Positions 1 through 64,000 of a stretch of 64,000 nt of DNA are shown in pieces; position 1 is the first letter of the stretch, and the number at the start of each line of letters is the position of its first letter. The position numbers were made by a program, and so were the translations under genes. The notes beneath the pieces are model-generated. The model made no database searches and had not been told where the DNA came from. It saw nothing but the letters and a program-made list of their open reading frames with translations. The DNA lies in contig MKWA01000015.1 of the NCBI GenBank assembly GCA_001899285.1, positions 484,639-548,638 on the forward strand, read 5' to 3'. This DNA is from Rhizobiales bacterium 64-17. Its GTDB lineage: Bacteria; Pseudomonadota; Alphaproteobacteria; Rhizobiales; Xanthobacteraceae.

Positions 1-231
1 AATACCGAGCGGCTGCGGATCGCCGACAGCGGCGATCTGCAGATGGGCGGCGCCAATACAGTGATCAATGCGAGCCGGCATCCGGTGCTGCGCGCCTATA
101 CGGTGGCGACATTGCCGGCGGCATCGCCGGCGGGCCAGCTCATCTATGTGTCGAACGGATCGTCGAACCGGCGGCTGGCGGTGTCGGACGGCAGCGCCTG
201 GCGGTTTCTGGACGGGGATGTGGTCAGCTAG
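1..231 (+). CDS. Phage/GTA tail-type protein, C-terminal fragment
   Basis: The reading frame is open from the first base of the window and stops at TAG 229-231, so the start lies off the left edge. The 76 visible residues end in a run resembling the C-terminus of phage or gene-transfer-agent tail proteins in rhizobia: a YTVATLPAASPAGQLIYVSN stretch followed by AVSDGSAWRFLDG. The endolysin and 3-TM holin genes at 2459-3773 support a phage-like module. The last three bases overlap the end of the convergent sulfotransferase gene. The exact tail role (fibre or baseplate) cannot be read from this fragment. Confidence 0.55.
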   Translation, partial: NTERLRIADSGDLQMGGANTVINASRHPVLRAYTVATLPAASPAGQLIYVSNGSSNRRLAVSDGSAWRFLDGDVVS

Positions 232-1028
232 CCCGCGCGTTCGGGCGGCGCCATCGGTTCGCGATAATCCGGATCGAGCCAGTCCGTCAGATCGAGACCG
301 GAGAGGCGGGCGGTTTCACGGATATCGTCGGCGAAGGTCGTATCGAGCGTTGCGCGTATCTCGCGTGCGATGGGATCAGGGGACCAGGTCATTACCGGCA
401 CGACGTAATGCTGTTCGTCCAAAACCTGGTGCGGGACGCCGAGGAAGTCTTGCACCGCAGCAAGCGTGGCCGATGGATCGTTCCAAAGTCGATCGGTTCG
501 CCATAGAAGGATTTGCTCGCGCGGAAACAGGCTGAAAGCGCGGCGCAGTTGCGGCGCGTAGAAGCCGCGCTCGACATAGGAAAAGACGCGATGCACCTCG
601 CCGGGGCTGGCCGCGACCCGCGCGCGTCCGGTCGCGCCGACCGCGTCGGCGAACGGCCATGTGTCGTCGCCGCGCCTGGTTTCCATCCGCCAGTGCGAAT
701 GCGTGCGAAAGGAGGGATGGCGCAGCAGCAGGATCAGTCGCGCCTGCGGGTTATAGTCTCGAAGCCGCTCCAACGCGTTCGGCCAGTAGCTGTAGATCGG
801 CGTCGCTTCGCCGCGGATCACGCCCGGGATGGTCCAGTCGAAGGCGCTCTGCAGGCGTTCGTAGGTGGGAGCGGTCCAGTCCGCCGTTTCGTCGTCGAAG
901 GCATGCACTTCCTTGACGGATGCCATTTGAATGGCAGGATGGTCCCGCAGATAACGATCGAGCGCGGTCGTTCCACCCTTCTGGACGCCCGCGATGAAGA
1001 AATCGACCCGCCCCGTTCCGGTCCCCAT
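228..1028 (-). CDS. Sulfotransferase family protein
   Basis: This 266-residue protein has the PAPS-binding signatures of the sulfotransferase fold. Near the N-terminus is the 5'-phosphosulfate loop IAGVQKGGTTALDRYL (about residues 12-27), and near residue 103 is the 3'-phosphate motif RHPSFRTHSHW. It would transfer sulfate from PAPS to a hydroxyl of a carbohydrate or other small acceptor; the acceptor cannot be predicted. It converges on the tail fragment and diverges from the sulfatase gene. A gene that adds sulfate beside one that removes it suggests surface-polysaccharide modification, but both sit inside phage-type genes, so they may be cargo. Confidence 0.8.
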   Translation of the reverse strand: MGTGTGRVDFFIAGVQKGGTTALDRYLRDHPAIQMASVKEVHAFDDETADWTAPTYERLQSAFDWTIPGVIRGEATPIYSYWPNALERLRDYNPQARLILLLRHPSFRTHSHWRMETRRGDDTWPFADAVGATGRARVAASPGEVHRVFSYVERGFYAPQLRRAFSLFPREQILLWRTDRLWNDPSATLAAVQDFLGVPHQVLDEQHYVVPVMTWSPDPIAREIRATLDTTFADDIRETARLSGLDLTDWLDPDYREPMAPPERAG

Positions 1029-1063
1029 TCCTTGTCGGTAAGTCTTTCAACGGCAGCGCGCAA

Positions 1064-2425
1064 CTGAAAACCCAGCCCAATTTTCTCTTCATCGTCGCCG
1101 ACGATCTGAACTCCTGGATCGGGGCGCTCGGCCGTCATCCGGATGTGCGCACGCCGCATATCGACGCGCTGGCGCGCCGCGGCTCGCTGTTCGTGAATGC
1201 CTATTGCAGCGCGCCTTACTGCAATGCGAGCCGCATGGGCGTATTCACCGGCGCGCTGCCGTCGACCACCGGCATCTATCACAACGAGCCGCTGTGGGAG
1301 GCGCCGGACCGCAAGCCGACCTTCGTCGAACTGTTGCGCGGGGCCGGTTACTACACGTTCGGCGCCGGCAAGGTATTTCATGGCGTGTTCGACTATGCGA
1401 CTGCCGGACGCGAGAAGAGCCGCGACGCGGCCTGGGTCGAGGTCTCGAACCGCTCGTTCCTGTGGGACGACTTTCGCTCCAATTCGACCGAGCCGTTGCC
1501 GGAAGCGCGGCCGCTGAACCGGCTGTTCGATTTCGACGATTTCGCGGCGGTGCCGCCGATCTATCATCACTTCGACTGGGGTCCGATCCCGGCGGATCGC
1601 GAGAACGACACGCCCGATGCGCAGGTGGTGCGCGCGGTGTCGTCATTTCTGGAATCGCCGCCGCGCCAGCCATTCTTCTGCGCCGCCGGGTTCTACAAGC
1701 CGCATCTGCCGTGGCACGCGCCGAAACGGTTCTTCGACCTTTATGACGTGGACAAGATTTCGCTGCCGCTGGTCAAGGATGACGATCTCGACGACGTGCC
1801 GCCGATCGCGCGCGAGTGGGCGTTGTCGCCGCGCGATCATGAACTGGTCACGTCGCGCCATCAGTGGCCGCAGGCAGTGCAGGGCTATCTCGCCGTCATC
1901 AGTTATGTGGACGATCTGATCGGTCAGGTCGTGGCGGCGCTTGACCGTGCGGGGCTTGCCGAGAACACCGCGATCGTTCTCTGGGGCGACAACGGTTTCC
2001 ACCTCGGGGAGAAGCTGCATTGGCGCAAATTCGTGTTGTGGGAAGAGGCGACCCGCGTGCCGCTGATCGTCGTGCCGCCCGGCGGCAGCGCCGCGCAGCG
2101 AATCTATGATCCGGTCAGTCTGATCGATCTGTTCCCGACGATTACCGGGCTGGCGGGCGTGCCGTCGCGCGCACCGGATGCCGCGAGCCTGCTGCCGCTG
2201 ATGGAAGACGCGTCGTCGGCACGCGCCGCGCCGGCGATCATGACCTGGGGGCGCGGCAACCATTCGGTGCGCTCGGGCTTCTGGCGTTACACGCGCTATC
2301 ACGATGGCGGCGAAGAACTTTACGATCTGCGCGCTGATCCGCACGAGTGGACCAATCTCGCGGGCGATCCGGCGTTTCGCGGCATCTGCGAGCAGTTGAG
2401 GACGTCGCTGCCGCGCGACCTCTGA
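1064..2425 (+). CDS. Sulfatase, iduronate-2-sulfatase-like; start codon unclear
   Basis: Alkaline-phosphatase-fold sulfatase. The frame carries the metal-binding Asp pair in FIVADDLNSW (bases 1088-1123), the formylglycine motif CNASR in CSAPYCNASRMGVFTG, then the AGFYKPHLPWHAP and LWGDNGFHLGE motifs of the iduronate-sulfatase branch. The catalytic Cys in C-x-A-x-R would need oxidation to formylglycine. The frame has no ATG, GTG or TTG between the in-frame stop at 995 and a GTG at 1145, and starting at 1145 would remove the metal-binding Asp pair. A CTG at 1064 (LKTQPNFLFIV...) is the most plausible start and is used here. The alternative is a lost start and a decaying gene. The rest of the frame is intact. 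Confidence 0.75.
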   Translation: MKTQPNFLFIVADDLNSWIGALGRHPDVRTPHIDALARRGSLFVNAYCSAPYCNASRMGVFTGALPSTTGIYHNEPLWEAPDRKPTFVELLRGAGYYTFGAGKVFHGVFDYATAGREKSRDAAWVEVSNRSFLWDDFRSNSTEPLPEARPLNRLFDFDDFAAVPPIYHHFDWGPIPADRENDTPDAQVVRAVSSFLESPPRQPFFCAAGFYKPHLPWHAPKRFFDLYDVDKISLPLVKDDDLDDVPPIAREWALSPRDHELVTSRHQWPQAVQGYLAVISYVDDLIGQVVAALDRAGLAENTAIVLWGDNGFHLGEKLHWRKFVLWEEATRVPLIVVPPGGSAAQRIYDPVSLIDLFPTITGLAGVPSRAPDAASLLPLMEDASSARAAPAIMTWGRGNHSVRSGFWRYTRYHDGGEELYDLRADPHEWTNLAGDPAFRGICEQLRTSLPRDL

Positions 2426-2458
2426 TCCTTCTCTTTTTCTAATCTGGAAAAAATCAGC

Positions 2459-3172
2459 ATGGCTGCGTCGTCTTACGACGCCGCACTCGCGCGCGTGCTC
2501 GCGCATGAGGGCGGCTACGGCAATCATCCGTCCGATCCCGGCGGACCGACCAATTTCGGCATCACCCTTGCGGACTACCGCCGCTACGTGAAGCCGGACG
2601 CGACCGCCGCCGACATCAAGGCGATGACGCGCGACGCGGCGACGACGATCTATCGCGCGCGCTACTGGAACGCGCTCGCCTGCGACGACCTGCCGGCAGG
2701 CGTCGATTACGCCGTGTTCGATTACGGCGTGAATTCCGGCGTCGCCCGCGCCGCGAAGGTGCTGCGGCGCAAGCTGGAGCTGCCAGACAATGCGGCGATC
2801 GCGCTCGTGCTGCGCGCGGCGGGCGCGGCCGATCCGGCGAAGCTGATCGCGGCGATCTGCGATGAGCGGATGGCCTTCCTCCAGTCGCTGAAGACCTGGC
2901 GGGTGTTCGGCAAGGGCTGGTCCCGCCGTGTCGCCGAGGTGCGCGCGGTCGCGTTGACGATGGCCGCGCTGCCGCCGCGTGCGCCGGCTGTCTCGAAAAC
3001 AAGTCTGGCGACGGCGGGCGCTGTGCTCGCCGGGAGCGGCACGGCCGCCGCGGTCGCGGTGGGGCAGCCGCTGCTGGACGGTCGAATAGTCGTCGGGGTG
3101 TTGGTCGTGGCCGCGCTCGGTCTGGCCGGTTGGTGGTTCTGGCGGCGCTGGCGTACCGCGCGGGAGGTTTAA
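2459..3172 (+). CDS. GH108-type muramidase (endolysin) with C-terminal membrane anchor
   Basis: A 237-residue peptidoglycan-cleaving enzyme. The N-terminus has the GH108 signature LAHEGGYGNHPSDPGGPTNF with the catalytic Glu in EGG (residue 17). Further on is FDYGVNSG and a helical peptidoglycan-binding-like segment. The C-terminus has a Gly/Ala-rich segment and one strong transmembrane helix (VVGVLVVAALGLAGWWFW) followed by basic residues, so the enzyme is probably membrane-tethered. It lies one base before the holin gene, forming a lysis cassette of the kind found at the end of gene-transfer-agent or prophage late operons. Confidence 0.85.
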   Translation: MAASSYDAALARVLAHEGGYGNHPSDPGGPTNFGITLADYRRYVKPDATAADIKAMTRDAATTIYRARYWNALACDDLPAGVDYAVFDYGVNSGVARAAKVLRRKLELPDNAAIALVLRAAGAADPAKLIAAICDERMAFLQSLKTWRVFGKGWSRRVAEVRAVALTMAALPPRAPAVSKTSLATAGAVLAGSGTAAAVAVGQPLLDGRIVVGVLVVAALGLAGWWFWRRWRTAREV

Positions 3173-3173
3173 G

Positions 3174-3773
3174 ATGACGGATCAATCGGCGGCCGACTGG
3201 ACAACGCTGGCGGCCAAGGTGATCGCGCTCGGCGCGCCGGTGATCGGCACGGCGCTGGGCGGGCCGCTCGGTGGCGCGGCGGGTGCGATTCTCGCCAATG
3301 CGCTCGGCGTCGCGCCGGAGCCGGCGGCGGTGGGCGCGTCGCTGTCCGAAACGGCGGCGAGCGACGAACAGACGGCGCGCGCGGCGGTGCAGGCCGCCGA
3401 AGCGGACTGGGCAAAGGCGCTGGCGCAGATCGGCGCGGCGCAGGTCAACGCCGTCGGCGAGACCATGCGCGCGGAGGCCGCGAGCGGCGATCCGCTGCAA
3501 CGCTGGTGGCGGCCGCTCTATGCGCTCGAACTCACTATGGTCGAATGTCCGGCGTTCGCGCTCGCGCTCGGCCATGCGCTGTGGGACGGCACGGCCGATC
3601 GCATCAACGGCTTCGCCACGCTGTCGGGCCTGCTGATGACCTATATGGCCGCGCGCTTCGGCGTGCTCGGAGTCTATGTCACCGGCCGTTCGCGCGAGAA
3701 ATGCGCCGCGAAGGGGCAGTCGTCCGGCGGCGTCATCGGCGACATCGTCAAGGCGGTGACGAAGAAAAAATAA
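3174..3773 (+). CDS. 3-TM holin of the gene-transfer-agent release type
   Basis: 199 residues. A Gly/Ala-rich hydrophobic segment lies near residues 11-45, an Ala/Glu-rich helical stretch in the middle, then the conserved DPLQRWWRPLYALELT motif and two more hydrophobic segments at about residues 118-168. This matches the family annotated as holin of 3TMs for gene-transfer release. It would permeabilise the inner membrane so that the upstream muramidase reaches the wall. It starts directly after the endolysin stop and ends in a poly-lysine tail. Together the two genes suggest a GTA or prophage remnant; no capsid or terminase gene is in the window. Confidence 0.8.
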   Translation: MTDQSAADWTTLAAKVIALGAPVIGTALGGPLGGAAGAILANALGVAPEPAAVGASLSETAASDEQTARAAVQAAEADWAKALAQIGAAQVNAVGETMRAEAASGDPLQRWWRPLYALELTMVECPAFALALGHALWDGTADRINGFATLSGLLMTYMAARFGVLGVYVTGRSREKCAAKGQSSGGVIGDIVKAVTKKK

Positions 3774-3835
3774 CACACAATCTTTGACTTCCCCTTTCAG
3801 CAATCTAAGGTTGCGTTCTTGGGTAGGGGGATGGA

Positions 3836-4699
3836 ATGCCAAAAAGAATAGTTCGGAAATTCGAAGTGTTTGCGATGCACGCGCATCACGAAACAACAGA
3901 CACCTATGTTGAGCTTTTTCGTAAGCTTAAGTCATTGCCTCGGGAGGATCGGGTAGTTGATCTAGCTGAAGAACTTGTCGTCGGCTTTCCGATAGTGGAG
4001 AACGAAGAACGAGATCGTTTCTTTGTTCAGGTTGTTGAGGGAGACAATTCAAATCCGCTGGTTTTGAACAGAGACACTGGGAATACTCGAGAAAATATTT
4101 TGAATGAATCAGAATTGCTTAGTCATGCTACTCATCTGCTGTTTGATCCAAGAAATCGCCGAGCTGTCATTGAGTTTGTTCATCGGGGCGCTAAAGCCGG
4201 CGTTATCAGTTCTTCCATCGAAGAATTGATGCGTCGGAATTTTTCCGAGTACAAAAGCTTCAGATTTTCATTGTCGCCAATCGTTCAAGAAAATTTCATT
4301 GCAGAAATTAATGCGTTCGACCGCATTAGGGAGGCGGCGCTTCGGGTGACAAGACCAAATGCAAGTTGGTCAGATCATTACACTGATCTTTCTGAGTTTA
4401 TGGAAGAGTCAGATGGCGACAAAGTCGAATTGAATATTAAGGCGCAACGTGGCGAAAGCCTTAAAAAGAACAGAGGGATCGTAAAAGTTATCAAGGATAT
4501 TGTGCGCGATCATCAGCCTTATCTTGATGATGCGAAAATTACTGGTGTGCGTGAAGATGAAGAAAACGAAACCACTATTCACGCAAAAAAGCACGTGCTT
4601 CATACTCGGGTTGCGGTAGAGGCCGATGATGCTGGGGTTCCAAAAATTGGCGACGTGAAAGAAAAGCTTTTGCGCTTTTTGCGTGGATCGGTGACTTGA
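3836..4699 (+). CDS. Unknown soluble protein, AT-rich two-gene unit (gene 1)
   Basis: This 287-residue protein matches no family I recognise. It is charged and has no membrane segment or signal peptide. The second half has an acidic stretch (residues about 183-203), and the C-terminus is Lys/Arg-rich. A strong AGGGGG ribosome site precedes the ATG. The coding sequence is visibly AT-rich compared with both flanks and uses codons such as AAA, ATT and TTT freely, which suggests recent transfer. One base separates its stop from the next gene, a 4-TM protein, so the two are co-transcribed and probably act together. Position between a phage-lysis cassette and core genes fits a cargo or defence role, which is inference only. 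Confidence 0.7.
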   Translation: MPKRIVRKFEVFAMHAHHETTDTYVELFRKLKSLPREDRVVDLAEELVVGFPIVENEERDRFFVQVVEGDNSNPLVLNRDTGNTRENILNESELLSHATHLLFDPRNRRAVIEFVHRGAKAGVISSSIEELMRRNFSEYKSFRFSLSPIVQENFIAEINAFDRIREAALRVTRPNASWSDHYTDLSEFMEESDGDKVELNIKAQRGESLKKNRGIVKVIKDIVRDHQPYLDDAKITGVREDEENETTIHAKKHVLHTRVAVEADDAGVPKIGDVKEKLLRFLRGSVT

Positions 4700-4700
4700 A

Positions 4701-5246
4701 ATGATTGAGACTGTTGGGATATTCTTAAAACGAAATTTGCGACGGCAGGCACGACGAGTTCTTCTAACAACCCACCCGTATTTGGCTGGTGTAATTTCTA
4801 TTCTTGTTGTTTTTTATTCTGACATACGCATCGTTCCATCATCGCTTTCTTCGGTTTTTATCCCATATGACACGGTGGTCTTTGGTTTTACCGCTACGGC
4901 AATCGCACTGGCAATTGCGATTCCGAGCGAGCGTTTCGTAACGTTTTTAAGTGGAATAAAGGATGGTAGCACTCCGTTCCGTGATTTTTTATTCGTTCTG
5001 GCGTGGAACGGCTTAGTTCATATCGTTGCTTTTTTTCTGTTTCTTCCCTTCGTGTTTTTACCTGCTCAATGGGTTTTGGATGTTGGGGGAGATTTAAGTT
5101 GGTCAAAAATATATGTTTCGCTGATGTTGTGGGTACAGGTGTATGCGTGCTTCCAGTTTCTTGTTACTACGCTTGGTGTTTATGAGCTGGCAGATGTGTA
5201 TGCGGCCTATTGTGCGCGAGAAAGACGCAAGGCTGAAAACCAATAG
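4701..5246 (+). CDS. Four-helix membrane protein, AT-rich two-gene unit (gene 2)
   Basis: 181 residues with a basic N-terminus (LKRNLRRQARR) and four hydrophobic segments at about residues 27-44, 57-73, 94-117 and 133-160, so a small inner-membrane protein. The loop after the second helix carries PSERFVTFLSGIKDG. It starts one base after the previous gene and shares its low GC. No family is recognised. A cytosolic protein paired with a small multi-helix membrane protein is a common layout of membrane-acting abortive-infection systems, but nothing in the sequence proves that here. Confidence 0.7.
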   Translation: MIETVGIFLKRNLRRQARRVLLTTHPYLAGVISILVVFYSDIRIVPSSLSSVFIPYDTVVFGFTATAIALAIAIPSERFVTFLSGIKDGSTPFRDFLFVLAWNGLVHIVAFFLFLPFVFLPAQWVLDVGGDLSWSKIYVSLMLWVQVYACFQFLVTTLGVYELADVYAAYCARERRKAENQ

Positions 5247-5308
5247 GCGCTTGCATACCGCTCTCCACCGCGCATGATGGCGCGGATTCCACGGAGAGTG
5301 TTGTTCAG

Positions 5309-5986
5309 ATGGACGTGCGCGACGCCGTAGCTTCCCGCTACTCCTGCCGGTCCTTCCTTCCCAAACCCGTTCCCGAACAGATCGTCCGCGAGATCGTCGA
5401 ACGCGCGGCGCGTGCGCCGTCGGCCGGCAATCTGCAACCGTGGCGCATCTATGCGCTCGCCGGCGCGAAGCTCGCGGCGCTTACCGATCATCTGGCCGCG
5501 CGCGCGAACGAACTGCCGAAAGGCGAGGGCGGCAACTATCGCATCTATCCCGATCCGATGGTCGAACCCTATCGCACCCGCGCGTTCAAGGTCGGCGAGA
5601 TGCTGTATGAGTCGATCGGCGTCGCGCGCGCCGACAAGCCCGGCCGCTACCGGCAATATGCCCGCAACTACCAGTTCTTCGGCGCGCCGGTCGGGCTCTT
5701 TGTCGCGACGGAGACGTCGTTCGGCGTCGCGCAATGGGCCGATATCGGTGGCTATCTGCAGACAGTGATGCTGCTCGCCCGCGACTACGGGCTGCACACC
5801 TGCCCGCAGCAGGCGTGGGTGGCGTTTCACAAGACCGTCCGCGCGCATCTCGACCTGCCGGATGGCTGGATGGTCTATTCCGGCCTCGCCATGGGTTATG
5901 AAGACCCGGACGCGCCGATCAACCGCTGGCGCACGCCCCGCGAGCCGCTGGAATCTTTCGCGGTTTTCGATGGTTTCCCTGGCTGA
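5309..5986 (+). CDS. Nitroreductase family flavoprotein
   Basis: 225 residues with classic FMN-dependent nitroreductase features. The N-terminus has AVASRYSCRSFLPKPVP, where the R-S/T-x-R-x-F element contacts FMN phosphate. RAARAPSAGNLQPWRIY follows, and near residue 150 is a QWADIGGYLQTVMLLARDYGL helix. The C-terminus has SGLAMGYEDP. It would use NAD(P)H to reduce nitro or quinone compounds; the substrate cannot be predicted. The ATG follows a 62-base gap after the AT-rich unit and marks the return to high-GC core sequence. Confidence 0.85.
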   Translation: MDVRDAVASRYSCRSFLPKPVPEQIVREIVERAARAPSAGNLQPWRIYALAGAKLAALTDHLAARANELPKGEGGNYRIYPDPMVEPYRTRAFKVGEMLYESIGVARADKPGRYRQYARNYQFFGAPVGLFVATETSFGVAQWADIGGYLQTVMLLARDYGLHTCPQQAWVAFHKTVRAHLDLPDGWMVYSGLAMGYEDPDAPINRWRTPREPLESFAVFDGFPG

Positions 5987-6056
5987 CCCAATCCCGCCGC
6001 AATCCTCGTCCTCTTCGGCAGTCGCTCATTCGATGGCCGGGCTCACTTTTGCTTTG

Positions 6057-6103
6057 GGCGTGATCTTGCCGGAAAACCGGTTCCCACTTTTCCGGATCAC
6101 GCC
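6057..6103. repeat. 47-bp palindromic intergenic repeat, copy 1
   Basis: The ends are GGCGTGATC and GATCACGCC, with an inner inverted repeat CCGGAAAA / TTTTCCGG around a GGTTCCCAC core. An almost identical copy lies at 25564-25610. Elements of this form are abundant between genes in Bradyrhizobiaceae and relatives, and can fold into a hairpin in RNA or DNA. This copy sits between the nitroreductase and the FeuP-like regulator. Confidence 0.85.
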
Positions 6104-6222
6104 GTAACGCCTTGAACCGGCTGACTTTAGTCTCCGGGACTGGCACAGTGGCGTCGTCCGGGGCGGTTGAGTCCCGGCAGCCGACGGAGTCGGCTACGCT
6201 GCGGGATATGGAGCGAGATACG

Positions 6223-6897
6223 ATGCGCCTCCTCGTGATCGAGGACGATCCGGATTTGAACCGCCAGCTGGCGACGGCCTTGACCGACGCCGGCTATGTC
6301 GTCGACCGCGCCTTCGATGGCGAGGAAGGACACTACCTCGGCGAGAGCGAGCCTTACGATGCGGTGATCCTCGACATCGGCCTGCCGAAGATGGACGGCA
6401 TCTCGGTGCTGGAGGCGTGGCGCCGAGCCGGTCGCGCCATGCCGGTGCTGATGCTCACCGCGCGCGACCGCTGGAGCGACAAGGTGCAGGGCTTCGACGC
6501 CGGCGCCGACGATTATGTCGCCAAGCCGTTTCATCTCGAGGAAGTGCTGGCGCGGGTGCGCGCGCTGCTGCGCCGCTCGGCCGGTCACGCTAAGAGCGAG
6601 TTCAACTGCGGCCCGGTGCGGCTCGACACCCGCACGGGGCGCGTCTCCGTCGACGGCAATCCGGTCAAGCTGACCTCGCACGAATACCGGCTGCTGTCCT
6701 ATCTGATGCACCATACCGGACGGGTCGTGTCGCGCACCGAACTGGTCGAGCATCTCTACGACCAGGACTTCGACCGCGACAGCAACACCATCGAGGTGTT
6801 CGTCGGACGCATCCGCAAGAAACTCGGCGTCGATGTGATCCAGACCGTGCGCGGTCTCGGCTACCTGCTCACGCCGCCCGATGCCCGCCAGTCCTGA
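6223..6897 (+). CDS. OmpR/PhoP-family response regulator, FeuP-like
   Basis: A receiver domain (residues 1-115) carries the acidic pocket EDD at residues 6-8, the phosphoacceptor Asp in LDIGLPKMDG, the conserved Thr in LMLTARD and the Lys in VAKPFH. A winged-helix DNA-binding domain follows (KLTSHEYRLLSYLMHHTGR and the C-terminal QTVRGLGYLL hairpin). The ATG at 6223 is preferred because GGAG lies 9 bases upstream and the protein then begins MRLLVIEDD; an ATG at 6208 is also possible. It overlaps the kinase gene by 17 bases. Sequence and its place upstream of the cycHJKL block match FeuP of rhizobia, which controls exported glucan and envelope functions there; the same role here is inference. 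Confidence 0.85.
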   Translation: MRLLVIEDDPDLNRQLATALTDAGYVVDRAFDGEEGHYLGESEPYDAVILDIGLPKMDGISVLEAWRRAGRAMPVLMLTARDRWSDKVQGFDAGADDYVAKPFHLEEVLARVRALLRRSAGHAKSEFNCGPVRLDTRTGRVSVDGNPVKLTSHEYRLLSYLMHHTGRVVSRTELVEHLYDQDFDRDSNTIEVFVGRIRKKLGVDVIQTVRGLGYLLTPPDARQS

Positions 6898-8338
6898 GGC
6901 GGCGCGCCCGCGCGTCGGCACCGCTGATGCGCCGGCCGGCAGCCGCTGGTCGCTGCGCAACAATTCGCTGGCGCTGCGTCTGTTTCTGTCCGCCACCGCC
7001 TGGGCGGTGGTGATCCTCGTCATCACCGGCATCGTTTTGTCGTCGCTGTATCGCGAAGGCGTCGAGCGCGCGTTCGACCGTCGGCTCGGCGTGTACCTGC
7101 GCACGCTAGTGGCCGACGTCGCAGCGCCGGAAGAAAGCGGCGGCTTCGAGAAGATGTCGCAGACGCTCGGCGAGCCGCTGTTCGATCTGCCGCTGTCGGG
7201 CTGGTACTGGCAGGTGAAGCGCGTCGATCCGGGCAAGACCGAGACGCGCGCCTCGCGCTCGCTGTGGGACGGCGGATTGCCCGGCCTGCAGGACGCGGGC
7301 GTCCAGCCGGGCAGCACCGGGTCGCGCGAAGGCTATGTGCAGGGCCCGGAAGACCAGCGCCTGCGCGTGGTCGAGCGCGCGGTCGATCTCGGCGAGGAGG
7401 GGCACTATGTCGTCTCGGTCGCGGGTGATGCGGCGGAGATCATCGACGAGGTGCGCGCGTTCGATCGCGCGCTGACGGCGACCTTCATCATTCTCGCGGC
7501 GGTGCTGCTGCTCACCACCATGTTTCAGGTGCGGTTCGGCCTCGCGCCGCTCAAGCGCATTTCTGCGGGGCTTGCCGCGATCCGCTCCGGTACCGCGGAG
7601 CGGCTCGAGGGCGATTTCCCGGTGGAGATCGCGCCGCTCGCGCGCGAGACCAATGCCCTGATCGAGGCCAACAAGGAAATCGTCGAGCGCGCGCGCACCC
7701 ATGTGGGCAATCTCGCGCACGCGCTCAAGACGCCGCTGTCGGTGATCGTCAACGAGGCGCAGGCGCGGCCCGGCGATCCGCTCGCCGACAAGGTGAAGGA
7801 GCAGGCCGACATCATGCGCGATCAGGTCGCGCGGCATCTCGAACGTGCGCGGATCGCTGCGCGCGCGACCACGGTTGGTTCCGTGACGGAGGTGACGCCG
7901 GTGATCGTCGCACTGGCACGAACCATGGAGAAGATTCACCGCGATCGCGGCATCGCCATTGACGTTCATGCTGATGAGAATGCGCGGTTCCGCGGCGAGC
8001 GTCCGGATCTCGAGGAGATGGTCGGCAACCTCGTCGACAACGCCTGCAAATGGGCGACCTCGCGGGTCGCCATCGAGGTCGGCGTCGACAGGCCGGATCA
8101 GACCTCCGGCCGCGAGACCGTGCGCATCGTCGTCGATGATGACGGGCGCGGCCTCTCGCCGTCGGAGCGGGAGCAGGTGGCGCAGCGCGGCCGCCGCCTC
8201 GACGAGACCAAGCCCGGCTCCGGCCTTGGCCTGTCGATCGTGGTCGAGCTGGCGGCGCTTTACGGCGGCGGGCTGGTGCTCGGCACCGCCCCGATCGGCG
8301 GCCTGCGCGGGCAACTGACGCTGCCGAGCGCGGGCTAG
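6881..8338 (+). CDS. Sensor histidine kinase, FeuQ-like
   Basis: 485 residues: a cytoplasmic leader, a first transmembrane helix at about residues 31-52, a periplasmic sensor region of about 140 residues, a second helix near residues 201-215 and a HAMP-like linker. The H-box NLAHALKTPLSVI follows, then the N-box NLVDNACKW, the DDDGRGLS G1 box and GSGLGLSIV. It lacks the extra cytoplasmic sensor domains seen in hybrid kinases. It overlaps its response regulator and is therefore the cognate kinase. The pair is PhoQ/PhoP-like in layout and matches FeuQ by position. Confidence 0.85.
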   Translation: MPASPEAARPRVGTADAPAGSRWSLRNNSLALRLFLSATAWAVVILVITGIVLSSLYREGVERAFDRRLGVYLRTLVADVAAPEESGGFEKMSQTLGEPLFDLPLSGWYWQVKRVDPGKTETRASRSLWDGGLPGLQDAGVQPGSTGSREGYVQGPEDQRLRVVERAVDLGEEGHYVVSVAGDAAEIIDEVRAFDRALTATFIILAAVLLLTTMFQVRFGLAPLKRISAGLAAIRSGTAERLEGDFPVEIAPLARETNALIEANKEIVERARTHVGNLAHALKTPLSVIVNEAQARPGDPLADKVKEQADIMRDQVARHLERARIAARATTVGSVTEVTPVIVALARTMEKIHRDRGIAIDVHADENARFRGERPDLEEMVGNLVDNACKWATSRVAIEVGVDRPDQTSGRETVRIVVDDDGRGLSPSEREQVAQRGRRLDETKPGSGLGLSIVVELAALYGGGLVLGTAPIGGLRGQLTLPSAG

Positions 8339-8450
8339 GTCTTTTATAGTTGTCGCGTTTTCTTCACGCGAACCGGTGTTCACTTCGCTTGAAAACGCTC
8401 CGGGCCCGACAGAGTTTTGCCCCATTCCTTGGGGATGGCTAAGGTTCGTC

Positions 8451-8470
8451 GGCCGGTTCCAGAACCGGCC
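8451..8470 (+). promoter_or_regulatory. Leader hairpin before the glycine-zipper lipoprotein gene
   Basis: GGCCGGTT pairs perfectly with AACCGGCC around a CCAG tetraloop, 22 bases before the ATG at 8492. It is followed by TTGTTC and not by a T run, so it may be a 5'-UTR stem or weak attenuator rather than a terminator for the upstream kinase. Confidence 0.4.
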
Positions 8471-8491
8471 TTGTTCACGAGGGGGAGATTC

Positions 8492-8983
8492 ATGTCCGTT
8501 ATGAAAATGGCCGCCGTCACGATGGTGGGTCTGGCGCTGGCTGGCTGCGCCGGAAGCCCGGACGGCAGCACCGGACCCAAGGAAAACACCGGCACACTGC
8601 TCGGCGCCGGCACCGGCGCGCTCGCGGGCGCCGCGATCGGCGCGGGCGGTGGCACGGGGAGTGCGCTCGCGGGTGCGGCAATCGGCGGTCTGCTCGGTGG
8701 CCTGATCGGCAACCGGATCGGCGCGGCGCTCGACGACGAGGACAAGCGGCGCGCTTATGACGCGCAGATGGATGCCCTCGAACGCGGGCCCTCCGGCGCC
8801 CCGGTGGCGTGGAAGAACCCGGATTCCGGCCGTTACGGCTCGATCGTTCCGGGTCCGGCCTATCAGAATGCCGGCCGGAACTGCCGGTCGTTCACCCACA
8901 CGATCTATATCGACGGCCGCCCGGAGACCTCCCGCGGCACCGCCTGCCGCAACGGCGACGGCACCTGGACGCCGCTCGCCTGA
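8492..8983 (+). CDS. Glycine-zipper outer-membrane lipoprotein (17-kDa antigen type)
   Basis: A 163-residue secreted lipoprotein. The signal peptide ends in the lipobox LAGC (Cys at about residue 18). Next is a Gly/Ala-rich double glycine-zipper region, GTGALAGAAIGAGGGTGSALAGAAIGGLLGGLIGNRIG, described here as residues 37-74. A soluble C-terminal domain with RNCRSFTHTIYIDG and a Cys pair follows, as in the rickettsial 17-kDa surface antigen family. It probably sits on the inner face of the outer membrane. The ribosome site GGGGGAG precedes the ATG. It directly follows the FeuPQ-like genes, but no shared operator was seen. Confidence 0.85.
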   Translation: MSVMKMAAVTMVGLALAGCAGSPDGSTGPKENTGTLLGAGTGALAGAAIGAGGGTGSALAGAAIGGLLGGLIGNRIGAALDDEDKRRAYDAQMDALERGPSGAPVAWKNPDSGRYGSIVPGPAYQNAGRNCRSFTHTIYIDGRPETSRGTACRNGDGTWTPLA

Positions 8984-9027
8984 GCCAGACATCAGGCTAA
9001 ATCACTTCTTAATGCCCCCATGATATC

Positions 9028-9050
9028 ACCCCGAGGTTAGCCCTCGGGGT
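9028..9050 (+). terminator. Hairpin between lipoprotein gene and the next gene
   Basis: ACCCCGAGG pairs with CCTCGGGGT in a 9-bp perfect stem with a five-base loop. It sits between the lipoprotein stop at 8983 and the ATG at 9070. The following bases are GGGCTC and not a T run, so this is a weak intrinsic terminator or an attenuator for the downstream gene. Confidence 0.4.
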
Positions 9051-9069
9051 GGGCTCATCGGGGCAGCAC

Positions 9070-10476
9070 ATGGCGGACGGCGGGATCACCGTCGAACACC
9101 TGCAACAATTCCTGCGCGATCTCACGCCGGCCGAACGGGCGCGGCTGATCGGCTGTCTGGAGCGTGGCCTGCTGGAAGGCGGCGGCGTTCCCGGCGGCGA
9201 GCTGGTGTTGCGGGAGCTGCGCCGCATCCTCGCGGAGGATGAGCGTCCGGCACGCATGGGCAATCCGAGCCGGCTGTTCTTCGCCTCCCTTGAACCGTTT
9301 CTGGTCGACGATGCGCAGACCCAGGCGCATCCGGGCCGCATCGCCCGCACATCGCTGACTCCGATCTGGCGCTGGCTCAGTCAGGATCTGATGCCGGCGG
9401 AAGCGAAAGCCTATGAGGCGGCGGCCAACGCCGCTTTGCTCGCCGGCAACCAGACCGGCGCGGCCAAATGCGCGCGTGATTTTCAGGCGCAGTTCGCGGT
9501 GCGGCTGCGCGCCGCGCTGGCGGCGCTTCCCGACGACGAGCGGTTGCGCTGGCGGTTCTTCGCCAAGATCAGCACGCCGCGCGCGGCCGACGATGTCGAG
9601 GTACTGCTGCAGGTCTATGGCGCGCAGGATCGCCTCGACACCCTGGCGCTGCAGCTTCCCGGCCATATCGAGCAACTGTCCGACGCGACCTTGCAGTCCG
9701 TGCGCGCGGCCATCGACACCGCGGCGAAAGGCCAGCCCGGCCTGTTTCCGTTCGCGCTGCTGGTGGTCATGGCGCGGCTGTCGACGCCGTGGCAGATCGT
9801 GCGGCTCGCGGTCGATGCCGCCCGCAGTGATGCCGCCGCGCGTGTCGCGGAGACGCCTTATTCCATCGCTGTCAGCATCACGCTCTGCGAGATGGAGCGG
9901 CTGACCCGCGAATTGCGCACGCAGTTGCGCGGCGGCCGCGCGGTCTCTGTCACGGCGCTGCTCAAGGCGGTGCATGACACCGCGCGCGGATTGCGGACCG
10001 AACTCGCGCTCCCGGTGGAGTCCGCCTGGGGCAAGCAATACGGCGCGGCGCGCACGCAGATCGCCGATCTGCTCAAGTCGGAGTTGGAATCCGCGCCCGG
10101 CGCCGTCCGCCGGCTGCTGCGCGCCAAGCCGCGCGTCGAGAAAGGCAAGCCGGGCGATCCGGTCGCCGCCACCCTCGATGCCGAGGAGGTGGCGCATGTG
10201 GAAGGGCTGGTCGACATGGTCGTGGCCTGCCGCGCCTTTGCCGGCGAACTGGCGATCAACGAACTGTCGATGCGGACCTTCCTCGAATTGCGCCATTATC
10301 TCGATGCGACCGCGCGCGGCCTTCAGGAAGCGGTGCGCCATGTCGATGGCGAGGAACGGGCCAAATTGCGCGCCCAGCTCGCGGTGGCGGTGCGGCTCTG
10401 CGACAAGGTGTGCGGCCATGAACTCGCGACCGCGCCGGCGTCCGCCCGTGGTGCGACGGACCGCCGGGCCTCCTGA
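9070..10476 (+). CDS. Conserved hypothetical helical protein
   Basis: 468 residues, with no signal peptide or membrane helix and no family I recognise. It is rich in Ala, Leu and Arg and is predicted to be almost all helical. The N-terminus (HLQQFLRDLTPAERARLIGCLERGLLEGG) resembles a short helical bundle. The ATG at 9070 has a GGGG ribosome site 9 bases upstream; a GTG at 9049 in the same frame would fall inside the preceding hairpin. It lies between the FeuPQ block and the cytochrome c maturation operon, in a stretch that otherwise looks like conserved chromosomal order. No function is proposed. Confidence 0.75.
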   Translation: MADGGITVEHLQQFLRDLTPAERARLIGCLERGLLEGGGVPGGELVLRELRRILAEDERPARMGNPSRLFFASLEPFLVDDAQTQAHPGRIARTSLTPIWRWLSQDLMPAEAKAYEAAANAALLAGNQTGAAKCARDFQAQFAVRLRAALAALPDDERLRWRFFAKISTPRAADDVEVLLQVYGAQDRLDTLALQLPGHIEQLSDATLQSVRAAIDTAAKGQPGLFPFALLVVMARLSTPWQIVRLAVDAARSDAAARVAETPYSIAVSITLCEMERLTRELRTQLRGGRAVSVTALLKAVHDTARGLRTELALPVESAWGKQYGAARTQIADLLKSELESAPGAVRRLLRAKPRVEKGKPGDPVAATLDAEEVAHVEGLVDMVVACRAFAGELAINELSMRTFLELRHYLDATARGLQEAVRHVDGEERAKLRAQLAVAVRLCDKVCGHELATAPASARGATDRRAS

Positions 10477-10570
10477 GGCTTCCGGGCTTTATTCCGCATC
10501 ATTTCTGCCCCCGGATTTGTGACCATCAGCTCGGTTGCGGGCGCGGGGCCGGCGTGTTTTACCCCTGCGC

Positions 10571-11725
10571 ATGACGCTCTGGTTCGTTTTCGCGCTGATG
10601 ACCGCCGCGGCGGTTTTCGCTCTGCTGTGGCCACTCGGCCGCCGCCGCGCGCCGGCCGCCGCCGGACACGATGTCGCGGTCTATCGCGACCAACTCGCGG
10701 AAATCGACCGTGATGCCACGAGCGGCCTGATTTCTGTATCCGACGCGGACACCGCGCGCATCGAGATTTCCCGCCGCCTGCTGCGCGCCGCCGACCGCGA
10801 GAGCGAAGCCGCGCCGCTCGTGGGTTCGACGCTGCGCCGGCGCGTTGCCGCGCTCGCGGCGCTGGTGCTGCTGCCGGCCGTGGCGGTTGCGCTTTACGTC
10901 ACGCTCGGCTCGCCCGATCTGCCGGCCGCACCGCTCGCCGGCCGGGCTCAGGCGCCATCGGCGTCGCAGTCGGTGGCGTCGCTGGTGTCGCAGGTCGAGG
11001 CGCATATCGAACGCAATCCCGACGACGGGCGCGGCTGGGAAGTGCTGGCGCCGGTCTATCTGCGGCTCGGCCGCTACGACGACGCGGTGAAAGCGCGCGC
11101 CCGCGCGCTGGCGCTCAACGGCGAGACGGCGGACCGGCAGGCCGATCTCGGCGAGGCCAAGGTCGCCGCCGCCAATGGCATCGTCACCGCCGAGGCGCGG
11201 CAGGCGTTCGACCGCGCGCTCGCGCTCGATCCGCAACTGCTCAAGGCCAAGTTTTACCTCGGCCTCGCCGCCGAGCAGGACGGCAAGCGCGAAGAGGCCG
11301 CCAGCATCTGGCGCGCGATGCTCGCGAATGCGCCGGCGGACGCGCCATGGATCGAGAGCGTGCGCGAGGCGCTGGCGCGGATCGGCGCGCCGGCCGTTGC
11401 GCCAGAACAAAAAACAGGTGCGGCGCCCGCGGTATCGTCAGCACAACCCGGACCGAGCGCCGACGACATGGCGGCTGCCGCCACACTGACGCCGCAACAG
11501 CGTCAGGAGATGGTGTCGGGCATGGTGTCGCGGCTGGCGGATCGGCTGAAGACCGATGGCTCCGATGTGGAAGGCTGGCTGCGGCTGATGCGCGCTTATG
11601 TGGTGCTGGGCGAACGCGACAGGGCGATTGCCGCGACGGTCGACGCGCGGCGCGCGCTCGCGGGCGACGTGGACAAGTTGCGGCGCGTGGATGAACTGGC
11701 GAAGGGACTGGGGATCGATGGCTGA
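10571..11725 (+). CDS. ccmI: Cytochrome c maturation protein CcmI (CycH)
   Basis: 384 residues. An N-terminal transmembrane helix (LWFVFALMTAAAVFALLWPL) is followed by the cytoplasmic YRDQLAEIDRDATSGLIS segment typical of CcmI. A second helix (RRVAALAALVLLPAVAVALYVTLG) and a periplasmic TPR domain with repeats from about residue 140 come next. CcmI binds apocytochrome c and delivers it to the CcmF/CcmH haem ligation complex. It is the first gene of the ccmI-ccmE-ccmF-ccmH operon, known in rhizobia as cycHJKL. Confidence 0.92.
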   Translation: MTLWFVFALMTAAAVFALLWPLGRRRAPAAAGHDVAVYRDQLAEIDRDATSGLISVSDADTARIEISRRLLRAADRESEAAPLVGSTLRRRVAALAALVLLPAVAVALYVTLGSPDLPAAPLAGRAQAPSASQSVASLVSQVEAHIERNPDDGRGWEVLAPVYLRLGRYDDAVKARARALALNGETADRQADLGEAKVAAANGIVTAEARQAFDRALALDPQLLKAKFYLGLAAEQDGKREEAASIWRAMLANAPADAPWIESVREALARIGAPAVAPEQKTGAAPAVSSAQPGPSADDMAAAATLTPQQRQEMVSGMVSRLADRLKTDGSDVEGWLRLMRAYVVLGERDRAIAATVDARRALAGDVDKLRRVDELAKGLGIDG

Positions 11726-11746
11726 CCGCGCACAGGACGTGATGTC

Positions 11747-12244
11747 ATGACCCGCAAGCAGCGCCGTCTGGTGATGATCGGCTGCGGTCTCGCGGTGCTG
11801 GCGCTGGCCGTCGGGTTGGTGCTCAACGCGATGCGCGACTCCATCGTGTTCTTCAACTCGCCGACCGATGTGGTCGAGAAGCATATCCAGACCGGTACGC
11901 GCATCCGCCTCGGCGGCATGGTCAAGGACGGCTCGCTGGTGCGCGGCGACAATCTGCAGATCCGCTTCGTCGTCACCGACGGCGCCAACGACATTCCGGT
12001 GAACTATCAGGGCATCGTGCCGGACCTGTTCCGCGAGGGGCAGGGCGTCGTGGCGGAAGGGCGGATCGAGCCGGGCCGCACCTTCAAGGCCGACAGCATC
12101 CTCGCCAAGCACGACGAGAACTACATGCCGCGTGAAGTCGCCGACGCGCTGAAGAAGCAGGGCCGCTGGCAGGAGAATGAAGGCAAAGGTGAGCGGGTGG
12201 GCGAGAAGGCCGGCGCGCCGGCGAACGCGGAGCCGCGCAAATGA
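11747..12244 (+). CDS. ccmE: Haem chaperone CcmE (CycJ)
   Basis: A 165-residue membrane-anchored haem chaperone. It has an N-terminal transmembrane helix at residues 8-27 and a beta-barrel periplasmic domain. The haem-binding His122 and Tyr126 lie in the motif [10 protein letters not shown] flexible charged tail follows. It receives haem from CcmC/CcmD and passes it to CcmF; ccmABC are not in this window. The stop overlaps the ccmF start in ATGA, so the two are translationally coupled. Confidence 0.95.
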
Positions 12245-14229
12245 TCCCCGAGGCCGGTCATTACGCGCTGGTGCTGGCGCTGGCGCTCGCGCTGTTTCAG
12301 TCGGTAGTGCCGATGGCCGGCGCGCGCTGGCGTGACGCGACATTGATGCAGACCGCGCCGGTGACGGCGCTGGCGCAGTTCGTCTTTGTCGCGCTCTCGT
12401 TCGCGGCGCTCACGGCGAGCTATGTGACGTCCGACTTCTCGGTGGTGAATGTCTACGAGAATTCGCATTCGCTGATGCCGCTGATCTACAAGATGACCAG
12501 CGTGTGGGGAAACCACGAAGGCTCGATGCTGCTGTGGGTACTGATCCTCGCGCTGTTTGGCGCGGCCGTGGCTGTTTTCGGCCGCAACCTGCCGGACGTA
12601 TTGCGCGCAGACGTGCTCGCGGTGCAGTCGTGGATCGCGGTGGCGTTCTATCTGTTCATTCTGCTCACCTCGAATCCGTTTCTGCGCATCGCCGATCCGC
12701 CGTTCGAGGGGCGTGACCTCAATCCGATCCTGCAGGATTTCGGCCTCGCGGTGCATCCGCCGCTGTTGTATCTCGGCTATGTCGGCTTCTCGATCGCATT
12801 CTCGTTCGCGGTCGCGGCGCTGATCGAGGGTCGGATCGATGCTGCCTGGGCGCGCTGGGTGCGGCCGTGGACGCTCGCGGCATGGATGGCGCTGACGCTC
12901 GGCATCGCCATGGGTTCGTACTGGGCCTATTACGAACTGGGATGGGGCGGCTGGTGGTTCTGGGATCCGGTGGAAAATGCCTCGCTGATGCCGTGGCTCG
13001 CCGGCACGGCGTTGCTGCATTCCGCCGTGGTGATGGAGAAGCGCGACGCGCTGAAAGTGTGGACGGTGCTGCTCGCCATCCTCGCCTTCTCGCTGTCGCT
13101 GATCGGCACCTTCCTGGTGCGTTCCGGTGTTCTCACCTCGGTGCATACGTTCGCGAGCGACCCGAGCCGTGGTGTGTTCATCCTCGCCATTCTGACGCTG
13201 TTCATCGGCGGCAGCCTGACGCTGTTCGCGTGGCGCGCGCCGGCGCTGCGGCAGGGCGGAATCTTCGCGCCGATCTCGCGCGAGGGCGCGCTCGTGTTCA
13301 ACAATTTGTTCCTGACCACGGCCTGCGCGACGGTGTTCGTCGGCACACTTTATCCGCTGGCGCTCGAGGCATTGACCGGTGAGAAGATTTCGGTCGGTCC
13401 GCCGTTCTTCAATCTCACCTTCGCGCCGTTGTTCATTCCGATCCTGATCGCCATGCCGATGGGGCCGCTGCTGGCGTGGAAGCGCGGCGATCTCTTTGCC
13501 GTTGCGCAGCGGCTGCTCGCAGCCTGCGGCATCGCGGTGATCGGCGTTGCCGTGACGTTCGCGCTGGCCGGCGTGAAAGCGGTGCTGGCGCCGTTCGGCA
13601 TCGGGCTCGCGCTGTTTGCCATGGCGGGGGCCGTGACCGATATCGTCGAGCGCAGCGCGCTGCGCAGCGTCGGTGTTGGCATTGCCGCGCGGCGCGCGAT
13701 CGGGTTGCCGCGCTCGGCCTGGGGCACGGCGTTCGCGCATTTCGGCATTGGCATGACGCTCTTGGGCGTCGTGTGCGAAACGACCTGGAACAGCGAGCGC
13801 ATCGTCGCGCTGCGTCCCGGTCAGGCGGTCTCCATCGCCGGCTATGATCTCACCTTCGACGGCATGGTGCCGAAGACCGGACCGAACTATCGCGAAGTCG
13901 CCACGCGCTTTGTCGTGCGTCGGGGCGGGGCGCAGGTGGCGGTGCTCGAACCGTCAAAGCGGACCTTCGCGACGCGCAGCATGACCACCACCGAAGCGGC
14001 GCTGATGACGCACGGCGCCAGTCAGCTTTATGTGTCGCTGGGTGATACAAATTCGGACGGATCGATCGCGGTGCGCATCTACGACAAGCCGCTGGTGCTG
14101 CTGATCTGGCTCGGCGCGGTGGTGATGGTGTTCGGCGGCCTGCTGTCGCTGAGCGATCGCCGGTTGCGTGTCGGCGCGCCGCGCCGGCGCAGCAAGCCGG
14201 CGGTCCTGGCACAGCAACCGGCGGAGTGA
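12241..14229 (+). CDS. ccmF: Haem lyase subunit CcmF (CycK)
   Basis: A 662-residue polytopic membrane protein, the usual CcmF length. It shows the tryptophan-rich haem-handling WWD segment [19 protein letters not shown] near residues 233-251, with conserved His residues in flanking periplasmic loops. There is a C-terminal periplasmic domain before the final helix ([19 protein letters not shown]). It attaches haem to the CXXCH motif of apocytochromes together with CcmH and CcmI. A minus-strand open frame of more than 500 codons across the start is a GC-bias shadow. Confidence 0.95.
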
Positions 14230-14233
14230 GGCG

Positions 14234-14692
14234 ATGCGCATCCTCCGGTTTGCCTGCGCGCTGATGCTGGTTCTCGCGGCGGCAATGCCCGCCTTCGCCG
14301 TGCAGCCGGATGAGGTGCTGAAAGATCCGGCGCTCGAGGCGCGCGCGCGGACACTGTCGCGCGATCTGCGCTGCATGGTGTGCCAGAATCAGTCGATCGA
14401 CGATTCCGATGCGCCGTTGGCGCGCGATCTGCGCATCCTTGTGCGTGAGCGGCTCACCGCCGGCGACAGCGACAGGCAGGTGATCGATTTCCTTGTCGCG
14501 CGCTACGGCGACTTCGTGCTGCTCAAGCCGCCGCTGACGGGCGAGACGGCGTTGTTGTGGTTCACGCCGCTGCTGGTGCTGCTCTTCGCCGGAGCCGGAT
14601 TGTGGCTGTGGCTGCGCCGGCGGACGGCAGACCTGACGGTGAGTCCCTTAAGCGCCGCGGAACAGGCCCGAATCGACGAGCTAAACCGCTGA
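14234..14692 (+). CDS. ccmH: Cytochrome c maturation thioredoxin-like CcmH (CycL)
   Basis: 152 residues. A signal peptide ends near AVQPDEV, then the redox motif LRCMVCQNQSIDDS has Cys47 and Cys50. A three-helix periplasmic domain follows, then a transmembrane helix near residues 107-127 and a short cytoplasmic tail. It keeps the apocytochrome CXXCH cysteines reduced during haem ligation. It starts four bases after ccmF and closes the operon. An upstream in-frame GTG-type start is rejected because the signal peptide begins at 14234. Confidence 0.95.
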   Translation: MRILRFACALMLVLAAAMPAFAVQPDEVLKDPALEARARTLSRDLRCMVCQNQSIDDSDAPLARDLRILVRERLTAGDSDRQVIDFLVARYGDFVLLKPPLTGETALLWFTPLLVLLFAGAGLWLWLRRRTADLTVSPLSAAEQARIDELNR

Positions 14693-14831
14693 TTTTCAAG
14701 AAAAATTCGAGTTTATGCGGATTACCAATGTTTAATCCGCCGGTCAGCGTGCCGTAACACGGACATCTCCATCTTCCTCGGCAACGGTGCTGCATGCACC
14801 ACCCGAATTTTGAAGTTGGAGTTTTCCCGTC

Positions 14832-16391
14832 ATGACCCAGAGCGTTCAGCCCGCTCCCAAAGAGTCCACTCCGAAGTCGCGCAGCCGTTTGTCGGCGCGC
14901 CGCCTCGTTCTTCTCGGAACCAGCATTCTCGGTCTCGGCGCAGCCGCCGTGGTCGTGCAGCCAGCGTTTACCTCGCAGGGCACGCCGGCGCTCGCGCAAA
15001 ATCTCTCGATGCAGGCGCACAAGGTGCAGGCGCCGGTCGGCTTCGCCGACATCGTCGAGAAGGTGAAGCCCGCCGTGATGTCGGTCCGTGTCAAGGTGGA
15101 CGAGGGGCCGCAGTCTTCCAGCTTCAATTTCAACGGTGACGAGCGCCAGATCCCGCCGGGTCTGCGTGAGTTCTTCCGTCGCTTCGGCGCGCCGGATGGC
15201 GACATGCAGGGTGGCGGCCGTCCCGGCAAGCGTCACTTCGCCATGGGCCAGGGCTCGGGCTTCTTCATCTCTGCCGACGGCTATGCGGTGACGAACAACC
15301 ATGTCGTCGACAAGGCCGAGAGCGTGCAGGTGACGACTGACGACGGCAAGATTCACAACGCCAAGGTGATCGGCACCGACCCGCGCACCGACCTTGCTCT
15401 GATCAAGGTCGAGGGCGGCAACTTCCCGTTCGTCAATCTCTCCAGCACCGCGCCGCGTATCGGCGACTGGGTGATCGCGGTCGGCAATCCGTTCGGCCTC
15501 GGCGGCACCGTGACGGCCGGCATCGTGTCGGCGCGCGGCCGCGACATCGGCGCCAGCGCCTATGACGACTTCATCCAGATCGACGCACCGGTGAACAAGG
15601 GTAACTCCGGCGGCCCGACCTTCGACACCGAAGGCAATGTGATCGGCGTCAACACGGCGATCTTCTCGCCGTCCGGCGGCTCGGTCGGCATTGCCTTCGC
15701 GATCCCGGCCGATACGGTGAAGACCGTGATCGCCCAGCTCAAGGACCATGGCTCGGTGACGCGCGGATGGATCGGAGTGCAGATCCAGCCGGTGACGCCG
15801 GAGATCGCCGACGGCCTCGGCCTGAAGTCGGTCAACGGTGCGCTGGTCGCGGAGCCGCAGGCCAACAGCCCGGCCGTCAAGGCGGGTATCAAGGCCGGCG
15901 ACGTGATCACCTCCGTCGATGGCGCGCAGGTCAAGGATGCGCGCGACCTCGCGAAGAAGATCGGCATGCTCGCGCCGAACACCACGGTGAAGCTCGGCGT
16001 GTTCGACAAGGGTAGCGAGAAGACCGTGTCGGTCACGCTCGGCGAATTGCCGAACCAGCAGCAGGCGCGCGCCGATATCGGCAACGACAACAACGGCGGC
16101 GCGGATGTCGGCAAGCTTGGTCTGACGCTGGCGCCGGCCGGCCGTGTGGCCGGATCGCGGTCCGGTGAGGGTGTGGTCGTCACCGGCGTCGATCCGGATG
16201 GCGTCGCTGCCGAACACGGCTTCAAGACCGGCGACGTGATCGTCGAGGTTGGCGGCAAAACGGTGTCCTCGCCCTCGGACGTGCGCAAGGTGCTCGCCGA
16301 TGTCCGCGGCGATGGCAAGAAGACGGTGCTGATGCGGGTCAAGTCCGAGCAGGGCACCAAATTCGTCGCGGTTCCGCTGGGCCGCGCCTGA
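14832..16391 (+). CDS. degP: Do-family periplasmic serine protease DegP/HtrA
   Basis: 519 residues. The N-terminus has a basic stretch and a hydrophobic export segment (VLLGTSILGLGAAAVVV). The trypsin-like domain carries the catalytic triad His157 (TNNHVVD), Asp187 (DPRTDLALIKV) and Ser259 (GNSGGP). Two PDZ domains follow at about residues 315-400 and 425-510. It degrades or refolds misfolded envelope proteins. In rhizobia degP lies directly after cycHJKL, and the same order is kept here. A 139-base gap separates it from ccmH, so it may have its own promoter. Confidence 0.93.
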   Translation: MTQSVQPAPKESTPKSRSRLSARRLVLLGTSILGLGAAAVVVQPAFTSQGTPALAQNLSMQAHKVQAPVGFADIVEKVKPAVMSVRVKVDEGPQSSSFNFNGDERQIPPGLREFFRRFGAPDGDMQGGGRPGKRHFAMGQGSGFFISADGYAVTNNHVVDKAESVQVTTDDGKIHNAKVIGTDPRTDLALIKVEGGNFPFVNLSSTAPRIGDWVIAVGNPFGLGGTVTAGIVSARGRDIGASAYDDFIQIDAPVNKGNSGGPTFDTEGNVIGVNTAIFSPSGGSVGIAFAIPADTVKTVIAQLKDHGSVTRGWIGVQIQPVTPEIADGLGLKSVNGALVAEPQANSPAVKAGIKAGDVITSVDGAQVKDARDLAKKIGMLAPNTTVKLGVFDKGSEKTVSVTLGELPNQQQARADIGNDNNGGADVGKLGLTLAPAGRVAGSRSGEGVVVTGVDPDGVAAEHGFKTGDVIVEVGGKTVSSPSDVRKVLADVRGDGKKTVLMRVKSEQGTKFVAVPLGRA

Positions 16392-16414
16392 TGTTTCGCG
16401 ATAGGGACGTTTCG

Positions 16415-16517
16415 CCGGCATCCGTCGCCCCCGCTGGCGCTGCGCCCCTGGGGGGCGGGTCTCTGACCCGTCCCCACCTCCAATACTCCTGAACCGGCAT
16501 TCGTCGCCCCCGCTGGG
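16415..16517. repeat. Pair of 23-bp direct repeats downstream of degP
   Basis: A 23-base sequence at 16415-16437, beginning CCGGCATCCGTCGCCC, recurs at 16495-16517 with one mismatch. The copies are 80 bases apart and flank the degP terminator hairpin. The function is unknown; they may be remnants of a small intergenic repeat element. Confidence 0.6.
16451..16475 (+). terminator. Hairpin downstream of degP
   Basis: GGGGGCGGGT pairs with ACCCGTCCCC around a CTCTG loop, a 10-bp stem with one G-U pair, 60 bases after the degP stop. No long T run follows. It is the best terminator candidate for degP. Confidence 0.5.
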
Positions 16518-16694
16518 GCAGGAGTCTAGCGAGGGGGTGGCGGGCAACCGTCATCCCCTCGTTCTTTTCTCAACGGTTCTTTTGCCTTGTGATGACAGTC
16601 GGTAGCGGTGGACTTGATGGCTTTGTCCGGACACATTGATCGGCAGCGTGCTACGGCACGAGAGATAGACGATGTCGAGCCCGAACGGACTGCC

Positions 16695-17375
16695 ATGCGC
16701 CTGCTGATCGTCGAAGACGACCACGATGCCGCCGATTATCTGGTCAAGGCGCTGCGCGAGGTTGGCCATGTGGCCGATGTCGCCCATGACGGCGAGGAAG
16801 GGCTGTCGCTTGGCCTCGACGGCGACTACGACGTGCTGATCGTCGACCGCATGTTGCCGCGCCGTGACGGATTGTCGCTGATCGGTGCGCTGCGCGCCAA
16901 GAAGATCGAGACCCCGGTGCTGATCCTGTCTGCGCTCGGTCAGGTCGACGACCGCATCAAGGGATTGCGGGCCGGTGGCGACGATTATCTGCCGAAGCCT
17001 TATTCGTTCTCCGAACTGCTGGCCCGCGTCGAGGTGCTCTCGCGCCGCCGCGGCGGCCGCGCCGAGGAAACCGTTTACCGGGTCGCCGATCTCGAGCTCG
17101 ACCGCCTGTCGCACAATGTGATGCGTGGCGGCAGCGAGATCATGCTTCAGCCGCGCGAGTTTCGCCTGCTGGAATATCTCATGAAGCATGCCGGCCAGGT
17201 GGTGACGCGCACCATGTTGCTGGAGAATGTCTGGGATTATCATTTCGATCCCCAGACCAATGTCATCGACGTGCACATCTCGCGTCTGCGCTCGAAAATC
17301 GATAAAGGTTATGCCCAGCCGCTTCTGCACACGGTGCGCGGCGCGGGGTACATGATAAGGGATGGGGCGCGATAG
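16695..17375 (+). CDS. OmpR-family response regulator
   Basis: 226 residues: a receiver domain with EDD at residues 7-9, the phosphoacceptor Asp in IVDRMLPRRDG, a switch Ser in LILSALG (Ser instead of the usual Thr) and Lys in LPKPYSF. It ends in a winged-helix domain (LQPREFRLLEYLMKHAGQ, VIDVHISRLRSKID). The ATG at 16695 is used because the protein then starts directly with MRLLIVEDD. The expected cognate kinase is the gene at 18560, but an unrelated methyltransferase gene lies between them. In related genomes a response regulator and kinase pair follows degP and precedes glnE. Confidence 0.87.
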   Translation: MRLLIVEDDHDAADYLVKALREVGHVADVAHDGEEGLSLGLDGDYDVLIVDRMLPRRDGLSLIGALRAKKIETPVLILSALGQVDDRIKGLRAGGDDYLPKPYSFSELLARVEVLSRRRGGRAEETVYRVADLELDRLSHNVMRGGSEIMLQPREFRLLEYLMKHAGQVVTRTMLLENVWDYHFDPQTNVIDVHISRLRSKIDKGYAQPLLHTVRGAGYMIRDGAR

Positions 17376-17424
17376 ACGGCGCCGCACTCTTGCGACGGCA
17401 TGGTCGTTCGCGCATCTTGCCGGC

Positions 17425-18450
17425 ATGGCGATCAAAGGCTTTCTCGACTCCTGTGAGGGCGGCTATGTCCATGGCTGGGCCTTCGACACCTGGTTTCCAA
17501 ACCGTCCGCTGCGTATCGATGTCCTGCTTGATGGGCGGCTGATTGCCTGCGGGCTCGCCAACCGGCATCGCGCGGATTTGGAGCAGACGGTCCCCGGCGG
17601 GGCTTGTGCTTTTGAAATCGAAGCGTCGGTGCCCGATACCGCGTCGCTGTCGGTGCGGGCAGGACGTAAGATCTTGCCGGTGTCGGGTGGTTTCAGATCA
17701 GGGATTTCACCGCCGCGATCGAGTGCGCTGTCGGCAGCGCGCTTCGAGAAGCGTGCGCCATCGCACGACAATGCGGTCGATCTGTTTTCCGTGAGCTGGG
17801 CCGGTGATCCGTTGGCATCTCCGGCTGACGGGCGGATCGAACAGTTGGTTGCGACGTGGGGGAGTGGCGGCCGCCTCGATGGCATGCGGGTCCTCGAACT
17901 GGGACCGCTGGAGGGACTTCATACTGTTCTGCTGGAGCAGCTAGGCGCCGACGTCCTGGCGATCGAAGCCAATGCCGACGCATTTCTCAAATGTCTGATC
18001 GTCAAGGAGATCGCCGGTCTGACGCGCGCGCGTTTCATGCTCGGCGATTTTGTCGCGTATCTGGCCAATGCGCCAGAGCGGTTCGATATCGTTCTGTGCA
18101 GCGGCGTTCTGTATCACATGGCTGATCCAATCTCCCTGATCGAGATGATCGGCAAGGTGACGGACAAGTGCTTTGTCTGGTCGCATATCTACGACGAAAG
18201 CCGTTACAGTGGCCCGGCCCGTTCGTTGTGCCGGGATGCTCGTTATCCCGATTTCGATTTGTGGGCGCTCGACTACGGTGCTTCGGCGGCCGGCAACCGG
18301 TTTTGGGGCGGCAACCGGCAACGCGCGGTCTGGATGCGCAAGGACCACATGCTTGCTGTATTTCGCGCGGCCGGGCTCGCGACCATCACGGATTTCGGCG
18401 ATGGAATGACCGGTGGCCACGCCGCGACCAGTTTTGCCGCATCGCGATGA
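17425..18450 (+). CDS. Class I SAM methyltransferase with N-terminal sandwich domain
   Basis: 341 residues. The first 90 residues (GFLDSCEGGYVHGWAFD..., IDVLLDGRLIACGLANRHR) look like a small beta-sandwich domain often attached to glycan-modifying enzymes. A Rossmann methyltransferase domain follows, with motif I as VLELGPLEGLHTVLLEQLGADVLAIEAN and post-I FDIVLCSGVLYHM. Motif I has LGPLEG instead of the usual G-x-G-x-G, seen in some divergent families. The substrate is unknown, perhaps a surface sugar. It sits between the response regulator and its presumed kinase, interrupting an otherwise conserved pair. The ATG at 17425 is chosen because the domain starts there. Confidence 0.75.
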   Translation: MAIKGFLDSCEGGYVHGWAFDTWFPNRPLRIDVLLDGRLIACGLANRHRADLEQTVPGGACAFEIEASVPDTASLSVRAGRKILPVSGGFRSGISPPRSSALSAARFEKRAPSHDNAVDLFSVSWAGDPLASPADGRIEQLVATWGSGGRLDGMRVLELGPLEGLHTVLLEQLGADVLAIEANADAFLKCLIVKEIAGLTRARFMLGDFVAYLANAPERFDIVLCSGVLYHMADPISLIEMIGKVTDKCFVWSHIYDESRYSGPARSLCRDARYPDFDLWALDYGASAAGNRFWGGNRQRAVWMRKDHMLAVFRAAGLATITDFGDGMTGGHAATSFAASR

Positions 18451-18559
18451 CGCGGGCGCCATTCATGAACCAGATGTCACTTCAGATGACCCGCGGCCAT
18501 GAGTAGAATGCCGTCATGAGCGCCGGTAAACCGCATCAGCACAACCCGAGAATTGATCC

Positions 18560-20068
18560 GTGACGGCGCTCGGTAAGCTTTTCCGCACCACCACGTTCAA
18601 GCTGACGCTGGTCTATCTGACGGTTTTCGCGCTGTTTGCCGCGTTCCTGCTCGGCTATTTCGCGCTCAACACCCGCCGTCTCGTCACCGAGCAGATCACC
18701 GATACGGTCGACGCCGAGATCACGGGCCTCTCCGAGCAATATCGGCAGGGCGGCATCCGCCGGCTGGTGCTGGTGATCGAGGGGCGGTCGCGGCGGCCGG
18801 GATCGAGCCTCTATCTGGTGACGACGTTCCAGGGCGAGGCTTTGGCCGGCAATATCGGCTCGCTGGCGCCGGGCGTGCTCGACAAACCGGGCTGGACCGA
18901 AACCGCCTACCGGCGGCAGGAGGAGACGGAAGGCGCCGAACACCACGCGCTGGTACGGGTGTTCCAACTGCCCGGCGGCTTCCGGCTGCTGGTCGGCCGC
19001 GACCTCGAGGAACGCGAGCGTCTCTATCACATCATTGTTTCTGCGGGGCGCTGGTCGGTTGCGATCGTGATCGTGCTCGGTCTTGCCGGTGGCTTGTTCG
19101 TGACGCGCCGTGTGCTGCGGCGTGTCGATGCGATGACCGATACGTCGCGCACCATCATGGCGGGCGATCTGTCGGGCCGCTTGCCGATTGCCGGCACCGG
19201 CGACGAGATCGACCGGCTGGCGCTCAACCTCAACATCATGCTCGAGCGCATCGAGGCGTTGATGCACGGGCTGAAGGAGGTCTCCGACAATATCGCGCAC
19301 GATCTCAAGACGCCGTTGACGCGACTGCGCAACCGCTGCGAGCAGGCGCTGCGCGGCGACCACAACGACATCGAATATCGCGCAGCGCTGGAACAGACCA
19401 TCGAAGAGTCCGATCGGCTGATCTCCACCTTCGATGCGCTGCTGATGATCGCGCGCGCGGAGTCGGGACAGGCCCGTGACAACATGACGGAGCTTGATGC
19501 CGCCGAGCTCGCCCACAGTATCGGCGAACTCTATGAACCGCTGGCGGACGAAAAAGGCATCGTGCTTGCCGTCGAGGCGGAACAGCCGGTGCCGCTGAAA
19601 GGCAACCGCGAGTTGATCAGCCAGGCGCTCGCCAATCTGGTCGATAACGCCATCAAATATTCCGAACCAGCGGCGAAGCCGGATGGCGCGGTGGAGGAGG
19701 GCGCCGCGCCGTCTGACATCGTGATCCGGGCGGAGAGCGATGGCAGCAAGGTCCTGTTGACGGTTGCGGATCGCGGTCCGGGTATTCCGGAAGCCGACCG
19801 CGTGCGGGCGATCGAGCGGTTCGTCCGGCTCGAGCGCAGCCGGTCCCTGCCGGGTTCGGGATTGGGCCTCAGTCTCGCCGCCGCGGTGGCGCGCCTGCAT
19901 GGCGGCGAATTGACCCTGTCGGACAACAACCCTGGGCTCAAGAGTATCATTGCCTTGCCGCGGGATGGACCGCTAGAGATGCGCCATGACTCCGCCGCGC
20001 ACGATCAGCCTCGGGACCAGCAGCCGTCACCAGCAGACGGGGCCGGACAGCCCATCGTCGCCGGATAA
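18560..20068 (+). CDS. Sensor histidine kinase (EnvZ/QseC type)
   Basis: 502 residues: a transmembrane helix at residues 16-35, a periplasmic sensor domain of about 130 residues, a second helix near residues 167-187 and a HAMP domain. The H-box VSDNIAHDLKTPLTRLRNR follows, then the N-box NLVDNAIKY, the G1 box DRGPGIPEADR and SGLGLSLA. It is the probable partner of the regulator at 16695 although the genes are separated by 1.2 kb. Its 3' end overlaps the annotated glnE start by 83 bases, which is unusual and may mean glnE starts later. Confidence 0.85.
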   Translation: MTALGKLFRTTTFKLTLVYLTVFALFAAFLLGYFALNTRRLVTEQITDTVDAEITGLSEQYRQGGIRRLVLVIEGRSRRPGSSLYLVTTFQGEALAGNIGSLAPGVLDKPGWTETAYRRQEETEGAEHHALVRVFQLPGGFRLLVGRDLEERERLYHIIVSAGRWSVAIVIVLGLAGGLFVTRRVLRRVDAMTDTSRTIMAGDLSGRLPIAGTGDEIDRLALNLNIMLERIEALMHGLKEVSDNIAHDLKTPLTRLRNRCEQALRGDHNDIEYRAALEQTIEESDRLISTFDALLMIARAESGQARDNMTELDAAELAHSIGELYEPLADEKGIVLAVEAEQPVPLKGNRELISQALANLVDNAIKYSEPAAKPDGAVEEGAAPSDIVIRAESDGSKVLLTVADRGPGIPEADRVRAIERFVRLERSRSLPGSGLGLSLAAAVARLHGGELTLSDNNPGLKSIIALPRDGPLEMRHDSAAHDQPRDQQPSPADGAGQPIVAG

Positions 20069-23012
20069 TTCCGCCGGTCCGCTGGTTCAGCGGATCAAGG
20101 CCGCGCCACTGCTCGCGGACCCGGACGCGGCCCGCGAACGGTTCGAGACCTGGCTCGGCGGCATCGACGGGTTTGGCGACGCAGCCGCCGATCTGCGAAC
20201 GCTGCTCGACGGTGCGCCGAAAGCGCGCGACCTGCTGATCGGCCTCGCGGATGGCTCACCCTATTTGTGGGATCTCGTATCCACGGATGCGCCGCGCCTG
20301 CTGCGGCTCCTGACGGCGGAGCCGGAAATTCACCTCGCGACGTTGCTGGCGGACACTGCCGCAGGCGTGCCGGTTGCCGCCGAGGATACGCAAGTCACGC
20401 AGGCCCTGCGCCGGATGAAATCCGAAGCGGCACTGTTGATTGCGTTGTGCGATCTTGGCGGCGTGTGGCCGGTGATGCAGGCGACGCGCGCCCTGACACA
20501 AGTGGCGGACACGGCGGTGGATGCGGCGCTGCGCTATCTGCTCATCGGCTACGCGCGCGAGGGAAAGCTCGCGCTGCCCGATCCGGCGGATGTCTGTGCG
20601 GGCAGCGGCTATTTCGTCCTGGCGATGGGCAAGGGCGGCGCATTCGAACTCAACTATTCGAGCGACATCGACCTGATCGTCTTCTACGACGACACGGCGC
20701 CGGCGCTGGCGAACACCGACGTGCCGGGGCAGCTTTATGTGCGCCTGACGCAGCGGCTGGCGCGTTTCCTCCAGGAGCGCACGGCGGAGGGCTATGTGTT
20801 CCGCACCGACCTGCGGCTGCGCCCCGATCCGGCCTCGACGCCGATCGCCATCTCCGTCACCAGCGGGCTGAATTATTACGAGAGCGTCGGCCAGAACTGG
20901 GAGCGCGCGGCGATGATCAAGGCGCGCGTCTGCGCCGGCGATCAGGTCGCGGGCGCGGCATTTCTGCAAGGGCTCTCGCCGTTCGTGTGGCGCAAATATC
21001 TCGACTACGCCGCCGTCGCTGCCGTGCAGGCGATGAAGCGGCAGATCCATGCCTACAAAGGCCACGGCGAGATCGCGGTCGAAGGCCACAACATTAAGCT
21101 CGGCCGTGGCGGCATTCGCGAAGTGGAGTTCTTCGCGCAGACGCAGCAGTTGATCGCCGGTGGGCGACATCCGGAACTGCGCGACCGCGAAACGCTGGTG
21201 ACGCTCGTACGGCTCGCGGCCGGTGGCTGGATCGACGAGACGACACGCGCCGATTTCGAGGCGGCTTATCTGTTCCTGCGTACCATCGAGCACCGGCTCC
21301 AGATGGTGAACGACGAGCAGACGCATACGCTGCCGGACGATCGCCAGAGCATGGAGCGGTTCGCGCGCTTCGCCGGCTATGAAAACCGCGACGCCTTCGC
21401 CGCCGAACTGCTCGATCATCTCGGCAAGGTGCAGCGCGGTTATGCCAAGCTGTTCGAGACCGATCAGACCGACGAGCCGGCGCTGCTCTTCCCCGCCGAT
21501 CAGGACGATCGCAAGACGCTCGACCGGCTGGTGGCGATGGGTTTCAAGTCGCCGCTGGAGGCATCCGCTCTGGTGCGGACCTGGCTTGCTGGCGAGCATC
21601 GCTCGCTGCGGAGCGAAGCCGCGCGCGCTGAACTCGAGGCGCTGCTGCCTGTGTTGCTCGATCATCTCGGCAAGACCGGAAATCCCGACGCGACGCTGTT
21701 GCTGTTCGACCGCTTCCTGGCCGGTCTGCGCGGCGGCGCGCGGCTGTTGTCGCTGTTGCGGCAGAATCCGGAATTCATTGCGCTGACGGCGCTGATCCTC
21801 GGCATGGCGCCGCGGCTTGCCGACATTCTCGCGCATCATCCGCAGGTGATGGACGCGCTGGTCGATCCGTCGTTCTTCGGCGCGTTCCCGGACGAAGCGG
21901 CGCTCCATCAGCGGCTGGAACGCGATCTTGCCGAAGCGGGCGGGCAGGAGGATTTCCTCGACCGCGTACGCATGTTCGGCCTCGAACACATGTTTCTGAT
22001 CGGCGCGCGCATTCTGTCCGGCACGATGCCGGCGCGGCAGGCGGGCGAAGCCTTTGGTCGTCTTGCCGACGTGGTGATCCGCTGGATTCACGGACGGGTG
22101 GCGACGAGCATCGCCACGGCGCATGGGCGGCTCGCCGACGAGCAGACCGCGGTGCTGGCGCTGGGCAAGCTCGGCGGCAACGAAATGACCGCTACCTCCG
22201 ACCTCGATCTGATCCTGATCTACGATTTCGATCAGGAGCGGCCGGAATCCGACGGGCCGCGTCCGCTCTACGGTGGGCAGTATTTCGCGCGGTTGACGCA
22301 GCGTCTGATCAGCGCGCTGACGTCGCAGACCAATTACGGCGCGCTCTATCAGGTCGATATGCGGCTGCGGCCGTCGGGTCGCTCCGGCCCGCTGGCGACG
22401 CAGATCGACGGTTTCCGGAGCTATCAGGACAACGAAGCCTGGACCTGGGAGCATATGGCGCTGACGCGCGCGCGGATCGTTTCCGCGCCGCCCGCCTTTG
22501 CCGCGCGCGTCGGCGCGGCCATCGGCGAGGTGCTGCGGCGCGAGCGCGACCCGGTACAGGTCGCCGGCGATGTCGTCGAGATGCGCGGCGCCATCGCCCG
22601 CGAGATCGGCAGCAAAGGGCGCTGGGATCTCAAATATGTCGATGGCGGTCTGATCGACATCGAATTCATCGCGCAATATCTGCAACTGGTGCACGCGGCG
22701 CGCCACCCGGACATTCTCGACACCTCGACCGCACGCGTGCTGGAGCGGGCCGCGCGGCTCGGCCTGCTGGCCAAGGAAGATGCCGATGTGTTGCGGCCGG
22801 CGGTGCGGCTTTATCAGGATCTGACGCAGGTGCTGCGGCTTTGCCTGACGGCGCCGTTCGAAGCGAAGGGAGCCGATCCCGGTCTGCTGCGATTGCTGGC
22901 GCGCGCGGCGGACGTGCCGGATTTCGCCACCCTCGACGCCGATCTGATCACGACCCAGGAAGCGGTTCGCGCGAGTTTCGTCCGTATCCTCGGCAGCGCG
23001 CCGGAGGCGTGA
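19986..23012 (+). CDS. glnE: Bifunctional glutamine synthetase adenylyltransferase/deadenylase GlnE
   Basis: 1008 residues. It has two nucleotidyltransferase domains: an N-terminal deadenylating one with YSSDIDLIVFYDD near residue 222, and a C-terminal adenylylating one with GNEMTATSDLDLILIYDF near residue 735. Each is followed by a helical GlnD-interacting-type segment. It controls nitrogen assimilation by adding or removing AMP on glutamine synthetase in response to PII proteins. The first 30 residues (low complexity, Ser/Gln/Pro-rich) lie in the overlap with the kinase gene and may not be translated. Confidence 0.95.
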   Translation: MTPPRTISLGTSSRHQQTGPDSPSSPDNSAGPLVQRIKAAPLLADPDAARERFETWLGGIDGFGDAAADLRTLLDGAPKARDLLIGLADGSPYLWDLVSTDAPRLLRLLTAEPEIHLATLLADTAAGVPVAAEDTQVTQALRRMKSEAALLIALCDLGGVWPVMQATRALTQVADTAVDAALRYLLIGYAREGKLALPDPADVCAGSGYFVLAMGKGGAFELNYSSDIDLIVFYDDTAPALANTDVPGQLYVRLTQRLARFLQERTAEGYVFRTDLRLRPDPASTPIAISVTSGLNYYESVGQNWERAAMIKARVCAGDQVAGAAFLQGLSPFVWRKYLDYAAVAAVQAMKRQIHAYKGHGEIAVEGHNIKLGRGGIREVEFFAQTQQLIAGGRHPELRDRETLVTLVRLAAGGWIDETTRADFEAAYLFLRTIEHRLQMVNDEQTHTLPDDRQSMERFARFAGYENRDAFAAELLDHLGKVQRGYAKLFETDQTDEPALLFPADQDDRKTLDRLVAMGFKSPLEASALVRTWLAGEHRSLRSEAARAELEALLPVLLDHLGKTGNPDATLLLFDRFLAGLRGGARLLSLLRQNPEFIALTALILGMAPRLADILAHHPQVMDALVDPSFFGAFPDEAALHQRLERDLAEAGGQEDFLDRVRMFGLEHMFLIGARILSGTMPARQAGEAFGRLADVVIRWIHGRVATSIATAHGRLADEQTAVLALGKLGGNEMTATSDLDLILIYDFDQERPESDGPRPLYGGQYFARLTQRLISALTSQTNYGALYQVDMRLRPSGRSGPLATQIDGFRSYQDNEAWTWEHMALTRARIVSAPPAFAARVGAAIGEVLRRERDPVQVAGDVVEMRGAIAREIGSKGRWDLKYVDGGLIDIEFIAQYLQLVHAARHPDILDTSTARVLERAARLGLLAKEDADVLRPAVRLYQDLTQVLRLCLTAPFEAKGADPGLLRLLARAADVPDFATLDADLITTQEAVRASFVRILGSAPEA

Positions 23013-23019
23013 GGCGCGC

Positions 23020-25332
23020 TCACGCCGCGACGGGGGCGGATACCGTCAGCGGGAAACGAACCACCACCATGGTGCCGGCGCCGAGCCGTGAGCGGATACG
23101 CATCGTGCCGCCATGCAGTTCCACCAGCGATTTGGCGATGGCGAGGCCAAGGCCGGACCCCTGATGGGTTTTGGTGTGCTGACTTTCCACCTGCTCGAAC
23201 GGCCGGCCGAGCTTGCGCAGCGCGTCGCGGGCGATGCCGATGCCGGTATCGGCGATGGCGAAGATCACGCTGTCGCCGCGCTGGCGGCCGAGCACCGTGA
23301 GAGCGCCGCCGGTAGGCGTGAATTTCACTGCATTGGATAGCAGGTTCAGCGCGATCTGTTTGACCGCGCGTCGATCGGCGCTGAAGTGCAGATTGTCGTC
23401 GATGTGAGACACGGTGGTGAGGTTCTTCTCGGCGGCACGGCTGGAGACGACGCGGAGCGCCTCCGCGAGCAGTTGATCGAGCCCGATGTCCTCCGGATTG
23501 AGTTTGATCCGTCCGGCCTCGATCTTCGACATATCGAGCACGTCGTTGATGACGTCGAGCAGGAACTGTCCGCTGTGATGGATGTCGCGGCAGTATTCCA
23601 TATATTTGTCGGCACCGAGCGGGCCGAACATCCCGGACTCCATGATCTCCGAGAAGCCGATGATGGCGTTGAGCGGCGTGCGTAGCTCATGGCTCATATT
23701 GGCGAGGAATTTCGATTTCGCCGCGTTGGCGTCCTCGGCGCGGGTCTTCTCCTCCGCGTATTTGTCATTCAGCTCGGCCAGCGTGCGCTGCGAGGTTTTC
23801 AATTCATCCACTGAGGCACGCAGCCGTTTCTCGCTGTCGATCAGTTTTTCCTCGTGCATCTTCAGCGCGGTGATGTCGGTGCCGACCGAGACGTAACCGC
23901 CGTCCTTGGTGCGGCGCTCGCTGATATTCAACCATCGGCCGTCGGCAAGCTGCGCTTCGAAATTCTGCGCGCCGGGCTGCCGGCTGTTGCGGCTTTCCTG
24001 GCGGCGCACGATCTGGCGCCCGCCGGCAGTGACGATGTCCTCGTAGGACGCGCCGGCGCGGATCGCGTCGTCGGGCAGGTTATGCAGTTCCTGGAAGTTG
24101 GAATTGCACAGGACCAGCCGGTTCTCCGCATCCCACAGCACGAAAGCTTCGGGAATGGTCTCGATCGCGTCGCGCAGCCGCAGGTCCGCCGCGGCGGTCC
24201 GTTCAACGAGATGTTTTTGCTCGGTCACGTCCACAGCAATGCCGATCAGATGCGGGCCGGCGTCACCGGCCTGATGCACCAATTCGCAGCGCGCACGCAA
24301 CCAGACCCAATGGCCGTTGGCGTGGCGCATCCGGAAGGCGTGATCGATGGCGCCGCCGCCTTTCTCGGTGAGTTCCGCGGCAATCTCGTAAAGCCTGATA
24401 TCGTCGGGATGCACCAGCGTACTGACTTCGCCGAAGCTCATCAGGTCTTCGCGCGCGGCGAGGCCGAGCATTTCGAACATCGAATGCGACCAGAAGACGC
24501 GGCCGCGCGCGAGATCCCAGTCCCAGAGGCCGCAGCGGCCACGGTTGAGCGCGGTGTCGATCCGGCTGCGTACCGTCTCGAAAATCCCGTCGGCCTCGCG
24601 CGCGCGGGTCGATTGCCAGTGAAAGGCGAAGCCGAGGATCAGCACGACAAAGCCGGTCGTCGCCGACAATGTGACGGTGAGGGTCGTCAGGGACCGCCAG
24701 GACAACAGCGCGTCGCTGCGCGGTTGCAGGAACGCGAGTTGGCCGATGCTGCGCGGGGCCTTGTCGGCACCGGCTTTGGTGTCGCGCAGCACGCGGACCG
24801 TAGCGAGCGCGCGCAAATCGTCCGCCAGCGCGATTTCGAGGACGCCGGCCTCGACGCCGAACGTGGTCAGCGGTTGGGCTGGGCCAAGGATGTCGACCAG
24901 CGTACGGCCGATGAGATTGCTCAGCGGCGGTAGCGCCGCGACGATCAGGCCGTCGGCATTGGCGAGCAGGGCGAGGCGGCCAGACCCGGTGGCCCAGGCC
25001 GGGATCGCGCGGGTGAGGTTGTCCTGAGGATTGGTGAGTGTACCGAGGCGCTCGATCCGCTCGGCCGCCACGTCGGCGGCGGCTTCGAGGGTGCGGCCCA
25101 TCTCCTGCAGGGTCTGCCGGCGATGATCGAGCACCTGCACGACGGCGCCGACGCAGATGGTGGCGAGGAAGGCGATGATCAGGACGGGAACGGCGCGGCG
25201 CAGCGCAGGCTCCGCCAGCAGCAGCCGCCGGTAAGCGGGCTTGGCGATGGATTGAGCCAGACCCTTGATCGAGTCCGAGCCCTTGATCGAATCCGCATGC
25301 GCGGACGCACTCGCCGCTTCGGCGCGCGCCAT
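23020..25332 (-). CDS. PAS-domain sensor histidine kinase, PleC-like
   Basis: 770 residues. A cytoplasmic leader rich in Ala/Ser is followed by a transmembrane helix (VLIIAFLATICVGAVVQVL), a periplasmic domain of about 150 residues and a second helix. Two PAS domains follow (the first with FWSHSMFEMLGL and PAC motif, the second with AFVLWDAENRLVLCNSNF), then a coiled coil. The H-box is FLANMSHELRTPLNAIIGFSE, followed by MFGPLGADKYMEYCRDIHHSG, which is typical of the PleC/DivJ branch of alphaproteobacterial kinases. The N-box NLLSNAVKFTP and GSGLGLAIAKSLVELHGG are intact. It converges on glnE. A role in cell-cycle control is inferred from the family. The start at 25332 is chosen over longer frames that lack a plausible ribosome site. 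Confidence 0.85.
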   Translation of the reverse strand: MARAEAASASAHADSIKGSDSIKGLAQSIAKPAYRRLLLAEPALRRAVPVLIIAFLATICVGAVVQVLDHRRQTLQEMGRTLEAAADVAAERIERLGTLTNPQDNLTRAIPAWATGSGRLALLANADGLIVAALPPLSNLIGRTLVDILGPAQPLTTFGVEAGVLEIALADDLRALATVRVLRDTKAGADKAPRSIGQLAFLQPRSDALLSWRSLTTLTVTLSATTGFVVLILGFAFHWQSTRAREADGIFETVRSRIDTALNRGRCGLWDWDLARGRVFWSHSMFEMLGLAAREDLMSFGEVSTLVHPDDIRLYEIAAELTEKGGGAIDHAFRMRHANGHWVWLRARCELVHQAGDAGPHLIGIAVDVTEQKHLVERTAAADLRLRDAIETIPEAFVLWDAENRLVLCNSNFQELHNLPDDAIRAGASYEDIVTAGGRQIVRRQESRNSRQPGAQNFEAQLADGRWLNISERRTKDGGYVSVGTDITALKMHEEKLIDSEKRLRASVDELKTSQRTLAELNDKYAEEKTRAEDANAAKSKFLANMSHELRTPLNAIIGFSEIMESGMFGPLGADKYMEYCRDIHHSGQFLLDVINDVLDMSKIEAGRIKLNPEDIGLDQLLAEALRVVSSRAAEKNLTTVSHIDDNLHFSADRRAVKQIALNLLSNAVKFTPTGGALTVLGRQRGDSVIFAIADTGIGIARDALRKLGRPFEQVESQHTKTHQGSGLGLAIAKSLVELHGGTMRIRSRLGAGTMVVVRFPLTVSAPVAA

Positions 25333-25563
25333 AGAAGCCCCCAGATTTTTGAAACCCCACCGACTCGACCGCCGGAGGGGATGCGAGGCATCTCTCCGAA
25401 TCAATGAGATTTGAATCCAGGGCGCCCGTGTTGTCGAGAGTCCCGAGTCAATAATTTTTGGTAAATGCGAACAGAAATTTTGGAAGCCGCTGCAGTGAGT
25501 CTTTTTTGCAACGGTGCGGCGGCCAATCCCCGCCAAAACGGAAGGGGTGCTGTTTTCGTTTCG

Positions 25564-25610
25564 GGCGTGATCTTGTCGGAAAACCGGTTCCCACTTTTCC
25601 GGATCACGCC
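25564..25610. repeat. 47-bp palindromic intergenic repeat, copy 2
   Basis: Same element as 6057-6103, differing at one base (TTGTCGG in place of TTGCCGG). It lies between the kinase and pepN and touches the pepN stop region at 25604-25606, so the last codons of pepN come from the repeat (GVIRKSGNR-type frame elsewhere). Such repeats often mark operon ends in this order. Confidence 0.85.
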
Positions 25611-28252
25611 CCCGCCAGCGACCGCTCGACGATGTCGGCGACGTCCCGCGACAGGGATGATGCGGCCTTGATGCGTTGCAGCGCCGCTTCGGCCTTGGCG
25701 CGGCGGCCTGCCTCCATGGTGCGCCAGCTCCGGAAGGCGGTGGCGAGCCGCGACGCGACCTGTGGGTTCGCGCCGTCGAGCGCCAGCACCATGTCGGCGA
25801 CGAAGTCATAGCCGGCGCCGTCGGCCCGGTTGAACTCGCGGGCATTGCCATGCGCGAACACGCCGATCAGCGCACGCACGCGGTTCGGGTTGGTCATGGC
25901 AAATGCCTGATGCTTCGTCAGCGCGCGCACGCGGTCGAGCGTCTCCGGCTCGGGGATCGACGCCTGCAGCGAGAACCACTTGTCGATGATCAGCGGATTG
26001 TCCGCGTAGCGCTTGTAGAAATCCGCAAGCGCGGTGTCGCGTTCCGGCACCGGGTGCTGCGCCAGCGTGGCGAGCGCCGCCAGCCGGTCGGTCATGTTGT
26101 CAGCGTCGGCATATTGCTTCGCCGCGCGCTGGAGGGCTTCGGCCTCACCGCCCGCCGCGAGCAGGTCGAGCGCGACATTGCGTAGCGCGCGCTTGCCGGC
26201 GCTCGCCGCATCCGGCGAATACGATGCCGTGCTCGTCATCCGCGTGTAAGCGGCGGCGAGGGCAGGGGCCAACTGTTTGCCGATCATCACCCGCAATGCC
26301 TTGCGTGCGGCATAAATGGCATCGGGGTCGATGTTGCGGCCGATCTCGCGGGCGATGTCGGTCTCGCTCGGCGGCGTCAGCATCAGTGCGACGAAGGCCG
26401 GCTCCAGCGTCTCGTCGGCGAGGACGGCGGCGAGCGCTTCGATCAATGCCGGCTGCGGCCGCGTCGCGCCGCCCGCGGGCAGGCGGGTGATCGTTTCCAT
26501 CAGTGCGCGTGTCGCCAGAGACTGCACGGCCTGCCAGCGGTTGAAACTGTCGCTGTCGCTGGCAGCGAGGAAGCGCAGATCGTCGGTCGACAGGTTGGCG
26601 GTGAGCTTCACCGGCGCGGAGAAGCCGCGGTTGATCGACAGAACCGGGCGCTCCTTGATCCCCGTGAAAGTCCACTTCCACGCCGGCTTGTCGAGCACCA
26701 GCACGTTCGGCTGCGAATGGCTGGCCTCGTCCTTCAACACGAGATCCTTGCCGTCCTGGCCGATCAGGCCGAAGGCGAGCGGGATCAGCATCGGCTCCTT
26801 GGCGAGTTGACCCGGCGTCGAGGGAACGGACTGGCCGATCTCGAGGCGATAAGTCTGCGTCACCGGATCGTGCGTGCCGCTGGCGATCACGTCCGGGGTG
26901 CCGGCCTGCGAATACCAGCGCATGAACTGCGTCATGTCGCGCTTCGACACATCGGCGAAACACTGCACGAACTGCTCGATGGTGGCGGCTTCGCCGTCAT
27001 GCCGCTCGAAATAAAGGTCCATGCCGGCGCGGAACGCCTTGTCGCCGATCAGCGTCTTGATCATCCGCACGACTTCGGCGCCTTTTTCGTAGACGGTGGT
27101 CGTGTAGAAGTTATTGATCTCCTTGTATTGCGTCGGGCGCACCGGATGCGACAGCGGGCCGGCGTCCTCGACGAACTGCGTCGCGCGCAGCGCCCGCACG
27201 TCGGCGACGCGCTTGACCGGGCGCGAGCGCTCGTCCGACGAGAACTCCTGATCGCGGAAGACGGTAAGACCTTCCTTGAGACAGAGTTGGAACCAGTCGC
27301 GGCAGGTGATGCGGTTGCCGGTCCAGTTGTGGAAGTATTCGTGCGCGATCACCGCCTCGATCGCGGCATAGTCAGCGTCGGTGGCTGACTGCGGCGAGGC
27401 CAGCACCAGCTTGTCGTTGAAGACGTTGAGGCCCTTGTTCTCCATGGCGCCCATGTTGAAGTCGGACACGGCAACGATCATGAAGATGTCGAGGTCGTAT
27501 TCGCGGCCGAACGCGACTTCGTCCCAGCGCATCGAACGCTTGAGCGAATCCATCGCGTAGGCGCAGCGGTCTTCCTTGCCCGGCTCGACATAGATTTTCA
27601 ACACGACGGTACGGCCGGACTGGGTGATGAAGCTGTCCTCGACCACGCCGAGCTTGCCGCCGACCAGCGCGAACAGATAACTCGGTTTCTTGAACGGGTC
27701 GTGCCACACCGCGAAATGACGCCCGCCGGGGAGATCGCCGCTATCGGTCAGATTGCCGTTGGCGAGCAGCACCGGCGCTTCCGCCTTGTCGGCCTCGATG
27801 CGCGTCGTATAGACCGCCATCACGTCCGGCCGGTCGAGGAAATAGGTGATGCGACGGAAGCCCTCGGCCTCGCACTGGGTGCAGTAGTTGTTGCTCGACC
27901 GGTAAAGGCCCGAGAGTTGCAGATTGGCGGTCGGGTCGATTTCGGTATCGATGGTCAGCGAGAACGCGCCTTGCGGTGGCTGCGGGATCGTCAGCTTGTC
28001 CTTGGTGGCGCTGTAGCGCTCCGGCGCGACCGGCTCGCCGTCGATGGCGAGACCCGTCAGCGTCACATCCTCGCCATCGAGTACCAGCGGCGCCGGCGTG
28101 CCGCTGTTCGGCCGCAGCCGCAGGGTGGCGCGAACTTTCGTCTTGGTCGGGTGTAGCGACACGTCGAGATCGACGGTGTCGATAAGCCATTCGGGCGGCT
28201 GATAATCGGAGAGGCGGATGGTCTTGGCTGTGTCGGTGCGCATGCCGATCAT
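25604..28252 (-). CDS. pepN: Aminopeptidase N (M1 family)
   Basis: An 882-residue zinc aminopeptidase of standard length. GAMEN (residues 268-272) recognises the substrate N-terminus. The zinc motif HEYFH at 304-308 with Glu327 makes HEXXH-x18-E. The N-terminal beta domain starts KTIRLSDYQPPEW, and the C-terminal helical superhelix is present. It trims N-terminal residues from peptides in the cytosol. The stop codon lies inside the 47-bp repeat. Start 28252 or 28243 are both possible; neither has a strong ribosome site. Confidence 0.93.
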   Translation of the reverse strand: MIGMRTDTAKTIRLSDYQPPEWLIDTVDLDVSLHPTKTKVRATLRLRPNSGTPAPLVLDGEDVTLTGLAIDGEPVAPERYSATKDKLTIPQPPQGAFSLTIDTEIDPTANLQLSGLYRSSNNYCTQCEAEGFRRITYFLDRPDVMAVYTTRIEADKAEAPVLLANGNLTDSGDLPGGRHFAVWHDPFKKPSYLFALVGGKLGVVEDSFITQSGRTVVLKIYVEPGKEDRCAYAMDSLKRSMRWDEVAFGREYDLDIFMIVAVSDFNMGAMENKGLNVFNDKLVLASPQSATDADYAAIEAVIAHEYFHNWTGNRITCRDWFQLCLKEGLTVFRDQEFSSDERSRPVKRVADVRALRATQFVEDAGPLSHPVRPTQYKEINNFYTTTVYEKGAEVVRMIKTLIGDKAFRAGMDLYFERHDGEAATIEQFVQCFADVSKRDMTQFMRWYSQAGTPDVIASGTHDPVTQTYRLEIGQSVPSTPGQLAKEPMLIPLAFGLIGQDGKDLVLKDEASHSQPNVLVLDKPAWKWTFTGIKERPVLSINRGFSAPVKLTANLSTDDLRFLAASDSDSFNRWQAVQSLATRALMETITRLPAGGATRPQPALIEALAAVLADETLEPAFVALMLTPPSETDIAREIGRNIDPDAIYAARKALRVMIGKQLAPALAAAYTRMTSTASYSPDAASAGKRALRNVALDLLAAGGEAEALQRAAKQYADADNMTDRLAALATLAQHPVPERDTALADFYKRYADNPLIIDKWFSLQASIPEPETLDRVRALTKHQAFAMTNPNRVRALIGVFAHGNAREFNRADGAGYDFVADMVLALDGANPQVASRLATAFRSWRTMEAGRRAKAEAALQRIKAASSLSRDVADIVERSLAGA

Positions 28253-28308
28253 TTAGGGCCTGGGACCGGCAAGGGGAAGCCCGGAATGACGGCGAAATTC
28301 CGCTTGAA

Positions 28309-29694
28309 TCAGCGGATCGGCTCGGCGTGGCCGATCACCCGCTTGATCAGCGGCGAACGCCGTTTCAGGCCGCGTTCCACCTTGTCGACCTTGTCGTGAA
28401 CCATCGCCACGGTGAGGCTAGGGTCCACCCGGCAGTGGAAATTGACGATCTCGCCATCGGCGGTTTCGCGGACCCGGACGTCGTGAACCTCGCGCACCAC
28501 CTTGCCGACGGCAGCGATCTCCGCCAGTGCCGCCGTGACCATGGCAACCCGCTCCGGCGGGGCTTCGCGTCCGGCGTCGACCGGTTGCAGCGGTTCGATA
28601 TGGGTCTCCACTTCGACAGTCGGCCCGAGTTCTTCCTCGATCGCTTCCTCGAGCTGGTCGGCGATGCGGTGCGCATCGACCAGCGTCAGCTTGCCGTCGA
28701 CCTCAAGGTCGAGCGACACCGAGAGCCGGTCGCCGATCTCGTGGACCGTGACATGGTGCACGGCGAGCGCGCGATTGCGCGCGATCACCATCACCTTCTC
28801 ATGGATGGTTTCATCATCGACCGCGCGCGGCTCGGTGGTGACATTCACTTCGGTGCGCGGGCTGTCCTTCATGATCGCGGCCGCGAGCCGGTCCTTGACG
28901 GCGCTGACGCGATCGAGCGGGAGGCCGCGATTGACCGCCACATCGAGGTCGATGAAATCCTTCTCGCCGGACGACCGCACGCGGATGCGTTCGACCGCGA
29001 CCACGCCCGGCATGCGGCGCGCAATCTCTACCACCCGTTCCCTGACGCCACGCGGCGCGGCATCGGTCAGCGTATCGACGGTGCGGCGCACGAGCCGCCA
29101 GCCGACGAGACAGATCAGGATCGCGACGGCGATGGCGGCGACTGCGTCCGCCCACGGCAGGCCCAGCCAGACACCGCCCAGGCCGGCCAGCACCGCCAGT
29201 GAAGACCAGAGGTCGGAGGAGAAGTGCAGGGCGTCGGCTTCCAGCGCCTGACTGCCGGTGGCTTTCGCGGCGCGCGACAGCGCCCGTGCGCGGAAGAAAT
29301 CGACAACAACCGAGCCGATCATCACCGCGAAGGCCCAGATGGTCGCTTCGACATGCACGCCCTCGTGGAAGAACAGGCGACGGATGGCCTCGAAGATAAC
29401 GGCCGCCGACAGCAGGAACAGCAACGCCGTCTCGGCGAGCGCCGAGATCGCCTCGACCTTGCCGTGCCCGTAGTGATGTTCGTCATCGGCCGGCTTGCCG
29501 GAAATGCGCACCGCGATGAGGGTCATCACCGTCGCGCCAAAATCGATCAGCGAATGGCCGGCTTCCGAGAGAATGCCGAGCGAGCCGGTCATGACACCGA
29601 CGACGGCTTTGGCGATGGTCAATCCGAGCGACGCGAACAGCGACGTCAGCGCAACGCGCTCTTTATATTTTTGGTCCATCGGCGATCCGGGCAT
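28309..29694 (-). CDS. Cation diffusion facilitator (CDF) metal exporter
   Basis: 461 residues. The N-terminal membrane domain has six helices beginning KERVALTSLFASLGLTIAKAVVG. Metal sites are visible as SEAGHSLIDFGA (helix 2, HxxxD), DDEHHYGHGKVEA after helix 2, and EADALHFSSDLWSS (helix 5, HxxxD). The C-terminal cytoplasmic part is unusually long and appears to hold two or more CDF dimerisation domains. It exports divalent metals such as Zn, Fe or Mn; the metal cannot be assigned. An ATG at 29679 (MDQKYKERV) is an alternative start. Confidence 0.88.
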   Translation of the reverse strand: MPGSPMDQKYKERVALTSLFASLGLTIAKAVVGVMTGSLGILSEAGHSLIDFGATVMTLIAVRISGKPADDEHHYGHGKVEAISALAETALLFLLSAAVIFEAIRRLFFHEGVHVEATIWAFAVMIGSVVVDFFRARALSRAAKATGSQALEADALHFSSDLWSSLAVLAGLGGVWLGLPWADAVAAIAVAILICLVGWRLVRRTVDTLTDAAPRGVRERVVEIARRMPGVVAVERIRVRSSGEKDFIDLDVAVNRGLPLDRVSAVKDRLAAAIMKDSPRTEVNVTTEPRAVDDETIHEKVMVIARNRALAVHHVTVHEIGDRLSVSLDLEVDGKLTLVDAHRIADQLEEAIEEELGPTVEVETHIEPLQPVDAGREAPPERVAMVTAALAEIAAVGKVVREVHDVRVRETADGEIVNFHCRVDPSLTVAMVHDKVDKVERGLKRRSPLIKRVIGHAEPIR

Positions 29695-29832
29695 GCGGCT
29701 TGCCCGCATCGCGTAGCGGGCCTGCTTGCATGCGTCAACGATCCGCTGCCATGCGGGTTTTTTGCGTTTGCGACTTATTCTCAGAGCAGACAAAGGTCGC
29801 CGTTGCGGCGCCGCTTGCCTTCCGTCACGATC

Positions 29833-29857
29833 ATCCTATGCCGAAACGGCATAGGAT
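29833..29857. promoter_or_regulatory. Palindromic operator at the LysR gene start
   Basis: An 11-base arm ATCCTATGCCG and its exact complement CGGCATAGGAT are separated by AAA, ending 9 bases before the LysR start codon. The overlap with the likely ribosome site fits autorepression. A degenerate copy lies at 30822-30839 before the operon this regulator probably controls. Confidence 0.65.
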
Positions 29858-29866
29858 GGACGAGCC

Positions 29867-30802
29867 ATGGAATTGAAGGAATTGCGGCATTTCGCGCGCG
29901 TGGCGCGGGCCGGGAGTTTCAGTCGTGCGGCGCAGGAATTACGGCTGGCGCAACCGGCTCTCAGCCGTCAGATCGCGAAGCTCGAGCGCGAACTCGGCGT
30001 GCCGCTGCTGGCGCGGCACGGCCGTGGCGTGCGCCTGACGACGGCAGGTTCCATGCTGCTGGAGCGGGCCGAGGCGATCGCGCATCTGGTGCGCCAGACC
30101 GGCGACGATATCCGCGAGGACCGTGCGCCCGCCGGCGGTCGCGTTACCGTCGGTGTGCCGCCGGCGGCGGGCCGTCTGCTGATCCCGCCGCTGGTGCGCC
30201 ATTTCCAGGCGGAGCGTCCGCAAACATCGCTGCATATCCGCGAAGGTGTCACGTCGACGTTGCAGGAATGGCTGCTCGACAAGCGCCTGGACGTGGCGCT
30301 GCTGCATAACCCGCCGCCGCTGGATACCTTGAATATCAAGCCTGTTCTGCAGGAGCGCATGTGGCTGATCGGGCCACCTCCCGGAGCGTCAGCCGCCGCA
30401 GATGCGCGCAGTTATCGGATCCGCGATCTCGGCGACCTGCCGCTGATCCTGCCGAGCCTCGCGCACAACAACCGCCGTTTGGTGGAGCAGGCGGCGCTGG
30501 AGCACGGCGTGCGGCTGCGGATCAAGATCGAGATCGACAGCGTCGCCTTCGCCAAGGCGATGGTCGAGGACGGGCTCGGCTATACGATCCTCACTTATGC
30601 CGCCGTCGAGGAAGAGGTCGCGCAAGGGCGCCTCGCAGCGTTCCCGATCCTGCGGCCGGTGTTGTCGACCACAGTTACGCTGGTGACGCTGACGGGCGCG
30701 CTGCCGCGTCTGACCGAGGAGACGGCGGCCACGCTGTTCGGCATCGCGCGCAATCTGGTGCGTGGCCGCCGCTGGAGCGGTTCGCACTGGATCGCGGCGT
30801 GA
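29867..30802 (+). CDS. LysR-family transcriptional regulator
   Basis: 311 residues. The N-terminal winged helix-turn-helix is complete (MELKELRHFARVARAGSFSR, RAAQELRLAQPALSRQIAKLE). The effector-binding domain has the two-lobed periplasmic-binding fold with VTVGVPPAAGRLLIPPLV and GLGYTILTYAAVEE. This is the CbbR/NAC-like branch that controls catabolic operons. It is followed on the same strand by a solute-binding protein, SDR and amidohydrolase, which it most likely regulates. The palindrome at 29833 and half-palindrome at 30822 are its candidate binding sites. Confidence 0.9.
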   Translation: MELKELRHFARVARAGSFSRAAQELRLAQPALSRQIAKLERELGVPLLARHGRGVRLTTAGSMLLERAEAIAHLVRQTGDDIREDRAPAGGRVTVGVPPAAGRLLIPPLVRHFQAERPQTSLHIREGVTSTLQEWLLDKRLDVALLHNPPPLDTLNIKPVLQERMWLIGPPPGASAAADARSYRIRDLGDLPLILPSLAHNNRRLVEQAALEHGVRLRIKIEIDSVAFAKAMVEDGLGYTILTYAAVEEEVAQGRLAAFPILRPVLSTTVTLVTLTGALPRLTEETAATLFGIARNLVRGRRWSGSHWIAA

Positions 30803-30821
30803 ACGGGATCAGTGTGTACTC

Positions 30822-30839
30822 TCATCCCATGCCGAAATG
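30822..30839. promoter_or_regulatory. Degenerate copy of the LysR operator before the catabolic operon
   Basis: TCATCCCATGCCGAAATG matches the left arm and centre of the palindrome at 29831-29848 with two mismatches, but the right arm has decayed. It is 90 bases before the binding-protein start. A second inverted repeat, GTTGTTG (30864-30870) and CAACAAC (30890-30896), lies between it and the gene. Confidence 0.5.
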
Positions 30840-30928
30840 ATATCGCCCGAAAACTTCCCCTGAGTTGTTGTCCGCGTTAGGCTTGGCGCCAACAACACAA
30901 CAACACCAGAACAATCAGGGAGGATCGG

Positions 30929-31909
30929 ATGACACGGTTCAGGACATCGCTCGGATTTTGGCTGGCCGGAATGGCGGTGGCTTTGCTGCCGGCACTGGCG
31001 GCGGCGCAGGACTTCCCGAGCAAGCCGATCAAATTGATCGTCCCGTTCCCGGCCGGTGGTCCGAACGACATCATCGCGCGCGCGGTCGGGCAGAAGATGG
31101 CCGACATTCTCAAACAGCCGGTGCTGATCGACAATCGCGGCGGGCAGGGCGGCGTGATCGGCACCGATATGGTCGCCAAGGCCGATCCCGATGGCTACAC
31201 GATCGCGGTGACGAGCGCCGGCGCGCTCGCCATCAGCCCGAGCATGCAGAAAATCGCGTATGACACGTTGAAGGATCTGGCGCCGGTGACGCTGGTCGCC
31301 AAGGTGCCGGAAATGCTGGTGGTGGCGACGAGCGTGCCGGCCAACAACATGAAGGAATTGGTGGCGCTCGCGAAAGCGCAGCCGGGCAAGCTCAATTTTG
31401 CCTCGTCCGGCCCCGGCAGTCTGCCGCATCTCGCCGGCGAACTGTTCAAGCTGACCGCGAAGATCGACATCGTCCATGTTCCGTATCGCGGCGCGGCGCC
31501 GGCGGTGAACGATCTGCTTGGCCAGCAGGTGCAGATGGTGTTCCTCGATCTGCCGGTGCTGTTGCCACAGGTGAATGCCGGCAAGCTCAAGCCGATCGCC
31601 CTCGGCGCGCCGCAGCGTGTCCCCAGTGCCAAGGATGTGCCGACCACGACCGAGGTTGGCATGCCCGACCTGCAGACCGAGAACTGGTACGGCATGGTCG
31701 CCCCGGCCAAAACGCCGCCGGCGGTCATCGCCAGGCTCAATCAGGCCGCAACGGAAGCGATGAAGGATAAGGCGGTGAAGGAGAAGCTCGCGGCCCAAGG
31801 CGCGACTTTGGTCGGTGACACGCCGGCGCAGTTCCGCACCTTCATAGAATCCGAAATCAAGAAATGGGCGAAGGTGATCAAGGACGCCGGCGTTCCGACC
31901 GAGAAATAA
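30929..31909 (+). CDS. Bug/TctC-family periplasmic solute-binding protein
   Basis: 326 residues. The signal peptide is cleaved near ALAAAQDFPSKP. The mature protein starts with the family motif KPIKLIVPFPAGGPNDIIARAVGQKM and contains ADPDGYTIAVTS and VPYRGAAPAVNDLLGQQVQM. Bug proteins bind carboxylates for tripartite tricarboxylate transporters or act as sensors; no TctAB genes are nearby, so it is an orphan of the usual kind. A GGGAGGA ribosome site precedes the ATG. It is first in an operon with the SDR (1-base gap) and the amidohydrolase. Confidence 0.9.
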   Translation: MTRFRTSLGFWLAGMAVALLPALAAAQDFPSKPIKLIVPFPAGGPNDIIARAVGQKMADILKQPVLIDNRGGQGGVIGTDMVAKADPDGYTIAVTSAGALAISPSMQKIAYDTLKDLAPVTLVAKVPEMLVVATSVPANNMKELVALAKAQPGKLNFASSGPGSLPHLAGELFKLTAKIDIVHVPYRGAAPAVNDLLGQQVQMVFLDLPVLLPQVNAGKLKPIALGAPQRVPSAKDVPTTTEVGMPDLQTENWYGMVAPAKTPPAVIARLNQAATEAMKDKAVKEKLAAQGATLVGDTPAQFRTFIESEIKKWAKVIKDAGVPTEK

Positions 31910-31910
31910 C

Positions 31911-32711
31911 GTGGCGGGGCGTCTCGACGGCAAGGTTGCGCTGATCACCGGGGCCGGCTGCGTCGGCCCCGGCTGGGGCAATGGTCGCGCGGCCGCCGTT
32001 CTGTTCGCACGCGAAGGCGCCAAGATCTTCGCCGTGGACCGAGACGCCGATGCGATGACCGAGACGCTGGCGCGCATCCGCGACGCGGGCGGCACGGTGG
32101 AAACTCACACCTGCGATGTGACCGACAGCGCGGCGGTGGCAGCGATGGTCGCCGCCTGTCAGGGGGCGTTCGGGCGCATCGATATCCTCGTCAACAATGT
32201 CGGCGGGTCGGCGCCAGGCGGTGTGGCGGAGTTGAGCGAGGATGTCTGGGACCGGCAGATTGATTACAATCTCGGCAGTGTGTTCCTCGCCTGCAAGCAC
32301 GTCATTCCGGTGATGATCGCGCAGGGTGGCGGCGCCATCGTCAACACGTCATCGACCTCGGGTTTGCGCTACACCGGCGCGCCGCAGGTGGGTTACGCGG
32401 CGACGAAAGCGGCGATCATCCAGTTCTCGCGGGTGACGGCGGTGCAATACGCCAAGCACAAGATTCGGGTGAACACGGTGGTGCCGGGACAGATGCATAC
32501 GCCGATGGTGGAGGCGCGGCTGGCCAAGCAGCGCGCCGGCGGCGATGTCGACGAATTGCTGCGTCAGCGCGTCGCCCGCATTCCGCTCGGTTTCATGGGC
32601 GATGGGCGCGACACCGCGAACGCGGCGCTGTTTCTCGCGTCCGACGAGGCGCGGTTCATTACCGGGACGGAGATCGTCGTCGATGGTGGCATGACCGCGC
32701 GATGCGATTGA
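31911..32711 (+). CDS. Short-chain dehydrogenase/reductase
   Basis: 266 residues with a GTG start. The N-terminal cofactor motif is TGAGCVGPGWGNGRA, an extended form of TGxxxGxG. NNVG lies at the fourth strand. The catalytic Ser is in NTSSTSGLRY, and the Tyr/Lys pair is in VGYAATKAAI. The C-terminal GTEIVVDGGMTA is typical. It oxidises or reduces a hydroxy/keto substrate with NAD(P). Operon context points to the same aromatic or carboxylate catabolic route as its neighbours. Confidence 0.9.
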   Translation: MAGRLDGKVALITGAGCVGPGWGNGRAAAVLFAREGAKIFAVDRDADAMTETLARIRDAGGTVETHTCDVTDSAAVAAMVAACQGAFGRIDILVNNVGGSAPGGVAELSEDVWDRQIDYNLGSVFLACKHVIPVMIAQGGGAIVNTSSTSGLRYTGAPQVGYAATKAAIIQFSRVTAVQYAKHKIRVNTVVPGQMHTPMVEARLAKQRAGGDVDELLRQRVARIPLGFMGDGRDTANAALFLASDEARFITGTEIVVDGGMTARCD

Positions 32712-32715
32712 TATC

Positions 32716-33603
32716 ATGACAGTGCCACGTGGCGACGATGCGCCGGCTTGCCTGCCGCCGCTCGACCATCCCAGTTCACCGAGTCTCGCTTTGCCGCCCG
32801 GCAGTTGCGATGCGCATTTCCATGTGTTCGGTCCGCGCGCGGTGTTTCCGTTCTCGCCGGAGCGCACCTTCACGCCGCAGGATGCGCCGAAGGAGCGCTT
32901 GTTCGCGCTGCATCGGATGCTTGGCTTCGAGCGCGGCGTCTTTGTGCAATCGGCGTGTCATGGCAGCGATCATGCCGTGCTGCTCGATCTGCTGGCTGCG
33001 GGAGCGGGCCGGTATCGCGGCGTCGCACTGCTGACGCCGCAGACGGCCGATGCGGAGATCGCGGAAATGCACGCGGCCGGCGTCTGCGGCGCGCGATTTC
33101 ATTTCTTCTCGCATCTCGGCGCGCCGACGCCTTACGACGAGATCCGTGCGGTGATCGACCGGATCGCGCCGCTCGGCTGGCATGTGGCGATCCATGTCGG
33201 CGGGCAGGGCGTGCTGGAGCAATACGACTTCATCGCGTCGATCCGCGCACCGGTGGTGATCGACCATATCGGCCGGATCGATGTGAGAGAGGGTTTGAAC
33301 GGCAACGCCTTCACGGCGCTGCGGCGGCTGCTTGATCGCGGCAATGTCTGGGTGAAGCTGTCGGGGACGGACCGCATCACGCGCGAAGCCTATCCCTATC
33401 GCGATGCCGTGCCGTTCGCGCGCGCACTGGCCGAACACGCACCGGAGCGCGTGGTGTGGGGCTCGGACTGGCCGCACCCGAACCACACGGCGGTTCCGGA
33501 CGATGGCGCGCTGGTCGATCTGATTGCCGCGATCGCACCCGACGACGCGATCCGCCGTCGCATGCTGGTCGACAACCCGGCGGCGCTGTTCGGTTTTCGG
33601 TGA
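32716..33603 (+). CDS. Metal-dependent amidohydrolase, LigI-like
   Basis: 295 residues of TIM-barrel amidohydrolase. The N-terminal CDAHFHVFGP gives the H-x-H metal or substrate motif. VIDHIGRIDVREGL lies in the middle, and the C-terminal GSDWPHPN carries the catalytic Asp. The overall pattern matches the 2-pyrone-4,6-dicarboxylate hydrolase branch, which opens lactone rings in lignin-derived aromatic breakdown. It could act on another lactone or dicarboxylate. It is the last gene of the LysR-adjacent operon and converges on ogt. Confidence 0.85.
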   Translation: MTVPRGDDAPACLPPLDHPSSPSLALPPGSCDAHFHVFGPRAVFPFSPERTFTPQDAPKERLFALHRMLGFERGVFVQSACHGSDHAVLLDLLAAGAGRYRGVALLTPQTADAEIAEMHAAGVCGARFHFFSHLGAPTPYDEIRAVIDRIAPLGWHVAIHVGGQGVLEQYDFIASIRAPVVIDHIGRIDVREGLNGNAFTALRRLLDRGNVWVKLSGTDRITREAYPYRDAVPFARALAEHAPERVVWGSDWPHPNHTAVPDDGALVDLIAAIAPDDAIRRRMLVDNPAALFGFR

Positions 33604-33607
33604 GACG

Positions 33608-34222
33608 TCAGAAACCGAACCCGCGTTGTGCCGGATCGGGCGCGTGCGCCGATTTCTGTGCCGGTTTGGCGGCCGCCTGAGCGGCGTCGAGATCGACACC
33701 TTCCAGCTTGAGCATGTGCAGTTTGGTGTCGACGCCGCCCGGCGCGGAGAAGCCGCCCGGCTTGCCGCCGGCCGCGAGCACGCGGTGGCAAGGAATAATC
33801 AGCGGCACCGGATTGCTGCCCATGGCCTGGCCGACGTCGCGCGCCATCATCGGCCCGCCGCCGATGGCTTTTGCCAGTCCGCCGTAGGTTGTCGTGCTGC
33901 CCCACGGCACCTGACGCAACGCCTCGTAGATGCGCCGGAACAGATCGTCTTCCGTGTCGAGATCGACCGGGACGCTTGAGAAGTCGATTTGTTCGCCGTC
34001 GAAGTAACGCCGCGCGGCGGCGATGATCGTCTCGATCTGCGGCGGCGGTGCGGCCGCCGTGCTGTCGAACCCGCGCAGCAGCAGCCGTTCCGCCGCCCCG
34101 GCATCGCGTGTCGGCAGGCGGAAGCGGACGACACCGGCTTCGTTCCAGGCGATGCCGCAGAAGCCGGCGGCGGTCTCGAACACATGGTGCCGGTTGCGGC
34201 GATGGGGTGCGGGGTTGGTCAT
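33608..34222 (-). CDS. ogt: Methylated-DNA-protein cysteine methyltransferase
   Basis: 204 residues. The active site IIPCHRVL holds the alkyl-accepting Cys, followed by GGKPGGFSAPGGVDTKLHMLKLEG. VPWGSTTTYGGLAKAIG precedes it as the helix-turn-helix region. It removes O6-alkyl groups from guanine in a single suicide transfer. The C-terminal tail of about 25 residues (Ala/Lys/Gln-rich) is an extension. The start at 34222 is preferred because GAAGGA lies 8 bases upstream; an ATG at 34231 is too close to that site. Last core-type gene before the accessory island. Confidence 0.92.
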   Translation of the reverse strand: MTNPAPHRRNRHHVFETAAGFCGIAWNEAGVVRFRLPTRDAGAAERLLLRGFDSTAAAPPPQIETIIAAARRYFDGEQIDFSSVPVDLDTEDDLFRRIYEALRQVPWGSTTTYGGLAKAIGGGPMMARDVGQAMGSNPVPLIIPCHRVLAAGGKPGGFSAPGGVDTKLHMLKLEGVDLDAAQAAAKPAQKSAHAPDPAQRGFGF

Positions 34223-34710
34223 GACGTCCATCCTTCGGGAGTGAATGTGGCGCGCAATGGCCCGCCCTGCCACCCGATTTCCACCGAAATCGGGTTCCAA
34301 AGGGCCGGCGGGTGGCGGGTTTACGCTCCGGGGCGGGCCCGGTTGTCTTCCGGCTCCCGGTTCAATAGGTACGGCGGACCAAGACCGCAGGATTAAGGAT
34401 CACGCGTGGCGTCATCGCCGGAAGCGCATCGCGCGCTGAAGCTCCGCTTCAGCGTCGCGCCTATGATGGATTGGACAGAGAGTTTATTGAAATCAAATAG
34501 TTAGACGTGGGTCGTGTGCAATTTCTGTGCACGCATGTTCTACGATTTTTTACTATTCGTTCTCGCAAAGTTGCCCTCTGCTGCTTTCGCTTTTGCGCCC
34601 CAGCACACTAAGCAACGTCAGCCATTTCAGATCTTACCGCGAACGCTCGCACGCGCGATGATCTCTTAGGTCGCGTTGAAGGACACTTGGCCACAATGGA
34701 GTAGCGGACG
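34223..34710. other. 488-base gap at the left border of the accessory island
   Basis: No gene is supported. Two long-arm inverted repeats are present: GGCCCGCCC (34259-34267) with GGGCGGGCC (34331-34339), and inside them GCCACCCG (34269-34276) with CGGGTGGC (34309-34316). From about 34440 onward the sequence is less GC-rich, and a GTGCA/TGCAC pair flanks a short AT core at about 34515-34531. No tRNA or integrase gene was found that would mark an attachment site. Confidence 0.5.
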
Positions 34711-36135
34711 ATGCTCTTCAAACGTTCCGAGGGGCTGACACCATCCGAGCGGCTTCTGGCCGAGCTTTGTGATCGTTCATTCCTGAAACTCTGGACCTAT
34801 CCCAATCTTTTCAAGAAGCCGAGCAAGGAGCTCACGGACCTCTTGGTCGTCTTTGGCAACGACGTGCTTGTGTTCTCGGACAAATCCTGTGCCTTTCCCT
34901 TGACCGGCGACTCGATGCTTGATTGGTCTCGTTGGTTTCGGCGGTCCGTCGCCCACTCGGCTCATCAGGTCGACCAGGCGGAACGCTGGCTTCGCACCTA
35001 TCCTGATCAGGTCTTCCTCGACACCAGATGCGCGGAGCCTCTTCCGATCCGTTTGCCGCCACTTACGGAGATGCGTGTTCACCGCATTTGCGTGGCACTG
35101 GGCGCGTTGGATCGAGCCAAGGCGGAAACCGGAGTGCGTGCGCTCAGGATCAATCCAAGAATTGTCGACGATGCCGAACCGTTCACGGTCGGCACAATAA
35201 GCCAAGCCCGCGGCTGGGTTCATGTATTCGACGAAGACAGTATCAAGGTCGTGCTGACGGAGCTCTCAACGACGTCCGACCTAATCCATTACCTGAACAG
35301 CAAGATGGCGCTCTTTGAAAACGGGAAATTTGTATACGCGGAATCTGAACTGGACATCTTGGCCTACTACCTGTGGAACGGCCGCAAGTTTCCGCAACAT
35401 GACAAGGAATATCGGCTCGAACCGGATTTGTGGGCGAAAGCGCAGGCGTCTCCCGAATTCCAGGCTGGGCGAGAGCGGAACAAGATAGGGCAGTTCTGGG
35501 ACGGTTTGATCGAATACGTCACCGGCCATTATTTGGCGCAGACGCTTGAGTTCGGGAACGAAATACAGATGTCCGATCACGAGCGACTGGTTAGAGCAAT
35601 GGCCGGTGAGACACGTTTCTCAAGGCGCATCCTGTCAAAACTCATTCTGGAGCGCGCCGAGATTGCCCGCAATAACGCGGTAAGCACATTGCTTCCCTCC
35701 GACCAGGCAGACATCAACTACGTCCTGTTCATCGGTCGCGGCGATCAAGGGAAGGATTACGCGGCGTACCGCGCCGATCGCATGCTTCACCTGAGGTCGC
35801 GATGCATCGCTGCAAAAGCGGTAAGACCGGAAAGGCGCTTCATCGTCGGGATTGCACTCGATGCACGTGGGATACGCGGCTCGTCTGAGGATTTCATTTT
35901 CTGGGACACAGCGGATTGGACGGAGGAGTCCATCTTAAGAGCGCAAAAGCTGCGTGAGGAACTTGGATACTTCCAGCCCGGCCAGGTCATTGAAAGCCAG
36001 ATGATTGAGGATGAATATCCGGCCGTGCGGACAACCAAGAATCTCGCGGCACTTGCGGACGAACTCTCCAGTCTTACGCTTGCTGAATCAGCGCAGCTTG
36101 CCGAGATGCTGCGGGACAGGTGGGCGCTGGTTTGA
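34711..36135 (+). CDS. Hypothetical protein with possible PD-(D/E)XK-like N-terminus
   Basis: 474 residues. The N-terminal segment LAELCDRSFLKLWTYPNLFKK, then KELTDLLVVFGNDVLVFSDK, resembles the start of restriction-endonuclease-fold proteins: a Glu on a helix, then Asp-LLVVF and a second strand ending in S-D-K in place of the usual E-x-K. The rest has no motif I recognise; RFIVGIALDARG and ESILRAQKLREELG suggest a second alpha/beta domain. It is the first gene of the island, is preceded by a long non-coding gap and is followed by another, so it is probably transcribed alone. Nuclease function is a weak inference. Confidence 0.7.
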   Translation: MLFKRSEGLTPSERLLAELCDRSFLKLWTYPNLFKKPSKELTDLLVVFGNDVLVFSDKSCAFPLTGDSMLDWSRWFRRSVAHSAHQVDQAERWLRTYPDQVFLDTRCAEPLPIRLPPLTEMRVHRICVALGALDRAKAETGVRALRINPRIVDDAEPFTVGTISQARGWVHVFDEDSIKVVLTELSTTSDLIHYLNSKMALFENGKFVYAESELDILAYYLWNGRKFPQHDKEYRLEPDLWAKAQASPEFQAGRERNKIGQFWDGLIEYVTGHYLAQTLEFGNEIQMSDHERLVRAMAGETRFSRRILSKLILERAEIARNNAVSTLLPSDQADINYVLFIGRGDQGKDYAAYRADRMLHLRSRCIAAKAVRPERRFIVGIALDARGIRGSSEDFIFWDTADWTEESILRAQKLREELGYFQPGQVIESQMIEDEYPAVRTTKNLAALADELSSLTLAESAQLAEMLRDRWALV

Positions 36136-36551
36136 ATTCCCTGACGTTTGACCTCGATTGAAGGCAATGGTCAGGTAGACACTGCGTGCCAGACACCTTC
36201 GTTGACTCGTCCTGCGTCAGAATAAGTAAGGCACGTAAGATTCGGCTTGAGATCCGAACAAAAATTGCTCGATCCGGTGGCCCAGCCTCGGCCAGCGAGC
36301 GTGCCATTGCAACTCCGCCCGTGTGCGATGGTAGTCGTCAAGCGTGATCGGTGTCGGACTTCCGCCGGATCGACGCGCAGGACGTCGTCTTTTCCACGAG
36401 CAAATAGGCTGACCGAGCGCGTCCAAAGATTGTACGGGCATGGCGGTGGCCGCAGTGAATACGTCGCGTATTGCGACGCAGGAACATGAATTAGCCGAAA
36501 AGTTCAATGCCGTGTTGCGGAGCACGCCCCGGTTGCACTAGCGTGGCGTTC
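36136..36551. other. 416-base gap between two island genes
   Basis: Open frames on both strands (36217-36525 minus, 36247-36489 plus) lack ribosome sites and have compositions typical of shadow frames; no conserved motif was seen. The region may hold the promoter of the helicase gene or remnants of a decayed gene. Confidence 0.4.
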
Positions 36552-39500
36552 ATGCGCAAGGACGGGGAAACGGTCCATCTTACGGCGAGCGACCTGGTGG
36601 GGCATCTCAACTGCCGCTACCTGACAGCGCTCGATCTCTCTACCGCGCGCGGCGAGATCGCGAAGCCGTCCGTTTGGGATCCTGTCCTGGAAGTCCTGGC
36701 AGAACGCGGTGCGCAGCATGAAAAGGCTTACATCGATCATCTCAAAGGGAAGGGAGATGAGATACGCCTGATCGGCGGAATCGGCGTCGAAAAGGATGCC
36801 GTCAATAAGACCGTCGCCGCCATGAAGGGCGGTGCATCCATCGTTGTCCAGGCCGCCCTTCAGGATGGCGTATGGAGCGGGCGGGCTGACGTGCTTCGCC
36901 GCGTCGAGAAGCCAAGCGTCTTTGGCGCCTGGTCTTATGAAGTCGTTGACACCAAGCTTGCCAAGGAGACGAAGGGCGGCACAGTCTTGCAGCTTTCATT
37001 GTATTCGGAGCTGCTCGCATCGATGCAGAAGAAACTGCCCGAATTCAGCTACGTCGTTACCCCGGAGACAGGCTTCGAGCCGGAAATCTATCGGACGACA
37101 GATTATTCGGCTTATTACCGGCGCGTGCGCCGCAGTCTTGAACAGTCGGTCGACAATGGCACGGCCGACGATCTCTATCCCGAACCGAACCCGCACTGCG
37201 ACATCTGCCGATGGCGGCGACATTGCGATGAGAAGCGACGAAAGGACGATCACCTCTCGCTCGTCGCCGGAATCTCGAAAAGCCAGATTGGCGAATTGAG
37301 ACGCCATGATGTCGGCACGACCGCGACGCTGGCGGAAGTTGTTCTGCCCTGGCCGTGGAAGCCGGATCGTGGCGCCGCTCAGAGCTACGAGAAAATTCGC
37401 GAGCAGGCGCGACTGCAGGTCAAGGGACGGACGGAAGGCAAGGTCATCCATGAGGCCTTGCCGATTCAGCCCGGGTTCGGGCTTTGTTGTCTGCCCGAAC
37501 CGTCGCCGGGAGACATCTTCTTCGACCTCGAAGGCGATCCCTTCGTGCGGGGCGGCGGGCTCGAATTCTTGTTCGGCTATGCCTATCAGGACGAAAGCGG
37601 ACAAGCGCAGCATCGCGCGGAATGGTCGTTCACCCGGGCCGATGAAAAAGCTGCTTTTGAACGCTTCGTCGATTTCGTCTTTGAGAGCCTCAAAACATAT
37701 CCGGGCCTGCACATCTATCACTTCGCGCCGTACGAACCGGCCGCCTTGAAGCGCCTTATGGGCCGATACGCAGCGCGGGAAGAGGAAATCGATCGCTTGC
37801 TGCGCGGCGGCGTGCTTGTCGATCTGTTCGCCGTGATCCGCCACAGCATTCGCGCCAGCGTCGAGAGCTATTCCATCAAGAAGCTGGAGCCGCTTTACGA
37901 ATACAAGCGCGCGCAAGATTTGTCCGACGCCGGAAAGATACTTGCCAAGGTCCAGGCCTGCCTTGAGCTCGGCGATGTGCAGGGCATAGAAGATGCCGAT
38001 CGCAAGGTCGTCGACGCTTACAACAAGGATGATTGTTTATCGGCATGGGCATTGCGTGATTGGCTCGAAGGATTGCGCGCCGAGCTCCTCACGGGAGGCG
38101 CGACAATAGACCGTCCCGAGCCCAAGAGCGGAGACGCAAGCGAAAAGCTCACCGCATGGCAGCAGCGTATTGCTCCGCTCGTCCAAAGCCTGACGCAAGT
38201 GGCTCCGGTCGATGTGACGGACCGGACACCGGATGAACATGCACGCTGGCTTCTGGGCAATGTTCTGGATTTCCACGGCCGCGAGATAAAGGCGACCTGG
38301 TGGGAGTATTTCCGCTTGTCGGCTCTGTCCGCAGAGGAGTTGCTCGACGAGCGTGCTGCGATCTCCGGCCTGACGTTCGCCGGCAATGTTGGAGGAACAG
38401 CAAAAGCGCCTATTCACCGCTACAGCTTCCCGGCGCAGGAAACGGAGCTGCGCGGCGATGAAGATCTGCGTGCGGTCGGAGGGAAGCCGTTTGGCAAAGT
38501 TAACGCGATCTCTCTTGACGACCGTACGGTGGACATCAAGAAGCGGCAGGATTCGGCTTCACTGCACCCGGAGGCAATTTTCTCGCATAAGGTGATTGGA
38601 ACAGAGGAGCAGGCAGAAGCCCTCGTGCGTATCGCCGAATATGTCATCGCAAATGGAATGAAGGGGCCGGGACGCTATCAGGCGGCGCGCGATCTCCTTC
38701 TATTCGATGCGCCGAAGATCGGTGGGCAGCCGATCAGAAACGTGGATGAGACGACGCTCAGTGCAGCGGTTCGCATCTCGCCGGCATTCGAGCCTTGTGT
38801 GTTTCCCATTCAAGGACCTCCGGGCGCGGGTAAGACGCACACCGGCGCTCGCATGATTTGCGCCCTTGTTGCAACGGGAAAGAAGGTCGGTATCACCGCG
38901 AACAGCCATAAAGTCATCCGCAATCTGCTGGATGAGATTCAGCGCGCGTGCAAGCAGAGCGGCAAGCCAATTCAGAGCATCCAGAAGCTATCGGAAAAGG
39001 CGGACGACGTTCCCGGCATCCGGTTTACGACCGACAACGCCAAAATCTTCTCTTCGCTCGGGCCCGATTGTCCGGTGGCCGGTGGAACGTCGTGGCTATG
39101 GGCTCGCCCGGAAGCTTTCGAAGCCCTTGATGTATTGTTCGTTGATGAGGCGGCGCAGATGTCGCTCGCGAACGTCCTGGCGGTGTCGCACGCGGCAAAG
39201 ACGGTCGTTCTGCTCGGCGACCCGCGCCAACTCGAACAGCCATTGCAAGGCAGTCACCCGGAAGGAACGGACGTATCGGCGCTCAAGCACATCCTGGGCG
39301 AACATGCCACCGTCACTGCCGACCGCGGGCTGTTCCTGGAAGAAACATGGCGGCTGCATCCGGAGATATGTTCGTTCACTTCTGAGCTGTTCTACGAAGA
39401 CAGGCTGCGGTCGAAACCCGGCCTGCAGCAACAGGCGATCAAATCACAAAGCGGCGTGAATGGCTCTGGCTTGCGCTACCTAGCGGTCGAACATGAAGGC

Positions 39501-39947
39501 AATCAAAGCGCTAGCCCTGAGGAAGCGGACGTTATCAAGGCCTTGGTCGAAGAGATCCTTGCATCGAAGGCGACATGGATAGGACCGGACGGAGAAGAGG
39601 CTCCTGTTGCACTCGACAACATCCTGATTATTGCGCCGTACAACGCGCAAGTGTTCGAATTGCAAGATCGCTTGCCGGGTGCGCGGATCGGCACCGTCGA
39701 CAAGTTTCAGGGGCAGGAAGCACCGATCGTCATCTATTCAATGACCACATCAAGCCACGCGGACGCGCCGCGCGGTATGGAGTTTCTTTACAGCGCCAAC
39801 CGCTTGAACGTCGCCACGTCGCGGGCGCGCTGCGTTTGCATCCTTGTCGGCTCGCCGTCGCTGTTCGAAGCGGAATGCCGTACGCCGCAGCAGATGCAGC
39901 TTGCGAATGCCTTCTGCCGTTACTTGGAGATGGCGCAGGCAATATGA
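36552..39947 (+). CDS. TM0106-family RecB-like nuclease fused to SF1 helicase
   Basis: 1131 residues. The N-terminal region (residues about 1-230) has the TM0106 layout: LTASDLVGHLNCRYLTALDL, AERGAQHEKAYIDHL, and a nuclease core with VDTKLAKETKGGTVLQLSLYSELL. It ends in four Cys/His (PHCDICRWRRHC), suggesting an iron-sulfur or zinc site. A second RNase-H-like segment has DIFFDLEGDPFV. The C-terminal half is a UPF1/DNA2-type helicase with Walker A QGPPGAGKTHTGA, Walker B VLFVDEAAQMS, GDPRQLEQP, VDKFQGQE and NVATSRAR. It probably unwinds and cleaves DNA or RNA. Only 89 bases separate it from the zinc-ribbon/HEPN gene. Start chosen at ATG 36552. Confidence 0.82.
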   Translation: MRKDGETVHLTASDLVGHLNCRYLTALDLSTARGEIAKPSVWDPVLEVLAERGAQHEKAYIDHLKGKGDEIRLIGGIGVEKDAVNKTVAAMKGGASIVVQAALQDGVWSGRADVLRRVEKPSVFGAWSYEVVDTKLAKETKGGTVLQLSLYSELLASMQKKLPEFSYVVTPETGFEPEIYRTTDYSAYYRRVRRSLEQSVDNGTADDLYPEPNPHCDICRWRRHCDEKRRKDDHLSLVAGISKSQIGELRRHDVGTTATLAEVVLPWPWKPDRGAAQSYEKIREQARLQVKGRTEGKVIHEALPIQPGFGLCCLPEPSPGDIFFDLEGDPFVRGGGLEFLFGYAYQDESGQAQHRAEWSFTRADEKAAFERFVDFVFESLKTYPGLHIYHFAPYEPAALKRLMGRYAAREEEIDRLLRGGVLVDLFAVIRHSIRASVESYSIKKLEPLYEYKRAQDLSDAGKILAKVQACLELGDVQGIEDADRKVVDAYNKDDCLSAWALRDWLEGLRAELLTGGATIDRPEPKSGDASEKLTAWQQRIAPLVQSLTQVAPVDVTDRTPDEHARWLLGNVLDFHGREIKATWWEYFRLSALSAEELLDERAAISGLTFAGNVGGTAKAPIHRYSFPAQETELRGDEDLRAVGGKPFGKVNAISLDDRTVDIKKRQDSASLHPEAIFSHKVIGTEEQAEALVRIAEYVIANGMKGPGRYQAARDLLLFDAPKIGGQPIRNVDETTLSAAVRISPAFEPCVFPIQGPPGAGKTHTGARMICALVATGKKVGITANSHKVIRNLLDEIQRACKQSGKPIQSIQKLSEKADDVPGIRFTTDNAKIFSSLGPDCPVAGGTSWLWARPEAFEALDVLFVDEAAQMSLANVLAVSHAAKTVVLLGDPRQLEQPLQGSHPEGTDVSALKHILGEHATVTADRGLFLEETWRLHPEICSFTSELFYEDRLRSKPGLQQQAIKSQSGVNGSGLRYLAVEHEGNQSASPEEADVIKALVEEILASKATWIGPDGEEAPVALDNILIIAPYNAQVFELQDRLPGARIGTVDKFQGQEAPIVIYSMTTSSHADAPRGMEFLYSANRLNVATSRARCVCILVGSPSLFEAECRTPQQMQLANAFCRYLEMAQAI

Positions 39948-40036
39948 CGCGCGGGCTAAGAATATCGGCCGTTGCTGCCTGACCATGGTACAATCGGCTA
40001 TGCGACGTGATTCAATGACCAGGCGGATGTTGACCC

Positions 40037-41665
40037 ATGCGCTTCAAGAATTTGGAGAGTTACAGGATCGGCGGGGTCGGCAGCGACATGCAGCTTGGAA
40101 TTCCCCTGCCGAAAACGCCGGACGGCCGTGTCTATCGGTACTCACCGAACGAAAATGCGCATCCGCGACTTTTTCTGCTTGGCGACCGGGTGGAAGGCTT
40201 CGCTCTCCCGGAAACCATGAGCGCGCGTATGTCCCATATGCCGGGAACGCCCGGCACAATCTGTCCGTATAGCGGCACATTGGATGAAGACGATGCCTTC
40301 ACACATCCGGACGACGTAGCGGCAGCGCAGGAAGTGGTCGCGCACGCCGCTGCGGCCGACGTCGCTGAGGCCTTTCATGGCATGTTCGCCGATCTTGGGC
40401 GCAAATTCGCCGGGAATAAGTTCGTCAAGATCAAGCCGGGTCCGCAGCCGCATCCGAAACCTCGACCCCGTTTCGCGCGCCGCGATTTGCTGCGCGAGTT
40501 GGTATGTGACGAATGCGGCCGCGATTACGGGGTCTTTGCGATCTCGCTGTTCTGCCCGGATTGCGGAGCGCCGAACATCCATCTGCATTTCGCCCGCGAG
40601 GCGATGCTCGTGCGGGAGCAAGTGGAGATGGCCGGCAAGCTGGGTGCAGAGCAGGGGGAACTGGCTTACCGGCTGCTCGGCAATGCGCATGAGGATGTCC
40701 TGACCGCATTCGAGGCAACTCTCAAAACCGTCTATCTCTACAAGCTCACGACGCGGCCCGCAGACGCGCCCGAGGTGAAGCCAGTCGGAAATGCTTTCCA
40801 GAACATCGAGCGGGGCCGGAAGCGTTTCGCCGAATTCGGCTTCGATCCATTCGGAAGCCTGAGTGTTGATGCGCTTGCTGTGCTCACGCTGAATATCCAG
40901 AAGCGTCATGTCATTGGGCATAATCTCGGGATTGCCGATGCGATGTTCACCGAGCACGCGGCTGATGCGCGCCTTGGCGAAACGGTGCCCTTGGTTGGCG
41001 AGGACATTCTTCAGTTCGCGGACATCTGCAAAATGACCGTCGACCACATCGATGCGTGGCTTGCGAGCGGCGCGCTGCCTCCAAGCCGCGATGTGCCGCC
41101 TGTAAAGCCGATTATCGCGCCTCCAGCGAAGGAGCCGGCGACATTGAGGGTCGGAAAATTAGGCAAGCTGGCCGTACGCATTGCACTATGGGTTGCGGAA
41201 CGATCAGAAAAAGGCCTCGGTGATTTCATCGCCGAAGAGGAACTGACGAAGGCCTTTCCGGATTCCAGCATGGACGAGTTGGCGTTCGCCGTGGCCGAGC
41301 TTGCGAAGGACGGTTATCTGCGGACGAGCGCCGTAATCTCCAAACGCATTCTACGGATACGCGTCGCCGCCGAGCTGTTCATCACTTTCGATCCGCATGC
41401 GATAAAGACTGACCCGGCGTCGGATGTGGTTACGCTCGTGGACTTGGCGCTTGCCAGGAGCAACACGGTAGGCGTCGAAGAATTGCATGCAGCGACGGGA
41501 TGGCCGCTTAGACGCTTCAATCCGGCCTTTGCTTATATGGTCTCGCAGATCGACGGACGGCGCGTTCTCGCCGGCGGGACCAATGATTATCCGGCTCGCG
41601 GCTTTTTTTTGATGGATGAGGATCGGGTTGATCTCAAGCGTTTTGCCGATCGCCTGAGGGGCTGA
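40037..41665 (+). CDS. Zinc-ribbon/HEPN/winged-helix protein
   Basis: 542 residues. A zinc ribbon is formed by C157xxC160 and C173xxC176 (LVCDECGRDY, LFCPDCGAPN). A helical region follows, with GNAHEDVLTAFEATLK and the motif QKRHVIGHN, where Arg290 and His295 fit the R-x4-H signature of HEPN ribonucleases. The C-terminal 150 residues contain two winged-helix-like units. HEPN proteins usually cut RNA in defence or toxin systems. It begins 89 bases after the nuclease-helicase and probably forms a two-gene unit with it. RNase activity is inferred from the motif. Confidence 0.72.
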   Translation: MRFKNLESYRIGGVGSDMQLGIPLPKTPDGRVYRYSPNENAHPRLFLLGDRVEGFALPETMSARMSHMPGTPGTICPYSGTLDEDDAFTHPDDVAAAQEVVAHAAAADVAEAFHGMFADLGRKFAGNKFVKIKPGPQPHPKPRPRFARRDLLRELVCDECGRDYGVFAISLFCPDCGAPNIHLHFAREAMLVREQVEMAGKLGAEQGELAYRLLGNAHEDVLTAFEATLKTVYLYKLTTRPADAPEVKPVGNAFQNIERGRKRFAEFGFDPFGSLSVDALAVLTLNIQKRHVIGHNLGIADAMFTEHAADARLGETVPLVGEDILQFADICKMTVDHIDAWLASGALPPSRDVPPVKPIIAPPAKEPATLRVGKLGKLAVRIALWVAERSEKGLGDFIAEEELTKAFPDSSMDELAFAVAELAKDGYLRTSAVISKRILRIRVAAELFITFDPHAIKTDPASDVVTLVDLALARSNTVGVEELHAATGWPLRRFNPAFAYMVSQIDGRRVLAGGTNDYPARGFFLMDEDRVDLKRFADRLRG

Positions 41666-41706
41666 GACCCGTCCAGAGGAGGGGCGCATTGCGTCGTCCG
41701 GAGGGG

Positions 41707-41732
41707 AACGGCCGCCACGGCTGGCGGCCGTT
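41707..41732 (+). terminator. Perfect 11-bp hairpin ending the helicase/HEPN unit
   Basis: AACGGCCGCCA and TGGCGGCCGTT pair without mismatch around a CGGC loop, 42 bases after the stop of the HEPN gene. It is followed by TGGGTTTGC. It separates this unit from the Wadjet genes and argues that they are transcribed independently. Confidence 0.7.
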
Positions 41733-41912
41733 GGGTTTGCATTTGTTCTCTAATTGTTCCATACTTTGGGTTCCGGGACAAGCCAGAGCTCCTGATTTGG
41801 TGCGGGTAGACCCCGCCTCAATCTTGGTGTGTGCTCACCAGGGGAAAAGCGCATCAAAAGTTGCACTCCGTAATGCCTGCAGGGGCGATCCACAGACAAA
41901 TCGAATGCGTCC

Positions 41913-43364
41913 ATGTCCGACCAGCGTTTCATTTCCGCCGATGCTGCGCCGCGCCTGACCAGCCATCTGCGAGCTCTGTCCTTGATTGCGCCCCTGCAGC
42001 GGGCCGAAGACAACAAAGGAATGCTGCACGTCTCCGCCAAGACGGCGGAGCGCGTGGACATGCGCTATCTGGCTCTTGCCGCCATCGAATTGCTGATCGA
42101 CCGAATGGGCGCCGGCGGAACGGCGGGCCGCGCAGAGCTGATTGAATATCTTGCGGATTTGGCACGGCTTCAGTCGCGAAATCTCTCTGACCCGGATGCG
42201 ACCGCGCTGGCAGAGCATGTGTTCGACGGCTTGACCAACGCTCGCGACCGCCGCGCGCGCTTCAAGGTCCGTCTGTTCGATCCAGATCAGCCTGAGGGGG
42301 TCTTTTTCGAATTCGCATTGCTGCGAGCGGAGCCGCTCCCGGACGGGACGGTGGGTTACCGGCTGACCCAGGAAGCGATTGAAATCCATCTCAGCTTGCT
42401 GGCGCACGATCCACTCACAGCGACGCAGGTCAGCGAGATCATCGTTGGAGAGTTTCTCAAGCGGGGACTCTACGATCATGCGGCGTCTGCGGCCGAACGG
42501 ACGAGAACCAACAGTATTCGTCTTGCCGAAGCGATCCGGCTGCTTATGGCGGAAGCGCGCCGCGCCATCCTCAAGGTCATGTGGCATGAGGAGCTTGGCC
42601 CGAAGATGGAGGAGGCGCGCAGTCTGCTGGATGCGTCCATCATGCGCGAGGGCGCCATGCTGGCCCAATTGAGCGATACGGCGGCTGATGTAACGGATGA
42701 GACGGACCGCCGCCATCTCTCGCGCATCCGCACGCTGCTGCTCGATGTGCAAACGCGTCACCGCAAGCTCATCGTCGTGGTGCAGAAGACGGCAGATGAA
42801 TATTTGCACCTCCAGGCTGACACCCTCAAGCTGCGGCCCTTGGCGCGATTGCCCGATCTCGAAAATGAGATTCTCGATCCTTTGTTGCGGGCTCCGGCGA
42901 ACTTCTTGATTGAGAATGCATCCGGTGTTTTTGGCGCGATTTCCGGAACGCTGCCGCCGCTTGTCCTCGACATCGCAGCCGCGGTTGCCGCATTCGAGCC
43001 GGATGTTGAAGAGGCGGGCGTCTTCGATCCGATCATTGAATTCGATGATCCTACCGTGGGGCTGGAATTGCCTTTCGACGAGGCAACCATCACGCGGGCT
43101 GAACAATTTGCACGCGCGACCATCCTCGCGACGGGAGCCATCACCCTCGGTGAGCTTTTATCGCGGGCGGCCTCGGATCGACCTGATGACGCAGCCTTTC
43201 AACGCTGTCTTTTTCTTATCCTGGAACAGGCGATCGATCCGCGCACGACAGACGTTGCCGGCGGCGCGTCGATTTTGAGCACGCGTTTCGATGCGGGGTT
43301 CGTTGAGGGCACCGATGTGAGATTCTCGCGCGCCACGGGCGGAGGAGTTCATGCTTCCCAATGA
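41913..43364 (+). CDS. jetA: Wadjet JetA, kleisin-like subunit
   Basis: 483 residues with the layout of MukF/JetA kleisins: an N-terminal winged-helix region (residues about 1-110), a central helical part including ERTRTNSIRLAEAIRLLMAE and VQTRHRKLIVVVQKTADEY, and a C-terminal acidic winged-helix region. It bridges the two heads of the SMC protein JetC. It is first in a four-gene operon jetA-jetB-jetC-jetD with overlaps of 14, 8 and 11 bases. Wadjet senses and cuts small circular DNA such as plasmids. The assignment rests mainly on the neighbouring JetC and JetD, since JetA itself is poorly conserved. Confidence 0.75.
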   Translation: MSDQRFISADAAPRLTSHLRALSLIAPLQRAEDNKGMLHVSAKTAERVDMRYLALAAIELLIDRMGAGGTAGRAELIEYLADLARLQSRNLSDPDATALAEHVFDGLTNARDRRARFKVRLFDPDQPEGVFFEFALLRAEPLPDGTVGYRLTQEAIEIHLSLLAHDPLTATQVSEIIVGEFLKRGLYDHAASAAERTRTNSIRLAEAIRLLMAEARRAILKVMWHEELGPKMEEARSLLDASIMREGAMLAQLSDTAADVTDETDRRHLSRIRTLLLDVQTRHRKLIVVVQKTADEYLHLQADTLKLRPLARLPDLENEILDPLLRAPANFLIENASGVFGAISGTLPPLVLDIAAAVAAFEPDVEEAGVFDPIIEFDDPTVGLELPFDEATITRAEQFARATILATGAITLGELLSRAASDRPDDAAFQRCLFLILEQAIDPRTTDVAGGASILSTRFDAGFVEGTDVRFSRATGGGVHASQ

Positions 43365-44076
43365 CGTGAAAGACGCCTCGAGACTTGTCGAATGGGGCTT
43401 GCATCCGCGTGCGCTGCCCGAAGCACATCCAGAATACCGCGATCTGGTCCGTCGTTGGATGGATGACGGAGGTTTCAAGGCCATTGTCGCTTCCGTCGCC
43501 GAAGGTCTGAAGCTGCGGGTGGTTGGTGTGAACGCGCGCACGGGCATTGTGCTGGGTACGGAAATGGAGTCCGTCTTCGCCTATACGATCTCGCGCTTCC
43601 GCCGGAACTTTTCAAATGACGACGCTGCGGTTGTGGCGCTCGTGTTGGTGGCTGCGTGCGCGACCTTTTATCCGGTACAAGATGCGCTCGACAGCGATGA
43701 GATCATGTCGCCTAGCGCGACATTGTCCGAGATCAGAGATCGTCTGACCAAGCTATGTCAGGCGTTGGAATCGCAGGATCGTACGGGCGATGCGGCAGCT
43801 GCACGCTGGCGAAAGGGCTGGCAATATATCCGGGCATTACCCGAGATCGTCGAGGATGCGCGACGGACGGCACGTAGCCACCTGCATGGCCTTGTCGGGC
43901 TGGTCCTCAATCATCTTTTTGAAACGGGTTTCGTGGCGGTCGATGAGCGTCAAGACGGAAACCATCTTTACGTTGCCACGCCGCGTTTTCGGATGATGCT
44001 CGCAGAGCATGCCTCCGTGCCGCTTCTCGATCTGGCCCGCGGCGCCAGTGAGGCGAGGGAGAATGCTCATGCTTAA
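43351..44076 (+). CDS. jetB: Wadjet JetB, MukE/KITE-like subunit
   Basis: 241 residues, mostly helical, with a C-terminal winged-helix unit (LVLNHLFETGFVAVDERQDGNHLYVATPRFRMML). The ATG lies 14 bases inside jetA and its end overlaps jetC, indicating translational coupling. Size and position match JetB, the KITE subunit that binds the kleisin in SMC complexes. No enzymatic motif is expected or seen. Confidence 0.72.
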   Translation: MLPNDVKDASRLVEWGLHPRALPEAHPEYRDLVRRWMDDGGFKAIVASVAEGLKLRVVGVNARTGIVLGTEMESVFAYTISRFRRNFSNDDAAVVALVLVAACATFYPVQDALDSDEIMSPSATLSEIRDRLTKLCQALESQDRTGDAAAARWRKGWQYIRALPEIVEDARRTARSHLHGLVGLVLNHLFETGFVAVDERQDGNHLYVATPRFRMMLAEHASVPLLDLARGASEARENAHA

Positions 44077-47000
44077 GATCAGTCGCGCATATCTGGACGC
44101 CTGCGGTTATGTCGATGGCGTGTTTGAGGAGCTTCTGATCAAGCCGACAGACGCGACCGGTTCGGCACTGCATCACGTTATTCACGCGCCCAACGGCGTT
44201 GGAAAAACCACGATCCTCGCGCTCCTGTTCAGCATCTTCGAGCCGGATCGTCGCAAGTTTCTGCGCACGGAAATCAACCGCCAGCACAGGATCGAGCATT
44301 ATTTCATGCCGGGACGCCTTGGCGTGGTCGCGCTTGAGCTGATCAAACCCGGCGTGAACAATAAACCGGTGCGTCATGTCATCGGCCAGGTATTTTGGCT
44401 CACGCCTGCTTCGAAGGGAGATGATGGAGAACCGGGACACCGGCGGTTCTTTGCATTCCAGGCCGACGCTGACGCCTCATTGGATACGTTGCCCTTTCGC
44501 GGGCTGTCGGGTGACACGCCATTGCGCTCGCTCGATGACTTCACGCGTTGGGCGCGCGATATGCGCAGCAAGCCGACATTCTTTTCCACCGACTCGCTCA
44601 CTGCATGGCGCAAGCATTTGACCTCCGAACTCGGGGTGGAGCTGAAAGTCATCGAAGTGCAACGCCGGTTCTGCGGCACAGAGGGCGGCATCGGTGCGGC
44701 ATTTCTCGATTTCAAGTCCGAGCAACAATTTCTCGAAAAGATATTCGCTTTTATGATTCCGCCGGATGCCGCCGACAGTGTCGTGCAGGCGTTGGAGACG
44801 GGACTTACGAAAATCCGCGGCCTGCCGCAGCGAAAGGACCAGCTTAAGGTTCTTACGCAGCTTGCAGATGGCTTCACGCCGTTCATTTCCGCCGCCGGAG
44901 CTCTGGAAGCCGCCGAAGCCGAGCGTGCCGACGACTTCAAGCGGCTCGGCCGTCTGTTTTCCCGCTTCAAGATCGATCAGACCAAGCTGGAAGTGGAATG
45001 GGAGATCGTCGGCGGAGAATTGGCTATCAAGGGGCAGGGTGTCGAAGACGCTCGCGCCCGCGAGCGCAAGCTCCAAGGAGAGGTTCTCTTTCTGGAGAAG
45101 GCTGCTGCCGACCGGCGATTTAGCGATGCCAAGGCGGCAGTAGAACGGGCAAAAGACAGCTCAGCAGCCGCAAGTCGCAGACTCCAAGCGGCGCGCGCCA
45201 CTGATATCGGTCGCAAACTATCGTCGGCGCAAGGACAGCGAGAAGCCTTCGAGGCGGAGTTGGATCGCATCGATCGGGATCTTGCTCCTGACCGTGCACT
45301 CCTTGCGCGCGCCGGAGCGAATCTTCATGCCTTATTGGATCAGCTGGCTGCCGAGGCCGAGCGTGATGCCCATATCTACGAACAGCGGGCCCAAGAGGCA
45401 AATCAGCTGGCTGAAGCGCACGCCGAGGAGGATCGTGCGGCGAGCATTCGCGCACAGGAGTTGAAGGCCGAAGTCGAACGTCTCGCCGCACGGGTGGCGG
45501 AGCATGACCGCGAGCGCAAGGAGCTCGAGCGTCAGGGTGCCCTTCGCGCGGCAGAAAGTCCTGCTGCGGCGTTGGCGCGCATCGATAGCGAATTGAAGGT
45601 TCAAGGCGATGCCGTCGCCGATACCGAATTGCAAGACGAGCAGCGAGAAAAGGAAGCGCGCGATCTTGAAGGCCTCCGCACTGCGGCACTTGCGGATTCG
45701 CGCCGCTGCGCAGAGGAGGCTGCGCGTCTCGCAAAGCTCGGCGAGGCTGGCCGGACTTTGGAGCAGGCCATTCTTGCCAGCGAGGTACTTGCCGCAATAC
45801 TGGCTGGCGAATCCAAAGACCCATATCGACCGGATTTGCCGGAGCGCGCGCGCGCCGCGCGGACGTTATCCGAAGAAGTGCACCGCAAGCTTGCGACCGA
45901 GCGCGAGGCGATCGCAGGCGAGCTTAGTTTTCTCGACGCTGAAGGCGTATCGTCCGTGCCGGCCGATGTCGCTGTGGTCGCCCAAGCCCTTAAGGAGGCC
46001 GGTATTGTCGATGCGCAGCCGGCAGAACACTATCTGGCGCAGTTCAAGCCGGATGCCGACGAAGCATTGGCGCTGTTGCGCGATGATCCGGCACGCTTTG
46101 GCGGCGTGTTCGTTGCGCGCCTTGACCGCAAGCGCCTGTCGACGCTCGCAAGTGATGGCCGTCTGAAACTCAAGGGCCCGGTGGTCGTCTCTGAAGCGAC
46201 GCTGCAGACCACGGCCACGTCTGCCACGGATACGGGAATCGTCTTTGGCCCCTTCAGCGCGGCGCGCGTTAACAAACAGGCGGCTGCGGAAGAAAAGTCC
46301 CGGCTTGCGGATGCTTTGTCAGCCAAGGAAGCGGAGCTTGCGTCCTGTGTGGCACAGATCGAGGCGATTGGCACGCTCGTCGATCAACTCCGCGAGCTTC
46401 ACAAGAACTATCGCGATGACCGCCCTGACGACATATTGCGCCGTTGCGAGCAGTTTAAGTCCGATAAGGAGCGCGCGGATCAGCAGGTCAAGGATGCCAT
46501 TGCCCGGCAAAAGGCGATTGCGCAAGAGCGCGCGCAATTCCGCGACCGTCTGCATGAGCTTACCGATGGAATCAGCCGGCTGAAAATGGCGACACAGGCT
46601 GTCGATCAGTTCTTACGTCGGTATGTTGATATCTCCGAAATGTCCGCGCGCATTCCGGTGGCAACTGCTGAACAGCAGCAACAGCAGGATGCCGCGCTGA
46701 AATCTCGCGGCGCTGCCGTGAAAGCGCGCGCGGCGGCGACCGATTCCGGGGGCCGTGCGGTGGCGCTTCGCGCCGATGCAAACGCACGCCGATCCGACAA
46801 GGCGCACTATCCGGAGACGGACGGTGCGGCCGCCGATCGAACGGGCACGTTTGACGATCTGCGCAGCCAATACAAAACGGCTGAACATGCCCTCGCCAGC
46901 AAGCGGGACGCGCAACAGGCGACAGTTTCGCTCCAGCTCTCGGCAGTGAAAGAGAGCATTTTTAAATTTGAACAGGAATACGCGCAGGCCAGCGACGGAT

Positions 47001-48415
47001 TAGGGCCGGCCGATTTTGGGCCGTTTAGCGCTGTCGCCGATCTTGCGCGTGCAATCAAGGAAGCGGATCAGAATGACTTGGAATGCCGCGCGGCCGTCGT
47101 CCAGGCAGACGCGACGCTAACGTCGGCTCAATCGGCGCTTGGTCCCGTCAGTGGGAAGATCGAGCGGGCTGAAAAGAAAAGCGGTCTAAAACCCATTCCG
47201 GTTCCGGAATTCGCGCAAGCGCCAGCCGAACTGTGCGCCAATGAAGCTGCGCTGCGTGAGCAACAGGGAGAGGCGCTTGAAATTGAAATTCGCAACATGG
47301 AACGCGAGCATTCGGGTTTGCGCACGCGCCATGCTGACATCAAAGGCAAGCTGACCGGCGTCCAAGCGCTTGCCAAGCGGGCTGAAGGGCACCTCCCCGA
47401 AGCGAGCCGGGACGAATTGCCAGACCTAAGCCTGAATCATGATGAGCTCGAGCCTGCGCTCGATCAGGTTATCAGCCGGATCGGAGAAACGCGTGCCACA
47501 ATCAGCCGGCTAGACGACGAGGCCGAAGCATGTTTCGAGCAAATTCGCCAACTGATTGAAAGCGAAAGCTTCCGCCGTCTTGAACCTCAAGTCGCCGATC
47601 ACCTGCGCCGTTACTCGCACCGCTCGGCGGGAGCGGAGCGCGAGACGCTTCAAGCACGTATCACCGAGCGCATCGGAATTGTCCGCAGCGAGATCGAAAA
47701 TCAGATGCGGGACCAAAATGCGTGTCTGGAACAGCTTCGGCTCCATGTCATACACGCCGATGATCTCCTGCTGCGCGCTGCTCGCTGTTCGAAGATTCCG
47801 GACCACATTGCCTTCTACGGCGGCGAGCGCATTTTGAAGATCAAGCGGCGCCTGCGTGACGTGCCAGTCGAAATGGTACGCAACCAACTCTCGATCTGGT
47901 TGGACGAGCAGGTACAGACCGGACGTGTTCCCTCAGATGGTGCCGTCCTGGCTGCCGAATTGCTGAATCGTGTACACGCCGGTCGTGCGCTTGAGATCGA
48001 AATTCTCAAGCCCAAGCGAGATGCAATCCAGCCGTATATGCGCGTGGACCGTATGGGTCTGTCAGGCGGTGAGGGCGTAACCGTTGCGATGATGCTCTAT
48101 ACGGTGATCCAGAAGCTGGCGATGGACGAGCGTACAGACGGAAAGAACGCAGCGTCGGGCGGCTTCTTGATGCTCGACGATACGTACGGCATGTCCAACA
48201 TGATGGAGCACATTGTGTTGCAGAAAACGATGGCGGACCTACTGGACATTCAGCTGTTCGTGACGACGTGTAGCGAGGACAAGCACGTTCTCAACATGTT
48301 CCCCGCAATTACGCGTTTGGTGCAGGGCGAGCGCGTGCTGTTGGATGGCCAGCCGAAATACATCCGGGTGCGCTCCGGCGACTATCTCCTGAAGGGGGAC
48401 GAGCGTGCCGCCTGA
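44069..48415 (+). CDS. jetC: Wadjet JetC, SMC/MukB-like ATPase
   Basis: 1448 residues. Walker A at residues 40-48 (APNGVGKTT), the ABC signature LSGGEG near 1330 and Walker B FLMLDDTYGMSN near 1366 bring the N- and C-terminal halves together as an SMC head. Between them lie long coiled coils (about 280-620 and 780-1260) and a hinge-like segment. The length is near that of MukB and longer than the roughly 1100 residues I recall for type I JetC, so this may be a different Wadjet type. Start 44069 is preferred over 44063 because GAGGGA lies 8 bases upstream. It would extrude DNA loops and pass circular plasmids to JetD for cleavage. Confidence 0.82.
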   Translation: MLKISRAYLDACGYVDGVFEELLIKPTDATGSALHHVIHAPNGVGKTTILALLFSIFEPDRRKFLRTEINRQHRIEHYFMPGRLGVVALELIKPGVNNKPVRHVIGQVFWLTPASKGDDGEPGHRRFFAFQADADASLDTLPFRGLSGDTPLRSLDDFTRWARDMRSKPTFFSTDSLTAWRKHLTSELGVELKVIEVQRRFCGTEGGIGAAFLDFKSEQQFLEKIFAFMIPPDAADSVVQALETGLTKIRGLPQRKDQLKVLTQLADGFTPFISAAGALEAAEAERADDFKRLGRLFSRFKIDQTKLEVEWEIVGGELAIKGQGVEDARARERKLQGEVLFLEKAAADRRFSDAKAAVERAKDSSAAASRRLQAARATDIGRKLSSAQGQREAFEAELDRIDRDLAPDRALLARAGANLHALLDQLAAEAERDAHIYEQRAQEANQLAEAHAEEDRAASIRAQELKAEVERLAARVAEHDRERKELERQGALRAAESPAAALARIDSELKVQGDAVADTELQDEQREKEARDLEGLRTAALADSRRCAEEAARLAKLGEAGRTLEQAILASEVLAAILAGESKDPYRPDLPERARAARTLSEEVHRKLATEREAIAGELSFLDAEGVSSVPADVAVVAQALKEAGIVDAQPAEHYLAQFKPDADEALALLRDDPARFGGVFVARLDRKRLSTLASDGRLKLKGPVVVSEATLQTTATSATDTGIVFGPFSAARVNKQAAAEEKSRLADALSAKEAELASCVAQIEAIGTLVDQLRELHKNYRDDRPDDILRRCEQFKSDKERADQQVKDAIARQKAIAQERAQFRDRLHELTDGISRLKMATQAVDQFLRRYVDISEMSARIPVATAEQQQQQDAALKSRGAAVKARAAATDSGGRAVALRADANARRSDKAHYPETDGAAADRTGTFDDLRSQYKTAEHALASKRDAQQATVSLQLSAVKESIFKFEQEYAQASDGLGPADFGPFSAVADLARAIKEADQNDLECRAAVVQADATLTSAQSALGPVSGKIERAEKKSGLKPIPVPEFAQAPAELCANEAALREQQGEALEIEIRNMEREHSGLRTRHADIKGKLTGVQALAKRAEGHLPEASRDELPDLSLNHDELEPALDQVISRIGETRATISRLDDEAEACFEQIRQLIESESFRRLEPQVADHLRRYSHRSAGAERETLQARITERIGIVRSEIENQMRDQNACLEQLRLHVIHADDLLLRAARCSKIPDHIAFYGGERILKIKRRLRDVPVEMVRNQLSIWLDEQVQTGRVPSDGAVLAAELLNRVHAGRALEIEILKPKRDAIQPYMRVDRMGLSGGEGVTVAMMLYTVIQKLAMDERTDGKNAASGGFLMLDDTYGMSNMMEHIVLQKTMADLLDIQLFVTTCSEDKHVLNMFPAITRLVQGERVLLDGQPKYIRVRSGDYLLKGDERAA

Positions 48416-49454
48416 GGCCGCGCGTCGCTTTGTACGCGCTCTCAAGAAAACGGGGCGAAGGCGTATCCCGTTAGACATGCTCCGCCGGGAATTCGCCTCG
48501 GCATGCCCCGAGCTTGCCGAGCAGCCGGATCGGCGCACCCGCTTGGCTGAGGTGCTCCTCAATGCCGCGGATACGGGAGAGATACTTCTTCCCAAGCAAA
48601 GACGAAGCTGGGACCGCGCCGGCGGCGCGGCCCTGCCGGGATTTGTTATGCTCGCCGGGCAACGACAACCACGCCCACCCGTCGTTATCGCCGGCTATGC
48701 TTGGCATCCATTGCTTAGTTTTGCAGCAGGGGAGCGCAACCGGTTGCGGTTGGAATCGGCGAAGCGCATCAACGAGTGGCTCAAAAGTGATCCCGATTTG
48801 AGCCTCATCGTGCCGATCAAAGAACGCTCACTAGAAATTTTCGGCGACGAGAAGCGGCTCGATCACCTACGCGGCGGCACAACCAATCTCTTCGGGCAAG
48901 TCAGTCTCACTTCACTTGGTTGTCGTCTATGCCCCATTCCTTTGCCGTTCGAAGCGGGACCCGCAACTGCGCGCGGCCAGCCGATCCTCATTGTTGAGAA
49001 CAACGACACATGGGCCTCGTTCTCCGCCTGGAACCGCGGTGCGGGACGCTACGCCGCCGTCGCCTATGCCGGCGGCGGTCACGGCAAGAGTCTGGCCTAC
49101 GATGAGATGTTTATCGATGAGTTGATTAATCGTTTCCGGGCCGAAGGGCTTTTCTACTTTGGCGATCTCGACCCCGCGGGGCTGCGCATTGCGAGCCGAG
49201 CAGCGGAGCGCCGTGCTCAGCGCGGTGGGTTGCCGCTTGAGCCTGCTGCGTCTCTCTATGCGTGGCTTCTAAACCGAGGTGCGCGAACGGCCCTTCGCCC
49301 GAATGAAAGGGCTACGCTAGCCGATCTCGCCTGGCTTCCGGAAGATCTGCGGGGCGCGGTCGAATCTCTATTCGCCGACGGACATCGAATCCCGCAAGAA
49401 TCTCTAGGTACGCGTGTGCTCACCGCTGGCGAGAGTCCATTTCATCCACGTTGA
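48405..49454 (+). CDS. jetD: Wadjet JetD, TOPRIM nuclease subunit
   Basis: 349 residues with a GTG start overlapping jetC by 11 bases. The C-terminal half is the DUF2220 TOPRIM domain related to topoisomerase VI: Glu198 in ILIVENNDTW, and Asp254 and Asp256 in YFGDLDPAGLRI. The N-terminal part (residues 1-160) is a winged-helix or arm region. In characterised Wadjet complexes JetD cuts the plasmid after loop extrusion. All expected catalytic acids are present, so the system appears intact. Confidence 0.85.
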   Translation: MPPEAARRFVRALKKTGRRRIPLDMLRREFASACPELAEQPDRRTRLAEVLLNAADTGEILLPKQRRSWDRAGGAALPGFVMLAGQRQPRPPVVIAGYAWHPLLSFAAGERNRLRLESAKRINEWLKSDPDLSLIVPIKERSLEIFGDEKRLDHLRGGTTNLFGQVSLTSLGCRLCPIPLPFEAGPATARGQPILIVENNDTWASFSAWNRGAGRYAAVAYAGGGHGKSLAYDEMFIDELINRFRAEGLFYFGDLDPAGLRIASRAAERRAQRGGLPLEPAASLYAWLLNRGARTALRPNERATLADLAWLPEDLRGAVESLFADGHRIPQESLGTRVLTAGESPFHPR

Positions 49455-49584
49455 ACGCGTCTGCTTGCTTGACCTGCACATGACTTGAGACGGATACCGC
49501 CACAATCAGCCGCCTGATCAGACCGATAACAATCAGATCAACGGCAGGAAAGCGTACCGGTTTAGGCTACGCAGCCGTCTCCGC

Positions 49585-51873
49585 TCATTTTATCGCTCCA
49601 TCATGCATAAGAGCGTAGAGGCGTGTGGGAGCCTGGATCAGCAACACAGAGGGAGGTGGTCGTTCCGCCGCGAGCTGCCGAGCCGTGGCGCGGTCGAGCG
49701 CGGAAGGGCCTTGATCCGCCAGATGCGAGTGCCATGTACCGACGTCGAAAAGCGTCCCGCCGCTGGCTCGATGCCGCACTTTGATGGCAGCTTTCAAGCC
49801 GGCGGTCCCCAGCACGAAGCGGGTCGCTGAGCGCTCGCTGTCCGGCGGGGCCTCGATCAAGTCGACCACGATGATCGTTCTCAGGCGTGCGCTGCATGTG
49901 CCGATCAGGACTCCCCCGGTCTCCACGGTAGGATAGCGCGCCACCTCTTCTGCGATCTTGGTCATGACACGTGAGGAGGCCCGAACGGTCCATCCCTGCG
50001 GACCCTCAATGGTCACGACCTCGAAGGGAGCGACGCGTTCGTGCGTCCAGGTAGTGTTGGACGATCCTTCAGCTCTTGTTCCGACAACGATGCATCCCGG
50101 ATCCTCATCGGCCTGCATCAGGCCGACAAGCTCTTCAGTGAGTGCCGCCGTCATCGCGGACAGACGCATGTCGGTCATCGGCATGGTGAGCGATCCGCAT
50201 CCTTGACCGATTTGAATTTCCGTCAGGCCGAATTCAGGGTCAAACAACAGCTTGCGGACCCGGTCGTCCGTCACCGTGGCGTTGAGCTCGTCGGTCAGGT
50301 CGCAAAGCGTTGGATTGCGGGCAGCACCCTCAAACAGCAGGAAACCGCCATCGCCGCGCCCGAAGAGTGCCGCTTCAGCAAACCGGGCTTTGGCCTGCTT
50401 CGATCCGATCGTTGAGAGAGCTTCACGGACGGCGAGCGATGCCGTGGTATTGACAGCATAGCGCGCGTCCTTCGGCAGAAACATTTTGCGCTGCTCGTTC
50501 TTGGGAAGGTCGGCGACCAGATCGCCGTCGTGCACCGCGGGCGATTGTCCGAGCAGCCCGAGCTCACTGGCGAGCTCTTTTGCCTTTGAACCGGCGAACG
50601 ATGCACGGGCCAGCGCGTGTCGCGCCATGTTGTGCGGTCGAAGCATTCCATTGTCGCTGACCGCGCTAATAGTTACGCCCGACCGCGCGAGATGCATCGC
50701 CATCTTTGAACCGACGCTGCCGCAGCCCAGCATCGACACGGGAGCAAGTTCGGGAGCGCCGGAGACGTCGCGCAACAGCGTGGGATTCGTCGCATCGATC
50801 TGCATGGCCGGCACAACGGGCTCCGCATCACCTGCCGCGAAGAGTGCGGCGCGTCCCTTCATGGCCTTGATGTCCACCAGATAAGGCAGCAACTCGATAT
50901 TGGATACCGATCCCACCAGATGCTCGGGCCTCCGCGCGCAGAGGATGATTCCGATTGGAACAGGCGCCTCGAGCACATAGCCCTGCCAACAGCGGTCGAG
51001 ATTTTCGAGAAAGACGTCCAACCCTCGACCGCATCCAAGTTCGTTGGCGCGCTCTTTCAGACGGGCCAGGGTGTCGACGGTCTCAGGCATGTAGGCCGCA
51101 GCGACGAACTCGTCTCCACTCGGCTTCTTATCGGGCCAGACGAGGCAACTCACCGTGTCGCCGAACCAGTATCCATCCCGCGTATTTCGCCCGAATAGCT
51201 TCTTGTCATCCCGCTTGAGTGCAGCTTGAGTCTGGCTGACGTCCAGCCACGTGGTGCCTTGCTTGTCGACGAGCGAACCGTCCCCGCCGCTACGGAAGAA
51301 GGTGGACTTGAAAACCCGATATCCACCGTTGCGATCAACGACCGCGCGGCAAGCTTCCGCATTGAGCGCGATCACGTCGTTAAGGTCACGACGTAAGGTC
51401 GGCTCCCATCCTCGTCCGTGATGGATCAGCGTGCCTTCGGCTGCGCGCTGGAGCCAGAGAATAAGCTGATGCACGAGGTTGAAGATGCCGAGCTCAACCA
51501 GGCCAAACTGGAAGAAATACTCTCGCTGGTTGCCATCGATCAGGCAGGGGCGCGGCGGCTCGGTCACCGGACCTGGCTGAACGTGGGGAAGATCCCTCGG
51601 GAAGTCCATCCGCAAGGAGAACGAGGGCGATGACCATGGGTAGCTGGGCCAGAGCCTCACGTTGACCGTCTCGACAACGCGAACGCCGTTCGGGCTCGCG
51701 CCGTCGACCTTGAACTGGAGCGGCATCTCGACGTTCAAATCGAGCTCAATACGCGAGCCGCCAGCATCGACAGATACTAGGCGGCCGCCCCGGCACTCCG
51801 GATGACGAAGCGCTGCCGCAAGAAAACGTTCGGCGTGGCCGCGAAAGTCATTTCCCGCCATGCCCGGTTCCAT
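49585..51873 (-). CDS. E2-E1-JAB triple fusion of a bacterial ubiquitin-like conjugation system
   Basis: 762 residues with three domains. Residues 1-160 form a UBC-like E2: LWPSYPWSSPSFSL is followed by a likely catalytic Cys110 in PPRPCLIDGN. Residues 370-600 form a ThiF/E1 adenylation domain with GCGSVGSKMAMHLARSGV (gly loop 383-388), then VSDNGMLRPHNMARHAL. Residues 635-762 form a JAB/JAMM isopeptidase: Glu651 in VETGGVLIG, and His715, His717, Ser724 and Asp727 in WHSH...SALD. The same three activities make up CBASS Cap2 (E2-E1) and Cap3 (JAB). It overlaps the upstream MBL gene by 26 bases (13 if the ATG at 51861 is used). No nucleotide cyclase and no ubiquitin-like gene is adjacent. Confidence 0.85.
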   Translation of the reverse strand: MEPGMAGNDFRGHAERFLAAALRHPECRGGRLVSVDAGGSRIELDLNVEMPLQFKVDGASPNGVRVVETVNVRLWPSYPWSSPSFSLRMDFPRDLPHVQPGPVTEPPRPCLIDGNQREYFFQFGLVELGIFNLVHQLILWLQRAAEGTLIHHGRGWEPTLRRDLNDVIALNAEACRAVVDRNGGYRVFKSTFFRSGGDGSLVDKQGTTWLDVSQTQAALKRDDKKLFGRNTRDGYWFGDTVSCLVWPDKKPSGDEFVAAAYMPETVDTLARLKERANELGCGRGLDVFLENLDRCWQGYVLEAPVPIGIILCARRPEHLVGSVSNIELLPYLVDIKAMKGRAALFAAGDAEPVVPAMQIDATNPTLLRDVSGAPELAPVSMLGCGSVGSKMAMHLARSGVTISAVSDNGMLRPHNMARHALARASFAGSKAKELASELGLLGQSPAVHDGDLVADLPKNEQRKMFLPKDARYAVNTTASLAVREALSTIGSKQAKARFAEAALFGRGDGGFLLFEGAARNPTLCDLTDELNATVTDDRVRKLLFDPEFGLTEIQIGQGCGSLTMPMTDMRLSAMTAALTEELVGLMQADEDPGCIVVGTRAEGSSNTTWTHERVAPFEVVTIEGPQGWTVRASSRVMTKIAEEVARYPTVETGGVLIGTCSARLRTIIVVDLIEAPPDSERSATRFVLGTAGLKAAIKVRHRASGGTLFDVGTWHSHLADQGPSALDRATARQLAAERPPPSVLLIQAPTRLYALMHDGAIK

Positions 51874-53035
51874 GCGGGCGGGCCTGCGAGGCGGTCGCGC
51901 TGATGCCGAGAGCCGGTGCGGCGAGAGCCGATGCCTTGCCGATTTTCCGCACGATGCCGTTCGACTTCACCTCGAACTCCAAGGCGACCTTCTTGTCGTT
52001 CCAGTATTCGTCGGTGCAGAAGAACCGGTCGGCATCGTCGTCGAGAATGTCGACGTACTCGCGCTTCGCCCGCTCGTGCGGCGGATTGTCGTCGTCCGCC
52101 TTGATGGGCTTGCAGCTCGCCACGATGATCGCGCCTTTGCGCGTCTGCGAGAGCGCGCTTCGCGCGTCAGGATCGACCTTGACCGCTTCGCCCATCTCGC
52201 TCCAGCGATCAAAGCTCAGACTGCGCCAGGAACAATGATGCGGTGTCTCCATGATGTCGTAGGTGAACCAGTCCGCGCGCTCTGCCTTGTGCAAATTCCA
52301 CAGCCGATTCCAGATCGCGACTTCGGCGTCGCCGCCGGTCAGGAAGCGGCAACGATCGCTGATGCCGCCACCGCGCAGCGAGAAGCGGATGATGACCGAC
52401 GATTGATTGTGCCGCAGCGTCTCCTCGTCGTCGTCGTCAATGGGAGGAAGGGGGGCCAGCAACCGCCCCTGGAACGAGCCGTCCTCCACCCGGTTGCAGG
52501 CGTCGATCGTCTCATCGCGCTTGATGACGATGTCGAGAATATCGTCGGTCTTCCCGTCGATGTCCTCGCCCATGATCAGAATGCGATCGCCTTCCCCCGT
52601 CGAAAACCCGTTCTCGCGGAAGAGCGCGACGCGTCGCCGTGCTTCCTTTTGCCAGGCTTTGGCATCCTCGCAGAGCGACTCGCCGTTGGCGCCGGCGCGG
52701 CGGAACACGACAGGTGACGACCACATCTCGCGGATCAGGATCTTGTCGTCGTCTTCGTCCCAGGAGTCTGGTGGCCCAAGATGAAAATGATTGCGCAGGC
52801 CCGCGACGTGGTCGCTATGGGGATGGCTGACCAGGAAGGCGTCGACGTAGAGGCGGCCCTGGTTGTCCCGCTCAAGCCTACTTCGCAGATCTTCGGCGAC
52901 GTCCGGCGTGTCGTCATCGTCGTCGTCCGCCTTGCCGCGGATATTGATGTCGATGAGGATGCGCTGACCGTTGTCGAGGCACATCAGAACCATGTCTCCG
53001 TTGGAAACAGGGAAAAAGGTGAGAGAGGCGGTCAT
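51848..53035 (-). CDS. Metallo-beta-lactamase-fold protein of the E2-E1-JAB operon
   Basis: 395 residues. The metal motif H-x-H-x-D-H is complete at 71-76 (VSHPHSDHVAG), following a strongly acidic loop DDDDDD at about 37-42. A later METPHHCSW segment probably gives another ligand. The domain is ComEC-like in the sequence around the motif, so nucleic acid or nucleotides are possible substrates. After the folded part comes a flexible Ala/Ser/Gly-rich tail ending GTGHGGK at the C-terminus. It is first in the operon and overlaps the conjugation-enzyme gene. The tail may be a conjugation site: see findings. Confidence 0.8.
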   Translation of the reverse strand: MTASLTFFPVSNGDMVLMCLDNGQRILIDINIRGKADDDDDDTPDVAEDLRSRLERDNQGRLYVDAFLVSHPHSDHVAGLRNHFHLGPPDSWDEDDDKILIREMWSSPVVFRRAGANGESLCEDAKAWQKEARRRVALFRENGFSTGEGDRILIMGEDIDGKTDDILDIVIKRDETIDACNRVEDGSFQGRLLAPLPPIDDDDEETLRHNQSSVIIRFSLRGGGISDRCRFLTGGDAEVAIWNRLWNLHKAERADWFTYDIMETPHHCSWRSLSFDRWSEMGEAVKVDPDARSALSQTRKGAIIVASCKPIKADDDNPPHERAKREYVDILDDDADRFFCTDEYWNDKKVALEFEVKSNGIVRKIGKASALAAPALGISATASQARPHGTGHGGK

Positions 53036-53250
53036 GGTCGTTCCCGTACTGGATTTGTTCTATAAACGTGGTGCGTCCCAAAAATGATGGGTCGCCGGCG
53101 CTTTGGAACCTGAGATAGGAACTCATCGGAGTTCCGCAATATTTGGTTCAATGTGATTCTTTTTCCACAAGATATTGACTCTGGGAGTGTTTGGAGTCCG
53201 CACAATTCCGCGATTCGGTAGGCTTGGTCGCTGCTCGCCTATTCGAGGTG

Positions 53251-53375
53251 AGTGCTCTTAAGAGCACTGAATGACCTTTTTGGTGCTCTTAAGGGCATAA
53301 GATACTTGCCGTTAAGGAGTTGCCTCCTATATGCTCTTAAGAGCACGAAAACCGGGATTTGGAGCCCTTAAGAGC
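53251..53375. promoter_or_regulatory. Four-site HipB-type operator array
   Basis: Four palindromes share the core GCTCTTAAGAGC. Site 1 at 53251-53268 is a perfect 18-base palindrome, AGTGCTCTTAAGAGCACT. Site 2 at 53284-53297 is imperfect (GCTCTTAAGGGC). Site 3 at 53332-53345 is perfect. Site 4 at 53364-53375 is imperfect and ends just before the hipB ATG, next to the GGAG ribosome site. Centres are 31, 48 and 31 bases apart, so the array is symmetric. Multiple HipB dimers bending DNA at their promoter is the known mode in this family. Confidence 0.8.
53306..53333 (+). promoter_or_regulatory. hipBA promoter candidate
   Basis: TTGCCG (53306-53311) and TATATG (53328-53333) are separated by 16 bases and lie between operator sites 2 and 3; the -10 overlaps the first base pairs of site 3. 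Occupancy of sites 2 and 3 would block RNA polymerase directly. Confidence 0.5.
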
Positions 53376-53377
53376 CC

Positions 53378-53719
53378 ATGACTGCCAAGAACAATCTCGT
53401 CCAGGCGCCCCCCTTCGAGGTCGATCGAACCTTGAAGAAGCTAGGGGCCGATCTGCGGACCGCCCGCCTGCGCCGCAACCTGACCGTCGACGCCACCGCC
53501 GCCAAGATCGGGACCGGCCGTCGTGCCATCCTGGACGCCGAGAAAGGCAAGGTCTCGACGCAGATCGGTGTGTATGCGGGCTTGCTGTGGGCCTACGGCC
53601 TGATCGATCGCCTTGGTGATGCAGCCGATCCGCGCTTCGATGAGGAGGGTCAGCGTCTCGCCTTGATTCAGGATCGTGTCCACGCCCGTAGCCCGAAGGG
53701 ATTGGACAATGACTTCTAA
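53378..53719 (+). CDS. hipB: HipB-type antitoxin, Xre-family repressor
   Basis: 113 residues with an Xre helix-turn-helix: LGADLRTARLRRNLTVDATAAKIGTGRRAILDAEKGK (described here as residues 23-59). The C-terminal part is acidic and polar. It would bind HipA and repress the operon through the four CTTAAG palindromes upstream. The last 11 bases overlap hipA, as is usual for toxin-antitoxin pairs. A ribosome site GGAG lies 13 bases before the ATG and is embedded in operator site 4. Confidence 0.85.
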   Translation: MTAKNNLVQAPPFEVDRTLKKLGADLRTARLRRNLTVDATAAKIGTGRRAILDAEKGKVSTQIGVYAGLLWAYGLIDRLGDAADPRFDEEGQRLALIQDRVHARSPKGLDNDF

Positions 53720-55001
53720 GGTCACGCCGACGGAATGCTTCGTCTACATCACCTTGCCCGGTCAGACCGCGCCGGTCACCGCGGCGCGGTTTGAACTCAC
53801 CAAGGACAGGCGCGACATTGCGATCGGCAGACTGGTCTACGGCCGTAGCTATCTCGCCCGCGCCGACGCGGTGCCGATCGATCCGATCGAACTCAGGCTT
53901 GCCGGCCAGACCTACGAAACTGTCGGCATGAAAGGCCTGTTCGGCGCGCTGCGCGACGCGGGACCGGACTATTGGGGGCGCCGCGTGATCGAGCGACATG
54001 TCGGTGCAGCCCAGCTCAACGAGATGGACTACCTGCTGCACTCACCCGACGACCGCGCAGGCGCGCTCGGCTTCGGACTGAATCAGCAGCCTCCAGCGCC
54101 CAAGCGCGATTTCAACAAGACGCTGAGCCTCGCTCGGCTGCAGAAGATCGCCGATGCCATCATCGATGAAGAAGATCGCCCAGACGATGCCGAAGCCGCT
54201 CAGGTCGAGGAGTTGCTGCTGGTCGGCACGTCGATGGGCGGCGCGCGGCCGAAGGCCGTCGTCGAGGACACCGACGGCCTATGGATCGCCAAGTTCAACA
54301 GGAAGGACGACAAATGGAACAGCGCGCGCGCTGAGCATGCGATGCTCGTGCTCGCACGGGCGTGCGGTGTCACAACGGCGGAGAGCAAGGTGATCGTCGT
54401 CGGCGGCCGTGACGTCCTCATGGTCAAGCGATTTGATCGCGAGCGGGCAGAAGGCGGCTATCTCCGCGCCCGCATGCTCAGCGGCCTGACACTCCTGCGC
54501 GCCGAAGAGGGGCACGACACACGCGACCGGTGGTCCTACGTTCTGCTGGTTGAAGAGCTGCGGCGAATTTCGGCCAACCCGCGTGCCGATGCTGCCGAAT
54601 TGTTCCGCAGGATGTGCTTCAACGCATTGATCTCCAACACCGATGATCACCCGCGCAATCATGCGGTTATGGCGATGACGCCGGATTGGAAGCTCTCGCC
54701 TGCCTACGATCTCACGCCCACGCCGTTGATCAGCGAGGAGCGACGCGACCTCGCCATGGTCTGCGGCGACGCTGGCCGCTATGCCAACGCCGAAAATATC
54801 GTCTCGCAAAGCATGCGCTTCCTGCTTGAAAAAGACGAAGCCGAAAAAATCGTGTTGGAGATGGAAGAGCAGGTTCGAAACAAGTGGTACGAGGTCGCGC
54901 GGCGAGAGGGACTCTCGGAAGCGGACTGCAACACGATCAGCCGATCGTTTGTTTATCCTGGCTTTCGCCTCCCGATGTCGCCAGCCGCACCACCGGCCTG
55001 A
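53709..55001 (+). CDS. hipA: HipA-type serine/threonine kinase toxin
   Basis: 430 residues. The Gly-rich loop is GTSMGGARPKA, followed by the catalytic segment NALISNTDDHPRNHAV with the HipA-specific D-D-H-x-x-N and the metal site SPAYDLTPT. The N-terminal subdomain lies before the loop. HipA kinases stop growth by phosphorylating a tRNA synthetase, causing persistence. The start ATG at 53709 overlaps hipB by 11 bases; an upstream GTG-type start is less likely. All catalytic residues appear intact. Confidence 0.88.
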   Translation: MTSKVTPTECFVYITLPGQTAPVTAARFELTKDRRDIAIGRLVYGRSYLARADAVPIDPIELRLAGQTYETVGMKGLFGALRDAGPDYWGRRVIERHVGAAQLNEMDYLLHSPDDRAGALGFGLNQQPPAPKRDFNKTLSLARLQKIADAIIDEEDRPDDAEAAQVEELLLVGTSMGGARPKAVVEDTDGLWIAKFNRKDDKWNSARAEHAMLVLARACGVTTAESKVIVVGGRDVLMVKRFDRERAEGGYLRARMLSGLTLLRAEEGHDTRDRWSYVLLVEELRRISANPRADAAELFRRMCFNALISNTDDHPRNHAVMAMTPDWKLSPAYDLTPTPLISEERRDLAMVCGDAGRYANAENIVSQSMRFLLEKDEAEKIVLEMEEQVRNKWYEVARREGLSEADCNTISRSFVYPGFRLPMSPAAPPA

Positions 55002-55035
55002 CCCTTCAATTCCGACTGCCTGACGGAGAACCAAG

Positions 55036-55554
55036 ATGGCGCGCCATCCGCAACGCGATCTTTATGAATCGACGCTCGTCGAGATCGGCCGGATCACCAC
55101 CACCTGGGCGAAGTTCGAGCACTGGGTCGATGTTGCAATCTGGTACTTGGCCGACGTCGAGGACCGGCGCGGCGCCTGTATCACGACGCAGCTCGGATCG
55201 ATTCATGCGAAATTCCGCGCGCTCGAAGCGCTGATGGTCGAGGCCGGCCGGCCGGAGCCGATCCTCAAGATCATCCGCGGGATCGCCGGCGAAGCGGCCG
55301 AGGTGGTGAAGACGCGAAACAAGTTCGCCCATGGCCCGCTCGACATGGATGTGAACAAGGAGACCCGAGAGTTCGAAGTCTACCTCAAGCACATCAGCGT
55401 CAGGGGCAAAGGGGTGCTGACGTTGGAAAGTGAGGTGCTGACCAAGTCAGAGCTTGAGAGCGCGCAAGCGAAAGTGGCCGGCGTCTATCAGAAGCTGATC
55501 AAGCATTGGCACGAGATCATCGATATTCCGAGCGCCGAGGAACTTGCGCAGTAA
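55036..55554 (+). CDS. Small helical protein with a HEPN-type R-x4-H motif
   Basis: 172 residues, predicted all-helical. TRNKFAHGPLD contains Arg94 and His99 in R-N-x3-H spacing, the catalytic signature of HEPN ribonucleases, and the flanking helices fit the fold. No partner nucleotidyltransferase (MNT) lies next to it. It begins 34 bases after hipA on the same strand with a GGAG ribosome site and may be co-transcribed with hipBA. The same motif appears in non-catalytic proteins, so RNase activity is uncertain. Confidence 0.6.
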   Translation: MARHPQRDLYESTLVEIGRITTTWAKFEHWVDVAIWYLADVEDRRGACITTQLGSIHAKFRALEALMVEAGRPEPILKIIRGIAGEAAEVVKTRNKFAHGPLDMDVNKETREFEVYLKHISVRGKGVLTLESEVLTKSELESAQAKVAGVYQKLIKHWHEIIDIPSAEELAQ

Positions 55555-55647
55555 GCGCCCGACACAGCGTCGAGCGTGCGACCGCGCTTTGCAAGAGAGC
55601 GCAAGGCAGCGACATACACATAGACCGCCGCTGATCTCTTGATGTGT

Positions 55648-56472
55648 TCAGGGTGACGGCTGTTGCGGTGCCTTCGAGCGAGATGCTGCCGCCTTCTTTG
55701 CTGGCTTTGTTGCGGCTTTTTTCGGCGTGATGAGCGTTTCGCAAGACAAGATCAGCTCTCGCGCATAAGTCCGCGCTGCGGCAATCACGCTCTTCCGGTT
55801 CACGGCCAGAAGAAAATACAGGGCATGGGCGGCAGCCACGATCAGGACGACAAGAACGCGTTTCGCGTCAGCGCTCCCGATGTCGAGCGTCCCGTGATAG
55901 ACGAGCACAGCCGCACAAATAGCAACGACGATTCCGTTCAATGCGAGCGCCGTCCACTTCGCGCCCAGCAAATTCCGGCGGAAGCCATACGCGCAGTTCT
56001 CGTTGAACAAGATCGGGAATTTCTTGGCATCCCGGGTGTGCGTGCGAAGCCACGTCCCGGCAAGTTCATAAAATGCATTCGCTGCGGCGGGGTTCTGTTG
56101 CTCGTCGTTCGCGCTCGGCTCCGGCTTCTCGATCTTGGCCGCAAGAAAGGCGCGGTATCGATCCTTTGAGGCCTGGTCGATCGTGTTGTCAGAGCGATGC
56201 ATCATCGTGACCGACGGCTTGCCGCCGATCTCGCTGTACAGGCCCGGCTCGAGCGCCTGTCCCTGTTTCCGTGCCCAGTCGGACAACGCATACAGCAGCG
56301 CCAGCATCGCCACCGTGGTCACCGCCACGTAGAGGTCCAGCTCCTTCCACGGCACGAGCAAGAACAGGGCGGCCAGAGCCGGTGCGACCGCGAGGATGGC
56401 GGGGATGAACCGAGCCCTCACGGTGTAGGCATCGAAGAAACGAAGCATCGAAGACCCCATTTGCTCGATCAT
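55648..56472 (-). CDS. Membrane partner of the ComEC-like MBL protein
   Basis: 274 residues. Two hydrophobic segments lie near the N-terminus (FIPAILAVAPALAALFLLVPW and LYVAVTTVAMLALLYALSD), and two more in the second half (WTALALNGIVVAICAAVLVY, VLVVLIVAAAHALYFLLAV). A cytosolic loop of about 100 residues lies between the pairs, and the C-terminal tail is rich in Lys, Ala and Pro. The start ATG overlaps the stop of the upstream gene in ATGA, so the two are coupled. No family recognised. Four helices with a basic tail suggest an effector that acts at the membrane; this is inference. Confidence 0.68.
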   Translation of the reverse strand: MIEQMGSSMLRFFDAYTVRARFIPAILAVAPALAALFLLVPWKELDLYVAVTTVAMLALLYALSDWARKQGQALEPGLYSEIGGKPSVTMMHRSDNTIDQASKDRYRAFLAAKIEKPEPSANDEQQNPAAANAFYELAGTWLRTHTRDAKKFPILFNENCAYGFRRNLLGAKWTALALNGIVVAICAAVLVYHGTLDIGSADAKRVLVVLIVAAAHALYFLLAVNRKSVIAAARTYARELILSCETLITPKKAATKPAKKAAASRSKAPQQPSP

Positions 56473-57542
56473 GCCGCAACACCCGGCGCCGCCTTGTCTT
56501 CGACCTCGGCCTGGAACGGAACGGGCGTGCTCGACGGCCAACCACGGCTGCTGCCGGAATGGTGCATGATCGTGCTGCCCCGCGTCACATACACGGGATA
56601 GCCGCGGCGCAAGAAGGCGTTGCTGATCTGGCCGCGCGGATATTCGGGCTGGCCATCGCCGACCGAGCAGATCGCGCTTCCGCAGGTGACGCCACTGGCG
56701 ACCTTTCCTCCCAGCCAGCGGTCGAGCACATTCGGCGTGACGTTTCGCCGGCTGCCATGATGAGGCACCTGAACCATGTTGGGGATCTTCAGCTTGCCCA
56801 GCAGCGCTGCGTAGTCGGCGGCTTCGTTGAGGCCTTCCGGTCCGACGTCGGCTGTCAGCAAGATGCGCTGCCCGTCGAGTTCGCCCAGTTGCACGACGCT
56901 GGTCTCGTTCGACGCCGATGTCGGGTCGGGGGAGTTTGAAAGCGTTTCGATGTCCCATGTCTCCAGCAACTTGTTCCGTGCCTTGCGCAGCGCTTCGAGG
57001 AGGAAGTTGCCGGCCGAATCCGCGGTGGTCATGCGCTGCGGCGTCTTCTCAAGATCCGGGACCAACCGCACATAGCGGGCGCGCGACGGCGCAAGCACCG
57101 TGAAGTTGCCAATCGTGGCGCCCTGGAACACTTCGTGCACGATGGTGCCTTGTTTGGCCGCAAGATCTTCGAGCTCCACAAGATAGGGATGCAGCTCGCG
57201 CATCTTGTTGATCAGACCCTGAAGCGTATAGCGCCCGTGGAAGTGCTGAAGCGTCTCCGCGGCGTACAGCCACGGCCGGTTCATCCAGAGATTCTGAACC
57301 TTCATCTTCTTCATCACCTCGACCAGACCGGTCGCGTGATCATCGTCGGCGTGCGAAAGCACCATGTGGTTGATGAAGTAGGAGCTGCCGTAATGTGTCT
57401 GAATGTGCGCGACGATCTTGTCGCCAACGTCCTTGTAGGCGCCGTCCACCACATGAACGAGGACGCCGCCCGGCACGCTGTACTGGACGCAAATGGCGTC
57501 GCCGTTGCTGTTGCCGACCGGCAGGAAATCAATTTCGAACAT
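56469..57542 (-). CDS. ComEC-like metallo-beta-lactamase protein (membrane-partner operon)
   Basis: 357 residues. The metal motif is LSHADDDHATG (H-x-D-D-D-H), and the later VPHHGSRRN segment is the H-H-G-S element of ComEC-type nuclease domains. The N-terminus MFEIDFLPVGNSNGDAI is also typical. It has no transmembrane segments, unlike full ComEC. It is coupled to the membrane-protein gene downstream. It differs from the MBL protein at 51848 and does not share its Gly-Gly tail, ending instead in AAPGVAA. Possible role: cleaving a nucleic acid or nucleotide signal in a defence pair. Confidence 0.78.
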   Translation of the reverse strand: MFEIDFLPVGNSNGDAICVQYSVPGGVLVHVVDGAYKDVGDKIVAHIQTHYGSSYFINHMVLSHADDDHATGLVEVMKKMKVQNLWMNRPWLYAAETLQHFHGRYTLQGLINKMRELHPYLVELEDLAAKQGTIVHEVFQGATIGNFTVLAPSRARYVRLVPDLEKTPQRMTTADSAGNFLLEALRKARNKLLETWDIETLSNSPDPTSASNETSVVQLGELDGQRILLTADVGPEGLNEAADYAALLGKLKIPNMVQVPHHGSRRNVTPNVLDRWLGGKVASGVTCGSAICSVGDGQPEYPRGQISNAFLRRGYPVYVTRGSTIMHHSGSSRGWPSSTPVPFQAEVEDKAAPGVAA

Positions 57543-57689
57543 GAACTCCCCCGCTTGGGCGCAATTGCCCTAGTTTGTTCATGTAGTGTTCTGACTCCGG
57601 CGCCGCAAGGCAATGGTTCACAAGTTCTTAAGGCTGCACGAACGTTCAGAATTATCAATTAGATTCAATGGTTTGCCTGGAAGGCGGTA

Positions 57690-58637
57690 TTAAATCGACC
57701 GAACTTCGTCGCCGGATCCGGGACTCGAACCCTGTACAGGCCGAGCCGGAACCTCGGTCTGGAGCTGCCGGGTCTGTTTCGTCGCCTGCAGACAGCGAAT
57801 CCACGCCGCCAAGAGCTTATCCTCCCCAACCGCGGAGACGACCTCCCGGTTTTGCGGATGGCGCGCCGAGTCGAAGTGGCGCAGCAGGGCCTGCTCCATG
57901 CGAAAGGCATCGAACGCCGTCTCCCATATCTCGTGATAGACCGTGCGGTATCGCAACCCGCCAGCCGCAGGCATGGCCGCCTGATTGAATTGCCGCTCGC
58001 GCTGCTTCCAGTCAAAGGCCCAGCCGATCTTGAATGCGGACGTCGTCGCACCTTCTAGCCTCATGGCATAAGTAAAGGCCGGTGCGCGCCGGAGGTGCAT
58101 GATGCCGGTGCGTGTCGTTGATGGGCGAGGCGCGGCTCTCCGCCGGGCGGCGTCAAGCCCTTCCACGCGGACTCTCGCGCGCAGCGGGCTGAGCAGCGGC
58201 ACAGACTCGCGCGGTAAATTAAGGATCGCGTCCGCTTCGTTCGGCAGCAGCGGGACAATGCCTTGCGCGGAATCCATATGAAATTGCCGTGCCGAGATGT
58301 CGCCTAGCGCGGTTCGGGGTTCGGTGAAACGCCAGGCGGCGCGGAGTTCAAGGCCGAAGGGCCAACGATAGTTGCCGTGTTCGTCGCGATCGACCTCGCG
58401 CACCGCGTCGAGGTCGAAATAATCGAGCGAACTGACGACCACCGTCGACGGCTCCATCAGGCCGAGGATCATGCCGCGTTCCTGTTCGGGCGTATTGGCG
58501 CCGAATGTGCCGACAATGGCCACAAGATCGCCAGGTTGGAGCAAGCCACGAGCGCGGTCCCGAAATCCGCTCAGACTGAATTGCAACGGACCGCAGGGCA
58601 CGCTGAAACCCCAGGTCTTGGTCATGTACATTGTCAT
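57690..58637 (-). CDS. EVE-like plus T5orf172 (GIY-YIG superfamily) protein
   Basis: 315 residues. The N-terminal domain (LLQPGDLVAIVGTFG, YRWPFGLELRAAWRFTEPR, FHMDSAQGIVPLL) resembles EVE/PUA-like domains that read modified bases. The C-terminal domain (FTYAMRLEGATTSAFKIGWA, then KQRERQFNQA, MEQALLRHFDS and NREVV) matches the T5orf172 branch of the GIY-YIG fold, with the Y, the FKIGWA strand and conserved Arg, Glu and Asn. This combination suggests an endonuclease that detects modified DNA. The start ATG at 58637 overlaps the previous gene in ATGA. It is the third gene of a three-gene operon on the minus strand. Confidence 0.68.
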   Translation of the reverse strand: MTMYMTKTWGFSVPCGPLQFSLSGFRDRARGLLQPGDLVAIVGTFGANTPEQERGMILGLMEPSTVVVSSLDYFDLDAVREVDRDEHGNYRWPFGLELRAAWRFTEPRTALGDISARQFHMDSAQGIVPLLPNEADAILNLPRESVPLLSPLRARVRVEGLDAARRRAAPRPSTTRTGIMHLRRAPAFTYAMRLEGATTSAFKIGWAFDWKQRERQFNQAAMPAAGGLRYRTVYHEIWETAFDAFRMEQALLRHFDSARHPQNREVVSAVGEDKLLAAWIRCLQATKQTRQLQTEVPARPVQGSSPGSGDEVRSI

Positions 58638-59485
58638 GAGGAGCGCCCGCTCAGGCGTTCGTGTTCTCCGATAAGAAAGGTGATGTAGCTGCGGATCAGG
58701 TTGCAGTAGAGGCGGGCTTCGTTGATGTGAAGCGCGAGCCCATCGCGCAGATCGACGCCGTGGCGAACGCCGCCACCGGTCGGCGAGGACAGATAGCCAT
58801 GCAGCGTCATCATCCATTGCAGGATCTGATCCTGATGGCCGCCACGACCACGTGATTTCAGTTCGCCTATGATCTTGTTGAAATACCGGCCCTGGATGGA
58901 GCCGTCGAAAATCTCGTCGCTTCGGAAAGCGGTCGAGACCGTCTCGAGAAGCCATAGAACTTCTTGCACCGCCTGCCGGCCGTTGCCTTCGGCGAGAGCT
59001 CTCTCCGTCGCTTGAAGGGCCGTGTCGATCAGGGCGCGAGCTTGAGCATCGAGGGAAGGGGCCTGCTCAGGAACCGTGATCGGAATGTGAGTCCGCGTTG
59101 CGATGAGATTCGGAAGATCGATCTGATAGCCGGCCCCATGCTCGGTCAGGATGCGGTTGATGCGCGTTGCGTCGGGCAGCGCCATTTCGGGATTGCGCTG
59201 CTGCAACTGCTCACATCCGGAGTAAAAGGCGTCGATAAACAAGGGTGCGTTAGCAGCGGCCTCGTCCATCGCCCGATCGAGATCGCTGGCGGCCCAACTC
59301 GCGTCGCTGCTCGAATGATAGGGGATGCCGGCTGCGGCGGCGAAAGCCGATTTGAAGTGTTCGAGGATAGCCTTTCGCGACCCTTGACCGCTGATGCGGT
59401 TGATCAGATTGAGAAAATCGCTGACGACGCCGGGCTCGATCGGACCGGGACTGTCAAACCGCCATTGGTTGTTGAATCTCAGCAT
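58634..59485 (-). CDS. Unknown helical protein of the three-gene operon (gene 2)
   Basis: 283 residues, predicted helical, with no signal peptide. The C-terminal part, SPTGGGVRHGVDLRDGLALHINEARLYCNLIRSYITFLIGEHE (described as residues about 228-273), has a G-x-R-H-G turn like those in abortive-infection C-terminal and HEPN-like domains. The first 200 residues contain no recognised motif. Six bases separate it from the upstream gene and four bases overlap the downstream one. Confidence 0.62.
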   Translation of the reverse strand: MLRFNNQWRFDSPGPIEPGVVSDFLNLINRISGQGSRKAILEHFKSAFAAAAGIPYHSSSDASWAASDLDRAMDEAAANAPLFIDAFYSGCEQLQQRNPEMALPDATRINRILTEHGAGYQIDLPNLIATRTHIPITVPEQAPSLDAQARALIDTALQATERALAEGNGRQAVQEVLWLLETVSTAFRSDEIFDGSIQGRYFNKIIGELKSRGRGGHQDQILQWMMTLHGYLSSPTGGGVRHGVDLRDGLALHINEARLYCNLIRSYITFLIGEHERLSGRSS

Positions 59486-59491
59486 CGGTGG

Positions 59492-60265
59492 TCAGCCTTG
59501 GTTGTTCAGCGGCTCGGGATCGTCAGATTCCACGAGGCCCTCCGCGATCATGAGCTTCACGGCGTGATTGAGCGCTGCGCGCTCGCGGTCGGTGAAGGCA
59601 TGATTGGGATGGCGCTCGTCGTAGTCGAGGCTCAATTCCTCGATCAAATGGATCATCAGGGTGATGTGCAGCGCAAAGGATCGACGGGCCAGGCCTGTAT
59701 CGGTCTCGGGAAAGTAACGGGTCATGGCCGTGGGCCCAGGAAGATCTTCCATAGGACCATCCCAGGCAGTCACGCTTTCAACGACGTCGTGCTTCGACAC
59801 ATGCGCCGCAGCGGTGAGATCGCCATAGAGCCGGCGCAGGGATTTCTCGAGCGCCGTCACATTGGGGGAGCCATTCGGTTTGCGCCGACCTTCGCGGACC
59901 GCCTTTAGCTGCGCCAGGATTTCCATCTCCTGTCGCAGCAGCGCGTGCGCTTGCAGATAGCGCGCTTCTTCAATGGCGCTCTCGCAGGCGTTCAGCCCAA
60001 TGACAAATCCAGCGAAGAGTGCGTTGCGCTCTTCCGACGTGGCAGTGATCGGTGTCACCACGCCATTGGTGCGCAGCAATCCGGCGCCCAGCACGCCGGC
60101 GACGAGAAGGTGGGCGTCGATGAGGCGTCCATAAGCCTGCTTGGCCTTCACTCTGGCCTGATCGCCAAACATCTTCTGAACACCGTAAAGCATCGCCGCC
60201 GGATGAATCAGCGCCTGCTTATGCTCTTCAATTGACTCATTATCGTCGCCAGACGCCGCCGCCAT
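59492..60265 (-). CDS. Unknown helical protein of the three-gene operon (gene 1)
   Basis: 257 residues. Helical throughout; AIEEARYLQAHALLRQEMEILAQLKAVREGRRK and LYGDLTAAAHVSKHD resemble DUF5677-like helical bundles, a group related to HEPN-type folds, but the R-x4-H motif is absent. It starts the operon and is preceded by about 330 bases before ardC in the opposite direction. No function is proposed. Confidence 0.62.
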   Translation of the reverse strand: MAAASGDDNESIEEHKQALIHPAAMLYGVQKMFGDQARVKAKQAYGRLIDAHLLVAGVLGAGLLRTNGVVTPITATSEERNALFAGFVIGLNACESAIEEARYLQAHALLRQEMEILAQLKAVREGRRKPNGSPNVTALEKSLRRLYGDLTAAAHVSKHDVVESVTAWDGPMEDLPGPTAMTRYFPETDTGLARRSFALHITLMIHLIEELSLDYDERHPNHAFTDRERAALNHAVKLMIAEGLVESDDPEPLNNQG

Positions 60266-60508
60266 GTTTCCCGCCCGTGGTCACTGTCCTGGTCGAACCG
60301 ACAATAGATGCTTTTGGGGGCATTCGGCGGAAAGTGGCAGTCAAAGGCGCTATCCGAGATGGATCGGGCGTCTCCCTGCGGGACCGCGCCGTCGGCTGTC
60401 GCTGAAGCCCCGGCTATGCCGGGTCTTCACCCTCCGGGCTTCCGTCCCTGACGCGGCGCTTGCGGATTCGTTCGGTGAAACCGACGCCCGCGTGCGCTGC
60501 TGGTGCGC
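60266..60508. other. Divergent gap between the three-gene operon and ardC
   Basis: About 240 bases of GC-rich sequence without a supported gene. It should contain the promoters of both units. No clear -35/-10 pair stood out. Confidence 0.4.
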
Positions 60509-60596
60509 AGGAGGAGAGTGAGAGTGCCGGCCGGGTGGGCCGTGACGGGTTGGAAGCCGCGGGAGAGGCTCGCGGCGCCCGTCGCGGAGACCCGCG
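60509..60596 (+). promoter_or_regulatory. Nested-hairpin leader, copy 1 (before ardC)
   Basis: A purine-rich box (GAGGAGAGTGAGAG) is followed by a hairpin CGGCC-GGCCG (60528-60542). Then come an outer stem GACGGG (60544-60549) with CCCGTC (60578-60583) and an inner 8-bp stem (60556-60563 with 60569-60576) closed by an AGAGG loop. The linker is TTGGAA. After the outer stem comes GCGGAGA and the ATG 6 bases later. The same order occurs in the other copies with different stem sequences that still pair. Confidence 0.75.
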
Positions 60597-61559
60597 ATGT
60601 CGAGAAATGCTTATCGTGCGCGCGCCGGCGAGGACCGGGCGAGCCTCTATGACGAAATCACCGACAAGATCATCGCCGAATTGGAGGCCGGTCGCGTACC
60701 CTGGGTCCAGCCTTGGGGTACGGCTGCCGCAAAGGCGCCCCTCGCAATGCCGCAAAACGCTTCCACTCGGCGGCAATACAGCGGCGTGAACGTCCTGATC
60801 CTCTGGGGGTCTATGATCGAGCACGGCTTCACCGGCCAGAGCTGGCTCACGTTCCGCCAGGCACTCTCGCTCGGCGGCCATGTCCGCAAGGGTGAGCGCG
60901 GCACGACTGTCGTCTATGCCGACCGCTTCATTCCCAATGATGAGAAGAAGCGCGCGGCAGAATCCGGGGAAGAACCGCAGGCGATTCCGTTCCTAAAGCG
61001 CTTTACGGTGTTTAACACCGACCAGTGTGATGCGCTGCCGGACGAGATCGTAACCATCGCGCCGCCGCCACCTCCCGGTGTGATCGAGCCGGAGGTAGAA
61101 GCGCTCATCAAGTCGACCGGCATCGACTTTCGTATCGGAGGCAACCGCGCCTTCTACATTCCATCGGAGGACTACGTGCAGGTGCCGCCGCCTGCCGCGT
61201 ATTTCGAACCCATCAACTGGCACCGCACAGCCCTGCATGAATTGGGCCACGCCAGCGGCCATCGCTCACGCCTCAACCGCGACCTGTCCGGCGCGCACGG
61301 CTCGAAGAAATACGCCTTCGAAGAACTGATCGCTGAGCTGTGCGCGGCGTTCTCCTGCGCGTCGCTCGGCATCGTGCCGACCGTGCGCCATGCCGACTAT
61401 ATCGGCTCGTGGCTCGACGTGTTGCGCGAGGACAATCGCGCGATCGTCCGCGCCGCGTCGCAGGCAAGCAAAGCGGCTGATTGGCTGCTCGGCTTCCGTT
61501 CAGAGCCGCTTGCCAGCGCCTTCGCTGAGATCGCCGTCGGAGATCAGGAGGCCGCGTGA
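60597..61559 (+). CDS. ardC: ArdC-family anti-restriction protein with zincin domain
   Basis: 320 residues. The N-terminal single-stranded-DNA-binding domain (LYDEITDKIIAELEAGRVPWVQPWG, STRRQYSGVNVLILWG) is followed by a metallopeptidase-like domain with HELGH at 214-218, then FEELIAELCAAF with the third metal ligand. Plasmid and ICE ArdC proteins protect incoming single strands from restriction enzymes during conjugation. It stops four bases into the next long open frame. Its presence with a ParB-like protein is typical of mobile elements of this order. Confidence 0.88.
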   Translation: MSRNAYRARAGEDRASLYDEITDKIIAELEAGRVPWVQPWGTAAAKAPLAMPQNASTRRQYSGVNVLILWGSMIEHGFTGQSWLTFRQALSLGGHVRKGERGTTVVYADRFIPNDEKKRAAESGEEPQAIPFLKRFTVFNTDQCDALPDEIVTIAPPPPPGVIEPEVEALIKSTGIDFRIGGNRAFYIPSEDYVQVPPPAAYFEPINWHRTALHELGHASGHRSRLNRDLSGAHGSKKYAFEELIAELCAAFSCASLGIVPTVRHADYIGSWLDVLREDNRAIVRAASQASKAADWLLGFRSEPLASAFAEIAVGDQEAA

Positions 61560-61580
61560 CAGGCGTGGGTTGGGTCGCCA

Positions 61581-61663
61581 GAGAGGGAGAGGGGAGCGGG
61601 TTTTCCCGCGACGGGTTGGAGGTCGAGAGAGAGGCTTTCGGCCGCCCGTCGTGGAGAACTCAC
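61581..61663 (+). promoter_or_regulatory. Nested-hairpin leader, copy 2 (before the parB-like gene)
   Basis: A purine box (GAGAGGGAGAGGGGAG) leads to a hairpin GCGGG-TTTT-CCCGC (61596-61609). The outer stem GACGGG (61610-61615) pairs with CCCGTC (61645-61650). The inner 9-bp stem (61621-61629 with 61635-61643) has an AGAGG loop identical to copy 1. The linker is TTGGA. GTGGAGA follows and the ATG is 6 bases later, as in copy 1. It overlaps no plausible coding sequence, so the longer frame starting at 61556 is rejected. Confidence 0.78.
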
Positions 61664-63775
61664 ATGGCAAAGGCCGTGCAGAAGATCACTCTGTCGCGCT
61701 CGCGTGACATCCCATTCAACAAGCTGGTGCTCAGCCAGTCGAACGTACGCCGCGTCAAGGCCGGCGTGTCGGTCGAGCAACTGGCCGAGAGTATCGCGCA
61801 GCGCACTTTGCTGCAGAGCCTCAACGTCCGCGCCGTCCTTGATGGTGAGGGCAACGAGACCGGCATGTTCGAGGTGCCGGCCGGCGGTCGCCGCTACCGC
61901 GCCCTCGAACTGCTGGTGAAGCAGAAGCGTTTGGCGAAGACGCAGCTCGTTCCCTGCGTCGTCCGCGAAGGGGGTATCGCCGAGGACGACTCGATCGCCG
62001 AGAACGATGAGCGCGTCGGCCTGCATCCGCTCGACCAGTTTCGCGCCTTCCAGACCCTGCGCACTCTCGGCATGAGCGAGGAAGACATCGCCGCGCGGCA
62101 TTTCGTGACCGCGGCGATCGTCAAGCAGCGCCTGCGCCTGGCATCCGTGTCGCCGAAACTGCACGAGGTCTATGCAGAGGACGGCATGACGCTCGAACAA
62201 CTCATGGCCTTTTCCGTGACCGGCGATCACGCGCGACAGGAGCTGGTCTGGGAAAACGTCAGCAAATCTGGCTATGACGAGCCGTACCAGATCCGGCGCA
62301 TGCTCACCGAGGATACGGTGCGTGCGTCGGACAAGCGGGCGCAGTTCGTCGGCGTCGCGGCATATGAAGCCGCCGGCGGAGGTGTTTTGCGCGACCTGTT
62401 CGAGCGCGACGATGGCGGCTGGTGGCAGGACGTGCCGCTGCTCGAGCGTCTCGTCACCGAAAAGCTGAAGGCGGATGCGGAGACCATTGCCGCCGAGGGT
62501 TGGAAATGGATCGAGGTCGCAATCAGCTTTCCCTATGGCCATGACAACGGTTTCCGTCAGCTCGAGGGAACGCCTGCAGACATCACGGCCGAGGAGCAGG
62601 CGATGGTGGAAGCGCTGCAAGCCGAGCACGCGAAGCTCGAGGCCGAGTATCAGGACGCCGACGAGATTCCCGACGAGGTCGACGCCCGCCTCGGCGAGAT
62701 CGAGAAGGCGCTGTCCGCCTTCGACAATCGGCCGCATATCTTCGATGCGGCCGACATCACCCGCGCCGGGGTTTTCGTTAGCATCGACAGCGATGGCAGC
62801 CTGCTGATCGATCGCGGTTTCGTGCGTCCGGACGACGAAGCGCCGGTTGAGGGCGCAGACGCAAATGCCGACCCTTCTGACACGGACGCTGTCGATCCCG
62901 ACGCGTCATCCGTACGGCGGACCGTCATCACGGTTAGCGGCCAGCCTGAGGCCAAGGACGAAGAAGACGACGGCATCAAGCCGTTGCCTGAGCGCCTCGT
63001 GATGGAGTTGACGGCCCATCGCTCGCTCGCGCTGCGTGACGCCGTAGCGACCAATCCCCAGGTCGCGATGACGGCGCTGCTACACAAGCTCTGCCTCGAT
63101 ACCTTCCAGCGTGAGATGCCGAACGGCTGTCTGCAGGTAACAGTTCGGCAGGTCCACTTCTCTGCGCAGGCATCCGACCTGAAGGACTCCCCGCCGGCGA
63201 AAGCCATCGACGAAAGGAATAAGGCCTGGGCGGCGGAGATGCCGAACGACGAAGTTGCACTGTGGGATTGGCTCGCCGCGCTCGACGACGCCAGCCGTTC
63301 GGCGCTGCTGGCGCATTGCGTGTCGTTCGGCGTGAATGCCTTGTTCGAGAAGATTGATCGATACGGCGGCACCGGCGTGTCGGCGCACGGCCTGCGCCAT
63401 CGGATCGATCAGGCCGATCGCCTGGCACGTGCCGTCAATCTCGACATGGCGGAAGCAGGCTGGCGCCCGACAGTCGACAACTATCTTGGTCGCGTCACCA
63501 AGAGCCGCATCCTCGAAGCCGTGCGCGAGGCAAAGGGTGAGGCGTCGGTGCAACTCATCGACCATCTCAAGAAGAACGAGATGGCGAAGGAGGCAGAGCG
63601 GCTGCTCGATGGCATGGGCTGGCTTCCCGAGCCGTTGCGCCTTGCCGAGGTGGCTGCGGCATCAGGCGAACCCAACACCACAGGCGAACCGCTTCCCGAA
63701 TTCCTCGCCGATGACGAGGACGAGGCGGGTGAAACCGGCGAGGACGAACAGCCCCACGCCGTTGCGGCTGAATGA
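61664..63775 (+). CDS. ParB/RepB/Spo0J-type protein, large mobile-element form
   Basis: 703 residues. The N-terminal ParB core has IPFNKLVLSQSNVRRVKAG, SIAQRTLLQSLNVR and PAGGRRYRALELLVKQKR, followed by the helix-turn-helix region MSEEDIAARHFVTAAIVKQRL and LHEVYAEDGMTLEQLMAFSV. The middle and C-terminal parts are long, acidic and specific to large ParB-like proteins of rhizobial plasmids and ICEs; their role is unknown, and there is no ParA gene here. The start at 61664 is chosen because the leader copy 2 supplies GGAGA 8 bases upstream. Confidence 0.85.
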   Translation: MAKAVQKITLSRSRDIPFNKLVLSQSNVRRVKAGVSVEQLAESIAQRTLLQSLNVRAVLDGEGNETGMFEVPAGGRRYRALELLVKQKRLAKTQLVPCVVREGGIAEDDSIAENDERVGLHPLDQFRAFQTLRTLGMSEEDIAARHFVTAAIVKQRLRLASVSPKLHEVYAEDGMTLEQLMAFSVTGDHARQELVWENVSKSGYDEPYQIRRMLTEDTVRASDKRAQFVGVAAYEAAGGGVLRDLFERDDGGWWQDVPLLERLVTEKLKADAETIAAEGWKWIEVAISFPYGHDNGFRQLEGTPADITAEEQAMVEALQAEHAKLEAEYQDADEIPDEVDARLGEIEKALSAFDNRPHIFDAADITRAGVFVSIDSDGSLLIDRGFVRPDDEAPVEGADANADPSDTDAVDPDASSVRRTVITVSGQPEAKDEEDDGIKPLPERLVMELTAHRSLALRDAVATNPQVAMTALLHKLCLDTFQREMPNGCLQVTVRQVHFSAQASDLKDSPPAKAIDERNKAWAAEMPNDEVALWDWLAALDDASRSALLAHCVSFGVNALFEKIDRYGGTGVSAHGLRHRIDQADRLARAVNLDMAEAGWRPTVDNYLGRVTKSRILEAVREAKGEASVQLIDHLKKNEMAKEAERLLDGMGWLPEPLRLAEVAAASGEPNTTGEPLPEFLADDEDEAGETGEDEQPHAVAAE

Positions 63776-63908
63776 CTCCACGAGCGGGGCGGCTCCGGCC
63801 GTCCCGTTTCCTTTCAACAGCGACATTTGTTCGTCAGACCGGCCTGCGCGAACCGATGCCCACGATCAACTCGCTGTTTCTTGGAGTTGGCCCGTTCATG
63901 CGTTGGCG

Positions 63909-63984
63909 CAGGAGAGGGAGAGGCGGGCCGGGACGGATTTGAGCCGCCGTGGATCGAGAGAGCGTCCGGGCGGCTGATCCGTCC
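63909..63984 (+). promoter_or_regulatory. Nested-hairpin leader, copy 3 (right edge)
   Basis: GGAGAGGGAGAGGCGGGCC leads into the outer stem GACGGAT (63932-63938) pairing with ATCCGTC (63977-63983). An inner stem GCCGCC (63943-63948) pairs with GGCGGC (63969-63974), and the loop contains CGAGAGAGCG. Both stems differ in sequence from copies 1 and 2 but stay paired. The gene it should precede lies beyond the window. Confidence 0.7.
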
Positions 63985-64000
63985 CCGCTCTCGCGAGGCT

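Follow-up and report, generated by a model that had tools for sequence, protein, structure and literature searches.

A repeated nested-hairpin leader before antirestriction and establishment genes of alphaproteobacterial conjugative elements, with a putative role in translation

Three leaders and their genes

The window analysed here, a stretch of 64,000 nucleotides from Rhizobiales bacterium 64-17, is apparently part of a conjugative element whose relaxase and T4SS genes follow downstream. Near its end, the forward strand carries an ardC antirestriction gene (60597..61559; PF08401 ArdcN and PF18818 MPTase-PolyVal) and a gene for a ParB-like protein (61664..63775; PF02195 and TIGR00180 matches, both under the curated cut-offs). 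The gene for a strawberry-notch helicase (PF13872, PF13871) starts 7 bases beyond the window end. The earlier note had described one nested-hairpin leader repeated before these genes. The three leaders were confirmed to be present and folded as it states, and the common layout of stems, loop, G(C/T)GGAGA and equal ATG spacing agrees with the sequence.

The ardC leader (60514..60599, + strand; 87.6 bits with model R1) has a purine box at 60514-60524, of which 60515-60524 read AGAGNNAGAG. Its outer stem, GACGGG (60544-60549) with CCCGTC (60578-60583), is lengthened by CCGU/GCGG, its inner hairpin occupies 60556-60576 (stem GCCGCGGG/CTCGCGGC, loop AGAGG at 60564-60568), and GCGGAGA follows, with the SD GGAGA at 60586-60590 and the ATG at 60597. 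The leader of the parB-like gene (61581..61666, + strand; 87.7 bits with R1) lies in the ardC-parB gap and has the outer stem GACGGG (61610-61615)/CCCGTC (61645-61650), an inner hairpin at 61621-61643 (stem GGTCGAGAG/CTTTCGGCC, loop AGAGG at 61630-61634) and then GTGGAGA, with the SD GGAGA at 61653-61657 and the ATG at 61664. The gap from CCCGTC to ATG is 13 nt in both leaders.

The leader of the helicase gene (63911..64000, + strand, ended by the window edge; 73.1 bits with model R2) comprises a purine box at 63911-63922, nested stems (GGACGGAT...ATCCGTCC; inner stem GCCGCC/GGCGGC) and the loop GAGAGAGC, with a CGCUCUC complementary to box and loop; its ATG falls outside the window, at position 64007 (12646 in locus L005). 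The view that all three are copies of one leader held for the first two, here termed class I, and not for the third, which belongs to a related, distinct class II. Against dinucleotide shuffles, the folds of the three leaders gave z of -2.31, -4.01 and -1.82, and the three copies taken alone are modest evidence. A second element with the same three leaders was found on another contig of the same genome (C24). Separately, a conserved GC-rich palindromic block is located 5' of the operon (60366..60466, + strand); its fold is no better than shuffles, and its relation to the leader is unknown.

Extent of the leader family

A lack of further copies in related elements had been named as a result that would refute the motif; copies were found in 27 of 385 genomes of the class and 34 of 398 of the phylum. 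The class I pool holds 243 full-length copies (221 distinct; three matches clipped by a locus end, in L047, L022 and L107, are excluded), every one with ATG at its end. Among the parB-anchored loci, the best 80 of 287, there were 154 matches above 49 bits and none listed from 17.5 to 49 bits, and a complete class I leader was present at parB in 79, the remaining locus being clipped by a contig end. In 372 class genomes, a model without SD and ATG identified 59 sites, spread over 26 genomes; 58 of the sites coincide with R1 sites by coordinates, and GGAG and a start codon followed in all 30 inspected loci (29 by script, one by eye). For strawberry notch, 13 of 74 loci lacked the leader by regular expression, and an R2 search of ten of these gave a match above 38 bits in eight. 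The 65 class II matches are a biased sample, since they include some in parB-anchored loci and some in the loci that R2 was built on; 46 of the 55 distinct class II leaders entered alignment A5, with near-duplicates and L011 excluded.

At the gathering cut-offs of Rfam 15 no match was obtained in the 64-kb window or in 20 loci of both classes, and a permissive scan of 60400-64000 gave only two matches (E 2.4-2.7), on the minus strand and not in the leaders. Weinberg 2017 reportedly presents 224 candidate RNAs. No description of the leader was found in the literature searched, which was available mostly at abstract level and included few subscription papers, and PMC11109978 and PMC8632094 returned zero term matches. 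A phage-borne motif was rejected, as blastn with leader 1 at E 0.01 gave no match in a set of 50,697 phage records.

Behind the 243 pooled class I leaders were 119 parB-like, 85 ardC and 28 DUF932-like genes, a count that is biased because 80 loci were obtained via parB; 73 matches in loci without a parB anchor (L015-L065) divided into parB 32, ardC 19, DUF932-like 13 and other 9. The label DUF932-like is our own, given provisionally on an N-terminal motif, and Pfam gave no family for the one such protein tested. Class II leaders were also found 5' of ArdB/KlcA-type antirestriction genes. Altogether, the leader precedes ardC, parB-like and strawberry-notch genes in this element and DUF932-like, ArdB/KlcA and DUF3768 genes in others. 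This arrangement fits the sequence criterion of an establishment regulon, a common element upstream of several antirestriction or establishment genes within one element, and the gene content supports the earlier proposal of one regulon of mobile-element genes.

Pairing of the leader and of its SD

Removal of identical copies and of those with at least 92% identity left 137 rows for covariation analysis, 60 of them in a set below 80% identity (A6). In the 60 class I rows, paired cells amounted to 94.8% against 85.7% when shuffled and 33-50% in slid controls, with two-sided change in 12 of 14 pairs. The class I helices carried 10 and 18 compensatory events against 1.2 and 3.0 under a tree-based null (0/200), and compensatory change extends across an 8-pair inner helix. 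Covariation of single pairs, however, was marginal; of 3403 pairs only the best stood out (E 0.02 under one null, 0.067 under the other). Some bias towards pairing is present because the rows were collected with structure-aware models. Class II showed co-adaptation in the inner helix (0/2000) and not in the outer (1967/2000). RNAalifold gave no two-sided change and a different fold for class II, perhaps, we guess, because the inner part was misaligned; R2 was therefore built without base pairs. The loop reads GAGAGG or GAGAGU in 103 of 137 rows. A tally of C-runs against G-runs revealed no clear pattern; CCC opposite GGG occurs in single copies (L061, L032, L035, L036).

The 'optional short hairpin' of the earlier note is seldom the favoured RNA fold, C27 of the outer stem pairing upstream with a probability of 0.01-0.04 depending on gene class, and its segment tends instead to lengthen the outer stem across the SD GGAGA. 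By computation the outer helix tends to run on, UUUCC with GGAGA and then into the spacer, so that the predicted ground state leaves the SD mostly paired; a stem able to run through the SD was absent from the earlier description. The SD had an unpaired probability of 0.20; for a comparison set of 162 other open frames with GGAG and ATG the value was 0.37 (P 4e-11, counting related rows as independent). On computed grounds only, the SD is paired more than in other genes, as in SD-sequestering leaders. Native upstream/spacer pairing was reached by permutation in 1/2000 for parB, 50/2000 for DUF932-like and 200/2000 for ardC genes (weak), and beat the median swap in 59%, 63% and 38% of rows, respectively. 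Covariation does not show the pairing of the SD itself, whose sequence hardly varies: of four positions tested within it, three were not above shuffles, and only three of the next five positions were.

An ardC or DUF2958 stop was present within 1.5 kb in 70 loci, and in 46 of these no more than 60 nt separated it from the box that follows, which supports a leader carried in the transcript; these distances come from a gene-anchored test used in place of a cruder open-frame test. A Rho-independent terminator was rejected, no + strand terminator-like site being found in L005 8700-12700.

Readings of the leader

Sequence comparison has established conservation of the purine box, the nested helix with its AGAG(G) loop and, at a constant position before the start codon, a GGAG SD. 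It has likewise established that the core pairing is held by compensatory change and that the structure, as predicted, is on the mRNA-sense strand. In class I cells there were 301 G-U against 42 A-C, and the sense strand folded better than the antisense in 137/137 (class I mean MFE about -40 kcal/mol); the G-U excess and the sense-strand fold favour RNA over DNA. The claim of a selected RNA structure is supported by the compensatory changes, this wobble asymmetry, the sense-strand stability and leader lengths that are divided about evenly among the three frames (49/48/40 of 137, modulo 3). A coding leader was rejected on that even spread, despite a GTG frame that runs from 61556 through leader 2 into parB.

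An Frpo-type promoter, in which a hairpin in the incoming T-strand lets RNA polymerase start there, is very unlikely with pairing kept on the mRNA-sense and not the template strand, a stem that adjoins the SD and leaves almost no 5'-UTR, and no sigma-70-like site in L005 8700-12700 (a consensus-only scan). The ardC/antirestriction gene content would suit a leading region, as far as the available part of PMC11541004 goes. With DNA parameters the sense-strand folds of both copies tested beat shuffles (z -3.0 and -2.8 for copies 1 and 2), copy 1 favouring the short hairpin together with a local hairpin at the SD; on the antisense strand, however, the outer stem was lost in copy 1 and the inner stem in copy 2. 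Imperfect dyads do exist, as expected if a transcription regulator recognised an inverted repeat here, but such a double-stranded DNA operator is hardly credible given the wobble asymmetry and strand bias, the compensatory changes across the inner helix and the constant distance to the start codon, also within operons.

Among readings at the RNA level, an unregulated module, with a hairpin that stabilises mRNA or insulates cistrons, a box acting as ribosome standby site and neither switch nor factor, fits the own start codon of each pooled copy, the occupation of gaps within operons and the mostly single-stranded box (0.83 unpaired, predicted). It leaves unexplained the conservation of the AGAG loop, the SD pairing above other open frames and the presence of the leader on this particular functional gene set, and we consider it unlikely without dismissing it. 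The conserved single-stranded box and loop could also pair with a pyrimidine-rich RNA; a small-RNA target, or a metabolite riboswitch acting on box and loop, is nevertheless improbable, as no candidate RNA is known here (none was searched for) and the unrelated gene functions give no hint of a metabolite.

We judge it probable, in the absence of transcript or expression data, that this is a cis-acting mRNA leader governing translation of an establishment and anti-restriction gene set in alphaproteobacterial conjugative elements, perhaps an undescribed means of switching such genes jointly at translation. An inferred trans-acting factor, as yet unidentified, would recognise the unpaired box and the AGAG loop and toggle the leader between closed and open, joining the genes in one translational regulon. 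A plausible use would be that a naive recipient makes ArdC, ArdB and helicase in a burst until an element-encoded repressor has accumulated. No trans factor was found; 48 of 54 leader genomes have a parB-like gene and 34 of 54 ArdC, and the ParB-like protein as the factor would be a mere guess. The wider proposal, an undescribed two-class family serving as translational master switch of conjugative elements throughout Alphaproteobacteria, with an element-encoded RNA-binding repressor that locks the SD-hiding fold once the element is established and whose absence from a new recipient gives translational zygotic induction of anti-restriction proteins, is possible and remains doubtful.

The timing of anti-defence genes in conjugative elements is known for a few plasmids and, in the partly accessible literature examined, via promoters. 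The leader provides a sequence tag for anti-defence and establishment genes across Alphaproteobacteria, so that unknown genes behind it become candidates for either role, and it opens post-transcriptional zygotic induction to direct reporter testing.

Comparison with known systems

Riboswitches and ROSE thermometers hide the ribosome-binding site in a helix, as the leader may do, and differ from it in that the leader has no Rfam match, a class I mean MFE as low as that given above and an unrelated gene set. CsrA/RsmA-controlled leaders combine a purine-rich loop with an SD in the leader hairpin; the likeness is evident, whereas the usual loop here is AGAGG or AGAGU, often without GGA. CsrA control was rejected (PF02599 in 0/1 for the own genome; control positive in 3/14).

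Frpo and ssi hairpins, in the part of PMC11541004 available, also lie 5' of leading-region anti-defence genes, and Frpo contains -35/-10 elements in a DNA hairpin. No -35/-10 was found here, so that this defining mark of Frpo is lacking, and it is the RNA-sense strand on which the pairing has been conserved. In the pLS20 family, repeated EGeRS1/EGeRS2 sequences stand upstream of ardC and other establishment operons; EGeRS1 regions of Bacillus plasmids span 420-750 bp, and the p576 type uses a protein-controlled promoter (PMC8708921, available in part). Judged from that portion, in both systems ardC and other establishment operons within one conjugative element share a repeated upstream sequence that tags them as a regulon, whereas the leader described here is 80-90 nt long, overlaps the SD and also occurs within operons.

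Leaders in the window and their spread

Inspection of the sequence bore out the three nested-hairpin leaders that the earlier note had reported, together with their described parts. Leader 1 lies 5' of ardC (PF08401, PF18818) and leader 2 5' of a ParB-like gene, both being of the type termed class I here; leader 3, of a distinct type termed class II, lies 5' of a strawberry-notch helicase gene (PF13872, PF13871) whose ATG, at window position 64007, is just past the window end. The source contig, C15, is part of a 4.63-Mb assembly. Because genes for a relaxase, a coupling protein and TrbE-, TrbL- and TrbI-like T4SS components follow 3' of the leaders, the window DNA is probably a piece of a conjugative element. 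Model R1, a covariance model trained on 17 class I leaders, found four class I sites in the host genome (E up to 10), and R2, the class II model, two class II sites. Another contig of this genome, C24 (L006 8700-12480), carries a second, paralogous element with the same trio of ardC, parB-like and strawberry-notch leaders, plus an extra DUF2958 gene between ardC and parB.

Another conserved, GC-rich palindromic block precedes the operon's first leader (window 60366-60466; L006 8561-8659). Its similarity is 80-91% in eight further loci (L066, L067, L006, L069, L102, L145, L101 and L103) and 76-77% in L106 and L034; the window block did not fold better than its shuffles. Other lineages have different words 5' of the purine-rich box that opens the leader, CCCTTCTGCGGGG at about -38 to -25 and CCCCGCAACGCC at about -19 to -6.

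Further copies elsewhere, on which the earlier note had made its reading depend, were obtained: R1 matched 27 of the 385 genomes sampled from the class. In a phylum sample of 398 genomes, of which the number outside the class is not shown, all 34 genomes with a match came from the same class or closer. A blast search with leader 1 matched 47 plasmid records (full listing), all from genera that we take to be alphaproteobacterial, and no phage record. Of 287 loci retrieved via the ParB-like protein, the best 80 yielded 154 R1 matches scoring more than 49 bits, with no match listed in the range from 17.5 to 49 bits. A complete class I leader stood at parB in 79 of these 80 loci, the leader of the last (L107) being truncated at a contig end, and pooled matches at parB in these loci were all on the strand of parB. 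Two class I leaders that rank among the best, L111 and L126, occur in bins labelled Acidimicrobiaceae and Salinicola; we infer that these contigs are probably misbinned alphaproteobacterial DNA or reflect recent transfer.

Genes and start codons behind class I leaders

The 243 pooled downstream genes comprised 119 parB-like, 85 ardC, 28 DUF932-like (a label from an N-terminal motif) and 11 other or broken genes, counts biased to parB by the parB-anchored fetch. Without that anchor, 73 matches preceded parB in 32 cases, ardC in 19, DUF932-like genes in 13 and others in 9. ParB-like genes were found in 48 and ArdC in 34 of 54 leader genomes (E 1e-20). The ArdC of R388 is reported to be required in the recipient and not in the donor (PMC7213743).

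All 243 pooled full-length R1 matches end in ATG. R1 itself includes the Shine-Dalgarno sequence (SD, GGAGA) and the ATG, and model R3 was therefore built from the core only. Searched in 372 genomes of the class, R3 returned 59 sites in 26 genomes, 58 of which coincided by coordinates with R1 sites and one of which, in G082, was new; one R1 site, in G380, was missing from the R3 list (this genome was possibly not drawn). By script count, GGAG and a start codon were within reach in 29 of 30 inspected loci; the thirtieth, L176, has CCGGAGGTATCCCGATG at this place. The leader occupies the intergenic gap in operons: an ardC or DUF2958 stop codon falls within 1.5 kb in 70 loci, and in 46 of these it lies at most 60 nt 5' of the box (median stop-to-box distance 25 nt). 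On an Indioceanicola plasmid (L007 7045-8960), a dmeF metal-efflux pair separates ardC and parB, each of which retains a class I leader that scores strongly (98.9 and 86 bits).

Evidence for selection on structure, and predicted SD pairing

The covariation analysis used 60 class I leaders below 80% identity, aligned with MAFFT without structure, though retrieved with R1. Standard pairs filled 94.8% of 827 cells vs 85.7% in shuffles (0/500 as high), with two-sided change at 12 of 14 pairs, and pairing fell to 33-50% when the partner was slid by 1-3 columns. On a tree of 137 leaders, same-branch compensatory events numbered 10 in the outer helix and 18 in the inner helix, vs 1.2 and 3.0 under a null with equal changes per column (maxima 5 and 9 of 200). 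The earlier claim that pairing is kept under selection is supported for whole helices, in which compensation exceeded the null; covariation was only marginal in the single-pair test: over 3403 pairs, the best reached E 0.02 or 0.067 depending on the null and the next 1.03 or 0.45, with predicted helix pairs making up six of the top seven.

Mean folding z was -3.4 for class I (n=46) and -2.2 for class II (n=28). The sense-strand RNA fold was better than the antisense fold in 137/137 class I and 52/55 class II leaders. Within the class I helices, 301 cells were G-U vs 42 A-C; this stability and the G-U excess favour, at the level of sequence, an RNA structure over a DNA dyad or a template-strand hairpin.

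In this RNA structure, the consensus UUUCCGUGACGGG has CCCGUCGCGGAGA as a possible pairing partner; the outer stem, which encloses the inner stem and its AGAG(G) loop, would then extend through the SD. The computed mean probability of this continuation was 0.52-0.68 by gene class; the predicted stem runs uninterrupted through the SD in copy 2 and has a small internal loop in copy 1. The short upstream hairpin of the earlier note is instead the competing fold and is rarely favoured in these predictions (C27 pairs upstream with probability 0.01-0.04). With DNA parameters, however, copy 1 preferred this short hairpin plus a local SD hairpin. For SD bases, the mean probability of being unpaired was 0.20 in leaders, and 162 other open frames of the GGAG-ATG type in these loci gave 0.37 (P 4e-11, counting related rows as independent); the modelled fold thus tends to hide the SD. 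As the SD is almost invariant, its pairing is not provable by covariation. Extension positions 2, 4, 6 and 7 were above shuffles, and positions 0, 1, 3, 5 and 8 were not. Upstream segment and spacer appeared co-adapted in parB leaders (1/2000 permutations as good) and DUF932-like leaders (50/2000), with no clear signal in ardC leaders (200/2000). Divergent class I leaders 5' of a small unknown protein (MHDRDYSAD...; L035 1945-2029, L036 1971-2055) have the SD GGGAGA opposite CCC, a two-sided change in the SD helix.

Class II leaders and a putative mechanism

A regular expression recovered the class II leader in 61 of 74 strawberry-notch loci, and of ten of the remainder searched with R2, eight gave a match of more than 38 bits. 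Within the order, R2 matched 36 of 297 genomes. The features of the leader are a box AGAGNNAGAG, GGCCGGGA, a loop GAGAGAGC, a CGCUCUC that stands ahead of a GAGG or GAAAG stretch, and ATG. Predicted pairing of CGCUCUC with the box has a mean probability of 0.54, and the loop is complementary to CGCUCUC as well. The inner helix was co-adapted (0/2000 permutations), and no co-adaptation was detected in the outer helix (1967/2000). Strawberry notch lay downstream in 54 of 65 matches above 28 bits, a sample biased to that gene; the other 11 preceded six ArdB/KlcA-like antirestriction genes (judged by sequence; PF03230 was tested on L138 alone and confirmed there), a second ArdC, a DUF3768 gene and three unassigned genes. 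An ArdB/KlcA-like gene with its own class II leader sits directly 5' of the strawberry-notch leader in L138 (9626-10313), L109, L199, L132, L121 and L165, and in L198 (2587-4305) three class II leaders in succession within 1.7 kb precede a DUF3768 gene, an additional ArdC gene and strawberry notch. The two classes look related, since R2 also matched the 5' portion of class I leaders, with scores of 15-20 bits and E values as low as 3e-4.

Altogether, comparison of sequences showed that box, loop, core helices, SD and start codon are conserved and that core pairing is maintained through compensation; that the SD is mostly closed is computed. We infer that an unidentified factor may read the box and loop and then open or lock the leader, which would place a set of establishment and anti-defence genes under common translational control. 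A search of this genome turned up no CsrA gene. Establishment regulons (PMC8708921) offer an analogy, by which the likeliest use would be transient expression in a new recipient. No Rfam family matches the leaders and no description was found in the literature searched; the family is new to the resources consulted. In its predicted action, with SD pairing that is computed only, it works like the SD-sequestering translational leaders.
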